Assembly (NCBI GenBank): GCA_031256235.1 | Contig: JAIRQZ010000011.1 | Coordinates: forward strand, 1-41,157 | Length of the DNA stretch: 41,157 nt | Origin: Christensenellaceae bacterium | Lineage (GTDB): Bacteria > Bacillota > Clostridia > Christensenellales > UBA1242 | Reading direction: 5' to 3' | Shown: positions 1-41,157 of the stretch, piece by piece | Position numbering within the stretch: position 1 is the stretch's first letter | Layout of the letters: each line of letters opens with the position of its first letter | Program-made: the position numbers and the translations under genes | Notes under the pieces: model-generated | What the model was told of the DNA's origin: nothing | Database searches by the model: none | The model's input: only the letters and a program-made list of their open reading frames with translations

Positions 1-5
1 CATAG

Positions 6-69
6 ACCGAGCCGCCGATTTAGAGTTCGACGGAGACTGCAGAAGATTTCGCACCTTTGCAGACTGCAC
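6..69 (-). repeat. Left copy of 64-bp terminal inverted repeat (transcribed leader of outward operon?)
   Basis: The reverse complement of this stretch is identical, all 64 bases, to 41094-41157. Read outward, the repeat begins GTGCAGTCTGC, 7 nt after a GATAAA -10 box, so it starts at a predicted transcription start. Two GCAGTCT copies lie inside it. I infer the 5' leader of a multicopy operon (rRNA most likely) cut by the end of the window; no 16S sequence is visible. Confidence 0.85.
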
Positions 70-76
70 ATTATAT

Positions 77-124
77 TTTATCATGCGGTTCTGGGTTTGT
101 GACGAGGGACTGACAAAAACTTTT
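77..124 (-). promoter_or_regulatory. Outward (leftward) promoter before the left terminal repeat
   Basis: On the minus strand TCGTCA (100-105) is followed by a 17-bp spacer and GATAAA (77-82), 7 nt before the repeat. Upstream lies AAAAGTTTTTGTCAGTC (108-124), identical to the block upstream of the right-end promoter (41038-41054), so the two promoter regions are related beyond the exact repeat. The block also overlaps the -35 of the divergent miaA promoter. Outside the shared block the two copies have diverged by substitutions and small indels. Confidence 0.55.
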
Positions 125-138
125 TCATATGATAAAAT
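110..138 (+). promoter_or_regulatory. miaA promoter, leaderless type
   Basis: CTGACA (110-115), a 17-bp spacer and TAAAAT (133-138) are followed 5 nt later by the ATG at 144. ATAAAATATTTTAT, a perfect 14-bp palindrome, spans the -10 and the start; it may be an operator or chance in AT-rich DNA. Confidence 0.6.
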
Positions 139-143
139 ATTTT

Positions 144-1004
144 ATGCAAAAGATTGTTTCAATCGTCGGGTTGACGGCCAGCGGGAAAAGTGGCCTTGGC
201 ATCAAAATTGCCAGGGAGTTTAACGGCGAGATTATAAGCGCCGATAGCAGGCAGGTTTACAGGGGGTTGGATATAGGCTCGGCAAAGGTGACGGAGGAAG
301 AACAGAAATTGGTGAAACATCATTTGTTGGATGTTGTTGACCCAGGCGAGAAGTTCGATGTGTTCGAGTTTCAAAAGAGGGCGTATGAGGCGATTGATGA
401 CATTTTAAGTAGGGGTAAGTTGCCCATTATCGTGGGTGGGACGGGGCTTTATTCGCGCAGTGTTGTCGAGGGGTATGAATTTGGCGGCAGGGAGACTGAT
501 ATCTTTTCATCCGTGTCTTGCGACTGCGGAACTCGCATGCCACTTCGTGGCACCGGAGCCACTCCGTTGAGGCTCCTTGCTCAAACAGTCCTCGTCGCTG
601 ACGACACTGCTTCAAAGACATCAGTTCCCTTACCTTCTTGCCCTGGGTTTGAGGTTTTGCAGGTTTGTTTGATGCCGTCGAAAGAGTTTATAAGGCCGCT
701 TGTGGAAAAACGTATTGATGAGCGTCTTAAGTGTGGGATGATTCAGGAGACGAAGCAGTTGTTGGAGCGTGGTGTGAGCGAGGAATGGTTGCAGTCTTTG
801 GGCCTTGAGTATTTTTGGAATGTTGAGTATATCAAGGGCCGTGTAACGTTGGATGAGTATAAAAAATGGCTTTGCATTAAGAGTATGCAGTTTGCCAAAC
901 GCCAGAGGACTTGGTTCAAGAAGGAAAAGAATACGGTCTTTTTAACCGAGCCCGAGAATTTTTATTTGGACGCTATGAAGTTGATTAAGCGGTTTTTGAC
1001 GTAG
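144..1004 (+). CDS. miaA: tRNA dimethylallyltransferase with palindromic insertion
   Basis: MiaA transfers a dimethylallyl group to A37 of tRNAs that read codons starting with U. The P-loop GLTASGKS near the N-terminus, SADSRQVYRGLDIGSAK, HHLLDV, IIVGGTGLY and the C-terminal AKRQRTWF identify the family. I place the start at ATG 144 rather than the longer track start at 129, because 144 is 5 nt after a -10 box and directly precedes the conserved QKIVSIVGL strand. Between EGYEF and FEVLQV the usual tRNA-contacting region with the N.RR..RA.E motif is absent. About 45-50 residues there are encoded by a 131-bp palindrome instead. The frame stays open, but loss of that motif makes full activity doubtful. 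The 3' end overlaps leuS, which is convergent, by 43 bp. Confidence 0.85.
   Translation: MQKIVSIVGLTASGKSGLGIKIAREFNGEIISADSRQVYRGLDIGSAKVTEEEQKLVKHHLLDVVDPGEKFDVFEFQKRAYEAIDDILSRGKLPIIVGGTGLYSRSVVEGYEFGGRETDIFSSVSCDCGTRMPLRGTGATPLRLLAQTVLVADDTASKTSVPLPSCPGFEVLQVCLMPSKEFIRPLVEKRIDERLKCGMIQETKQLLERGVSEEWLQSLGLEYFWNVEYIKGRVTLDEYKKWLCIKSMQFAKRQRTWFKKEKNTVFLTEPENFYLDAMKLIKRFLT
495..625. repeat. 131-bp palindromic element inside miaA
   Basis: The outer arms ACTGATATCTTT (495-506) and AAAGACATCAGT (614-625) pair at 11 of 12 positions, and pairing continues imperfectly inward. Local hairpins include TGCCAC/GTGGCA and GGAGCC/GGCTCC. The element is translated in frame as part of MiaA. The minus-strand ORF 427-621 is a shadow of it. 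Confidence 0.75.
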
Positions 1005-3169
1005 ACGACCTTATGCTTTGTTGGGGAGGTCCGCATCGGCGCTTCCAGTGTCACCCTTACGGCTGGAAGCGCCAGTGCCTGTTTCTCGACGGCTTTTTGG
1101 TCGGCGTCGGCAGGTACCGTTATTCGGGTGACGATTTTGCTGTTGACTTGGACTGCGATTTCAATGTTGGCGGCCGTCAGATACTTTTCGTTTTCGACCG
1201 GGAATGATTGGTCGAATATTGAGGGGGCTTCGCCGAGTTGTTCCCAGAACTCTTCCGCGATGTGCGGGACCATTGGGGCCAACAATAGCACGAGGGTTTT
1301 GACCGCGGTTCGTGAGATGTCTTTTTGCGCGTTGATTGCGTTCAATAATTCCATGCATCGCGCTACCGCCGTATTGAACGAGAAGTTTTCCAGGTCGCGA
1401 CGCACGCTTTTGATGGCGGTGGCTTCGGCGTGGAGTAAATCTTCGGTTGCGGGCCGTGTCACGCCTTTGGTGGCCCGTGCCACGGCGAACTCTACACGTT
1501 CGATGAAGCGCATGGTTGATTTTAGGGTTGCTTCGTCCCATGGCCCGCCGTCGGTATAGTTAAACCCGAACAGCATATAGAGGCGCAGGATGTCGCTTCC
1601 GAATTCGTCGACGTATTTGTCGGGGGTGATTGTGTTGCCTTTGGACTTTGACATCTTGCGCCCGTCGGGGGCCAGAATCATGCCTTGATGGACGAGTGAG
1701 GGCAACATTTCGCGGTGCTTTATAAGGCCTTTGTCGTACAAAAAGTTGGTTATAAACCGTGTATATAGAAGGTGCATGCAGGCGTGTTCTGCCCCTCCGA
1801 TGTATTTATTCACGATTGGGGCGGTTTTTTCAAAGGGCACGTCCGTGCGCGTGGCATATGGATAGCGCAGGAAGTACCAACTTGAACAAACGAAGGTGTC
1901 CATGGTGTCGACTTCGCGTTTGGAGGGTTTGCCACAGATTGGGCATTTGCAATTTACGAATTCGGGGACGGATGCAAGCGGTGACGCGCCTTTGGGCTTG
2001 AAGTCTTTGATATACGGAAGTTCGACGGGCAAATCCGATTCGGGGACGGGCACGGTGCCGTGTTCGGGGCAATAGATGATTGGGATTGGTGTGCCCCAGT
2101 ATCTTTGGCGACCGATACTCCAGTCGCGGAGGCGGTAGGTCGTCGTGGGTTTACCGAAAACTTTGTCGGTGAAGGGGGCATTGACAATTGGCAGTTTGTA
2201 CTTTTTGGCAAACGCCGCGTCGCGGTCGTCGTATGCGGGGACGCCCATTACTGCGCCTGTGCCGTAACTGTCCAAGACATAATTCGCCGTCCAGACCGGA
2301 ATCTTTTTGCCCGTGGCGGGGTTTGTTACGTATTTGCCTGTGAATTGCCCCAGCATTTCTTTGTTGTCGCTTGGTGGATAATCGCCCGCCACTGCGATAA
2401 AGGTTGCGCCCAGTATTGTATCGGGGCGTGTTGTGAAGACCCGTAGGTCATCGAAGTCGATATATGCGCCGACCGACTTGCCTATCCAGTTTTTTTGCAT
2501 GGTTTTGGTCTTGTTGGGCCAATCCAGGCCGTCGATGCCTTCAAGCAACTTGTCCGCGTAGTCGGTGATTTTTAAAAACCATTGCTTCATGTTGCGACGT
2601 TCCACTACTGTGTCGCAACGCTCGCATTGGTCGCCGATGACTTGCTCGTTCGCCAAGACTGTCTTGCATTTGTCGCACCAGTTTACGGGGGCTTCTTTTT
2701 GATAGGCCAATCCCGATTTGAAAAGTTGTAAAAACAGCCATTGTGTCCATTTGTAATAGTCGGGAAAGCATGTGGTCATCGTGTAATCCCAGTCGTACAT
2801 GCCACCCAGGTTTTCAAGTTGTTTACGCATGACTTGCATATTTTTTATTGTGTTATCGCGTGGATGGGTATTTGTCTTTAATGCGTGGTTTTCCGCGGGC
2901 AGGCCGAATGCGTCGAAACCCATGGGTTGGAACACATTATATCCGCACATTCTTTTGAATCGGGCGTGGGTATCGGAGGGTGCATAGTTAAAGTAGTGCC
3001 CCATATGGAGGCTTGCCCCGCTTGGGTAGGAAAACATTTCGAGGCAATAGTACGGGGGGCGTGCGGGGGCTCGCGTCTCCGTAGGCGAACTTGCCGTCGC
3101 GCTGTATTTGTTTGTTTTGTTTTCTTGCCAGTATTTGCGCCACTTTTCATGGACCTTTATATAATTCAT
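962..3169 (-). CDS. leuS: Leucyl-tRNA synthetase, compact form
   Basis: Charges tRNA-Leu with leucine and edits mischarged tRNA. Visible motifs are YPSG, the HIGH variant HMGH, a CDKC...CERC zinc knuckle, the editing motifs TTRPDT and GTGAVMGVPAYDDRD, RDWSIGRQRYWG and KMSKSKGN. At 735 aa it is shorter than the usual 800-870: the editing domain is trimmed between TTRPDT and FTGKYV, as is the stretch before YRLRDW. The conserved TTRPDT and DxRD suggest editing is kept. ATG 3169 lies 6 nt after a -10 (TTGCAC-17-TATCAT), so the mRNA is predicted to be leaderless. A proline/alanine-rich insertion near residue 25 and a palindrome near the C-terminus are extra to the family. Confidence 0.96.
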   Translation of the reverse strand: MNYIKVHEKWRKYWQENKTNKYSATASSPTETRAPARPPYYCLEMFSYPSGASLHMGHYFNYAPSDTHARFKRMCGYNVFQPMGFDAFGLPAENHALKTNTHPRDNTIKNMQVMRKQLENLGGMYDWDYTMTTCFPDYYKWTQWLFLQLFKSGLAYQKEAPVNWCDKCKTVLANEQVIGDQCERCDTVVERRNMKQWFLKITDYADKLLEGIDGLDWPNKTKTMQKNWIGKSVGAYIDFDDLRVFTTRPDTILGATFIAVAGDYPPSDNKEMLGQFTGKYVTNPATGKKIPVWTANYVLDSYGTGAVMGVPAYDDRDAAFAKKYKLPIVNAPFTDKVFGKPTTTYRLRDWSIGRQRYWGTPIPIIYCPEHGTVPVPESDLPVELPYIKDFKPKGASPLASVPEFVNCKCPICGKPSKREVDTMDTFVCSSWYFLRYPYATRTDVPFEKTAPIVNKYIGGAEHACMHLLYTRFITNFLYDKGLIKHREMLPSLVHQGMILAPDGRKMSKSKGNTITPDKYVDEFGSDILRLYMLFGFNYTDGGPWDEATLKSTMRFIERVEFAVARATKGVTRPATEDLLHAEATAIKSVRRDLENFSFNTAVARCMELLNAINAQKDISRTAVKTLVLLLAPMVPHIAEEFWEQLGEAPSIFDQSFPVENEKYLTAANIEIAVQVNSKIVTRITVPADADQKAVEKQALALPAVRVTLEAPMRTSPTKHKVVYVKNRLINFIASK
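1038..1073. repeat. 36-bp palindrome in the 3' end of leuS
   Basis: GGCGCTTCCAG (1038-1048) and CTGGAAGCGCC (1063-1073) are perfect 11-bp inverted arms around a 14-bp loop. It is translated in frame as part of the C-terminal domain of LeuRS. Confidence 0.8.
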
Positions 3170-3175
3170 GTATTG

Positions 3176-3218
3176 ATGATATCAATAATTTGACATAAGT
3201 GCAATAAATGTATATAAT
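3176..3218. promoter_or_regulatory. Overlapping divergent promoters of leuS and lepB
   Basis: Minus strand: TTGCAC (3199-3204), 17 bp, TATCAT (3176-3181), then 6 nt to the leuS ATG. Plus strand: TTGACA (3190-3195), 17 bp, TATAAT (3213-3218), then 7 nt to a GTG at 3226. The two promoters interleave, so polymerase cannot occupy both at once. The track start of lepB (3208) falls between its -35 and -10 and cannot be on this transcript. Confidence 0.75.
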
Positions 3219-3225
3219 AAAAACC

Positions 3226-4143
3226 GTGGCGGGCAAAAGAAAATTCATCTCTCAAGAATACAGTACCCAACAGAAGGGTAAGAACCTTAAGGAAGGCTCT
3301 AAAGGTTCGCGTGGTGTCACAATTATTGCTACGTTGTTTTTCTCGGTTGCTTTGCTTACAGGGATTGGGTTGATTTCCTTTACAATCGTGTTCTTTTATT
3401 CGGCCGTAATGGGGCCAAGTATGATGACGGTGCTTAATGCCAAGTTTGACGGCACCGAGGCAAGCAATACCGACTCGGTCATTGTTAACCGATATGCGAA
3501 ACCCAAGCGCGGCGACATTATTGTTGTCAACCATTACGACCCCCAAGGCAATTTTGTGGAACTTCATATCAAACGCCTTATTGCCCTTGGCGGTGAAAGC
3601 ATTTGCTTTATTGATGAGGGGGACCATTACAATATTGAAGTGCACAACAACCTTGGCCAACTTGTGTCCGATGCCAACTATCCGACGCTTAACACCGGTG
3701 TAGAACACAGCAATATGAAAAATGACCATTATGACCGATTTTATAACTATCAAATAGGCGGTGACCCAGATGATGTGGACGGGACGTGGCTTGCGGAAAG
3801 TTACCGCAGGAGTTTGGATAACAACCCTGGGTTTAGGACCCATTATTTAAAGGACGGCGTCAAGACTCCGTTTTTGCAATATCATTATGGACGCAAGCGT
3901 TACGAATTCAAGTTACCTGATGATTACGTTTTTTACATGGGCGATAATCGTGGCGGCAAAAATCCCAGCAACAACAAAAGTAACGACTTTGCGAGGATGA
4001 GTATTGATTGCACATACTTTGGCCCGCAGCCCCGTTCCCACATTGTTGGCGTTGTGACTGAACTTGTCCAAGGTAAATCCGCTCCGCAGTGGTTTGCGAG
4101 TAAAATTGTATGGCTTGTAACATTTAAATGGGCCAAGAAGTGA
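3226..4143 (+). CDS. lepB: Signal peptidase I
   Basis: Membrane serine protease that removes signal peptides from exported proteins, with a Ser/Lys dyad. Residues 1-30 are basic and cytoplasmic, one membrane anchor follows (about 32-55), then the catalytic serine in GPSMM, the lysine in HIKRLIALGGE, and MGDNRGG near the C-terminus. About 305 aa, long for the family because of a hydrophilic insertion of roughly 90 residues between the lysine region and GDNR, and a C-terminal hydrophobic stretch (IVWLVTF). I use GTG 3226 because it sits 7 nt downstream of a perfect TATAAT; the track ATG at 3208 lies upstream of the -10. Convergent with the next gene, 3 bp apart. Confidence 0.9.
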   Translation: MAGKRKFISQEYSTQQKGKNLKEGSKGSRGVTIIATLFFSVALLTGIGLISFTIVFFYSAVMGPSMMTVLNAKFDGTEASNTDSVIVNRYAKPKRGDIIVVNHYDPQGNFVELHIKRLIALGGESICFIDEGDHYNIEVHNNLGQLVSDANYPTLNTGVEHSNMKNDHYDRFYNYQIGGDPDDVDGTWLAESYRRSLDNNPGFRTHYLKDGVKTPFLQYHYGRKRYEFKLPDDYVFYMGDNRGGKNPSNNKSNDFARMSIDCTYFGPQPRSHIVGVVTELVQGKSAPQWFASKIVWLVTFKWAKK

Positions 4144-4146
4144 TTT

Positions 4147-4488
4147 TTAACTTTGTGTTTCTTTAGCAAAAGCGATATGTTTGCACCAGGTGCGTTTTTT
4201 ACAGTTTGGGCAAGATAATTTACGGCTTCCAAAACAGTGGACTCCCCTGGCCCAGTTCCAAAATGTTGGGGTCACGATTTTGCCACATTCACTGCAAACG
4301 TAGGAACTGGCTCTCCAACAACCGACGACAAATAAAATTATGCTTGCCATAAACAGCGCAATTGCCGTGGCCAACACCCAGATGTCCAATTTTTCGGAGG
4401 CCATTATCACGATAAGATAGAACGCACCGCATACAAAGAATTGTAGGTTTATGACTGCAAGCACTGTTAGGCTTGTTTTTTTGTTCAT
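4147..4488 (-). CDS. Small membrane protein with C-terminal zinc ribbon
   Basis: 113 aa, family not recognised. Two hydrophobic segments (about residues 5-30 and 38-60) precede a cysteine-rich tail with CSEC and CPNC pairs, typical of a treble-clef or zinc-ribbon fold. The ATG overlaps the gyrA stop in an ATGA arrangement (4485-4488), so translation is probably coupled to gyrA; AGGAAG upstream can act as ribosome binding site. It is the last gene of the gyrB-gyrA operon. The longer track ORF runs back into gyrA in another frame. Confidence 0.7.
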
Positions 4489-6977
4489 TCTTCTTCCTGT
4501 TCGGCTTGGGCGATTGCGACGCAAACGACTTGGGCATTGCCTGCGACCTTCATGATGCGAACGCCTTGGGTATCGCGCGATATTTTAGAGATTTCACGTG
4601 CGCGGGTTCGGATGATTGTGCCGTTGTCGCTGATGAGCATTACGTCTTGTTCGGGTTTGACCTGTTTCAAGTTGACAAGGGGTCCAGTTTTTTCGTTGAA
4701 GATACCTGCTTTGATACCTTTGCCAGCGCGGGATTGAAGGCGATAGTCATCGACTTCGCTTCGTTTGCCATAGCCGTTACAGGACACGGTTAAGATTTCA
4801 TAACCAGGCATAAGCACTGTCATATCGACGACCTTGTCGTTTTTCGCGTCGAGGTGGATACTTTTTACCCCGCTTGCGGTGCGACCCATGCTGCGGACGT
4901 CTTCTTCGCTGAAGCGGATGCACTTGCCCGTTGAACTTGCCATCAAGATTTCGTCGCGGCCACTTGTAAGTTGGACGCTTATTAATTCGTCACTTTCGCG
5001 CAATGTGATTGCGACTTTGCCTACGCGACGGATTTTTTTGAATTCCGAGATTTCGGTCTTTTTTACAAGGCCGTCGGCGGTCGCCATCATCAGGTGCCCG
5101 TTGTCGAAGTTTTCGACGGGGATGCAAGCGGTGACGCGTTCCTTGGTTTGGGCTTCAAGACCTGTGTCAAGTTGCAACAGGTTGACAATCGCGCGACCTT
5201 TTGTGGCCTTGGCGGCTTCGGGGACTTCGTAGGCCTTTATGCAATAGACTTTACCAACATTGGTGAAAAATAACAGGTCATGGTGTGTGCTTGTGACGAA
5301 CAGGCTTTCGACGAAGTCTTCTTCTTTGGTCGTGTGGGCGTTTGCTCCGCGACCGCCGCGTTTTTGTGCGCGGTATTCGGCCAATGGAAGACGCTTGATA
5401 TATCCAAAGTGCGACATTGACACGACGACGTCTTCTTTTTCGATGAGGTCGGCGATTTCGATTTCGCCGAAGTCATGCACAAGTTCGGTGCGCCTTTCCA
5501 TGCCGTATTTGTCGCGGATTTCGGTAAGTTCGCGCTTGATGATTTCCAGGACGCGCTTGCCCGATGCCAAAATCGATTTCAAGTCGGCAATCAACAATTT
5601 GAGTTCCGCAAGTTCGGCCTTGATTTTGTCGACTTCCAACTTGGCCAATCGGTGCAACTTCATTTCCAAAATCGCGTTGGATTGTTTTTCCGACAAGATA
5701 AACTTTTTCATTAACTTTGCTTGGGCGTCTTGTTTGTCTTCGCTTGTCCTTATGATTTTGATTACTTCATCGATGTTTGCAAGTGCAATCACCAACCCGT
5801 CCAAGATGTGGGCGCGGGCTTCGGCGGCATCAAGGTCGAATTTTGTTCTTCGCAGGATGACTTTTTTTTGGTGTTCCAAATATTCGACCAACATTTCCTT
5901 TAAATTCAAAAATTTCGGTGTGCCGTTAACAAGAGCAAGGAAGATAATGCCGACCGAGATTTGCATTTGAGAGTGCTTGTAAAGTTGGTTCAAAACGACT
6001 TGGGGTTGGGCGTCGCGTTTCAAATCGATTACGATACGCAGGCCTTCCCTGTCCGATTGTTCGTGGATGTCCGTGACGCCTTCGATTTTTTTGTCTTTGC
6101 CAACGCAAATGTCGGCAATGTTTTTGATAAGTGTGGCTTTGACGACTTGGTACGGAATTTCGGTGATGACAATTCGTTGTTTGCCCGATTTGTCGTCGAC
6201 TTGGATATCGGCTTTGGCGCGGATTACCATGCCTCCGCGACCTGTTTTATAGGCGTGCTTGATTGCGGCGCGCCCCATGATAAGGCCACCCGTTGGGAAA
6301 TCGGGCGCGGGGATAAGTTTTATAAGTGAATCGACACTGATTTCTTCGTCATCGATGACCGCGATTACGCCGTTAATGACTTCGGTCAAGTTGTGCGGAG
6401 GGATGCTTGTAGCCATACCGACCGCGATACCTTCCGAACCATTGACCAACAAATTTGGAAAGCGCGAGGGCAGGATTTTGGGTTCTTGCAAGCTTTCATC
6501 GAAGTTCGGTTTGAAATCGACTGTGTTTTTGTCGATGTCGCGTAACATTTCGTTGGATATTGTGGAAAGACGGGCCTCGGTATAACGCATGGCGGCGGGC
6601 GGGTCGGCATCAATAGAACCAAAGTTTCCGTGTCCGTCGATAAGCGGTACCGACATCGACCAAGGTTGTGCCATACGTACCAAGGCATCGTAAATCGCGC
6701 TGTCACCATGCGGGTGGTATTTACCCATTGTGTCACCTACGATACGGGCGGATTTTTTGTGCGGAGTGTTGCTTGTGACCCCAAGTTCGTACATCGAGTA
6801 CAAAATTCTTCGGTGAACAGGCTTTAATCCGTCACGCGCGTCGGGGATGGCGCGCGAAACGTTGACCATCATGGCATACGACATGAAGGACTTTTTGATT
6901 TCGTCCTCGATGCGAATCTTTATGATTTTGCTGTTGTCGATAATTTCCGTACCAGTTGTTTTTTCTTTATCTGCCAT
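4485..6977 (-). CDS. gyrA: DNA gyrase subunit A
   Basis: 830 aa subunit that breaks and rejoins DNA in gyrase. [11 protein letters not shown] carries the active-site tyrosine near residue 130. [17 protein letters not shown] and the C-terminal wrapping domain with the gyrase box KRGGRGA separate it from ParC. A clear AAGGAGG lies 5 nt before the ATG, 9 bp after the gyrB stop, so gyrB-gyrA is one operon. This Shine-Dalgarno sequence contrasts with the leaderless first gene gyrB. The acidic tail (QAEQEEE) is common in Bacillota GyrA. Confidence 0.98.
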
Positions 6978-6986
6978 ATTTCCTCC

Positions 6987-8912
6987 TTACACATCCAAGT
7001 TCTCGCTGTATTGCGCCGCGTGGTCCGCGATAAAGTCGCGCCTTAACTCGGGCTTTTCACCCATGAGGGTGCTGAAAATCTCGTCCGCCATGAACGCGTC
7101 CTCCAAGGAAACTTGCAGGAGTGTCCTGTTTTGGGGGCTCATCGTTGTTTCCCAAAGTTGTTCTGCGTTCATTTCACCAAGACCTTTGTAGCGTTGGATT
7201 GTAACGCCCGAGCGTGAGTTGCCAAGGGCCTTTTCCAAATCGGCGTCAGAATAATAGTAGGTTTCGGTCTTGCCACGCGAAACTTTGTAAAGCGGGGGCT
7301 GTGCGATATAGACGTGGCCTTTTTCAACAAGGGGTTTCATGAAGCGATAGAAGAACGTAAGTAAAAGAATACGAATGTGTGAACCATCGACGTCAGCATC
7401 GGTCATGCAAATGATTTTGCCGTATCGGAGTTTGTTGATTTCAAAGTCTTCTTGGATTCCACACCCGAATGCGGTAATCATGTTTTTAATTTCGGCGTTT
7501 TCCAAGACGCGACCAAGACGTGCCTTTTCGACGTTTAAGATTTTACCACGAAGCGGTAGGATTGCCTGGAACCTTCTGTCGCGGCCTTGTTTAGCCGTTC
7601 CGCCCGCGGATTCACCCTCGACGATATAGATTTCGCATTCTTCCATTTTACGGCTTGTGCAATCGGCAAGTTTACCTGGGAGCGTTGTTGTTTCAAGGAC
7701 GGATTTGCGACGGATAAGGTCTTTTGCGTTACGTGCCGCGTCGCGGGCGTTACGTGCGATTATGAATTTGTTGATAAGTTCTTTTAATTGTTTTGGGTTT
7801 TCTTCCAAGAATTCTGTAAGTCCCTGTTGCATGGCTTTTTCGACTTCCATACGCATTTCGCTGTTACCCAATTTTGTTTTGGTTTGGCCTTCAAATTGAG
7901 GGTCCATAAGTTTGACCGATATTACCGCGCAGATACCTTCCAAAGTATCGTCGATTGATAACTTGTCGGCGTCTTTTAAAAGGTTTAACTTTTTACCGTA
8001 TTCGTTGACGATTTTGTTAAGCGCGTTACGGAATCCGATAAGGTGGACGCCACCTTCTTCGGTGTTGATGTTGTTGGCATAGGTGTTGATATTTTCGCCA
8101 TAGCCGTCGTTATATGCAAAAGCAATTTCAACTTCGTTGTTTTTATTTTGCTTGTGTATATAAATTGTTTGCGGGATTACCAAATCTTTGTTGCGGTTAA
8201 GGTATTCAACGAACTCGACTATACCGCCCTTGAAGCAAAAGTCGTCTTTGCGTTCGCGACCTGGCCTATGGTCAGCCGAGATGATGTGCAGGCCTTTGTT
8301 AAGGAACGCGACTTCGCGCAAACGTCCGCGGAGGTGGTCATAGTTGAAATCAATCGTGTCAAAGATTTCGCTGTCGGGGAAAAACGTGACTTTGGTACCG
8401 CGTTGTTTGCTTGTACCAATTTCGGCCAAAGGTTTTTGCGGAATACCGCGGTTGTATGTTTGTTTGAAGTGCTTGCCGTCTTGGAAAACTTCGACCTCGA
8501 GCCATTCCGAAAGCGCGTTGACAACAGATATACCGACACCATGCAAACCACCCGAGATTTTATATCCACCGCCTTCGCCGAACTTGCCACCTGCGTGCAG
8601 TTTCGTTAAAACGACCTCGACGCAACTTACTTTTTCGGTTGGGTGCTTGCCCGTTGGAATACCACGCCCGTTATCCGTAACGGAAACCGAGCCGTCCTTT
8701 AAAATTTCGACGGTGATTGTGTCGCAGTGACCTGCCAAGGCTTCGTCAACGCTGTTGTCGACAATTTCGACGATAAGGTGTTGAAGCCCTCGTTCACTTG
8801 TACTTCCGATGTACATGCCTGGTCTTTTGCGGACCGCTTCAAGGCCTTGGAGGACCTGAATTTTGGTCTCGTTGTATTCGCTTTTTACGGTCGAAATCTC
8901 GTTTTTTGCCAT
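6987..8912 (-). CDS. gyrB: DNA gyrase subunit B
   Basis: ATPase subunit of gyrase, 641 aa from ATG 8912. It has EIVDNSVDEALAG and DNGRGIPTG (ATP site), GGLHGVG, the TOPRIM motif EGESAGG with DADVDG, and the C-terminal QRYKGLGEMN. The track adds 20 residues (MPLFFSF...) that do not belong to the family; ATG 8912 is 5 nt after TAAAAT (TTGGTT about 18 bp further up, plus an extended TG), so the start is probably leaderless. Cotranscribed with gyrA and the TM/zinc protein. Confidence 0.97.
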   Translation of the reverse strand: MAKNEISTVKSEYNETKIQVLQGLEAVRKRPGMYIGSTSERGLQHLIVEIVDNSVDEALAGHCDTITVEILKDGSVSVTDNGRGIPTGKHPTEKVSCVEVVLTKLHAGGKFGEGGGYKISGGLHGVGISVVNALSEWLEVEVFQDGKHFKQTYNRGIPQKPLAEIGTSKQRGTKVTFFPDSEIFDTIDFNYDHLRGRLREVAFLNKGLHIISADHRPGRERKDDFCFKGGIVEFVEYLNRNKDLVIPQTIYIHKQNKNNEVEIAFAYNDGYGENINTYANNINTEEGGVHLIGFRNALNKIVNEYGKKLNLLKDADKLSIDDTLEGICAVISVKLMDPQFEGQTKTKLGNSEMRMEVEKAMQQGLTEFLEENPKQLKELINKFIIARNARDAARNAKDLIRRKSVLETTTLPGKLADCTSRKMEECEIYIVEGESAGGTAKQGRDRRFQAILPLRGKILNVEKARLGRVLENAEIKNMITAFGCGIQEDFEINKLRYGKIICMTDADVDGSHIRILLLTFFYRFMKPLVEKGHVYIAQPPLYKVSRGKTETYYYSDADLEKALGNSRSGVTIQRYKGLGEMNAEQLWETTMSPQNRTLLQVSLEDAFMADEIFSTLMGEKPELRRDFIADHAAQYSENLDV

Positions 8913-9028
8913 GTGATATTTTAGCATATTCGCCCATTTAAAACCAAACGAAAACGAAAAAAATAATGGCAAAAACGCCCAAAAACCACATGTTTTTGCT
9001 TAAAAGGCCATTTAAAGGCGTTACACGG

Positions 9029-9874
9029 TTATCTTTCGGGGCTTTCAGGTTTGTTCTTTGGTGTTTCAGAGCCGTCCGCGGGGGCGATGCAAAGGCAACG
9101 GAATGGGTCTTTTCCAGTGCTGTAAGTCTTTATACCCTCGACACTTGCAAGAGCGGTATGGACGATTGCGCGGTCACGTGCATTCATGGGTTCAAGTTTT
9201 ATAAAGCGTCCGCTTTTTTTAACATACTCGGCTTTTTTCATGGCAAGGCTTTCGAGCGTGTTGCCACGTTTTTCTTTGTAGTCTCCGACGTTGACAAAGA
9301 CGCGCGTGCCTTCGCCGTTTGCGTTGGAGATTGCGATGCTTGACACAAGCGTTTGAAGGGCGTTCAAGACGACTCCGTTTTTGCCGATTAATCGGCCGAT
9401 GTTGTCGCCTGAGATATTGATGTTAAAGGCGGTGTCGGTGAATTGGGTTGTAACGGTCGAGTCGTTGTCAAGGGTGGCCAAAAGTTTTGTGACAAAATCA
9501 AGGGTCTTTTGGAACTTTGTGGCGAGTTTGCCGTCAGCACGCTCGGCGGCGTGTGAGCCTTTCGAAGATTTTTCGACGCAAAAGTCCTCGGCGACTTTAT
9601 TTTGTGATTTTATTTCACGTTTTCCCGCCTGCGGGGTTTTTGCTTGCGAAACATCTTCTGCGGCTCTCTTCGGTTCTGGTTTAACTTCTTTTTTTGGGGT
9701 GGCTGGTTTTGCATCCTCTTTTACTTTTACCAAATACACGCCTTTGCTGAACATACCGCCTTCCTTTAAAACTTCCACGGTGACTTCGTCTTGGGCGACG
9801 CCAAGTTTTTCGCAGGCCTCTTCAATTGCTTCAAACGCGGTTTTGGCTTTGACTTCGATTTCTTTTTTGCTCAT
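9029..9874 (-). CDS. jag: Jag/KhpB-like RNA-binding protein
   Basis: 281 aa. The Jag N-terminal domain (residues 1-50, [21 protein letters not shown]) is followed by a charged linker, a KH domain with IGKNGVVLNALQTLV, and a C-terminal R3H domain (RDRAIVHTAL). Such proteins bind RNA and influence cell division and envelope growth in Bacillota. The ATG overlaps the end of yidC by 4 bp with AAGGAAG upstream, so it is coupled to yidC. The linker contains a GC-rich hairpin (9624-9635) and is longer than usual. Confidence 0.9.
   Translation of the reverse strand: MSKKEIEVKAKTAFEAIEEACEKLGVAQDEVTVEVLKEGGMFSKGVYLVKVKEDAKPATPKKEVKPEPKRAAEDVSQAKTPQAGKREIKSQNKVAEDFCVEKSSKGSHAAERADGKLATKFQKTLDFVTKLLATLDNDSTVTTQFTDTAFNINISGDNIGRLIGKNGVVLNALQTLVSSIAISNANGEGTRVFVNVGDYKEKRGNTLESLAMKKAEYVKKSGRFIKLEPMNARDRAIVHTALASVEGIKTYSTGKDPFRCLCIAPADGSETPKNKPESPER
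9624..9635. repeat. GC-rich hairpin in the jag linker
   Basis: CCCGC-CT-GCGGG, in frame in the linker between the Jag-N and KH domains. Its flank resembles the dus insert. Confidence 0.4.
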
Positions 9875-11145
9875 TTTTTCTTCCTTTTAAAATATTTAGC
9901 ATGCGGATTGATTAACGACTTGTCGGTTTCGTCGGGGTCAAGTCCGCGGGCTTTCCTGTGTTTGTCCTGCCATGCAAGCAGTTTGTCGACCGGCCATCCA
10001 AGTCCGAATGCAATTATGGTGGACAGCAAAGAGTTTGTAATAATGTAAATCGCAAGGGCGGCTGTAGATGACATGGTAAAGAAAATCATGATAGCAGGCA
10101 GTACGAACATCATAATTTTGCCTACTACTGCAGGGTCGACTTGTGGGGCCTTTGGGTCGGTTTGGTCTTTTGCATCGCGCATCGAGTAAACTGCGACGGC
10201 CTCTTTGGGTTTAGTGGATTCATCGGTTTTTTTCTTTGTTTTCATTAATCGGGCGGTAATGTACGAAGACCCCCACGAGGTAACGCCCGCCAAAACAACC
10301 AAAATCAAAAGCCCGTTCCAGTTGCGTTTGTGGCTTGCGTCAAGGTTTGCATATATGAAATCGTATTGTTCGATTTTCATTTCAAGTTTGCTTTTTTTGT
10401 TTTCGTCTGGAAGTGCCGTGATATCTACCCCAAGTTCGTCGGCGATGGCCTGGTTCGCGACGTCAAGTTCGGCGTCGGTGATTTCAACTTTTCGATTATT
10501 AACGTATTCGGCAACGGTAAGTGTGCCACTTGACCAGGGTACGTCTTCGTGCCAGATGTTTTTTATCCAAAGGAAACTTGTGTTGTGTTTCGTGTATGCG
10601 TCGTTGAGGGCGATTTTAAACTCGGAACTTTCAAGCGTTAGGCCCAAACCGTCGGGGTCATCGCGGTATTGATAATAGACGGCCTCCAGATTATTTGCCG
10701 CCAACACGACGTTATGTGTGGCAACCGCGCGCAAGGATGTGAAAATCGACATGAATATTGCAAGCGTCAAAAACAAGTTGATAATAGTGAAAAGGCAGAA
10801 CCCACCCATTTTGTACCCGTGTTTTTTGTAAAGGGCTTGGCGTGCTTGGTTCAACTTCATCATGTCGTCTTTGTATTGTTCCTTTAAAAGGTCTTCTTCG
10901 GGCTTGATTTTCGCCATGAATTTCGCGTTCTTTTTTGTAAAGTACTTGTTGGCAAAGTCCATAGGGAATAAAACCAACTTTAAAATAATTGTAAAGAATA
11001 TAAGTGCAAGGCCATAGTTCAATGCACCATGATTGTGCATCGCTCCCGCCAAAACATAGACAAATTTGCCGATGAAAGGAAACCAGCCACTTCCTTTTGC
11101 CGGAAATTCCACAAGACCTTGTAACAAATTGATTAAATTACCCAT
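9871..11145 (-). CDS. yidC: Membrane protein insertase YidC/OxaI
   Basis: Inserts membrane proteins with or without SecYEG. 424 aa. It has the family core ([19 protein letters not shown], then later hydrophobic segments) but no lipoprotein cysteine at the N-terminus. A large hydrophilic stretch of about 100 residues after FTSLRA, including [12 protein letters not shown], lies outside or between membrane segments. A strong GGGAGGAG precedes the ATG, which overlaps the yidD end by 13 bp. Fits the conserved rpmH-rnpA-yidD-yidC-jag order, here with a PHP gene inserted. Confidence 0.95.
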
Positions 11146-11393
11146 TTCGCTCCTCCCGAATACCCAAAGGGTACAGGGTCATATCCGTGTCCGTTTTTGT
11201 TGAACGGATTACAGCGCATGATTCGCCAAATTCCTTTTTTCCAACCTCTTAAAATTCCGAAACGTTTTATTGCTTCCAAAGTATATATCGAGCAGGTCGG
11301 ATAGAAATGGCAACGGTTTCCCAACAAGGGCGAAACACATGCGCGATAGAAGTATACAGGCAAACTTCCGATGAACGCAAGGATTTTCTTCAT
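11133..11393 (-). CDS. yidD: Membrane protein insertion efficiency factor YidD
   Basis: Small (86 aa) cytoplasmic membrane-associated protein of the YidC pathway. The family signature is visible as [36 protein letters not shown] and GYDPVP. I use ATG 11393, which overlaps the preceding PHP stop (ATGA); the track begins at a TTG two codons upstream. Confidence 0.95.
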
Positions 11394-12226
11394 ACCCAAT
11401 TCACCAATTCTTGCGGGACGACCAAATCCCCGCGACCGATTGCAATTTCGACTCCGGGTTTAATCGTGCCATGAAAATCACTCCCGCCCGAAATTAAAAG
11501 ATCATTCGCTTTTGCAAACTTGACAAGTTTTTCCCGACACGCCTTGTCTGCGCTTGGGTGAAAGCATTCGATGCCGTCGACGAAGTCCTTTGTGAAATCA
11601 AGTATGGTATCTGCGTCATCAAGATATTCCGCGGGGTGCGCCAAAAATGCCACGCCACCGCAGTCTTTTATTATGGTTGCGACCTCTTTTGCGGACTTTA
11701 GATAGGCGCTTGGGTCAACAAAAAGCGGCGACTTTTTGTTTGTAATCCCTGCCCTGTACAAATAGGTTATGTTCCCGAAAAACTTTGGGTCAGTTTTGTC
11801 ACATATTTTTTTGTCCGAAAGTATTAATCCGTTTACTTCCCATGCGCTTTTTGTATTGTTCATGCCTTGCGGGACATTAAGGCCAAGTTTCTTAAGATTT
11901 TTAATTGTTTGGTCTCTGTAAGAATCAAGAGCGTTCTTGCCTGGATAATCCGTCATATATTTTTTCATTTTCTTTGTGTCAATGTTATAACCAAGTATTT
12001 CGATAAGTTTGCCGTCGACGTGCGTTGTAATCTCGATGCCCTGTATAATTTTGCCAGGGAACAGATTGCGAATTTCGGGTTTTTCGATTTCGTCATATGC
12101 TCCGACACGGTTGTGGTCAGTGATTGATATAGTATCCAAGCCCGCATCCACGGCACGCTTTAAAACTTCCGCGACCGAGTATGACCCGTCGGAATATTTG
12201 GTATGTATATGAAGGTCAATTTTCAT
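11390..12226 (-). CDS. PHP-domain metal-dependent phosphoesterase
   Basis: 278 aa. The N-terminal metal motif [13 protein letters not shown] and ITDHN are typical of the polymerase-and-histidinol-phosphatase family, and FLAHP, GIEC and GGSDFHG complete the metal-binding set. It is nearest to the YciV/RNase AM type that degrades nucleotides or short RNA from the 5' end, but the substrate cannot be read from sequence. The start at 12226 overlaps rnpA by 11 bp and has a GGGGG ribosome site; the track's nine extra residues come from rnpA sequence. Its place between rnpA and yidD is unusual and fits a role in RNA turnover. Confidence 0.88.
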
Positions 12227-12566
12227 GAAAGCAACCCCCTTTTCGTAACACATATTCCACCGCCTTGGTTATTTCCAAAACGGTTTTGTTTTTGATTTCT
12301 TCTTTCGCGACGAAGATATAATTATGGTCGGGTGCAATGTTATTTAAAAGACTTCGTACGGCCTCGCGCATTTTGCGGACAGACTTGTGGCGGATTACGG
12401 AATTTCCAACTTTTTTTGATGCCGAAAATCCAACGCGTTTGTCGGTGTCCTTCATCTTGGCGGACACAAACACAAGCGTCAAACAATCCGACCCGATACT
12501 TTTGCCGTGGCGGTATATATAATTGAAGGCTTTTCGTTTTTTTAAACGGTATTGTTGTTTAAGCAT
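12216..12566 (-). CDS. rnpA: Ribonuclease P protein component
   Basis: 116 aa protein subunit of RNase P, which trims tRNA 5' ends. RVGFSASKKVGNSVIRHKSVRKMRE matches the family core, but the usual RNR of the signature reads RHK here. Follows rpmH by 21 bp with no Shine-Dalgarno visible; a small CCAGT-G-ACTGG hairpin lies between them. Confidence 0.93.
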   Translation of the reverse strand: MLKQQYRLKKRKAFNYIYRHGKSIGSDCLTLVFVSAKMKDTDKRVGFSASKKVGNSVIRHKSVRKMREAVRSLLNNIAPDHNYIFVAKEEIKNKTVLEITKAVEYVLRKGGCFHEN

Positions 12567-12587
12567 AAATTGTTGCCAGTCACTGGC

Positions 12588-12722
12588 TTACGCACTTAAT
12601 ACCTTACGGCCACGAGCACGGCGACGTTTAAGAACCTTTCGGCCTGCGGTTGTTTCCATGCGCTTGCGAAAGCCGTGGACTTTTTGTTTACTGCGTTTTT
12701 TGGGTTGGTAAGTGCGTTTCAT
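12588..12722 (-). CDS. rpmH: 50S ribosomal protein L34
   Basis: 44 aa, [20 protein letters not shown] followed by the [14 protein letters not shown] core. The track ORF (86 aa) starts far upstream; ATG 12722 is certain from conservation. It lies 6 nt after TATAGT (TTGACA 18 bp further up), so even this ribosomal gene is predicted to start leaderless. First gene of the rnpA-PHP-yidD-yidC-jag run. Confidence 0.97.
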
Positions 12723-12728
12723 GTGTTG

Positions 12729-12774
12729 ACTATAACAGTCAAACCTTGACATTGTCAATATACTTTGGTATAAT
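12729..12774. promoter_or_regulatory. Back-to-back rpmH / HAD promoters with adjoining -35 boxes
   Basis: Plus strand: TTGACA (12746-12751), 17 bp, TATAAT (12769-12774), 7 nt to ATG 12782. Minus strand: TTGACA (12753-12758), 18 bp, TATAGT (12729-12734), 6 nt to rpmH. The two -35 boxes form the palindrome TTGACATTGTCAA, so only one promoter can be occupied at a time. Confidence 0.8.
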
Positions 12775-12781
12775 AAATGCA

Positions 12782-13531
12782 ATGAAAATTGATACGCCAC
12801 CGATAGTTTATGATTACAGTGCTTTTTTGCTTGATTGGGATGGGACACCTGTCGACAGCATGCCTATATGGAACGAGTTATATACTGGATATATCCGTAG
12901 CAAAGGTCGTGTCCCGCATGAAAATTTCCAACAAGAAAAAGACGATATTCTTCACTCCTTGGCAAAAGCAGACAATGTTTTTGCAAGGCTTTATGATGAA
13001 CTTCATAGAATCTACGATATTAAAGGGATTTCAGGTGAAGAAGCCCTTGCGGAAAGCACTTTGGTCTCGGAAGAAAAACTTCGTACTTTACAATATAAAC
13101 CAAATGCGGCAAAGTTTTTGCGCGATGTAAAAGCCCTTGGCATGAAAATGGCGGTTGTGACAACGGGCGATAATGCCTCGTTTGATGCAATCCGACGTGG
13201 AAATTTCAAGATGCGAGCCGAGGCCGACTTTGATCAAATATTCGAGGGCCGAATTATAACAAGCGACATTTGTAAAAGTTTGGGGATTCAAGGCAAACCG
13301 AGCGGCGACCCCTATCGTTATGGTGCGCGACTTTTGAATATTGCACCAAAAGATTGTTTGGTTTTTGAAGATTCCATGAACGGCGCGAAGGCTGGGTGGG
13401 ATGCGGGCATGGATATGTGCATTGTGCGCGATAGTTACAGCGACAAAGACCGTGAAGAAATGAAGTACATTGCGAAACATGTGCCTACGAAAACTTATTT
13501 TATTGAAGATTTGGGCGAAGTCCGCTATTGA
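12782..13531 (+). CDS. HAD-superfamily phosphatase (beta-phosphoglucomutase-like)
   Basis: 249 aa. Motif I reads [11 protein letters not shown] (Asp nucleophile and acid/base Asp), a helical cap follows, VTTGDN is motif II and [17 protein letters not shown] is motif IV. It most resembles the phosphoglucomutase/phosphoglycolate-type hydrolases; substrate unknown. The track start at 12650 lies upstream of the promoter; ATG 12782 is 7 nt after a perfect TATAAT. The stop codon lies within the -35 box of dnaA. A HAD gene between rpmH and dnaA is not a usual arrangement. Confidence 0.85.
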
Positions 13532-13556
13532 CATTGTGGATAACTTGGTCTACCTT
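13528..13556 (+). promoter_or_regulatory. dnaA promoter with internal DnaA box
   Basis: TTGACA (13528-13533), 17 bp, TACCTT (13551-13556), then 8 nt to the dnaA ATG. A perfect DnaA box (TTATCCACA on the minus strand, 13535-13543) fills the spacer, so DnaA binding should block polymerase: classic autorepression. The -35 overlaps the HAD stop codon. Confidence 0.7.
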
Positions 13557-13564
13557 TATCGGGC

Positions 13565-14929
13565 ATGAATATCCAGAAAATTTGGGAAGACGCAAAAAAG
13601 GAAATGCACGGGCGCGTTTCGCAGGTATCTTTTGACTTGTGGATAAAGCCCCTTGTTGCCGAAGCATTTGAAGACGGCGAATTTATTTTGGCGGCCAACA
13701 GCACAATGGGTAAACAGCAAGCCGAAAACACCCGCCACTTTGTACATATCGAAAGCGTGATTAAGGAACTTGCCCCTATTGTGGAAAAAGTCAAAATTAT
13801 TGATGCTATTGAACGCGAACGCCGACAACACGATGTTGTATCCGACAGCAAGGCAGAAATCACACCAAAAAAACCGACAAGTTTTATTACCGTTAATCAT
13901 AATCAAACTTTTGATAACTTTATTGTGGGTAAAAGCAACCAAATCGTTTGCGCCGCGTCCGAGTCTGTTGCAAAAAAACCAGGTAAAAGCATCAATCCCT
14001 TGTTTATATATGGCGGTTCGGGCCTTGGCAAGACCCATTTATTGAACGCGATTGTCAACCATATAATGGAAACTTCGCCCAAAATGTCCATTGCATTTGC
14101 CACAAGCGAAAAATTCACCAACGACTTTGTGCAAACAATGATGAATTCAAAATCCAATGCGGTTGCGGCTTTTCGCGAAAAGTACCGTAACGCCGACATA
14201 CTTTTAATTGACGACATCCAATTTATTCGCGACAAAAAAGGCACCCAGGAAGAATTTTTCCATACCTTTAATGACCTTATCCAAAACGGCCGTCAAGTCG
14301 TATTAACAAGTGACCGCCACCCTGACGAGATGCCAACCCTTGAGGACCGCATGCGTTCGCGATTCAAAAGTGGCCTTATCCAAGACATCACCCACCCCGA
14401 TGTCGAGATGTGGATGGCAATATTGCAAAAAAAGGCCAATTCGGAAAACTATCGGTTAAGCGATGAAATCTGCACTTATTTGGCAAAGCATGCGCACGAA
14501 CGAGACCTTAATGTCCGCGAAATGGAAGGCAATTTGACCAAAATCATTTTTTACGCATCCTTGAAGGGCAAAACCGAACCAGATATCGATGATTGCGAGG
14601 CCGCTTTGAAAGAAGTCCAAGACACAAGCAAATATCAAACCACCGCGGAAAAAATTATCGGCGAAGTCGTGAAGTATTTCAATATCACTCGTGACGACAT
14701 TGTCGGCAAACGCAGGAACCGCGAATTTGTTGAACCTCGTATGATTGCAATCTATTTAATTGCCGAGTTTTTGGATATCCCGCTTATAAGCATTGGTCAA
14801 CTTATCGGCGGTCGCGACCACACAACGGTCATGCACAGTCGTAATAAAATTGAAGGCCAACTTGCGCATGGCGACCTTCGCATAAAAAGAATTGTAAGTG
14901 ATATATCAAAAATGGTTAACAACGAATAA
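13565..14929 (+). CDS. dnaA: Chromosomal replication initiator DnaA
   Basis: 454 aa AAA+ ATPase that opens the origin. Domain I contains FDLWIKPL, Walker A is GGSGLGKTHL (about 140-150), Walker B is LLIDDIQFI, and the DNA-binding domain IV ends in the signature GGRDHTTVMHS. Domain II is a short linker. The start is predicted leaderless and the promoter holds a DnaA box. Downstream is a small ORF and then dnaN on the opposite strand, instead of the common dnaA-dnaN operon. Confidence 0.98.
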   Translation: MNIQKIWEDAKKEMHGRVSQVSFDLWIKPLVAEAFEDGEFILAANSTMGKQQAENTRHFVHIESVIKELAPIVEKVKIIDAIERERRQHDVVSDSKAEITPKKPTSFITVNHNQTFDNFIVGKSNQIVCAASESVAKKPGKSINPLFIYGGSGLGKTHLLNAIVNHIMETSPKMSIAFATSEKFTNDFVQTMMNSKSNAVAAFREKYRNADILLIDDIQFIRDKKGTQEEFFHTFNDLIQNGRQVVLTSDRHPDEMPTLEDRMRSRFKSGLIQDITHPDVEMWMAILQKKANSENYRLSDEICTYLAKHAHERDLNVREMEGNLTKIIFYASLKGKTEPDIDDCEAALKEVQDTSKYQTTAEKIIGEVVKYFNITRDDIVGKRRNREFVEPRMIAIYLIAEFLDIPLISIGQLIGGRDHTTVMHSRNKIEGQLAHGDLRIKRIVSDISKMVNNE

Positions 14930-14938
14930 AGTTTGTGT

Positions 14939-14944
14939 TATAAT
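14939..14944 (+). promoter_or_regulatory. -10 box of the small ORF after dnaA
   Basis: TTAACA (14916-14921, inside the dnaA end), 17 bp and TATAAT lead to a start near 14951. Unlike most units here, this leaves a short leader containing GAAGGAG before ATG 14964. Confidence 0.6.
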
Positions 14945-14963
14945 ATGTACGAAGGAGAAAGAG

Positions 14964-15242
14964 ATGGCCGTATTAGAAACTCAAAGGCATAAAGATTCAA
15001 AAACCATGTTGGCAACCGCCGTAGAGGATGCGGCATATAAATTCGAAAAGATGTTAAGGAACAAGGTACCTTGGGACGAAATTGTACGCTCGACAGAATG
15101 TTGGAGTCTTTTCAAAATTATGGACGAAAAGACTCGACAATTCGTGCGTACCGAGGCCAAAAAGGTCGCCGAGCGAAGAATTCGTACTATGGGCGACCGC
15201 ACAGACAAGCAACATGACGTTTTAGATTCGATGAATATTTAA
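14964..15242 (+). CDS. Hypothetical small helical protein
   Basis: 92 aa, no family recognised. Highly charged and predicted helical, with no membrane segment (MAVLETQRHKDSK...). GAAGGAG lies 7 nt before the ATG. The longer track start is inside dnaA and lies upstream of the -10. The 3' end overlaps dnaN, which is convergent, by 4 bp. Confidence 0.65.
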   Translation: MAVLETQRHKDSKTMLATAVEDAAYKFEKMLRNKVPWDEIVRSTECWSLFKIMDEKTRQFVRTEAKKVAERRIRTMGDRTDKQHDVLDSMNI

Positions 15243-16336
15243 CTTAATCTTACAGGTAATACAAGGAACAAGTAATCATTTGCCTTTGCGGATTCGATAA
15301 CGCAAGGGCTTAATTCCCCGTTGAAGTTGATTTTAATAAACTCTTCTTGCGAGGCCTTTAAAACGTCGTAAAGATATTTTGCGTTGAAAGAGATTTTTAT
15401 ATCTTTGCCACTTAATTTCGCGGGGACCTTTTCCGCAATTTTACCAATTTCGTTTGCCGATGTTACGGTAATCAATTTGTCCGACATGTTCAATGTAACA
15501 AGGTTTATCTTGTCGTTTCGTACCAAGAGGCCTGCGCGCTCGACGGCATGTTCAAAGGCAGTGCGTTCGACAACGACGCTTGATTCAAAATTGCTTGGGA
15601 TAATTTGGGCATAATTTATGAATTCCCCGTCGATAAGTCTTCCCGCGAAGACGGTTTTGTTGATATTCACTTGGAAAAACTTGTTATCAATTATTACGGC
15701 GACTTCCCCGTTGTCATCGGCGATAAGTTTTTTAATCTCGTCAAAACTGCGCGCAGGTACAACGACTTTCGTTTCATCGGAATGATTTTTGATGGGCTTT
15801 TCAATTTTTGACAATCGGAATCCGTCCAAAGCGACCCCTGTGATTTTGTCTTTGCCGATTTCGCAAAGTATGCCCTTCAAAATCGGACGGCTGTCATCTT
15901 GGCTTACGCTTATACGGGTTTTTGCGATAAAGTCGCGCAAAAGTTCGGACTTGATTGAAAAGTGCGGTTTTTTGTTGATGTTTACGATGTCGGGGTATTC
16001 AATGACCAAAAGGCATTGAAAGTTGCAAGTATTCTCGCCATGGGTGATGCACATGTTTTCGCCCGCCAAATTAAGTTTGACGCTTCCGCCCCCAATCCTT
16101 GCGACGTATTCGTTAAAAAGTTTTCCTGGCACGACGGTAACGCCGTCTTTTTCAACGTCGGCGCGAATTGTCTTTTGAATGTACATTTCCAAATCGGTGG
16201 CCGCCAAAGTAAGCGTTCCGTCCTTGGCCGTGATTTTGATTCCTTCCAAAATCGGGTTAATTGTGCGCGCATTTGTCGCGCGACTGACCACGGCAACGGC
16301 CTCGGCCAAATCCATTCCATCGCATGTAAGTTTCAT
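15239..16336 (-). CDS. dnaN: DNA polymerase III beta sliding clamp
   Basis: 365 aa ring-forming clamp that tethers polymerase to DNA. Three similar domains are seen, with DGMDLAEAVAVVSRA at the start, a middle domain with RPILKGILCEI, and the C-terminal VLPVRLS in place of the usual VMPMRL. It is transcribed towards dnaA rather than with it. TTGCAA-17-TAAGAT ends 6 nt before the ATG, so the start looks leaderless. Confidence 0.96.
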   Translation of the reverse strand: MKLTCDGMDLAEAVAVVSRATNARTINPILEGIKITAKDGTLTLAATDLEMYIQKTIRADVEKDGVTVVPGKLFNEYVARIGGGSVKLNLAGENMCITHGENTCNFQCLLVIEYPDIVNINKKPHFSIKSELLRDFIAKTRISVSQDDSRPILKGILCEIGKDKITGVALDGFRLSKIEKPIKNHSDETKVVVPARSFDEIKKLIADDNGEVAVIIDNKFFQVNINKTVFAGRLIDGEFINYAQIIPSNFESSVVVERTAFEHAVERAGLLVRNDKINLVTLNMSDKLITVTSANEIGKIAEKVPAKLSGKDIKISFNAKYLYDVLKASQEEFIKINFNGELSPCVIESAKANDYLFLVLPVRLS

Positions 16337-16386
16337 GCCAGAATCTTAACACAATATTTTGGCGGTTGCAACAAAAAGCGTTGTGA

Positions 16387-16415
16387 TTGACAAATTGACT
16401 TTAATATGTCATAAT
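16387..16415 (+). promoter_or_regulatory. Promoter of the 62-aa ORF upstream of recF
   Basis: TTGACA (16387-16392), 17 bp, CATAAT (16410-16415), 6 nt to ATG 16422. Divergent from the dnaN promoter (16343-16371). Confidence 0.6.
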
Positions 16416-16421
16416 ATGTCG

Positions 16422-16610
16422 ATGAATGAACAATATGGTATGTGGGCAAGCAATACTTCAACCAAAAAGCACGCTTTTGTAGACCCTGCAAGAATTGTAA
16501 GCCCATTGATGGGCGAAGCAGCAATCCAAGAAGTGGTGGATATAACCATTGAACAACTTGAACAAATGTACGGCGGGAAAATCGAAGAAATCGATGCATA
16601 CGAGATTTGA
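16422..16610 (+). CDS. Hypothetical protein, 62 aa
   Basis: Not recognised. Mixed charged sequence beginning MNEQYGMWASNTSTKKH, acidic at the C-terminus, no membrane segment. In many Bacillota a small RNA-binding S4 protein sits between dnaN and recF, but no S4 signature is visible here. The track start (16359) is upstream of the promoter; ATG 16422 fits a leaderless start. An alternative ATG lies two codons earlier. Confidence 0.6.
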   Translation: MNEQYGMWASNTSTKKHAFVDPARIVSPLMGEAAIQEVVDITIEQLEQMYGGKIEEIDAYEI

Positions 16611-16614
16611 TAAT

Positions 16615-16642
16615 TTGTTAAACATTTAAAAAGGTGTATACT
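16615..16642 (+). promoter_or_regulatory. recF promoter, leaderless type
   Basis: TTGTTA (16615-16620), 16 bp, TATACT (16637-16642), 5 nt to GTG 16648. The out-of-frame ATG at 16646 is two bases closer. Confidence 0.55.
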
Positions 16643-16647
16643 GCAAT

Positions 16648-17805
16648 GTGTATATAAAAACACTTGCCTTGCAAAATTTCCGCAATCACGCGCGTCGTTC
16701 TTTGGAGTTATCCCAAGGTATAAATGTCTTTGTCGGCGATAATGCCCAAGGCAAAACCAATTTATTGGAAGCAATATATGTTACTTGCATAGGCAGAGGC
16801 TTTCGAAGCCCGCGCGACAAAGACGTAATCCGTTTTGGCCAACACTTCGCAAAAGTAAAAACCATCGCAACCAAGAAATTCGGTGACATAAGCATTGAAG
16901 TTATTATAAACAATCCCGAAAACACTTCGCGGACATTGAAGCAAATCAAAGTCAACGAAATCCCCATCTTAAAAATGGGCGAACTTATGGGCAACGTGGC
17001 CTGTGTGTTCTTTAACCCTGACGAATTAAAACTTGTAAAGGAGGCTCCAGCCGACCGCCGTCGTTTTATGGACATCGACATAAGCCAAATGGACAAGACG
17101 TATTTTTACAATCTTTTGCGCTATAACAAGATTTTAAAGCAAAGGAATGCTCTTTTGAAAGGAATTGACACAAAAAACGAAACCGAGATGCGTGGCCTTG
17201 ATATTTGGGACGAGCAACTTGCCACGGCGGGCGAGCAAATAATAAAACGCCGAATTTACTTTTGCGAAGAATTAAATAAATTACTTCCGCCCGTGCATAC
17301 GGCGTTGGCGGTTGACGAAACCGTGACATTGACATATGAGACGAACGGCGGCAACATGCCAGGCGCCTCCAAATGCTCAACTGCTACGCTCTTGTCGCCA
17401 ACGGACCAGGGGGCTCCGCAAGATGAGCACTCGGAGGTGCCTGGCATGCTTGCCGCCGTTCGTTCGGCACGCGCCAACGACTTGCGTTTGCGTACTACTA
17501 CGGTAGGCCCGCACCGCGATGACATACTTTTGCAAATCAACGGCCGCGACGTCCGATTGTTCGCAAGCCAAGGTCAACAACGCACCGTGGCCCTGTCGCT
17601 TAAAATCGCCGAACTTAAAATATTTGAACAGGCACTTGGCGAAAAGCCAATCTTGCTTTTGGACGATGTGTTCAGCGAACTTGACGCAAAAAGACAAGAA
17701 AAGTTATTGAAACTTATCTCGGGCTGGCAAACGGTGATTACAACAACGGAATTTAATCTGCCCTTGCCAAACGCAAAGGTTTTTAAAATCTCCTGTGTTC
17801 ATTGA
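16648..17805 (+). CDS. recF: RecF recombination mediator with in-frame palindromic insertion
   Basis: 385 aa SMC-like ATPase that loads RecA at gaps. Walker A is GDNAQGKTNLLEAI, the signature region reads RLFASQGQQRT, and Walker B is PILLLDDVFSELD. GTG start, placed 5 nt after the -10. After LTYETNGGN about 35 residues (PGASKCSTATLL...) are foreign to the family and come from a 121-bp palindrome; RecF then resumes at LRLRTTTVGPHRDD. The frame is intact and the insertion lies in a variable region before the conserved GPHRDD, so function may survive. Confidence 0.93.
   Translation: MYIKTLALQNFRNHARRSLELSQGINVFVGDNAQGKTNLLEAIYVTCIGRGFRSPRDKDVIRFGQHFAKVKTIATKKFGDISIEVIINNPENTSRTLKQIKVNEIPILKMGELMGNVACVFFNPDELKLVKEAPADRRRFMDIDISQMDKTYFYNLLRYNKILKQRNALLKGIDTKNETEMRGLDIWDEQLATAGEQIIKRRIYFCEELNKLLPPVHTALAVDETVTLTYETNGGNMPGASKCSTATLLSPTDQGAPQDEHSEVPGMLAAVRSARANDLRLRTTTVGPHRDDILLQINGRDVRLFASQGQQRTVALSLKIAELKIFEQALGEKPILLLDDVFSELDAKRQEKLLKLISGWQTVITTTEFNLPLPNAKVFKISCVH
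17342..17462. repeat. 121-bp palindromic element inside recF
   Basis: The left arm (17342-17379) pairs with the right arm (17424-17462) with about 35 of 38 matches and one single-base indel. The arms start CGAACGGCGGCAA and end TTGCCGCCGTTCG. An inner TCTTG/CAAGA pair extends the stem. It is translated in frame. This is the cleanest member of the group. Confidence 0.85.
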
Positions 17806-17830
17806 CATTGGACGCAGAATGGTATATAAT
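17802..17830 (+). promoter_or_regulatory. cvpA-like gene promoter (consensus)
   Basis: TTGACA (17802-17807), exactly 17 bp, TATAAT (17825-17830), 8 nt to ATG 17839. There is no Shine-Dalgarno sequence in the 8 nt. Confidence 0.75.
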
Positions 17831-17838
17831 GACGATGT

Positions 17839-18381
17839 ATGTATTTAGATATCGGAATAAGTATCTTTTTATTAATCTGTTTGGGATACGGATGGTTCAA
17901 AGGCTTTATGAACGGCGTCATTGGATTTGTGTCGGGCGCCTTGTCTTTGGCTATTGCAATTCCAAGCGCAAAAGGTGTGTCAAAAATCATTAACAAATGG
18001 TTCGGCCTTGGCAAAACATTGGACGGGATCATCAAGGGCGCGGGCAACTGGCTAAGCATCCTTATTTGTGGTATCGGCATTTATTTGTTATGCAGGTTCT
18101 TCTTTTGGGGCGTTTCAAGGGCAATCAAGAAATTCAAAGAACAATATCAACTTGTTGACAAGGTCGATCGTATCGCTGGGCTTTTCCTTGGCCTTGCAAA
18201 ATGTGCGCTTGGAATATCGATTTTATTCATTGTTGTGTATCTTTTGACATCGATTCCGCTTATGAATAACTCTATGAACTGGCTTTTAAAAGGAAGCAAA
18301 GTCGGAAGTTATTTATACCACCTTGTAGTTAAATTCATCATACCGCTGTTACGAAACGCAAAAGCCGCCATACTTGGTTAA
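17839..18381 (+). CDS. CvpA-family membrane protein
   Basis: 180 aa with four predicted membrane segments. The N-terminal YGWFKGFMNGVIGFVSG matches the CvpA/colicin-V-production family, whose members are small inner-membrane proteins tied to envelope stress or division; the exact role is unsettled. The stop codon directly touches a parS site. Confidence 0.8.
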   Translation: MYLDIGISIFLLICLGYGWFKGFMNGVIGFVSGALSLAIAIPSAKGVSKIINKWFGLGKTLDGIIKGAGNWLSILICGIGIYLLCRFFFWGVSRAIKKFKEQYQLVDKVDRIAGLFLGLAKCALGISILFIVVYLLTSIPLMNNSMNWLLKGSKVGSYLYHLVVKFIIPLLRNAKAAILG

Positions 18382-18397
18382 TGTTCCATGTGGAACA
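18382..18397. promoter_or_regulatory. parS centromere site 1
   Basis: TGTTCCATGTGGAACA is a 16-bp near-perfect palindrome differing at one central base from site 2 and close to the known parS consensus. It lies in the 22-bp gap between the convergent cvpA-like gene and parB. Confidence 0.85.
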
Positions 18398-18403
18398 TTT
18401 TGA

Positions 18404-19309
18404 TTAAAATTTTAATTCGCCCGATGCTCCGCCGATTTTCAACTTACCTGCGATGCGTTCAAGATCTTTTTTTGTGTGATATTCGATAATAATCTTTCCA
18501 TGCGACTCGTTGCCCTGCACCACGACCTTTGTAGAAAAGTCGCGCGTCAACGTGACGGCAAACTGTTTAAGTTCCAAACTTTGCGGTTTTTGGGCCACCG
18601 TGGGCTTCTTGCCCATGATTGCGCTTTCAAGTTCACGGACAGTCATGCCCGAGGCACACTTGTTGGCAAGCGCCACACAAAGCCCCGCATCGGAAACGCC
18701 CGCAAGGCATTTCGCGTGCCCTGCGCTTATACGGCCGTGTTCCAGCAACATTTGGACTTCTTTGGGCATGTTAAGGAATCTTAACGAGTTCGCAATCGCA
18801 GGACGGCTTAAACCAAGCACGCGCGACACTTGTTCCTGTGTCATCATGTGAGTATCCATAAGTTTTTTTATGCCGACCGCGATTTCAATTTCATTAAGGT
18901 CGCTACGCATAAGGTTCTCGACAAGGGCGACCTCGGCAATTTGTTTCGCGGAATAATTGCGCACGATTGCCGGTATAGTCTTTAACCCGATGTTTTTCGC
19001 GGCCCTCCAACGTCGTTCGCCCGCAACAATCATATAGCGCGAGCCGACCCTGTTCACCAAGATAGGCTGGATTACGCCGTTTGCGCGTATACTTTCTTCA
19101 AGTTCCTGCAACTTCTCGGGCACGAAAGTTTTGCGTGGCTGGTTCAAATTATTGTCAATGGACGCAATATCTATTTCCTGCGCTCCGCCAGGGATGACCC
19201 CTGGACCCGATGCGCTTCGTGGCTCTCTGTCCTGCATCTCTTGTGGCTCTTCGTCGAAAAGCGAAATTAACGCCCCCAAGCCTTTTCCTAAACCTCTGTT
19301 GTTTTCCAT
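18404..19309 (-). CDS. parB: Chromosome-partitioning protein ParB (Spo0J type)
   Basis: 301 aa CTP-dependent clamp that loads at parS and spreads to organise the origin. GLGKGLGALIS at the N-terminus, NQPRKTF, GERRWRAAK (CTP site), ENLMRSDLNEIE and a helix-turn-helix around VSRVLGLSRPAIANSLR identify it. The track start (19345) lies inside the promoter; ATG 19309 is 7 nt after the -10. Between ALISLFDEEP and IDIASID there is extra sequence containing a CCAGGG/CCCTGG hairpin. Confidence 0.95.
   Translation of the reverse strand: MENNRGLGKGLGALISLFDEEPQEMQDREPRSASGPGVIPGGAQEIDIASIDNNLNQPRKTFVPEKLQELEESIRANGVIQPILVNRVGSRYMIVAGERRWRAAKNIGLKTIPAIVRNYSAKQIAEVALVENLMRSDLNEIEIAVGIKKLMDTHMMTQEQVSRVLGLSRPAIANSLRFLNMPKEVQMLLEHGRISAGHAKCLAGVSDAGLCVALANKCASGMTVRELESAIMGKKPTVAQKPQSLELKQFAVTLTRDFSTKVVVQGNESHGKIIIEYHTKKDLERIAGKLKIGGASGELKF
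19188..19204. repeat. GC-rich hairpin in parB
   Basis: CCAGGG-ATGAC-CCCTGG, in frame within the variable N-terminal linker of ParB. Confidence 0.5.
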
Positions 19310-19316
19310 AATATTA

Positions 19317-19345
19317 ATTGTTCCACGTGGAACATGATATGTCAA
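19317..19345 (-). promoter_or_regulatory. parB promoter with parS in the spacer
   Basis: TTGACA (19340-19345), 17 bp and AACAAT (19317-19322) on the minus strand, 7 nt before the parB ATG. The perfect 16-bp palindrome TGTTCCACGTGGAACA (19319-19334) covers the spacer and -10, so ParB loading should repress its own gene. Confidence 0.75.
19319..19334. promoter_or_regulatory. parS centromere site 2
   Basis: TGTTCCACGTGGAACA, perfect palindrome, matches the conserved bacterial parS core. It lies within the parB promoter, about 0.9 kb from site 1. Confidence 0.92.
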
Positions 19346-19348
19346 ATA

Positions 19349-19564
19349 TTAAAGGCCTGTCTCCATAAGTTCTATACGAAGTTGTTTCTTGCGCTGGCTG
19401 TTGAAACTTTTCGCATCAAAGTGAAAGGTGTTTTTGGTGTTGCATTGTCCGCACTTCCATTCGGTGTCTATGTCGCTTGCGGGTTGGCTGAAAGTCATAT
19501 GTGCTTTGCCGTCACACTTCGGGTTTTGACATTTTTGTTCGATTTCAATACGCTCTAAACTCAT
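19349..19564 (-). CDS. Small zinc-ribbon protein
   Basis: 71 aa. Two cysteine pairs (CQNPKC and CGQC) suggest a single zinc ribbon followed by a basic C-terminus; function unknown. TTGACT-16-TATTAT ends 6 nt before the ATG. It sits between parA and parB, which normally adjoin. Confidence 0.65.
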   Translation of the reverse strand: MSLERIEIEQKCQNPKCDGKAHMTFSQPASDIDTEWKCGQCNTKNTFHFDAKSFNSQRKKQLRIELMETGL

Positions 19565-19629
19565 TTTTCTATAATAACAAGGTATACCGAAAAGTCAACG
19601 ATATTAATAAGTTAAATATCAGTCATAAA

Positions 19630-20415
19630 TTATTTAATACCTTTGTGACGAGCCAAAACCTCTTTACAAAGGTTTGCATACGCGGTCGCGCCAGCACAGC
19701 GTTTGTCATATAGGTTTATAGGCTTACCGTGCGACGGAGCCTCGGCCAATCGGATATTGCGCGGAATGCGTGTTTTAAATACAATCTTGCCAAAGTATTT
19801 CATAATTTCGGCGGCAACCTGTTCGGTAAGGTTGCCTCGGTTCTCCATTGTCAATAAAACCCCATCAATGGCAAGGTTCGGATTAAGATTCGGGTGTTTC
19901 TTGATCAACTTGATTGTGTACATAAGTTGAGCAATACCTTCCATGGCATAAAATTCACATTGAATAGGAATAATCAAAGCGTCCGCCGCAACAAGTGCGT
20001 TGACAGGCAAAAGCCCAAGCGACGGAGGGCAGTCTATACATATATAATCGTAACTTGGACGGGCTTGGTCCAAAATATTTTTCAAAACGCGTTCGCGCCC
20101 CTGCATACGGACAAGTTCTTCTTCGGCGCCCGCCAAATCAACGTCAGCAGGAATAATCTCAAGGCCTTTCACTGATGTAAGTTGTACGGCCTCGGATATA
20201 TCGCAGTCTCCGCATAACAAATGATATACAGTTTTCGACTTGCGCGGGGCAATTCCCAAACCAATGCTGGCGTTGCCTTGCGGGTCAAGGTCGACAATTA
20301 AAACGCGTTTGCCTGCATCAACAAGATACGCGGAAAGATTGACGCAAGTAGTTGTTTTTCCGACTCCGCCTTTCCAATTTGTAAACGCCAAAATTCGTGC
20401 CTGTTTTTCGCCCAC
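19630..20415 (-). CDS. parA: Chromosome-partitioning ATPase ParA (Soj)
   Basis: 261 aa P-loop ATPase that moves ParB-parS complexes. The deviant Walker A KGGVGKTTTCVNLSAYL, IVDLDPQGNASIGLG and DCPPSLG are diagnostic. The track starts at 20442, but TTGACA-17-TATCTT on the minus strand ends 5 nt before an in-frame GTG at 20415 (MGEKQARILAFTN), which I take as the true leaderless start. Confidence 0.95.
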   Translation of the reverse strand: MGEKQARILAFTNWKGGVGKTTTCVNLSAYLVDAGKRVLIVDLDPQGNASIGLGIAPRKSKTVYHLLCGDCDISEAVQLTSVKGLEIIPADVDLAGAEEELVRMQGRERVLKNILDQARPSYDYICIDCPPSLGLLPVNALVAADALIIPIQCEFYAMEGIAQLMYTIKLIKKHPNLNPNLAIDGVLLTMENRGNLTEQVAAEIMKYFGKIVFKTRIPRNIRLAEAPSHGKPINLYDKRCAGATAYANLCKEVLARHKGIK

Positions 20416-20420
20416 ACTTA

Positions 20421-20449
20421 AAGATAAATTTTTTGTAAACACTTGTCAA
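20421..20449 (-). promoter_or_regulatory. parA promoter, leaderless type
   Basis: TTGACA (about 20444-20449), 17 bp and TATCTT (about 20421-20426). The -35/-10 pair overlaps the extra codons of the longest ORF, so those codons cannot be on this transcript. Confidence 0.65.
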
Positions 20450-20505
20450 ACTTTTAGTAATGTGATACAGTTCTGCATAGACTAGGTAAATTAAGGAGGT
20501 GTGAC

Positions 20506-22554
20506 ATGCCAAATTTGGATAATGTGATGGGTGGCGTAAGTCTCGGGCTAATCGGGGCTTTGTTGGTCTTTATCGCATGGGGTGTTTTATGGGGAACTCT
20601 TCGAGGCGCAAAGCGCCAAGGGATTCGTCTTGCAACCGTAGTTGTCGCACTTGGCTTGGCATTATTAATGACTCCTATGTTTTCGGGGGCCCTTGTTAAC
20701 GGCAGATTCTTTGGCGGGAAGACCGCAGGCGATATGGTTGCCGATGCGATTTTCAAGGGAGACCTTGGCCAGGCAATCGGTGAAAATGCTGATGCCGCGG
20801 GCATGATTACTTTCGCAATGGCATACGCTACCGCACTTTTGAACCTTATAATGTTCATCGTGCTTGGCATTTTATTTAATTTGCTTTCATTGATTCCTTA
20901 TTCAATTCTTGCTTCGAGGTTCGCCCCAAAAGCCAAAAGAGGCGGAAGTGCAAAACGCTATCGCCTGGCTGGCTTGGGCATCGGTGCTGTCACAGGGATT
21001 GTCTTCTTTGGATTCTTCTTCACTCCGATTACTGGAACACTTGCGGTTCTTGACAAGGGTTTGGGATACCACCCGTCATTCACGGCCGCCGCAGAATATT
21101 CAAGAATGAGCGACACAGAAAAGCAAGTTCGTCGTACCGCTGAAACAGAAAATACAAGTCTTTACGAACTTTATGACGGCATGAACGACCTTAACAATGC
21201 TGTAAACCACAGCGCATTTGCGCAGATTACTAAATATACGGGGATTCAAGGTTTCGGTCGCGGATGTTTCGGATATTTAACCACTGTTAAAGGCGCAGGT
21301 AAAAAAGTAAACGTTGCAAGCGATCTTGAAAAAATCTGTCAAACCGCCAAAGACGGCGTTGCGATTATGATTGAAATGAACCGTATCGAGGTTGATACTT
21401 CCGAAACGGAAGGTGAGTTGGGAATAATCCAAAAACTCCCTAAACTTATGGAACAATTTAGTGACGCCGACTATGCTGCTCTCCGTAACATGGTTGACAG
21501 GATTTTCAAAATCAAAACTGTACAAGTAGTTTTCGGTTACGCGAATGGCCTTATTGATGCACTTGAAACCGCTCATACACTTGATTCGATGTTCGACGGA
21601 ATAAGCGACGCACCCACATTTAGGCACGATGCGTATACCGCGCTTAAGGCAATCACGGATTGCAACAAATTAAGCGCAGACATCAAAAGCCTTTTGCATC
21701 AAGATAAACGCTTAATTACGACAATAACTACGTTGAAAGGCGTTATGAACAGTGGCAACGCTGAACAGGCCATCTTCGACATCGACAAAGATGACGACGA
21801 CAACAAACAACTTCACGCAATTGCGAATGTTTTGGGCACTTTGACAAACGGCGAAAGCCTTGCCCCTCTCATCCGCCTTGTTTTGTCAACCATGATTGAA
21901 AAAGTCGACATCCCCGCAAGCGATTTTATCGACATGCGCGGGACCGTGGACACAATCAAAGTCAAACTTTCACCCATCCCCGACCCATTGCCCACAGGCA
22001 AAACCCGTGCGGATTATGAAATTGATTGGTTCCCGATGCTTAAAAGCCTGCACCAAATGGCATGCTTTGCACTCGGCTTCGACGCAAGCAACCTCACCGT
22101 TGACGACCTCCGCGACTTGTTGAATACCGTTATCGGAAGCGACATTCTTGCACCTATTATTGTTGACTTGCTTACAAGCACAATGGCCGAAACAGGCGTC
22201 GCACTTAACATCGACCCAAGCGTAGCAAGCGACTTCCTGACAATCCTTGCCGGCACCGAAGAAAATCCTGGCATTGTTGACACTTTTATCGACCTGTTCA
22301 ACGGCGATGGAGAAGGCCTTAACGCTTCCGACCCCGACGAATTGTTGGCAATCTTCGGCGGAGACAGCGGTATACTTATGCAACTTGCCGACCTTAACGA
22401 AGGCCACGCAGAACCTGTCGTCGTAATCGACATCGGAAGCATGTTCGGTGAAGACGCCACAGGCCAAGACGGATACGAAAGTGCACTCGGAACGGCTATC
22501 GAAGAAATGTTCGGCACTAACGCAAGCAAAATCAAATTGCTGTTTGGATTATAA
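20506..22554 (+). CDS. Large unrecognised protein with N-terminal membrane domain
   Basis: 682 aa, family unknown. Residues 1-190 hold about four hydrophobic segments (VSLGLIGALLVFIAWGVLWG, ATVVVALGLALLM, a long LLNLIMFIVLGILF segment and GIVFFGFFFTPI) with a CvpA-like feel (GTLRGAKRQG). The remaining ~490 residues are acidic, helical and lack membrane segments. A strong AAGGAGGTG precedes the ATG. A possible promoter TTGTCA-17-TACAGT gives a leader of about 35 nt, in contrast to most neighbours. Operon with the next gene, 8 bp apart. Confidence 0.8.
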   Translation: MPNLDNVMGGVSLGLIGALLVFIAWGVLWGTLRGAKRQGIRLATVVVALGLALLMTPMFSGALVNGRFFGGKTAGDMVADAIFKGDLGQAIGENADAAGMITFAMAYATALLNLIMFIVLGILFNLLSLIPYSILASRFAPKAKRGGSAKRYRLAGLGIGAVTGIVFFGFFFTPITGTLAVLDKGLGYHPSFTAAAEYSRMSDTEKQVRRTAETENTSLYELYDGMNDLNNAVNHSAFAQITKYTGIQGFGRGCFGYLTTVKGAGKKVNVASDLEKICQTAKDGVAIMIEMNRIEVDTSETEGELGIIQKLPKLMEQFSDADYAALRNMVDRIFKIKTVQVVFGYANGLIDALETAHTLDSMFDGISDAPTFRHDAYTALKAITDCNKLSADIKSLLHQDKRLITTITTLKGVMNSGNAEQAIFDIDKDDDDNKQLHAIANVLGTLTNGESLAPLIRLVLSTMIEKVDIPASDFIDMRGTVDTIKVKLSPIPDPLPTGKTRADYEIDWFPMLKSLHQMACFALGFDASNLTVDDLRDLLNTVIGSDILAPIIVDLLTSTMAETGVALNIDPSVASDFLTILAGTEENPGIVDTFIDLFNGDGEGLNASDPDELLAIFGGDSGILMQLADLNEGHAEPVVVIDIGSMFGEDATGQDGYESALGTAIEEMFGTNASKIKLLFGL

Positions 22555-22562
22555 GGTGAAAA

Positions 22563-24140
22563 ATGCACAGAAAGTTTCTTAATTTAATTGATAAAATAAG
22601 CAAAATCGCAGACCGCAATTTGCTTGTTATCATTGCCTTAAGTGTACTTGGCGCAGTTTTGCTGTACGAAGTCGCAATGACAATTATCCTTCATATCAAG
22701 AAAAAGCACCAATCGTGCCTGTGCAATCTTGTCCAACTTAACGCAATTCGCCGTTGGGTCGCATGCTGTTTCGCCTGGTTATTCTTTGTGTTTGCAATGT
22801 TAAATATGATTCATGACTATCACCCATGGGATTCTGGTGTGGAGTGGGTTGGTTTTGATGTGATGTATGTCGGTATTTGGGCGTTGCCTGTTGCATTCCT
22901 GCTTGCCTTCTATATAATCGAAACCCTTTTCACAGTGTTAAACCGATGCAAATGCAATTGTAACCGCAATGGCGGAACAAAGTGCGAATGTGACGAGAAC
23001 CCAACTAAACTTTCAAAATCAGAACGAAAAGCACAAAAAAAAGCCGCAAAGAAAGAAAAAAAAAAAGGTAAAAAACGAAACCCCGAGCCTGTAAAACACG
23101 TCGAGCATGTCCAGCACGTGGAACACCCTCATCCCGTAATCGCGCCCGCCCATGTCGAGCCAGAACTTAAGTACGAACCTATAAGACACCCTGAACCCGA
23201 AATCGAGCCCGAACCAAAACCAAAGCCCGCGCCAAAACCTCGCGTTACCACTGCGCCACGCCCAAAGGCCGAGTCCGCTGTCCCTAAAATTACAAAACCT
23301 GCCGAGCCCAGGGAAACGCCTGTGCGTCAAACACGGGTCGCGACGGAAATTGGCGCCACACCAAAACCTCGTGCTACCGCGACTCCCCGACCGAAAGTCG
23401 AGCCTAAGCCGAAACTCGAACCCAAAGAAACGATTGCTCGCCCGCGTAATACCAGTTACCCGAGCGCTGAACCATACGGAAGTGCATATGAACACGAACA
23501 AATCTCGGAACTTGCCGCCCGTATCGAACGCCAACGCCTGCGCGCCGAACAAAAAACCGACGCAATGGATGCCCACGGTCAACTGTCCGCCTATTCGGCG
23601 CAAACACGCGGAGCCTTGCAGGAAACTGTCGACGAGTCCCGCATAGCCAAGGAAATCGCCGCCAAAAACGAAGCCGACGAGGAAGCCAAAGAGGCCAACG
23701 CCAAAATGTTGGAATTGCAACGTCGCATGGACGCCCTCCGCCAAACCGTGGCCCCTGCCACCGTCACTCGCACACAGCGCCTTGAACGTACCGTCGATAC
23801 AACATACGTAAAAAAATATAACGAAACCGACATCAGGGCCAAACGCTCGGTCTCGGAACTTAAACGCGAACAAGACGGCCTTAAATTGCAATACGAAAAC
23901 CTGCAAAGCAAACTTGAAGAAATCAAATACGGCAAACGCCAAATCGGCGGAAGCGGTACAAGCGTCGGAGTGGGCTATTACAGCACCCCTGCGAACTTTG
24001 AACGCACAGGCGAACGTGGATATCTTTCAAAAATCTCGTCCTCCAACAAATTTGACGAAGACGAAGTCAAACAGGCCCTGCTTGGCCTCCGTCACGCTAT
24101 CGACGACCTTCAAACACAGATTGACAACCGCGACGACTAA
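22563..24140 (+). CDS. Membrane-anchored Pro/His-rich coiled-coil protein
   Basis: 525 aa, not recognised. Three hydrophobic segments lie in residues 20-130, then a cysteine cluster (CKCNCNRNG...CEC), a very basic KK-rich stretch, a His/Val/Pro repeat zone (VEHVQHVEHPHP), an EPEPKPKPAPKP zone, and a long charged predicted coiled coil to the C-terminus. AAGGTG lies before the ATG. The architecture suggests a scaffold tethered to the membrane, paired with the preceding protein. It overlaps cysS (convergent) by 4 bp. Confidence 0.78.
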   Translation: MHRKFLNLIDKISKIADRNLLVIIALSVLGAVLLYEVAMTIILHIKKKHQSCLCNLVQLNAIRRWVACCFAWLFFVFAMLNMIHDYHPWDSGVEWVGFDVMYVGIWALPVAFLLAFYIIETLFTVLNRCKCNCNRNGGTKCECDENPTKLSKSERKAQKKAAKKEKKKGKKRNPEPVKHVEHVQHVEHPHPVIAPAHVEPELKYEPIRHPEPEIEPEPKPKPAPKPRVTTAPRPKAESAVPKITKPAEPRETPVRQTRVATEIGATPKPRATATPRPKVEPKPKLEPKETIARPRNTSYPSAEPYGSAYEHEQISELAARIERQRLRAEQKTDAMDAHGQLSAYSAQTRGALQETVDESRIAKEIAAKNEADEEAKEANAKMLELQRRMDALRQTVAPATVTRTQRLERTVDTTYVKKYNETDIRAKRSVSELKREQDGLKLQYENLQSKLEEIKYGKRQIGGSGTSVGVGYYSTPANFERTGERGYLSKISSSNKFDEDEVKQALLGLRHAIDDLQTQIDNRDD

Positions 24141-25540
24141 TTTTTTGTTATTGTATAACCATCTTTCGTATCTTTGATTGTATATCCAAGTTTTTCAATT
24201 TGCGCACGCAACTTGTCCGCAGTCGCAAAGTCCTTGTTTGCTTTCGCGACTACGCGCTTGTCCGCAAGCGCGACGACTTCCGCTGGTGCGTTGACCGCCG
24301 ACATCGTGTTTCCGCTTTTTAAACACTCCGTAACTTTTTTTTCAAGGTTCAATCCCAACACCGCATCGCACTTAATGACTTCCTCATAAATTGCACGGCT
24401 TGCGGGCTTTTTTAAAAGAGTCCAAATATTCGCGATACATTGCGGCGTGTTAAGGTCGTCAAGCAACGCATCTTTCATCTGCGTAACTTCGGCGGGGCGT
24501 CCACCCCCACATGCCCCCCCTGCATGTTTTGCAAGCGACGTAACCAAATTGTTATACGCCGTCGCGGCGGCCTGCAGGCCCTCCCACGTAAAGTTCAAAA
24601 TCCCACGATAATGCGTCAAAAGATACAAGTACCGTAAAGACAACGGGTCAAATCCGTGCTTTTCGACATCTTCGACCAAGTAAACATTACCCAAAGACTT
24701 GCTCATCTTGCCACCGTCAACTTTTATAAACTCGTTATGCATCCAAAAGTTGGCCATCGGCTTGCCTGTCAAACTTTCGGTCTGGGCAATCTCGTTGCTG
24801 TGATGCACGGGGATGTGGTCAACGCCACCCGTGTGGATATCAAAGGTCTGGCCCAAGTACTTCAGAGCAATGGCGCTACACTCAAGATGCCACCCTGGGC
24901 ATCCGCAACGTTGGGAATTTTCTAACGGGTCATCCCACTTTTGTAAACTTCTTGGGTCAACGTACTTCCACACGGCAAAGTCATTCGGGTTTTTCTTTTC
25001 ACCCATGTCGACGCGCGCGCCTGCGCGATTTTGTTCGATTGGGGTTCGGCTTAATTTGTTGTAATTTGGAAATTTTGAACTGTCGAAATAAATCCCGTCA
25101 CTTGTCGTATAAAGCAATCCCTTGCCCCACAATTTTTTCACAAAAGTAATCTGTTCATCAATATGGTCGGTGACTTTGGCAATGACTTTTGGGTCGCGGA
25201 TATTAAGTTTATGGCAATCCGCGAAGAATTGCTTTGTATATCTCTCGGCGATTGCCTGTGGCGTAGTATTTTGGGCGCGCGCAGACTTTTCAATTTTGTC
25301 CTCGCCCTCGTCGCCGTCGGAAACCAAGTGCCCGACATCGGTCAAGTTCATCACGTCAAAGACCTTGTATCCTGCGAACTCAAGCGTCCTTTTTAAAACA
25401 TCGGTAAAAACATAAGCCCGCAAATTCCCGATACTTGCATTGTTGTAAACGGTGGGCCCGCAAGAATACACTCGCACGTTGTCGCCCTTCAAGGGTTTAA
25501 ATTCCTCTTTTTGTCGCGTCATAGTGTTAAACAGTTTCAT
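24137..25540 (-). CDS. cysS: Cysteinyl-tRNA synthetase
   Basis: 467 aa, charges tRNA-Cys. YSCGPTVYNNASIGNLR contains the class I HIGH position, GWHLECSAIA and HTGGVDHIPVHHSNE form the zinc/cysteine site, and KMSKSLGN closes the active site. HTGGVDHIPVHH marks the subtype common in streamlined lineages rather than the classical HIGGxDLxFPHH. The first His of HIGH reads Ser here. A GC-rich hairpin insertion lies near HAGGACGGGRPAEV. TATAAT is 8 nt before the ATG, divergent from the next gene. Confidence 0.95.
   Translation of the reverse strand: MKLFNTMTRQKEEFKPLKGDNVRVYSCGPTVYNNASIGNLRAYVFTDVLKRTLEFAGYKVFDVMNLTDVGHLVSDGDEGEDKIEKSARAQNTTPQAIAERYTKQFFADCHKLNIRDPKVIAKVTDHIDEQITFVKKLWGKGLLYTTSDGIYFDSSKFPNYNKLSRTPIEQNRAGARVDMGEKKNPNDFAVWKYVDPRSLQKWDDPLENSQRCGCPGWHLECSAIALKYLGQTFDIHTGGVDHIPVHHSNEIAQTESLTGKPMANFWMHNEFIKVDGGKMSKSLGNVYLVEDVEKHGFDPLSLRYLYLLTHYRGILNFTWEGLQAAATAYNNLVTSLAKHAGGACGGGRPAEVTQMKDALLDDLNTPQCIANIWTLLKKPASRAIYEEVIKCDAVLGLNLEKKVTECLKSGNTMSAVNAPAEVVALADKRVVAKANKDFATADKLRAQIEKLGYTIKDTKDGYTITKN
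24510..24526. repeat. GC-rich hairpin in cysS
   Basis: CATGC and GCATG arms around a C-rich loop, with GGGG/CCCC arms just upstream. Translated as the glycine-rich GGACGGGRP stretch, which is not part of the family core. Confidence 0.45.
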
Positions 25541-25568
25541 ATATTCCCATTATATGTTAAAATGCGGT

Positions 25569-26498
25569 ATGAGAAAAGTGTTTTTATCAACTCCGCTCAA
25601 GCAACAGGCAATCGACCTGATGTCGGCGGCAGGCCTGAAAGTCGATGTCAACACAGGCGACCGACCGCAAGGCGAGGAACTTTTGGAAATCATAAAAAAT
25701 TACGATGTCATTCAAATCGGCGTTCGCCAAAAGTTGACCCCTGACATTGTCACGCAAATCGAAACCCCAAAAGTCATCGCCACAATGTCGACGGGCCTTG
25801 ACCACATCGACAAAGCCTTTTTAAGAAGCCCCATGTTCAAAATCGTTAATATAAAGAAAGCCAACGCCATATCTGTTGCCGAACACATCTTTGCGTTGAT
25901 ACTTGCGCTGAGCAAGCGTGTCATGGAATCCCAGGCACTTACTTTGAATAACGGCAATCGCAACGACTTGTTTGAAAGACCCGTAGATATCTCCAACAAA
26001 ATAATCGGTTTCGTGGGCGCAGGTAACATTACCCAAGAAGCCATGCGCTTCGCGACGGCGTTTCGCATGAAAATTCTGTGCAACACAGCCAACCCCGAAA
26101 AACACGCAGACATAGAACGCCAAGGTATCGAATTCGTACCCCTTGATGACTTGTTGCAAAGAAGTGACATAATAAATGTAAGCATTCCTCTTACCAAAGA
26201 CACGTACTGGTTTATCTCGCGCGATAAAATTGCCCTTATAAAGCCTACCGCAACTTTCATAAACACATCCCGTGCCGAGGTCGTGGACACAAAAGCCCTT
26301 ATCGAATATGCCGACACGCACAGCACGTTTTATGCAGGGCTTGATATCGACGCCGACACCGAAGAACTGGCCGAGTTATTCAAAACCCCGCGTCGCAACG
26401 TAATCGTGACTCCGCATACTGCTGGAGTTTCAAAAGAAGCAATAGACCGCATGGACCTGGAAATCGCCGAAAGCATATTGCTTGCGACAAAGGACTAA
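25569..26498 (+). CDS. D-isomer 2-hydroxyacid dehydrogenase family protein
   Basis: 309 aa NAD(P)-dependent oxidoreductase fold. IIGFVGAGNITQEAMRF is the dinucleotide site, INTSRAEVVD carries the catalytic Arg, and VTPHTAGVSKEA the catalytic His. The third Gly of GxGxxG is Thr here. Candidate roles are D-lactate or phosphoglycerate oxidation, not decidable from sequence. TAAAAT with an extended TG lies 5 nt before the ATG; the upstream track start is inside cysS. Confidence 0.82.
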   Translation: MRKVFLSTPLKQQAIDLMSAAGLKVDVNTGDRPQGEELLEIIKNYDVIQIGVRQKLTPDIVTQIETPKVIATMSTGLDHIDKAFLRSPMFKIVNIKKANAISVAEHIFALILALSKRVMESQALTLNNGNRNDLFERPVDISNKIIGFVGAGNITQEAMRFATAFRMKILCNTANPEKHADIERQGIEFVPLDDLLQRSDIINVSIPLTKDTYWFISRDKIALIKPTATFINTSRAEVVDTKALIEYADTHSTFYAGLDIDADTEELAELFKTPRRNVIVTPHTAGVSKEAIDRMDLEIAESILLATKD

Positions 26499-26505
26499 AT
26501 ATAGT

Positions 26506-26533
26506 TTGCATTTTCAGCGAACCCATGTATATT
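26506..26533 (+). promoter_or_regulatory. Pyruvate-kinase-like gene promoter, leaderless type
   Basis: TTGCAT (26506-26511), 16 bp, TATATT (26528-26533), 6 nt to ATG 26540. The track start ATG (26525) overlaps the -10. Confidence 0.65.
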
Positions 26534-26539
26534 GAAAAC

Positions 26540-27595
26540 ATGAACGCAAAAACAAAAGTAATCTGCACAATGGGCCCCGCATCATGGTCGCCCGAAATGA
26601 TGGAAAAGTTAATGAAAGCCGGCATGAGCATCGCCCGCTTTAACATGTCGCACGCATGGACGCCCGAATTGGTGGAAGCAGCCAAAAAACAAATGCAACA
26701 GGCACAACAGATAAGCAAAAAACTTGGGCTTAAAGTTGAAGTCGCCCTTGATACAAAAGGCCCAGACGTCCGCATTGGCACATTCAAAGACCCCAAAGTC
26801 GACATCGTCGCAGGTCAAACATTCAAATTCTACTTTGGTGAAAAGAATCGTAAACACGTCGGCGATGTCAACGGGGTCTTCGTTGATTACGAGAAACTTC
26901 TTCGCATCGTCAAGGTTGGCTCGCAACTTGCCTTGAACGACGGCCACGTAGTTATGAACATTACCGAAATCAAAGACAGCGTAATCACTTGCAAAGTCCT
27001 TGCTGGCGGAGTTCTTAAAAACCGCAAAAGTCTTGCCGCGCCTGGACACGACTTGGAATTGCCATTTATCTCGCCCGAGGACGAAATCGATTTCAAAATG
27101 GGCACCGAAGTCGGTGTAGATTGGATTATGGCCTCGGCCGTAGCCAAACCTCAAGATGTCATCGACCTTCGCAACTGGCTTGACAAAAACGGAGGCAAGA
27201 GCATAAAAATCATGTCCAAACCCGAAGACCGTATCGCGCTTAAAAACATCGACGGAATTATCAAAGCAAGTGATGCAATAATGGTTCCGCGTGGCGGACT
27301 TGGTACCGACATTGGTCTTGAAAATATCGCGGTCGCACAAAAACAAATAGTCGCAAAAACCCGCAAAGCCAAAAAACCCGTAGTTGTTGCAACTGAAATG
27401 CTTGAAAGCATGGCGGAAAAACCGAACCCGACCCGTGCGGAAGCCACCGACGTAGCCAACGCCGTTTGGGACGGAGCGACACACGTAATGTTAAGTTGCG
27501 AAACCGCCGCAGGCAAATACCCGGTTGAAAGCGTAGAATTCTTGGTCAAAACTGCCGTGGTCGCGGAATCACACAAAGAATATTACAGAGTTTAA
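26540..27595 (+). CDS. Pyruvate-kinase-like protein, barrel and B domains only
   Basis: 351 aa. Recognisable family motifs are TKVICTMGPASWS, ARFNMSH (substrate Arg), LDTKGPDVRIG (potassium site), SKPED in place of KIEN, PRGGLG in place of ARGDLG, TEMLESM in place of TQMLESM, and PTRAEATDVANAVWDGATHVMLS. The TIM barrel and B domain are present; the ~115-residue C-terminal regulatory domain is absent. The Mg-binding Asp of RGDLG is Gly, while the catalytic Lys and the Glu ligand are kept. It may be a weak or repurposed enzyme, and another pyruvate kinase may exist elsewhere. Confidence 0.85.
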   Translation: MNAKTKVICTMGPASWSPEMMEKLMKAGMSIARFNMSHAWTPELVEAAKKQMQQAQQISKKLGLKVEVALDTKGPDVRIGTFKDPKVDIVAGQTFKFYFGEKNRKHVGDVNGVFVDYEKLLRIVKVGSQLALNDGHVVMNITEIKDSVITCKVLAGGVLKNRKSLAAPGHDLELPFISPEDEIDFKMGTEVGVDWIMASAVAKPQDVIDLRNWLDKNGGKSIKIMSKPEDRIALKNIDGIIKASDAIMVPRGGLGTDIGLENIAVAQKQIVAKTRKAKKPVVVATEMLESMAEKPNPTRAEATDVANAVWDGATHVMLSCETAAGKYPVESVEFLVKTAVVAESHKEYYRV

Positions 27596-27597
27596 TG

Positions 27598-28362
27598 CTA
27601 TTTTTTAGGTTTAGTCACAGTCGGCTTCTTTGCGGGAGCCGATTTTGTTGTGCTCGGTTTTTTCGCCGCGGCTGTACTTGGCTTCTTTGGCGCTGTTGAC
27701 TTTTTGACTGACGCGGGTTTCACTTCCACCTTTGGTGTGGCGACTGGTTTTTGCTCTACTGGCTTGGGCACATCGGCCATATGTGCTACTTCAACATGTC
27801 CCTCGGGCTTGGACTCTGCGTGTCCGCCCAACATTACGTGATTCGTCGGCCATGCAGTGGTCTTTTCTGGATGGTCAATCTCGAACTTATACTCGGGCGT
27901 GATGCCCGTGGTCTTGCTTATTCCTTTGACAAGCGGCATCAGCCCAAACACGAACATTTGCCCAAAGAACGCAACCGACACAAAGATTTGCGAATACCAA
28001 AGCGCCATATCGGGGCTTACAATTCCGCCCTCGTCGTTCATGCTTGCGCCCGCAATTTTGGCGAAAAGGTCGCTCATGCCCATAGGCCTATAAAGCGCTT
28101 GGGCGCCGATGCACAACAACATAGTTGCGACAAGTCCAGTTGCTATCTGTGTATAACATGCGGCTTGGTCGGATTTTTTGAACATCTTTAATGCGTTATA
28201 CGCAATTGTGCCGACAAAGTACGCAACAGGCCCCAACAAAAAGCACACAAGGCTTGGTTCAATTGAAACGTCCCTAGGCTTCAAAATAAAGACCGAAAGA
28301 TACAACACTACGCCCGTCGCACAAAAGATAATATAAAATATCCTATACCAATTTTTTAACAT
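27598..28362 (-). CDS. Polytopic membrane protein with Lys/Pro/Ala-rich tail
   Basis: 254 aa, family not recognised. About five hydrophobic segments occupy the first ~150 residues. The C-terminus is a low-complexity KKPSTAAAKKPSTT tail, likely cytoplasmic and able to touch nucleic acid or anionic lipid. TTGACC-17-TATAAT ends 6 nt before ATG 28362, so the five-residue-longer track start is not used. Convergent with the pyruvate-kinase-like gene, 2 bp apart. Confidence 0.75.
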   Translation of the reverse strand: MLKNWYRIFYIIFCATGVVLYLSVFILKPRDVSIEPSLVCFLLGPVAYFVGTIAYNALKMFKKSDQAACYTQIATGLVATMLLCIGAQALYRPMGMSDLFAKIAGASMNDEGGIVSPDMALWYSQIFVSVAFFGQMFVFGLMPLVKGISKTTGITPEYKFEIDHPEKTTAWPTNHVMLGGHAESKPEGHVEVAHMADVPKPVEQKPVATPKVEVKPASVKKSTAPKKPSTAAAKKPSTTKSAPAKKPTVTKPKK

Positions 28363-28368
28363 ATCTGA

Positions 28369-28419
28369 ATTATACATTAATCAAAAACGATGGTCAAACG
28401 TAATATAAAGGAATATACT
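28369..28419. promoter_or_regulatory. Divergent overlapping promoters, membrane protein / lipoprotein
   Basis: Minus: TTGACC (28392-28397), 17 bp, TATAAT (28369-28374). Plus: TGGTCA (28391-28396), 17 bp, TATACT (28414-28419), 6 nt to ATG 28426. The two -35 boxes occupy almost the same bases, so the promoters should compete. Confidence 0.7.
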
Positions 28420-28425
28420 TATAAC

Positions 28426-29199
28426 ATGAAAAGGGTCGGAGCCGTCATAGTCTTGCTGTTTATCACAGTACTTTTCGGCGGTTGCGCCCCAAAAACCGAG
28501 AACAAAGCCATACTATATCCTTGGCCCGTCATCTTGGCGATCAAGTATCAACTTACAACCGAGCCTACTGCCGACAGCCTCGAAATGCTGGGTACTTATC
28601 TTACGGACATCACAAATGGTTTCGAAGTGCGTGCTGGCATATCCCAATCTGGCAAAGATTTACAAATCGAGTTTTACTTTGATACCTATGATGTCAACGA
28701 CAAGGACAACATCAAAAACCACAAAGAATTTTTGCGCTTCATGGGTCTTGACCACGACGACAACGACCTTTCCAAGGTCCAATGCAAATACCAAGAAAAA
28801 CTTTTTTACATCGAAAACACCTATACTTTCACAAATCCATGGAAGACCATCGAAGACGATATGCAATGCGTCGAAGGTATCAACTTCGAGGTCCGAAGCC
28901 GATTCGCATTACAACCAGGGTCCGAGCCACAATACTACTATGTGTTTAACACAGGTTTCCGACGTTCCAAGGTTACAGGTGCGTATAAAAAGGAAAATTT
29001 GGTTATCGAATACAACTATTACTTCCGCGGAAGCGGGGAAGATTACCCCACGCAAATCGTGGTGTTTGACAAGTTCGCGAATCAAACGGCTTGGTACTTT
29101 ACGGCGTTCTTGGCGACGGGGGTATTTATGGGCGTAATATATGCGGTCTTGCGATACAGCGAAAAGGCTCGACAAAAGCCCGAAATAATTGTACAATAA
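28426..29199 (+). CDS. Predicted lipoprotein with C-terminal membrane anchor
   Basis: 257 aa, family unknown. MKRVGAVIVLLFITVLFGGC is a lipoprotein signal with lipobox FGGC; the mature protein is hydrophilic and ends in one membrane segment (YFTAFLATGVFMGVIYAVL) and a short basic tail, so it may be anchored at both ends. I use ATG 28426 (leaderless, 6 nt after TATACT), which also makes a proper signal peptide. The track start adds 12 residues from within the promoter. Confidence 0.75.
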   Translation: MKRVGAVIVLLFITVLFGGCAPKTENKAILYPWPVILAIKYQLTTEPTADSLEMLGTYLTDITNGFEVRAGISQSGKDLQIEFYFDTYDVNDKDNIKNHKEFLRFMGLDHDDNDLSKVQCKYQEKLFYIENTYTFTNPWKTIEDDMQCVEGINFEVRSRFALQPGSEPQYYYVFNTGFRRSKVTGAYKKENLVIEYNYYFRGSGEDYPTQIVVFDKFANQTAWYFTAFLATGVFMGVIYAVLRYSEKARQKPEIIVQ

Positions 29200-29205
29200 T
29201 GGACA

Positions 29206-29943
29206 GTGGCATTTGCGGTTTTTTCAGACATACACGGAAATCTCGAGGCGTTGGAAGCCATAATAAACCATGCTCATAAGAAAGCCAAAATCAAGGACTT
29301 GTATTTTTTGGGTGATGCGATAACTTTCGGGCCAGACTCGAACGCATGTTTAAAGTTACTTGAAAAAAACAAAGTAAAGTGCGTCGCAGGCAATCACGAG
29401 CAACGCATCGTGCGATATGACAAAGCCGTCAAGTCCATGACCTATGCAACTACCGAGCACATGAACTATGTCTTCTCATCACTCGACCGCGAAAGTTTGC
29501 GTTTCATTAAATCAATGCCTGTTGATATCAAAATCAATTACAAAGGGCACAATATCTTTTTTACGCACTATATCCACGACAAAAACGGAATTATCAAAGA
29601 CGATTACGAAGAATTCACCGAACCCCGTCTGCGCAAAGTATTTGAATACTCGGACTCGGATGTGGTGTTCTTCGGTCACATTCACAAAAGAAAGGTCCTG
29701 ATTAACGAAGAGGGCGAAAGTTACGTATGCACAGGGGCAAGCGGTTGCGTGAAAGGTGACAGAACCTTTTACACAAAATTCGATATTCACAAAGATTTCG
29801 GAGACGTCAATTATGACATCGACCGCATCAATGTGCCGTTCAACCGAAAGCGTTTTGATGAAAAGATGAAAAACACGCCACTACCTGACAAGCAAAACTA
29901 TGGGCCTCATGTGTTCGGCGGTAATAAACTAGACGTAAAATAA
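29206..29943 (+). CDS. Calcineurin-like metallophosphoesterase (YfcE/ApaH type)
   Basis: 245 aa. FSDIHGNLEAL, GDAITFGP, GNHEQR and GHIHKR are the ordered metal-binding motifs. Substrate unknown; relatives cleave phosphodiesters or dinucleoside polyphosphates. Starts at GTG 29206, 8 nt after TACAAT (TCGACA 17 bp upstream, inside the preceding gene). The 3' end overlaps uppP (convergent) by 15 bp. Confidence 0.85.
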   Translation: MAFAVFSDIHGNLEALEAIINHAHKKAKIKDLYFLGDAITFGPDSNACLKLLEKNKVKCVAGNHEQRIVRYDKAVKSMTYATTEHMNYVFSSLDRESLRFIKSMPVDIKINYKGHNIFFTHYIHDKNGIIKDDYEEFTEPRLRKVFEYSDSDVVFFGHIHKRKVLINEEGESYVCTGASGCVKGDRTFYTKFDIHKDFGDVNYDIDRINVPFNRKRFDEKMKNTPLPDKQNYGPHVFGGNKLDVK

Positions 29944-30687
29944 AATCCCGCAAACAATGGCCAAAATTACAAGGTACAAACTGAACCAATGCAATTTTAC
30001 ATTTTGAATTATACGCAACATGAATTTGATTGCAAGGATGCCGCTTATGACGGCTGCGATAAAAGCGGCGATTGTCGGCCAAACGTCAAAAGCGGGCGCT
30101 GTTCCAACATCAAGTAACTCGTACAAAAAGGACGCGATTATAACGGGGATTGACATAAGGAACGAATAATCGGCGGCCTTTTCACGCTTTACCCCCGTGA
30201 AAAGAAGCGTTGATATGGTGGTACCGCTTCGTGAAAGTCCAGGAGTCACGGCAAAAAATTGTGCAACACCTACCACCGTAGCGGCGGGGCCAGTAACTTC
30301 GTGCGCTTTATCGTTGTTTGTTACAAAAGTTGTAGTAAATAAAATTATTGCGGTCACCAAAAACGTTATTGGCAAAATTTTATATGTAAAGGTCTTGTCT
30401 ATGTACTCTTTGAACAACACGACAAGCCCACACGTAATCGCGGTGGAAATGACAAGATACAAATTAAGTTTATTAAACGGATGACGGACAAGTTGCCATA
30501 TGGTCTTTCGGAAGACAATGACGACGGCCAACAATGTGGCCAGGTGCAAAATGATGTTAAAAAAAAGCATATCGGACGGAAGGTTCAAAAAATGTTGGAA
30601 CAATATAAGGTGCCCGCTTGAAGACACAGGTAAAAATTCGGTCAGCCCTTGAATAATTCCTAAAAACAGCCCCATCCAAATTGACAT
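29929..30687 (-). CDS. uppP: Undecaprenyl-diphosphatase (BacA type)
   Basis: 252 aa membrane enzyme that recycles undecaprenyl diphosphate for peptidoglycan and other envelope polymers. GIIQGLTEFLPVSSSGHLIL and FAVTPGLSRSGTTIS are the two catalytic signatures; about seven to eight hydrophobic segments. Evidence that this organism makes a cell wall. No convincing promoter or ribosome site: its start codon lies inside the -35 box of the divergent ftsB-like gene. Confidence 0.95.
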   Translation of the reverse strand: MSIWMGLFLGIIQGLTEFLPVSSSGHLILFQHFLNLPSDMLFFNIILHLATLLAVVIVFRKTIWQLVRHPFNKLNLYLVISTAITCGLVVLFKEYIDKTFTYKILPITFLVTAIILFTTTFVTNNDKAHEVTGPAATVVGVAQFFAVTPGLSRSGTTISTLLFTGVKREKAADYSFLMSIPVIIASFLYELLDVGTAPAFDVWPTIAAFIAAVISGILAIKFMLRIIQNVKLHWFSLYLVILAIVCGILFYV

Positions 30688-30709
30688 TAATAATAAGTAT
30701 GCCTATAAT
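30681..30709 (+). promoter_or_regulatory. ftsB-like gene promoter (consensus)
   Basis: TTGACA (30681-30686), 17 bp, TATAAT (30704-30709). The track GTG at 30713 is only 3 nt after the -10, too close for a normal start; the next in-frame GTG is at 30728. Confidence 0.65.
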
Positions 30710-30727
30710 AGTGTGGGAATACACACA

Positions 30728-31009
30728 GTGACTGAAAACGAAAGAAGAATCAAAAGACGCGTCCAACTTGTTGTTGCAGGCTCAATGGCATTTTTTTTCG
30801 TTTTGTTTATGACTATGGTGGTGCAAATCGCAATTATGAACAACCAAAAACGCATGGAACGTTCACTTAATGCAAAGCAGGCGGAACTTATGTACCTGCT
30901 GCAATATGAAAGCGACAAAATCGATTATTACAAATCCGACAAGTTCATTGACGAATACGCACTCAAAGAACTGGGCTATGGCCGTGACGGTGCGAAAATT
31001 TTTAAATAA
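30728..31009 (+). CDS. FtsB/DivIC-like septum protein
   Basis: 93 aa from GTG 30728 (98 from GTG 30713). A basic cytoplasmic start (RRIKRR), one membrane segment (VVAGSMAFFFVLFMTMVVQI), a coiled coil of about 40 residues and a C-terminal segment IDEYALKELGYGRDGAKIF, as in DivIC/FtsB where the tail reads A.e.LG.v..gE. Expected in the division complex with FtsL and FtsQ/DivIB. Confidence 0.75.
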   Translation: MTENERRIKRRVQLVVAGSMAFFFVLFMTMVVQIAIMNNQKRMERSLNAKQAELMYLLQYESDKIDYYKSDKFIDEYALKELGYGRDGAKIFK

Positions 31010-31082
31010 TTCGACAGATATTGACAAAAGCAACGGAATGGTATATAATTATTTTATATCTCATAGAGAAAGTAGATGGAAA

Positions 31083-32009
31083 ATGGAACAAAAGAAGAAA
31101 AAAAAGTTTTATGCTGACTTGCACAATCACAGTTTCGCGGGTGGTACTCCCGAATTTTTGGAAGACCACGGCTTACATTTCCCGCGCGTAGAAAGGGTTA
31201 ACGGTATAGAGCACATGAACGAAATCTGGAACGAATACCTTTACAAACATCAATACGACCTACATGCCTTGTCTCTTTTGTTAAAAGCCAACTTTGAAAA
31301 CTGCCGACAAACGGGTGTTAAAACCGTTGCGCCCTCGATAACCTACAGGCTTGTGGACAAAGAAAAAGGCATCTTTCCAGATGCCCCCGAAAAATTCATC
31401 GAATTCCTTAAAAGTTTTAAACATGACGACCTTACAATAAATTGGATTTTAAGCATAAACCGCGACCGATACCGCCCTGACCAAGAGCGCGGGGTCGTCA
31501 TGGACCTTATCAAATCTGGGTTTTTCAAGGGCATCGACCTTTCGTCGACCGAGGACCCCGATTTGAACAAAGTCTTCAAAGACTTTTACAAACAGGCTAA
31601 CCAACAAGGCATGGTAACGCAAGTCCACGCGGGCGAGCAACTTGGCGCCGACTATGTCATGCAATGTATAAAGGATTTCGAGCCCAAACACATCCAACAC
31701 GGCATAAGCATCGTTCAAAGTCCCAAAATAATGAAGGTCGCACAAAAAGAAGGCATAACCTTTAACGTCTGCCCGACAAGCAACGTGGAACTTGGTTACG
31801 CGAAAAGCCATGGGGAGCACCCAATCCGCGCCATGTATTACAACGACCTATCATTAACAATCAATACCGACGATATGCTATTTTTCAACAGCAGCGTTCC
31901 CGAAGAATACAAAAGGCTTAAACAAAACGGCACGCTTACGGACAGGCAACTTGAAGACATCCGCCAAAACAGTTTAAAAGTCGCCGACGAGATGACCCGC
32001 GATGTCTAA
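31083..32009 (+). CDS. Adenosine deaminase-like amidohydrolase
   Basis: 308 aa TIM-barrel metal hydrolase. ADLHNHSFAGGT (HxH zinc site), VHAGEQ (His and catalytic Glu), QHGIS and TINTDDM (Asp) match adenosine/adenine deaminase. Somewhat shorter than the usual ~340 aa, so the base specificity is open. TTGACA-17-TATAAT lies upstream (31021-31049), giving a leader of roughly 26 nt with no clear ribosome site. The ORF is open back through the predicted transcription start, where an in-frame ATA codon lies exactly at +1. Confidence 0.85.
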   Translation: MEQKKKKKFYADLHNHSFAGGTPEFLEDHGLHFPRVERVNGIEHMNEIWNEYLYKHQYDLHALSLLLKANFENCRQTGVKTVAPSITYRLVDKEKGIFPDAPEKFIEFLKSFKHDDLTINWILSINRDRYRPDQERGVVMDLIKSGFFKGIDLSSTEDPDLNKVFKDFYKQANQQGMVTQVHAGEQLGADYVMQCIKDFEPKHIQHGISIVQSPKIMKVAQKEGITFNVCPTSNVELGYAKSHGEHPIRAMYYNDLSLTINTDDMLFFNSSVPEEYKRLKQNGTLTDRQLEDIRQNSLKVADEMTRDV

Positions 32010-32757
32010 AATCAAAGACGCCGAGGTCGACAAACAAATCCACGACGGGCGCCGAGAGAAGTTAAGAACAACATTCCAAAAGTACGGCCTTGAAACGTTC
32101 AATGAAACGCAAGTATTGGAATTCGCGCTTGGCATGACGGTTCCGCGTGTCGACACAAACCCGACCGCGCATCGGTTGATGAACATCTTTGGAAGCCTCG
32201 ACGGGGTTATCTCTGCTCATCCTGACAAGTTGCGCGATGTGGGCGGTGTCGGGCCACAATCGGCAAACTTTTTGCATTTTTTAAAACAGTTCGTGACATA
32301 CATGATGGGTATTGAACGCAAAAGCGAAAAAATCACCTCGCCGACCGATGCGGTGGAACTTTTGCGTCGGCTTATGAAAACCTATCCTGTCGAACATTTT
32401 ATTATGGTCTGCGTTGACAAGGGCGGGGCAGTCCTGTTACACGACAAAGTCCGTGGTAACATCGACAAAGTGGATATAAATTTGCGCGAGGTGACTGATA
32501 TGGCCCTGCGCGTAAGTACATCTGGCGTAGTTTTCGCGCACAACCATTTGAACGGGAAAACCGACCCGTCGGACGCCGACATGCGCCTTACCCGAAGTCT
32601 TGTAAATATTTTGACCCCGCTTGGCGTCAATATCATCGACCACATAATCTTTGCGGGCGAAAAGTACTATAGTTTCTTCGCTACGGGCATCTTGGACGTC
32701 TTCAAACGCGAGTACAAATCATTCGCAACATCGTCATTCAATAACTCCCAAGTATAA
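32002..32757 (+). CDS. radC: RadC-family JAB-domain protein
   Basis: 251 aa. N-terminal helix-hairpin-helix region (LRDVGGVGPQSANFL) and a C-terminal MPN/JAB metalloprotease-like domain with HNHLNGKTDPSDAD. Historically called a DNA repair protein; the true activity of the family is uncertain. The ATG overlaps the preceding stop region by 8 bp, implying coupling. The 3' end overlaps the next, convergent, gene by 20 bp. Confidence 0.9.
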   Translation: MSKIKDAEVDKQIHDGRREKLRTTFQKYGLETFNETQVLEFALGMTVPRVDTNPTAHRLMNIFGSLDGVISAHPDKLRDVGGVGPQSANFLHFLKQFVTYMMGIERKSEKITSPTDAVELLRRLMKTYPVEHFIMVCVDKGGAVLLHDKVRGNIDKVDINLREVTDMALRVSTSGVVFAHNHLNGKTDPSDADMRLTRSLVNILTPLGVNIIDHIIFAGEKYYSFFATGILDVFKREYKSFATSSFNNSQV

Positions 32758-33205
32758 CGGGCCAACCAACTATCGTTACATCTTGGTTTTGCACGATTTG
32801 CAAATTTATATGGGCGTTCCCTGCACCCGACGACTTCGTCATTGTTATAAAGGCTTTTATTTTTGGCGTGTACGCATAGGTTCCAAAATCCGACGCCGTG
32901 ACCGCACGCGCCCTCAAAGACTTCAATATTCTATTTGTATTGCCCCCATAATTTTCAAGCCTTATTGATTCCCCGTCGATACGGTTAAACAAAGCCCGAA
33001 CCTTGGCGGCGTCGGCGCTTTTGCATTCATATATAAAGGCAAACCCCAAATCGATGGTGTCGGTGACAAGCGGGCTTTCCACACGGTCGGTGGAATAAAA
33101 CGCAAAGGTTCCATCGCCCAAAGTTTCAAGATTGGTCATGGGCGGCGATACCACGGAATAAAACACAAGGCAAACGCACAAGGCCAAGAAAATACAAAAC
33201 TTCAC
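32738..33205 (-). CDS. Small secreted or membrane-anchored protein
   Basis: 155 aa, not recognised. A single hydrophobic N-terminal segment (FCIFLALCVCLVFYSVV) acts as signal or anchor; the rest is soluble and likely beta-rich. GTG start 7 nt after the Nudix stop, probably coupled to it. Confidence 0.65.
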   Translation of the reverse strand: MKFCIFLALCVCLVFYSVVSPPMTNLETLGDGTFAFYSTDRVESPLVTDTIDLGFAFIYECKSADAAKVRALFNRIDGESIRLENYGGNTNRILKSLRARAVTASDFGTYAYTPKIKAFITMTKSSGAGNAHINLQIVQNQDVTIVGWPVILGSY

Positions 33206-33212
33206 ACATCAA

Positions 33213-33755
33213 TTATTGACAGCCATACTTTTCAACATACATAATCAAGGCCTCGTAAGCATCCCATTTTGTCGACAAAGCGGGGTTTCGTGTTTGCACA
33301 AGGTTTTTGAAATCCGCCCAATCCACCCATTTGACTTCGGTGACCTCGTCTTTTTTAACTTTGATTTTCTTTGGGTTCAAATTTTTGAATGCGACAAAGA
33401 CTTCGTTAAAATGCGCATTCCAAACCTTTCCGTCTTTTTCGTTGGAACGATGCGCACGCGCAAATCGCACGTTTTTTGGTTTCACTCTTATGTTTAATTC
33501 TTCTTGCATCTCGCGGATTGCCGACATTAACCCAAGTTCGCCCGCCTCTACATGACCGCCCGCTGAAACATCCCAACAGCCAGGCCACTGCTTTTTCGTA
33601 TCACTTCGTTTGCCCATAAGGACTTGCTTTTTCCGATTGACCAAAAACAACGCGACACCTTTGTGATAGGCCCCAATTTTGTGGGCCTCGTCACGCGCAA
33701 TCGTTTTCCCTGTAAACAAGCCATTCTCGTCAAGTACGTCAAAAAGTTCTTCCAT
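33213..33755 (-). CDS. Nudix hydrolase
   Basis: 180 aa. The Nudix box reads GHVEAGELGLMSAIREMQEEL (family GX5EX7REUXEE), with the usual following Gly replaced by Asn. The N-terminal EELFDVLDENGLFTG resembles the isopentenyl-diphosphate-isomerase-like/YfcD group. Start ATG 33755 (MEELFDV); the track adds ten residues from the promoter. TCGACA-17-TATAAT ends 10 nt before the ATG, so the leader is about 3 nt. Confidence 0.88.
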   Translation of the reverse strand: MEELFDVLDENGLFTGKTIARDEAHKIGAYHKGVALFLVNRKKQVLMGKRSDTKKQWPGCWDVSAGGHVEAGELGLMSAIREMQEELNIRVKPKNVRFARAHRSNEKDGKVWNAHFNEVFVAFKNLNPKKIKVKKDEVTEVKWVDWADFKNLVQTRNPALSTKWDAYEALIMYVEKYGCQ

Positions 33756-33783
33756 AATAACGAAAATTATAGCACAATAATAC

Positions 33784-34647
33784 ATGCTTGTCGAGTGCGC
33801 ACCGATTGCAGGTTATACAACATTTGAATTCCGAAAGGTCTTGCGTTCGCTGGGCGCCAAGGTTTTGTGGACGGAGATGGTATCCGCCGCCGCGATATTT
33901 TATAAAAATAAAAAAACTTTGAAGTTATTGGAACACGAAACTGTGGACGGCATAAAAAACGTGGTCCAACTGTTCGGTCACGTCCCCGAACATTTCAAGT
34001 TTGCAATCGAAAGCGGTGTCCTTGACGGCTTTGACGAAATCAATATCAACATGGGTTGCCCCGCAAACAAAATCATAAAAAACAACGAAGGCGTGGCCCT
34101 TATGAACAAACCCGACTTGGCGCGCGAAATTATCGAAACGGCAACGGCCTCCATCTCGTCGCTCAAAAACCGAAATCGGCTGTCGCACGATTCCGCCCCT
34201 GCGGGGGATTTTCGCTTCTCAATGAAACCCGTTACCGTTTCCGTAAAAATGCGCCTCGGTGTAAAAGAACCATTTGACTGCGCAGCCTTCGCCAAAATGT
34301 GCGAAAGCGCAGGGGCGTCACGCTTGATTGTGCACGGGCGCTATGCGGAACAAGGCTACAGTGGCAAGGCCGATTGGAACGCAATTGCGGAAATCGTGCG
34401 CGCCGTAAAAATCCCCGTAATTGCTAATGGTGATATAAAAACACTGGACGACGCAAAAAAGTGCCTTGAAATAACAGGCGCGACGGGTGTAATGGTGGGC
34501 AGGGCTCTTTTGCCGATTTACCGCAAATACTTTCCGACAAATTTGCGAATATTAAGAGGTGAGAAAATTTCTCGTGACGCCGATATTGATATCCGCTCTT
34601 GTGATGTGTGCGGGCTTTTCGCTGGGGGTGCCCCCCAGACCCCATGA
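33784..34647 (+). CDS. dus: tRNA-dihydrouridine synthase
   Basis: 287 aa flavoenzyme that reduces uridines in tRNA D-loops. APIAGYTTFEFRKVLRSLG, INMGCPANKI (catalytic Cys), KMRLG, VHGR and VIANGDI fit the DUS family. After EIIETATASISS about 25 residues (KNRNRLSHDSAPAG...) are an insertion with a GC hairpin. The C-terminal domain is short and the last residues (GGAPQTP) come from another palindrome that also encodes part of VanW. CACAAT lies 5 nt before the ATG. Confidence 0.88.
   Translation: MLVECAPIAGYTTFEFRKVLRSLGAKVLWTEMVSAAAIFYKNKKTLKLLEHETVDGIKNVVQLFGHVPEHFKFAIESGVLDGFDEININMGCPANKIIKNNEGVALMNKPDLAREIIETATASISSLKNRNRLSHDSAPAGDFRFSMKPVTVSVKMRLGVKEPFDCAAFAKMCESAGASRLIVHGRYAEQGYSGKADWNAIAEIVRAVKIPVIANGDIKTLDDAKKCLEITGATGVMVGRALLPIYRKYFPTNLRILRGEKISRDADIDIRSCDVCGLFAGGAPQTP
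34171..34214. repeat. GC-rich palindromic insert in dus
   Basis: CGAAATC and GATTTTCG outer arms with an inner CCGC-CCCT-GCGG hairpin. The core resembles the jag hairpin (both read CC..TGCGGGG..TTTT.GCTT), suggesting a shared element. Confidence 0.4.
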
Positions 34648-35710
34648 CTTCGTGCGCTCTAATTATGTATACTTAACAATTATTGCCGACGGCAAAAAGT
34701 ACGATGTGACGGACGAAACTTTACGTGGAGGCTGGTGGAACGCGGGCGCACAAAAAAGTTTCACGAACGGCAAAACTCTGTACGAAAGGGCGGACGACTT
34801 TAATAACACAACCTCCTATAAAAGTGCCTTTCCCGACATCATGCGAATCATTGAAAAAATCAAAAACGACGTCGAAGTAAAACCCTATGACGGCGTCATC
34901 GTTTTCAACGCAGGCGAAAAAGACCGCTTCAATGTAACTGGCCAACAGGACGGCCGTGACTTGGACGAAGAAAAACTACGCATGGACATCCTCGACGCCT
35001 TGAAAACAGGCCAACACAAAACAATCGTGGCGTGCGTAAAAGTGGCCAAACCTAAAACCGAAGCCCAAATGACCGCCAACCTTGGACTCCGTGGCGGTTA
35101 CACAACCTACTTTGAAGAAAACCCAAATCGCGAACACAACATAGAACTGGCGCTTTCGAAATTCAACGGCCTCGCGGTGCAAAACGGACAAAGCGTAAGT
35201 TTTAACGGGGTCGTGGGCCCCCGAAGCGCCACCCGCGGATTCCAAGAAGCCAAAATAATCATGGATGGCGAGTTCGTCCCAGGTATCGGTGGCGGAGTAT
35301 GCCAAGCAAGTACAACCCTGTTCAACGCATTGCTGTTGGCAGGGTTAAAGATTGACAAGTCGCACAATCATTCCTTGGCAATCTCGTATGTACCAATTGG
35401 CCGAGACGCCATGGTCTCGTCTTCCGCGGACTTGCGTTTCACAAACGATTCTGGCGGGACCATATATATTGAGACAGGGGTGGTGACCGCCAACAGTAAA
35501 AGGCCTGGTTACTGTTACGTAAGAATCTACGGCAACAAAACCCGCGTAAAATACAAAGCCCGCACCGAAGTTACCGAATTCGACCTACGCGACGGCGAAA
35601 TCGACCCCGCCCGAAAAGCCAACACTTATATCGAAGCCTGGTCAGGTGACAGACTGGTGCACAGCAAACTGGTGCGCAAAAGCAACTACAAAGCGGCGAA
35701 AGAAGATTAA
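34559..35710 (+). CDS. VanW-family exported protein
   Basis: 383 aa. Signal/anchor (MRKFLVTPILISALVMCAGF), a peptidoglycan-binding-4-like middle part, then the VanW domain (LSKFNGLAVQNGQSVSFNGV, GIGGGVCQASTTLFNALLLAGL, HNHSLAISYVPIGRDAMV) and a short C-terminal part. VanW proteins are tied to the cell wall; biochemistry unknown. It overlaps dus by 89 bp in another frame; a GTG at 34574 is an alternative start with AGAGGTGAG upstream. A GC palindrome encodes LGVPPRP after the signal. Confidence 0.88.
   Translation: MRKFLVTPILISALVMCAGFSLGVPPRPHDFVRSNYVYLTIIADGKKYDVTDETLRGGWWNAGAQKSFTNGKTLYERADDFNNTTSYKSAFPDIMRIIEKIKNDVEVKPYDGVIVFNAGEKDRFNVTGQQDGRDLDEEKLRMDILDALKTGQHKTIVACVKVAKPKTEAQMTANLGLRGGYTTYFEENPNREHNIELALSKFNGLAVQNGQSVSFNGVVGPRSATRGFQEAKIIMDGEFVPGIGGGVCQASTTLFNALLLAGLKIDKSHNHSLAISYVPIGRDAMVSSSADLRFTNDSGGTIYIETGVVTANSKRPGYCYVRIYGNKTRVKYKARTEVTEFDLRDGEIDPARKANTYIEAWSGDRLVHSKLVRKSNYKAAKED
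34622..34638. repeat. GC palindrome in the dus/vanW overlap
   Basis: CTGGGGG-TGC-CCCCCAG is a perfect 7-bp stem, translated in two frames: the last codons of dus and the early codons of vanW. Confidence 0.55.
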
Positions 35711-35720
35711 CTTTTTGACC

Positions 35721-35749
35721 TTGACAAGTTTTAACATGCCTGTTACTAT
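35721..35749 (+). promoter_or_regulatory. rplK-rplA promoter
   Basis: TTGACA (35721-35726), 17 bp, TACTAT (35744-35749). The leader is about 70 nt and contains a five-codon ATG...TGA reading frame near 35788, plus AAAGGAA before rplK. This is a leadered, Shine-Dalgarno unit. Confidence 0.6.
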
Positions 35750-35827
35750 ATTAAATTACGTGGGAGAGTTTGTGTAAATCTATATAATGCACTTACTCGC
35801 ATGAACCACATGAAAGGAAAAACACAC

Positions 35828-36256
35828 ATGGCTGGAAAACCAATCAAGGCTCAAGTAAAACTACAACTTGAAGCAGGAAAAGCAACGGCCGCCCCACCTG
35901 TTGGGTCGACCCTCGGACCTCACGGCATTAACTTGCCTGGGTTCGTAAAACAATTTAACGAAGCCACCGCAAAGGACGCAGGACTTGTCATCCCCGTCGT
36001 CGTCACAATCTATGGTGACCGAACATTCGACTTTGTATTAAAAACTCCGCCCGCCGCAATCTTAATTAAAAAAGAACTTGGTTTAAAAAGCGGTTCGAAA
36101 AAGCCGAATACCGACAAAGTAGGTAAAATCACGCGTGACCAAATCCGCAAAATCGCGGAACAAAAAATGGTTGATTTGAACGCCGCTTCTATCGAAGCCG
36201 CGATGTCGATGATTGCTGGCGCCGCTCGAAGCATGGGCGTGGAAGTAGTGGGGTAA
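35828..36256 (+). CDS. rplK: 50S ribosomal protein L11
   Basis: 142 aa, the GTPase-centre protein binding 23S r[35 protein letters not shown] and [12 protein letters not shown] are typical. AAAGGAA before ATG 35828; the nine-residue longer track start is in the leader. rplA follows 3 bp after the stop. Confidence 0.98.
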
Positions 36257-36259
36257 ATT

Positions 36260-36940
36260 ATGGGAAAGAAATATGAAGAAGCATTAAAAAACGTCGACCA
36301 AACAAAAAGTTATCCGATTGCAGAAGCCATGAAACTTGTGGTCGAAAACGCAAAAGCCAAATTTGACGAAACCGTCGAATTGCATGTGCGTTTGGGCGTC
36401 GATTCGCGCCAAGCCGACCAACAGGTCCGCGGAACCGTCGTATTGCCAAACGGCACAGGTAAAACTCGCAAAGTCCTTGTCATCGCCCGCGGAGAAAAAG
36501 TCGAAGAAGCACTCAAAGCAGGTGCCGACTATGCAGGCGCCGAAGACATCATCACAAAAATCACGGCAAACAACTGGCTTGATTTCGATGTTTGCATCAC
36601 AACCCCCGACATGATGGGCGTCATCGGTCGCGTCGCCAAAATTTTGGGACCTAAAGGCCTTATGCCAAACCCAAAATCTGGGACCGTCACAACCGACATC
36701 AAAAAAGCCGTTGCCGACTCAAAGGGTGGCAAGGTCGAATACCGTTTGGACAAATTCAACAATGTCCACTGCATTTTGGGCAAAGCCTCGTTTGGCCCCG
36801 CAAAATTGGCACAAAATTATGACGTACTTATGGCCGCAATTATCAAGGCAAAACCTGCCGCAGCAAAAGGTATATACTTAAAAAATGTTTCGGTCACCTC
36901 GACAATGGGCGTGGGCGTCAAAGTCGCCCAGGTAGGCTAA
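36260..36940 (+). CDS. rplA: 50S ribosomal protein L1
   Basis: 226 aa stalk protein and, in many bacteria, translational repressor of its own operon. [34 protein letters not shown] and [18 protein letters not shown] are diagnostic. A GGGGT precedes the ATG. Confidence 0.98.
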
Positions 36941-36941
36941 T

Positions 36942-37256
36942 ATGGGGAAATTTAATCTGGGCGGAGCAATCGCAAGGGGAGTTTTCTCAGGCCAAAGGGA
37001 AAGAGGCTTCGGCCGTCGTCGCCAAAGGCGTACAAGTCTTATCGGCAGCATCATCAAGTTGGTACTTTTCTTGATTATCCTGGAGATCGTACTTTTCGGC
37101 GCTGGCATTCTTTGTATAAAGGCTAATAATACAAAGCCTGGCTACTATCTTATCGGCGCTGGCGTAGCCATTCTTCTCATATTCTTGCTTATTCTGTACC
37201 CTTTTGTAAGAAGGTCAAAGAGCGCAAAATCCACGGCTCCCGAACAGGTATCATAA
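36942..37256 (+). CDS. Small two-segment membrane protein
   Basis: 104 aa, not recognised. Arg-rich N-terminus (RGFGRRRQRRTS), two hydrophobic segments (SIIKLVLFLIILEIVLFGAG and YLIGAGVAILLIFLLILYPF) and a basic tail. The ATG is 1 nt after the rplA stop, so it is likely cotranslated with the ribosomal proteins. A terminator follows directly. Confidence 0.65.
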   Translation: MGKFNLGGAIARGVFSGQRERGFGRRRQRRTSLIGSIIKLVLFLIILEIVLFGAGILCIKANNTKPGYYLIGAGVAILLIFLLILYPFVRRSKSAKSTAPEQVS

Positions 37257-37257
37257 C

Positions 37258-37281
37258 AAAAAACGGCTGACGCCGTTTTTT
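37258..37281. terminator. Bidirectional intrinsic terminator
   Basis: AAAAAACGGC-TGAC-GCCGTTTTTT gives a GC stem flanked by A and T runs, so it works on both strands: for rplK-rplA-membrane protein and for the convergent HicB-like gene. It is the only strong intrinsic terminator between genes that I find in the window. Confidence 0.85.
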
Positions 37282-37540
37282 ATTGCACATTTGCTGTAAC
37301 ATACATCACTTTATAACCCTGCCACTTTTCATACGTTGATTCCAACGTACTTTCTCTTGGAATATCGGTTTGATATTTAAGCGCAATTTCAAAAAATTTG
37401 GCGATAAGCCCCTGGGCCTCCGCAATGACAGTATCCATGGTTGACCCCTCGCACGCTATTGCAAGGTCTGGTATAAAACCGTTGTACATGTTTGTTTCGC
37501 GGTTCAAGATGAAAACAATCGGATACCGAAAGGACTTCAT
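37280..37540 (-). CDS. HicB-like protein, no HicA partner visible
   Basis: 86 aa from ATG 37540. YPIVFILNRETNMYNGFIPDLAIACEGSTMDTVIAEAQ matches the HicB partial RNase-H-fold pattern of type II antitoxins. No 60-aa HicA toxin ORF adjoins it, so it is an orphan. TTGCCA-17-TATAAT ends 7 nt before the ATG; the track start adds 25 residues from the promoter and DnaA-box region. Confidence 0.65.
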   Translation of the reverse strand: MKSFRYPIVFILNRETNMYNGFIPDLAIACEGSTMDTVIAEAQGLIAKFFEIALKYQTDIPRESTLESTYEKWQGYKVMYVTANVQ

Positions 37541-37686
37541 ATTCTGAATTATAGCCAAATGCGCGAAATTTGGCAAATAAAATGTGGAAAAAGATATACA
37601 CAACTTTATCCACATTTTGTTAACAGTAATAAAACAATTTTTTAAAAAAGTATTGCATTTTCAAATAGAAGTGATATAATATTGTT
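37541..37686. other. DnaA-box cluster with AT-rich flank (candidate origin or DnaA-binding locus)
   Basis: Within 32 bp are TTTTCCACA (minus strand, 37583-37591), ATATACACA (37594-37602, weak) and the perfect TTATCCACA (37606-37614). To the right, 37615-37686 is strongly AT-rich (GTTAACAGTAATAAAAC, then an A/T run). This is the densest DnaA-box group I find in the window, and the spacer has no gene. It may be oriC, or a DnaA-titration or regulatory site next to two promoters. Confidence 0.45.
37653..37680 (+). promoter_or_regulatory. Promoter of the 54-aa ORF (leaderless)
   Basis: TTGCAT (37653-37658), 16 bp, TATAAT (37675-37680), 6 nt to ATG 37687. Lies in the AT-rich flank of the DnaA-box cluster. 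Confidence 0.7.
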
Positions 37687-37851
37687 ATGGTAAAAACACA
37701 AAGTCAAGTCCTTGCCCAAATGTATGGTTGTGCCGAAAGCGAACTGCTTGCCAAATACGACAGGATGACAAGCGAAATCAAAACCAGTGCCATCGTGACA
37801 TTGAACAGTATCAATATTAATGTCATGGATGATATGACTGTAATGGTCTAA
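37687..37851 (+). CDS. Small leaderless ORF, 54 aa
   Basis: Too short for the ORF track. It reads MVKTQSQVLAQMYGC, then about 30 charged/helical residues, and ends NVMDDMTVMV. No homologue recognised. A good promoter places +1 on its ATG, and codon use matches its neighbours. It lies between the DnaA boxes and rpsL. Confidence 0.55.
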   Translation: MVKTQSQVLAQMYGCAESELLAKYDRMTSEIKTSAIVTLNSININVMDDMTVMV

Positions 37852-37867
37852 CAAAAAAAGAAAACTC

Positions 37868-37895
37868 TTGACAAAAAAATATAAAATGGTACAAT
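37868..37895 (+). promoter_or_regulatory. rpsL operon promoter
   Basis: TTGACA (37868-37873), 16 bp, TACAAT (37890-37895); start expected near 37902. Confidence 0.75.
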
Positions 37896-37902
37896 CTGAA
37901 AG

Positions 37903-37927
37903 ATGCCTAAGTTAGGGCATTTTTTTT
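37903..37927 (+). terminator. Hairpin plus T-run at the 5' end of the rpsL mRNA
   Basis: ATGCCTAA-G-TTAGGGCAT followed by seven T looks like an intrinsic terminator, yet begins within a few bases of the predicted +1. It could be a terminator for upstream transcription or a 5'-end stem that stabilises the mRNA. The rpsL ribosome site (AAAAGGAG) follows at once. Confidence 0.6.
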
Positions 37928-37941
37928 GAAAAGGAGACCAA

Positions 37942-38316
37942 ATGCCAACAGTAAACCAACTTGTCAAGGGCGGACGCAAACCAAGGACTTTTAAATCAAA
38001 GTCCCCGATTTTGCAAGAAAACCCACAACGCCGTGGGGTATGCCTACAAGTCAAAACCATGACCCCGAAAAAGCCAAACTCGGCTTTGCGTAAAGTCGCC
38101 CGTGTTCGCTTGTCGAACAAGGAAGAAGGTACCTGCTACATCGGCGGTATGGGACACAATTTGCAAGAGCACAGTGTCGTACTGGTCCGCGGAGGTCGTG
38201 TCAAAGACTTGCCAGGTGTGCGATATCATATCGTCCGTGGCACGCTTGATACAGGTGGCGTGGCAAAACGTAAACAAGGCCGTTCCAAATACGGCGCAAA
38301 AAGCGCTAAGAAGTAG
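37942..38316 (+). CDS. rpsL: 30S ribosomal protein S12
   Basis: 124 aa decoding-centre protein. [13 protein letters not shown] at the start, [17 protein letters not shown], and [17 protein letters not shown] at the end. The Lys43 and Lys88 positions that govern streptomycin response (PKKPNS and GGRVKDLPG) have the usual Lys. AAAAGGAG precedes the ATG. First gene of rpsL-rpsG-fusA. Confidence 0.99.
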
Positions 38317-38320
38317 GGGT

Positions 38321-38337
38321 GTGGGGCACCGCCCCAC
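38321..38337. repeat. GC-rich hairpin between rpsL and rpsG
   Basis: GTGGGGC-ACC-GCCCCAC is a perfect 7-bp stem. It is followed by ACTGC/GCAGT and CCCG/CGGG arms up to about 38379, filling the 84-bp gap. No T-run, so not an intrinsic terminator; it looks like a non-coding member of the palindrome group. Confidence 0.6.
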
Positions 38338-38400
38338 GACTGCAAGCGGCATCATGTCGCAGTACCCGAGGCACGGGGAAGAAAATAAAAGGAGTAAAAT

Positions 38401-38871
38401 ATGCCAAGAAGAAGTGGAGTACCGACAAGGGACGTATTACCTGACCCGATTTATAAAAGCAAGGTTATCACAAAACTGATTAACCAAATCATGCAAGACG
38501 GCAAAAAAGGCATTGCACAAGGCATTGTGTATGGTGCCCTCGACGCCGCTGGCAAAAAACTGAACGCCGACCAAATGACGGTTTTTAACAAAGTGTTGGA
38601 AAACATCTCGCCGATTTTGGAAACAAAAGCCCGTCGTGTCGGCGGAAGCAACTACCAAGTCCCCATGGAAGTCCGTCCCGCACGCCGTCAAACGCTTGCG
38701 ATTCGCTGGCTTGTAAAATACAGCCGTGAACGCAACGAACGCACGATGCAGGAAAGACTTGCGGGGGAATTTGTGGACGCCTACAACCAAACAGGCGCAG
38801 CATTCAAGAAAAAAGAAGAAGTACACCGCATCGCGGAAAGCAACAAAGCATTCGCACACTACAAGTGGTAA
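38401..38871 (+). CDS. rpsG: 30S ribosomal protein S7
   Basis: 156 aa head protein of the small subunit. [46 protein letters not shown] and FAHYKW are diagnostic. AAAGGAG 6 nt before the ATG. Confidence 0.99.
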
Positions 38872-38882
38872 GGAGTTTATAA

Positions 38883-40964
38883 ATGGCACGTAAAAATCCG
38901 ATTGAAAAATATCGAAACATAGGAATCATGGCACACATCGACGCGGGCAAGACCACGACGACCGAGCGTATCCTTTTCTACAGTGGAAAAACCCACAAAA
39001 TCGGCGAAGTCCACGACGGCGGAGCAACAACCGATTGGATGGTCCAAGAACAAGAGCGTGGCATCACAATCACAAGTGCGTGCATCACGACCGAGTGGCG
39101 CGACCACCAAATCAACGTCATCGACACCCCGGGCCACGTCGACTTTACTGTTGAAGTCGAACGAAGTCTAAAGGTTCTCGACGGCGCAGTCGCAGTATTT
39201 TGTGCCCGCGCAGGCGTCCAACCTCAATCCGAAAAAGTCTGGGCCCAGGCCAACAAATACCGCGTCCCCCGAATTGCCTATATCAATAAAATGGACCGCG
39301 ACGACGCGAACTTTTTGCGTGCCGTCGACACAATGAAAAACCGCCTGAAAACCCACGCAATGCCAATCCAACTCCCCGTGGGCGCCGAAGCCAAATTCCG
39401 CGGTATCGTGGACTTGGTAACAATGAAAGCCAAAATCTACCTCGACGACATGGGAACCAAGTTCGAAATCGTCGATGTCCCCGCCGAAATGATGTCCGAG
39501 GCCAAAAAATACCGCGCACAAATGATTGAAAAAATCGCGGAAGTCAGCGACGAATTGACGGAAAAATTCCTGGAAGGCAAAGAATTCACGGAATCGGAAA
39601 TCAAGGCCGCAATCCGCAAAGGCACAATCGAAATGCGATTCACACCCGTAATCTGCGGTTCAAGTTTCAAAAACAAAGGCGTACAAATGTTGCTTGACGC
39701 CGTTGTGGATTATATGCCAAGCCCAATCGACGTCCCCGCAATCAAGGGCGTTACCCCAAAAGGCGACGAGCAATCCCGCAAATCAAGCGACGCCGAACCC
39801 TTCTCGGGCCTGGCGTTCAAGATCGCAACCGACCCATTCGTGGGAAGATTATGCTTTTTCCGCGTCTATTCGGGTAGTATTCAAGCCGGCAGTTACGTAT
39901 ACAACAGCACCAAAGATAAAAAAGAGCGCGCAGGCCGTATCGTCCAAATGCACGCCAACAAACGCGAAGAAATCACCGAAATCCACGCTGGCGACATCGC
40001 CGCGATTATCGGCTTAAAGGACACAATCACGGGCGACACGCTTTGCGACCCTGATAAACCCATTATTTTGGAAAGCATGCAATTTGCGGAACCCGTTATC
40101 CAACTCGCCGTCGAGCCAAAAACCAAAAATGACCAAGAAAAACTCATCATGGCACTCATAAAATTGGCGGAAGAAGACCCAACATTCCGCACATTCACCG
40201 ACCAAGAAACCAACCAAACAATCATCGCAGGCATGGGCGAGTTGCACCTTGAAATCATCGTCGACCGTCTGCGACGCGAGTTCAAGGTCGAAGTCAACGA
40301 AGGTCGCCCCCAAGTTGCATTCCGTGAAACCATCAAAAATCGCGTCGAAGTCGAAGGCAAATACATCAAGCAATCTGGCGGTAAGGGTCAATACGGACAC
40401 TGTAAAATCATCATGGAACCCAAAGAGCAGGGCACAGGCTACGAATTCGTCGACAAAACCGTTGGAGGCTCGATTCCGCGCGAATACGTGCCCGCGGTCA
40501 ACAAAGGTATCGAAGAAGCCAAAAAATCTGGCATCCTGGCGGGTTACGAATGCGTGGACTTCAAAGTCACCGTCATCGACGGCTCGTACCACGAAGTCGA
40601 CTCCTCGGAAATGGCCTTTAAAATCGCTGGCTCAATGGCATTCAAAGAAGGTATGGCCAAAGGTCACGCCGTATTGCTCGAACCCGTCATGGAACTCGAG
40701 GTTATCGCCCCAATCGACTATATGGGCGACATCATGGGAAATATCTCAAGCCGTCGCGGACAACTCCTGGGCAACGAAGAACGCTTTGGCTCAATCGTCG
40801 TCCGCGCACACGTCCCACTCTCCGAAATGTTTAAATACTCTACAACCCTGCGCTCGTTAACAAGTGGCCGCGGCGAATTCACCCTCGTCTTCGACCACTA
40901 CGCCGAAGTCCCACGCAACGTATCCGAAAAAATCATAGGCGAGAGAAACAAGAAATCTGATTAG
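38883..40964 (+). CDS. fusA: Elongation factor G
   Basis: 693 aa translocase GTPase. G1 [16 protein letters not shown]2 RGITITSA, G3 DTPGHVDF and G4 NKMDRDDAN; domains II-V follow with GGKGQYGHC in domain IV. AAGGAG 8 nt before the ATG, 11 nt after rpsG. tuf does not follow as it often does; the window runs into the outward promoter. Confidence 0.99.
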
Positions 40965-41037
40965 CAAACTCATATAGCGCAGGCATTGATAAGCGGTAAT
41001 GCGGAGAAGTATGCGGGCGAACGAAAGAAAGGCGACT
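40965..41037. other. Gene-free gap after fusA
   Basis: 73 bp with no ORF, no clear terminator hairpin and no recognisable RNA. Transcription from fusA may run through into the outward operon. Confidence 0.5.
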
Positions 41038-41085
41038 AAAAGTTTTTGTCAGTCTTTTGTCAAACCCGCCAAACCATATGATAAA
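41038..41085 (+). promoter_or_regulatory. Outward (rightward) promoter before the right terminal repeat
   Basis: TTGTCA (41057-41062), 17 bp, GATAAA (41080-41085), then 8 nt to the repeat. The upstream block AAAAGTTTTTGTCAGTC (41038-41054) is shared with the left end and may act as an UP element or regulator site. Confidence 0.6.
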
Positions 41086-41093
41086 CTACACAC

Positions 41094-41157
41094 GTGCAGT
41101 CTGCAAAGGTGCGAAATCTTCTGCAGTCTCCGTCGAACTCTAAATCGGCGGCTCGGT
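41094..41157 (+). repeat. Right copy of 64-bp terminal inverted repeat
   Basis: Exact inverted copy of 6-69, running to the last base of the window. Begins at the predicted +1 of the outward promoter. Confidence 0.85.

Follow-up and report, generated by a model that had tools for sequence, protein, structure and literature searches.

The recF gene in the window, the 41,157-nucleotide stretch of DNA analysed here, contains a near-perfect palindrome that is read in frame. This palindrome is probably one of the copies that a small non-autonomous palindromic repeat has left in spreading through the species, and its outer arms would owe their sequence to inverted copying of host flanks. The genome holds at least eight in-frame palindromic insertions in eight unrelated genes, six with a shared core termed type A and two, including the one in recF, with a shared core termed type B.

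The palindrome in recF and its protein

The recF open reading frame (16648-17805, forward strand) starts with GTG and encodes 385 amino acids, and its product was identified as RecF by the NCBIfam model TIGR00611 (355 bits, above the cutoff). The palindrome, to which no strand is assigned, was located at 17341-17463 by a repeat search and by folding. The inverted-repeat search showed that its outer left arm (17341-17354, forward strand) is an exact inverted copy of 17450-17463, with 14 of 14 positions paired, and that the inner arms (17355-17382 and 17421-17448) pair at 86%; a single 1-base indel lies between the outer and inner arm segments. The 121 nucleotides originally noted fold at -82.7 kcal/mol, compared to -43.2 ± 3.6 kcal/mol for dinucleotide shuffles (z = -11), which bears out the near-perfect palindrome reported in the preliminary description. 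When folding was slid along 818 kb of the genome, the recF palindrome was one of the two strongest hairpins, and the four strongest hairpins were this palindrome and three others, each within an open reading frame and all among the eight insertions. As a means of finding copies, fold energy was too unspecific above about -60 kcal/mol. An assembly artefact is an unlikely source of the palindrome, since the arms are non-identical, the frame is intact and two cores recur across eight loci.

To place the inserted segment, the RecF sequence was aligned to an HMM built from 29 RecF proteins of the family, which gave a net insertion of 22 residues at NMPGASKCSTATLLSPTDQGAP, corresponding to 22 codons or 66 nt at about 17353-17418 (forward strand), accurate to a few codons. 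The outer right arm (17446-17463, forward strand) encodes MLAAVR, the native start of a RecF helix (residues 267-272) by alignment and by the AlphaFold model, and these residues align with LLEAIH, FITALS and FETALI of relatives. Since the outer 18 nt of the right arm are native helix codons, the most natural reading of the matching left arm is that host DNA was copied there in inverted form. The preliminary description had correctly noted that the insert contains no stop codon, and the frame is indeed uninterrupted across the palindrome. It had also stated that the 121-bp length keeps the frame, and that the segment is foreign throughout and followed directly by RecF sequence. Both statements need correction: a length of 121 is not divisible by 3, and the frame is preserved by the 66-nt net insertion; the right arm, for its part, already carries the MLAAVR codons.

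The AlphaFold model of RecF has a mean pLDDT of 88. Residues 235-263 are predicted to be disordered, with a pLDDT below 50 for the insert, and this loop lies between a strand (226-231) and a confidently predicted helix (267-273). According to this model of RecF, the only host protein examined in this way, the insert is predicted to sit in a tolerated, exposed segment. The loop also differs among relatives. The RecF of one genome (G054, L046 / G054:C19:23474-25000) has a roughly 180-residue low-complexity insertion rich in N, E and K in the same loop, and that of another genus (G018, L017 / G018:C67:2176-2237) has an in-frame dispersed palindrome of the form GTAGGGG...CCCCTAC there, which has 31 matches in the G018 genome. 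Judging from sequence comparison, the variable length and these two insertions indicate a loop that is generally permissive.

The congener comparison consists of one genome, G001, which is 76% complete. Its RecF loop is of similar length and unrelated sequence, from which the exact event in recF is not reconstructable, and it folds with a z of about -0.6; this linker was considered as a decayed copy of the element and was rejected, as it has no folding signal above that of shuffles. The RecF scan of the genome-contig collection returned distant relatives only, the best at about 44%, and no closer empty site. The proposed search for an empty site and a target duplication was answered in part: the sites of relatives are empty or shorter, and no direct target-site duplication was evident in the flanks examined.

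Two repeated cores in eight genes

When the whole recF palindrome was used as a BLASTN query against its own genome, the genus and 297 family genomes, no second copy was found, and the exact arm sequence was absent from the genome-contig collection. The search for further copies that had been suggested therefore failed at full length, but it succeeded when limited to the core (17369-17436, forward strand), of which a second in-frame copy lies on another contig (C8, L063:3333-3400), in a metallophosphoesterase-like gene. The BLASTN identity of this pair is 73% over 49 nt, and its local alignment score is 24; neither 5,000 shuffles nor 6,972 genomic 68-mers gave a score above 14. A covariance model of type B (R2) matched in its own genome the two founding copies alone. 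With relatives that lack the element and a core copy elsewhere, the palindrome is not a unique, ancestral feature of recF.

A genome-wide survey of inverted repeats revealed three 117-bp palindromes that keep the reading frame of their host genes, which encode an MFS transporter, a YlbJ-like protein and MiaB. These palindromes have a central core in common, and their outer arms, which are unrelated or nearly so between copies, pair perfectly within each copy; in the YlbJ-like and MiaB copies, perfect outer arms enclose a mismatched inner stem. The right arm of the YlbJ-like copy encodes EFKPTDTSE, compared to EAKKTDIGE in G001, and both arms of the MiaB copy align weakly to the host protein. 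Core searches extended type A to mfd and ftsY. The covariance model of type A (R1) added a sixth copy at 34154-34222 (forward strand), in the window itself, with an E value of 6e-4 genome-wide and 3e-5 within the window. It lies in an open reading frame (33784-34647) identified by Pfam and NCBIfam as tRNA-dihydrouridine synthase (Dus). The outer left arm of this copy, GAAACGGCAACGG (34135-34147, forward strand), is an inverted copy (12 of 13 positions) of the outer right arm, CCGTTACCGTTTC (34229-34241, forward strand), which encodes PVTVS and adjoins the KMRLG motif; we take PVTVS to be native Dus sequence. No relatedness between the type A and type B cores was detected by local alignment.

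All eight copies lie inside open reading frames of proteins identified by family models; some run in the direction of the host gene and others against it, and none of them interrupts the reading frame of the host. The idea of a dispersed, frame-keeping palindromic element tolerated in proteins, put forward in the preliminary description, is thus supported by the type B partner and the six type A copies. The palindromes measure 98-123 bp and, of the seven tested, six fold with z of about -5 to -14; the copies that appear decayed are those in the genes of Mfd (z -1.4) and Dus (34135-34243, z -1.3). Between copies, the core is conserved at the centre and the termini are not. The phosphoesterase gene has a net gain of 66 nt compared to most family genomes, measured as gaps between matched stretches, and of 63 nt compared to G001. 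Relative to G001, miaB gained 72 nt and the YlbJ-like gene only 30 nt. The gains of 66 nt in the phosphoesterase gene and in recF fall well short of the full palindromes, which measure 99 and 123 nt, respectively, whereas the net gain of ftsY compared to most family genomes (99 nt) is about the size of its whole palindrome.

With the type A and type B covariance models, no convincing copy was found outside the species in 297-309 family genomes; the two marginal matches had E values of 0.09 (G012, type A model) and 0.009 (G023, type B model). Neither core was found in G001, the viral contigs and plasmids gave no match to the elements, and Rfam gave no family match in the window. G001 has palindromes of its own, 150-198 bp long and apparently intergenic, which have a shared core and unrelated, perfect or near-perfect arms of 23-48 nt (L127:7991-8188, L127:18515-18690, L126:14615-14811, L186:12004-12184, L196:44-239 and L171:591-740). 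They belong to neither type A nor type B, and they suggest that an anatomy with private arms is not peculiar to coding copies.

Origin of the palindromes

The conserved cores, together with outer arms that are locus-specific, near-perfect and partly host-like, suggest inverted copying of flanks. In the mechanism that we propose, a core hairpin of roughly 60-100 nt would be inserted into a gene and, during or after insertion, DNA synthesis would switch strand at the hairpin and copy one flank in inverted form, giving rise to long, near-perfect, locus-specific outer arms. One arm would then stay recognisable as host code, as with MLAAVR in RecF, EFKPTDTSE in the YlbJ-like protein and probably PVTVS in Dus. 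Template switching has been described as creating or perfecting inverted repeats (PMC8794818, PMC7202029). A native arm with its inverted copy is clear in the RecF and YlbJ-like genes and likely in the Dus and phosphoesterase genes. Since the MiaB copy is ambiguous and strand switching is not needed for the FtsY copy, where the net gain almost matches the palindrome in length, the strand-switch step is one that we infer. Copies would persist in genes by adding whole codons, by being free of stops when read in the frame of the host and by landing in surface loops, and the ribosome would read the insert through as a disordered loop, which would make excision unneeded. This best explanation is limited in that type B consists of two copies, and the small gain of the YlbJ-like gene against G001 and the lack of an evident direct target-site duplication also count against it. 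It is conceivable, though somewhat doubtful, that the central hairpin alone is the mobile unit and that at each new site it provokes inverted copying of the host codons beside it, through which each copy acquires its own perfect, host-derived arms; if this is true, the intergenic palindromes of G001 would be a second, independent case of core-only mobility.

A purely local template switch, in which snap-back synthesis on recF's own sequence made the palindrome with no mobile element, would account for the native helix in the right arm, for the exact outer arms and for the lack of another copy at full length. However, the core that recF has in common with the phosphoesterase gene on another contig largely refutes it, and the parallel type A set of six with the same anatomy also stands against it, which makes such an origin very unlikely. 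The insertion of a whole palindrome as a classical MITE or REP element, mobilised in trans by a transposase or RAYT and with arms that later diverged while staying complementary, fits the 99-nt gain of ftsY, and the GTAGGGG-ended dispersed palindrome behaves in this way in the recF of G018. We regard it as unlikely for types A and B, in which conservation of the centre and not of the termini is the reverse of what a terminal-inverted-repeat element has, and in which recF and the phosphoesterase gene gained less than the length of their palindromes. The high stability of the recF hairpin could also point to removal of the segment as an intervening sequence, excised from the mRNA or skipped in translation. 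Such removal, of which no sign at the RNA level was seen, is extremely improbable given the open frame and whole codons and the lack of an Rfam family match, and the wide variation of the loop in relatives, up to the long insertion of G054, makes removal unnecessary.

Comparison with known palindromes and other repeats

Rickettsia is the genus best known for palindromic elements that code for protein. The Rickettsia palindromic elements (RPEs) are about 100-150 bp long, keep the reading frame of the many unrelated protein genes that carry them, fall into several sequence families per genome and are tolerated as extra protein segments (PMC10969869). The elements described here are likewise palindromes of similar size, in frame in eight unrelated genes, with the RecF insert in a predicted exposed loop. 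In contrast to RPEs, their host belongs to another phylum and, by its RecF relatives, to a reduced-genome Clostridia-like lineage, and they have a conserved core, locus-specific and apparently partly host-derived outer arms, and few copies. By description, they resemble RPEs in a functional sense, and we do not claim membership of that group.

The perfect inverted repeats, the proposed inverse copy of a flank and the better pairing of outer than inner arms are also features of quasipalindrome template-switch mutations, but plain template switching leaves the repeated core unexplained. Short, dispersed palindromes are likewise found among the GTAG-tagged REP or MITE-like repeats, one of which is the in-frame copy at the RecF loop of G018; that palindrome has conserved termini (TGTAGGGG...CCCCTACA) and is unrelated in sequence to types A and B, in which neither the conserved termini that define MITEs nor, in the flanks examined, a direct target duplication was found. 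Long near-perfect inverted repeats are also described in translated mitochondrial genes of Nematomorpha, with arms coding for conserved residues; these differ from the present elements in being mitochondrial, and the abstract mentions no repeated core (PMC6649704).

The presence of two kinds of element in core genes (those of RecF, FtsY, MiaB, Mfd and Dus) of a reduced-genome bacterium from a phylum other than that of Rickettsia demonstrates that short selfish DNA can repeatedly extend proteins with added peptide segments. Moreover, the anatomy of a conserved core with private arms offers a route, open to direct testing, by which inserted hairpins may turn adjacent coding DNA into long palindromes.

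Two other repeats were observed in the same genome. Near ftsY (L106, about 2600-2670, contig C51) there is a short tandem array of GGCCGAAA units. On contig C17 (L072:1692-1912), a 221-bp inverted repeat has perfect 56-nt arms, which appear to reach the starts of two divergent, similar genes for small membrane proteins.
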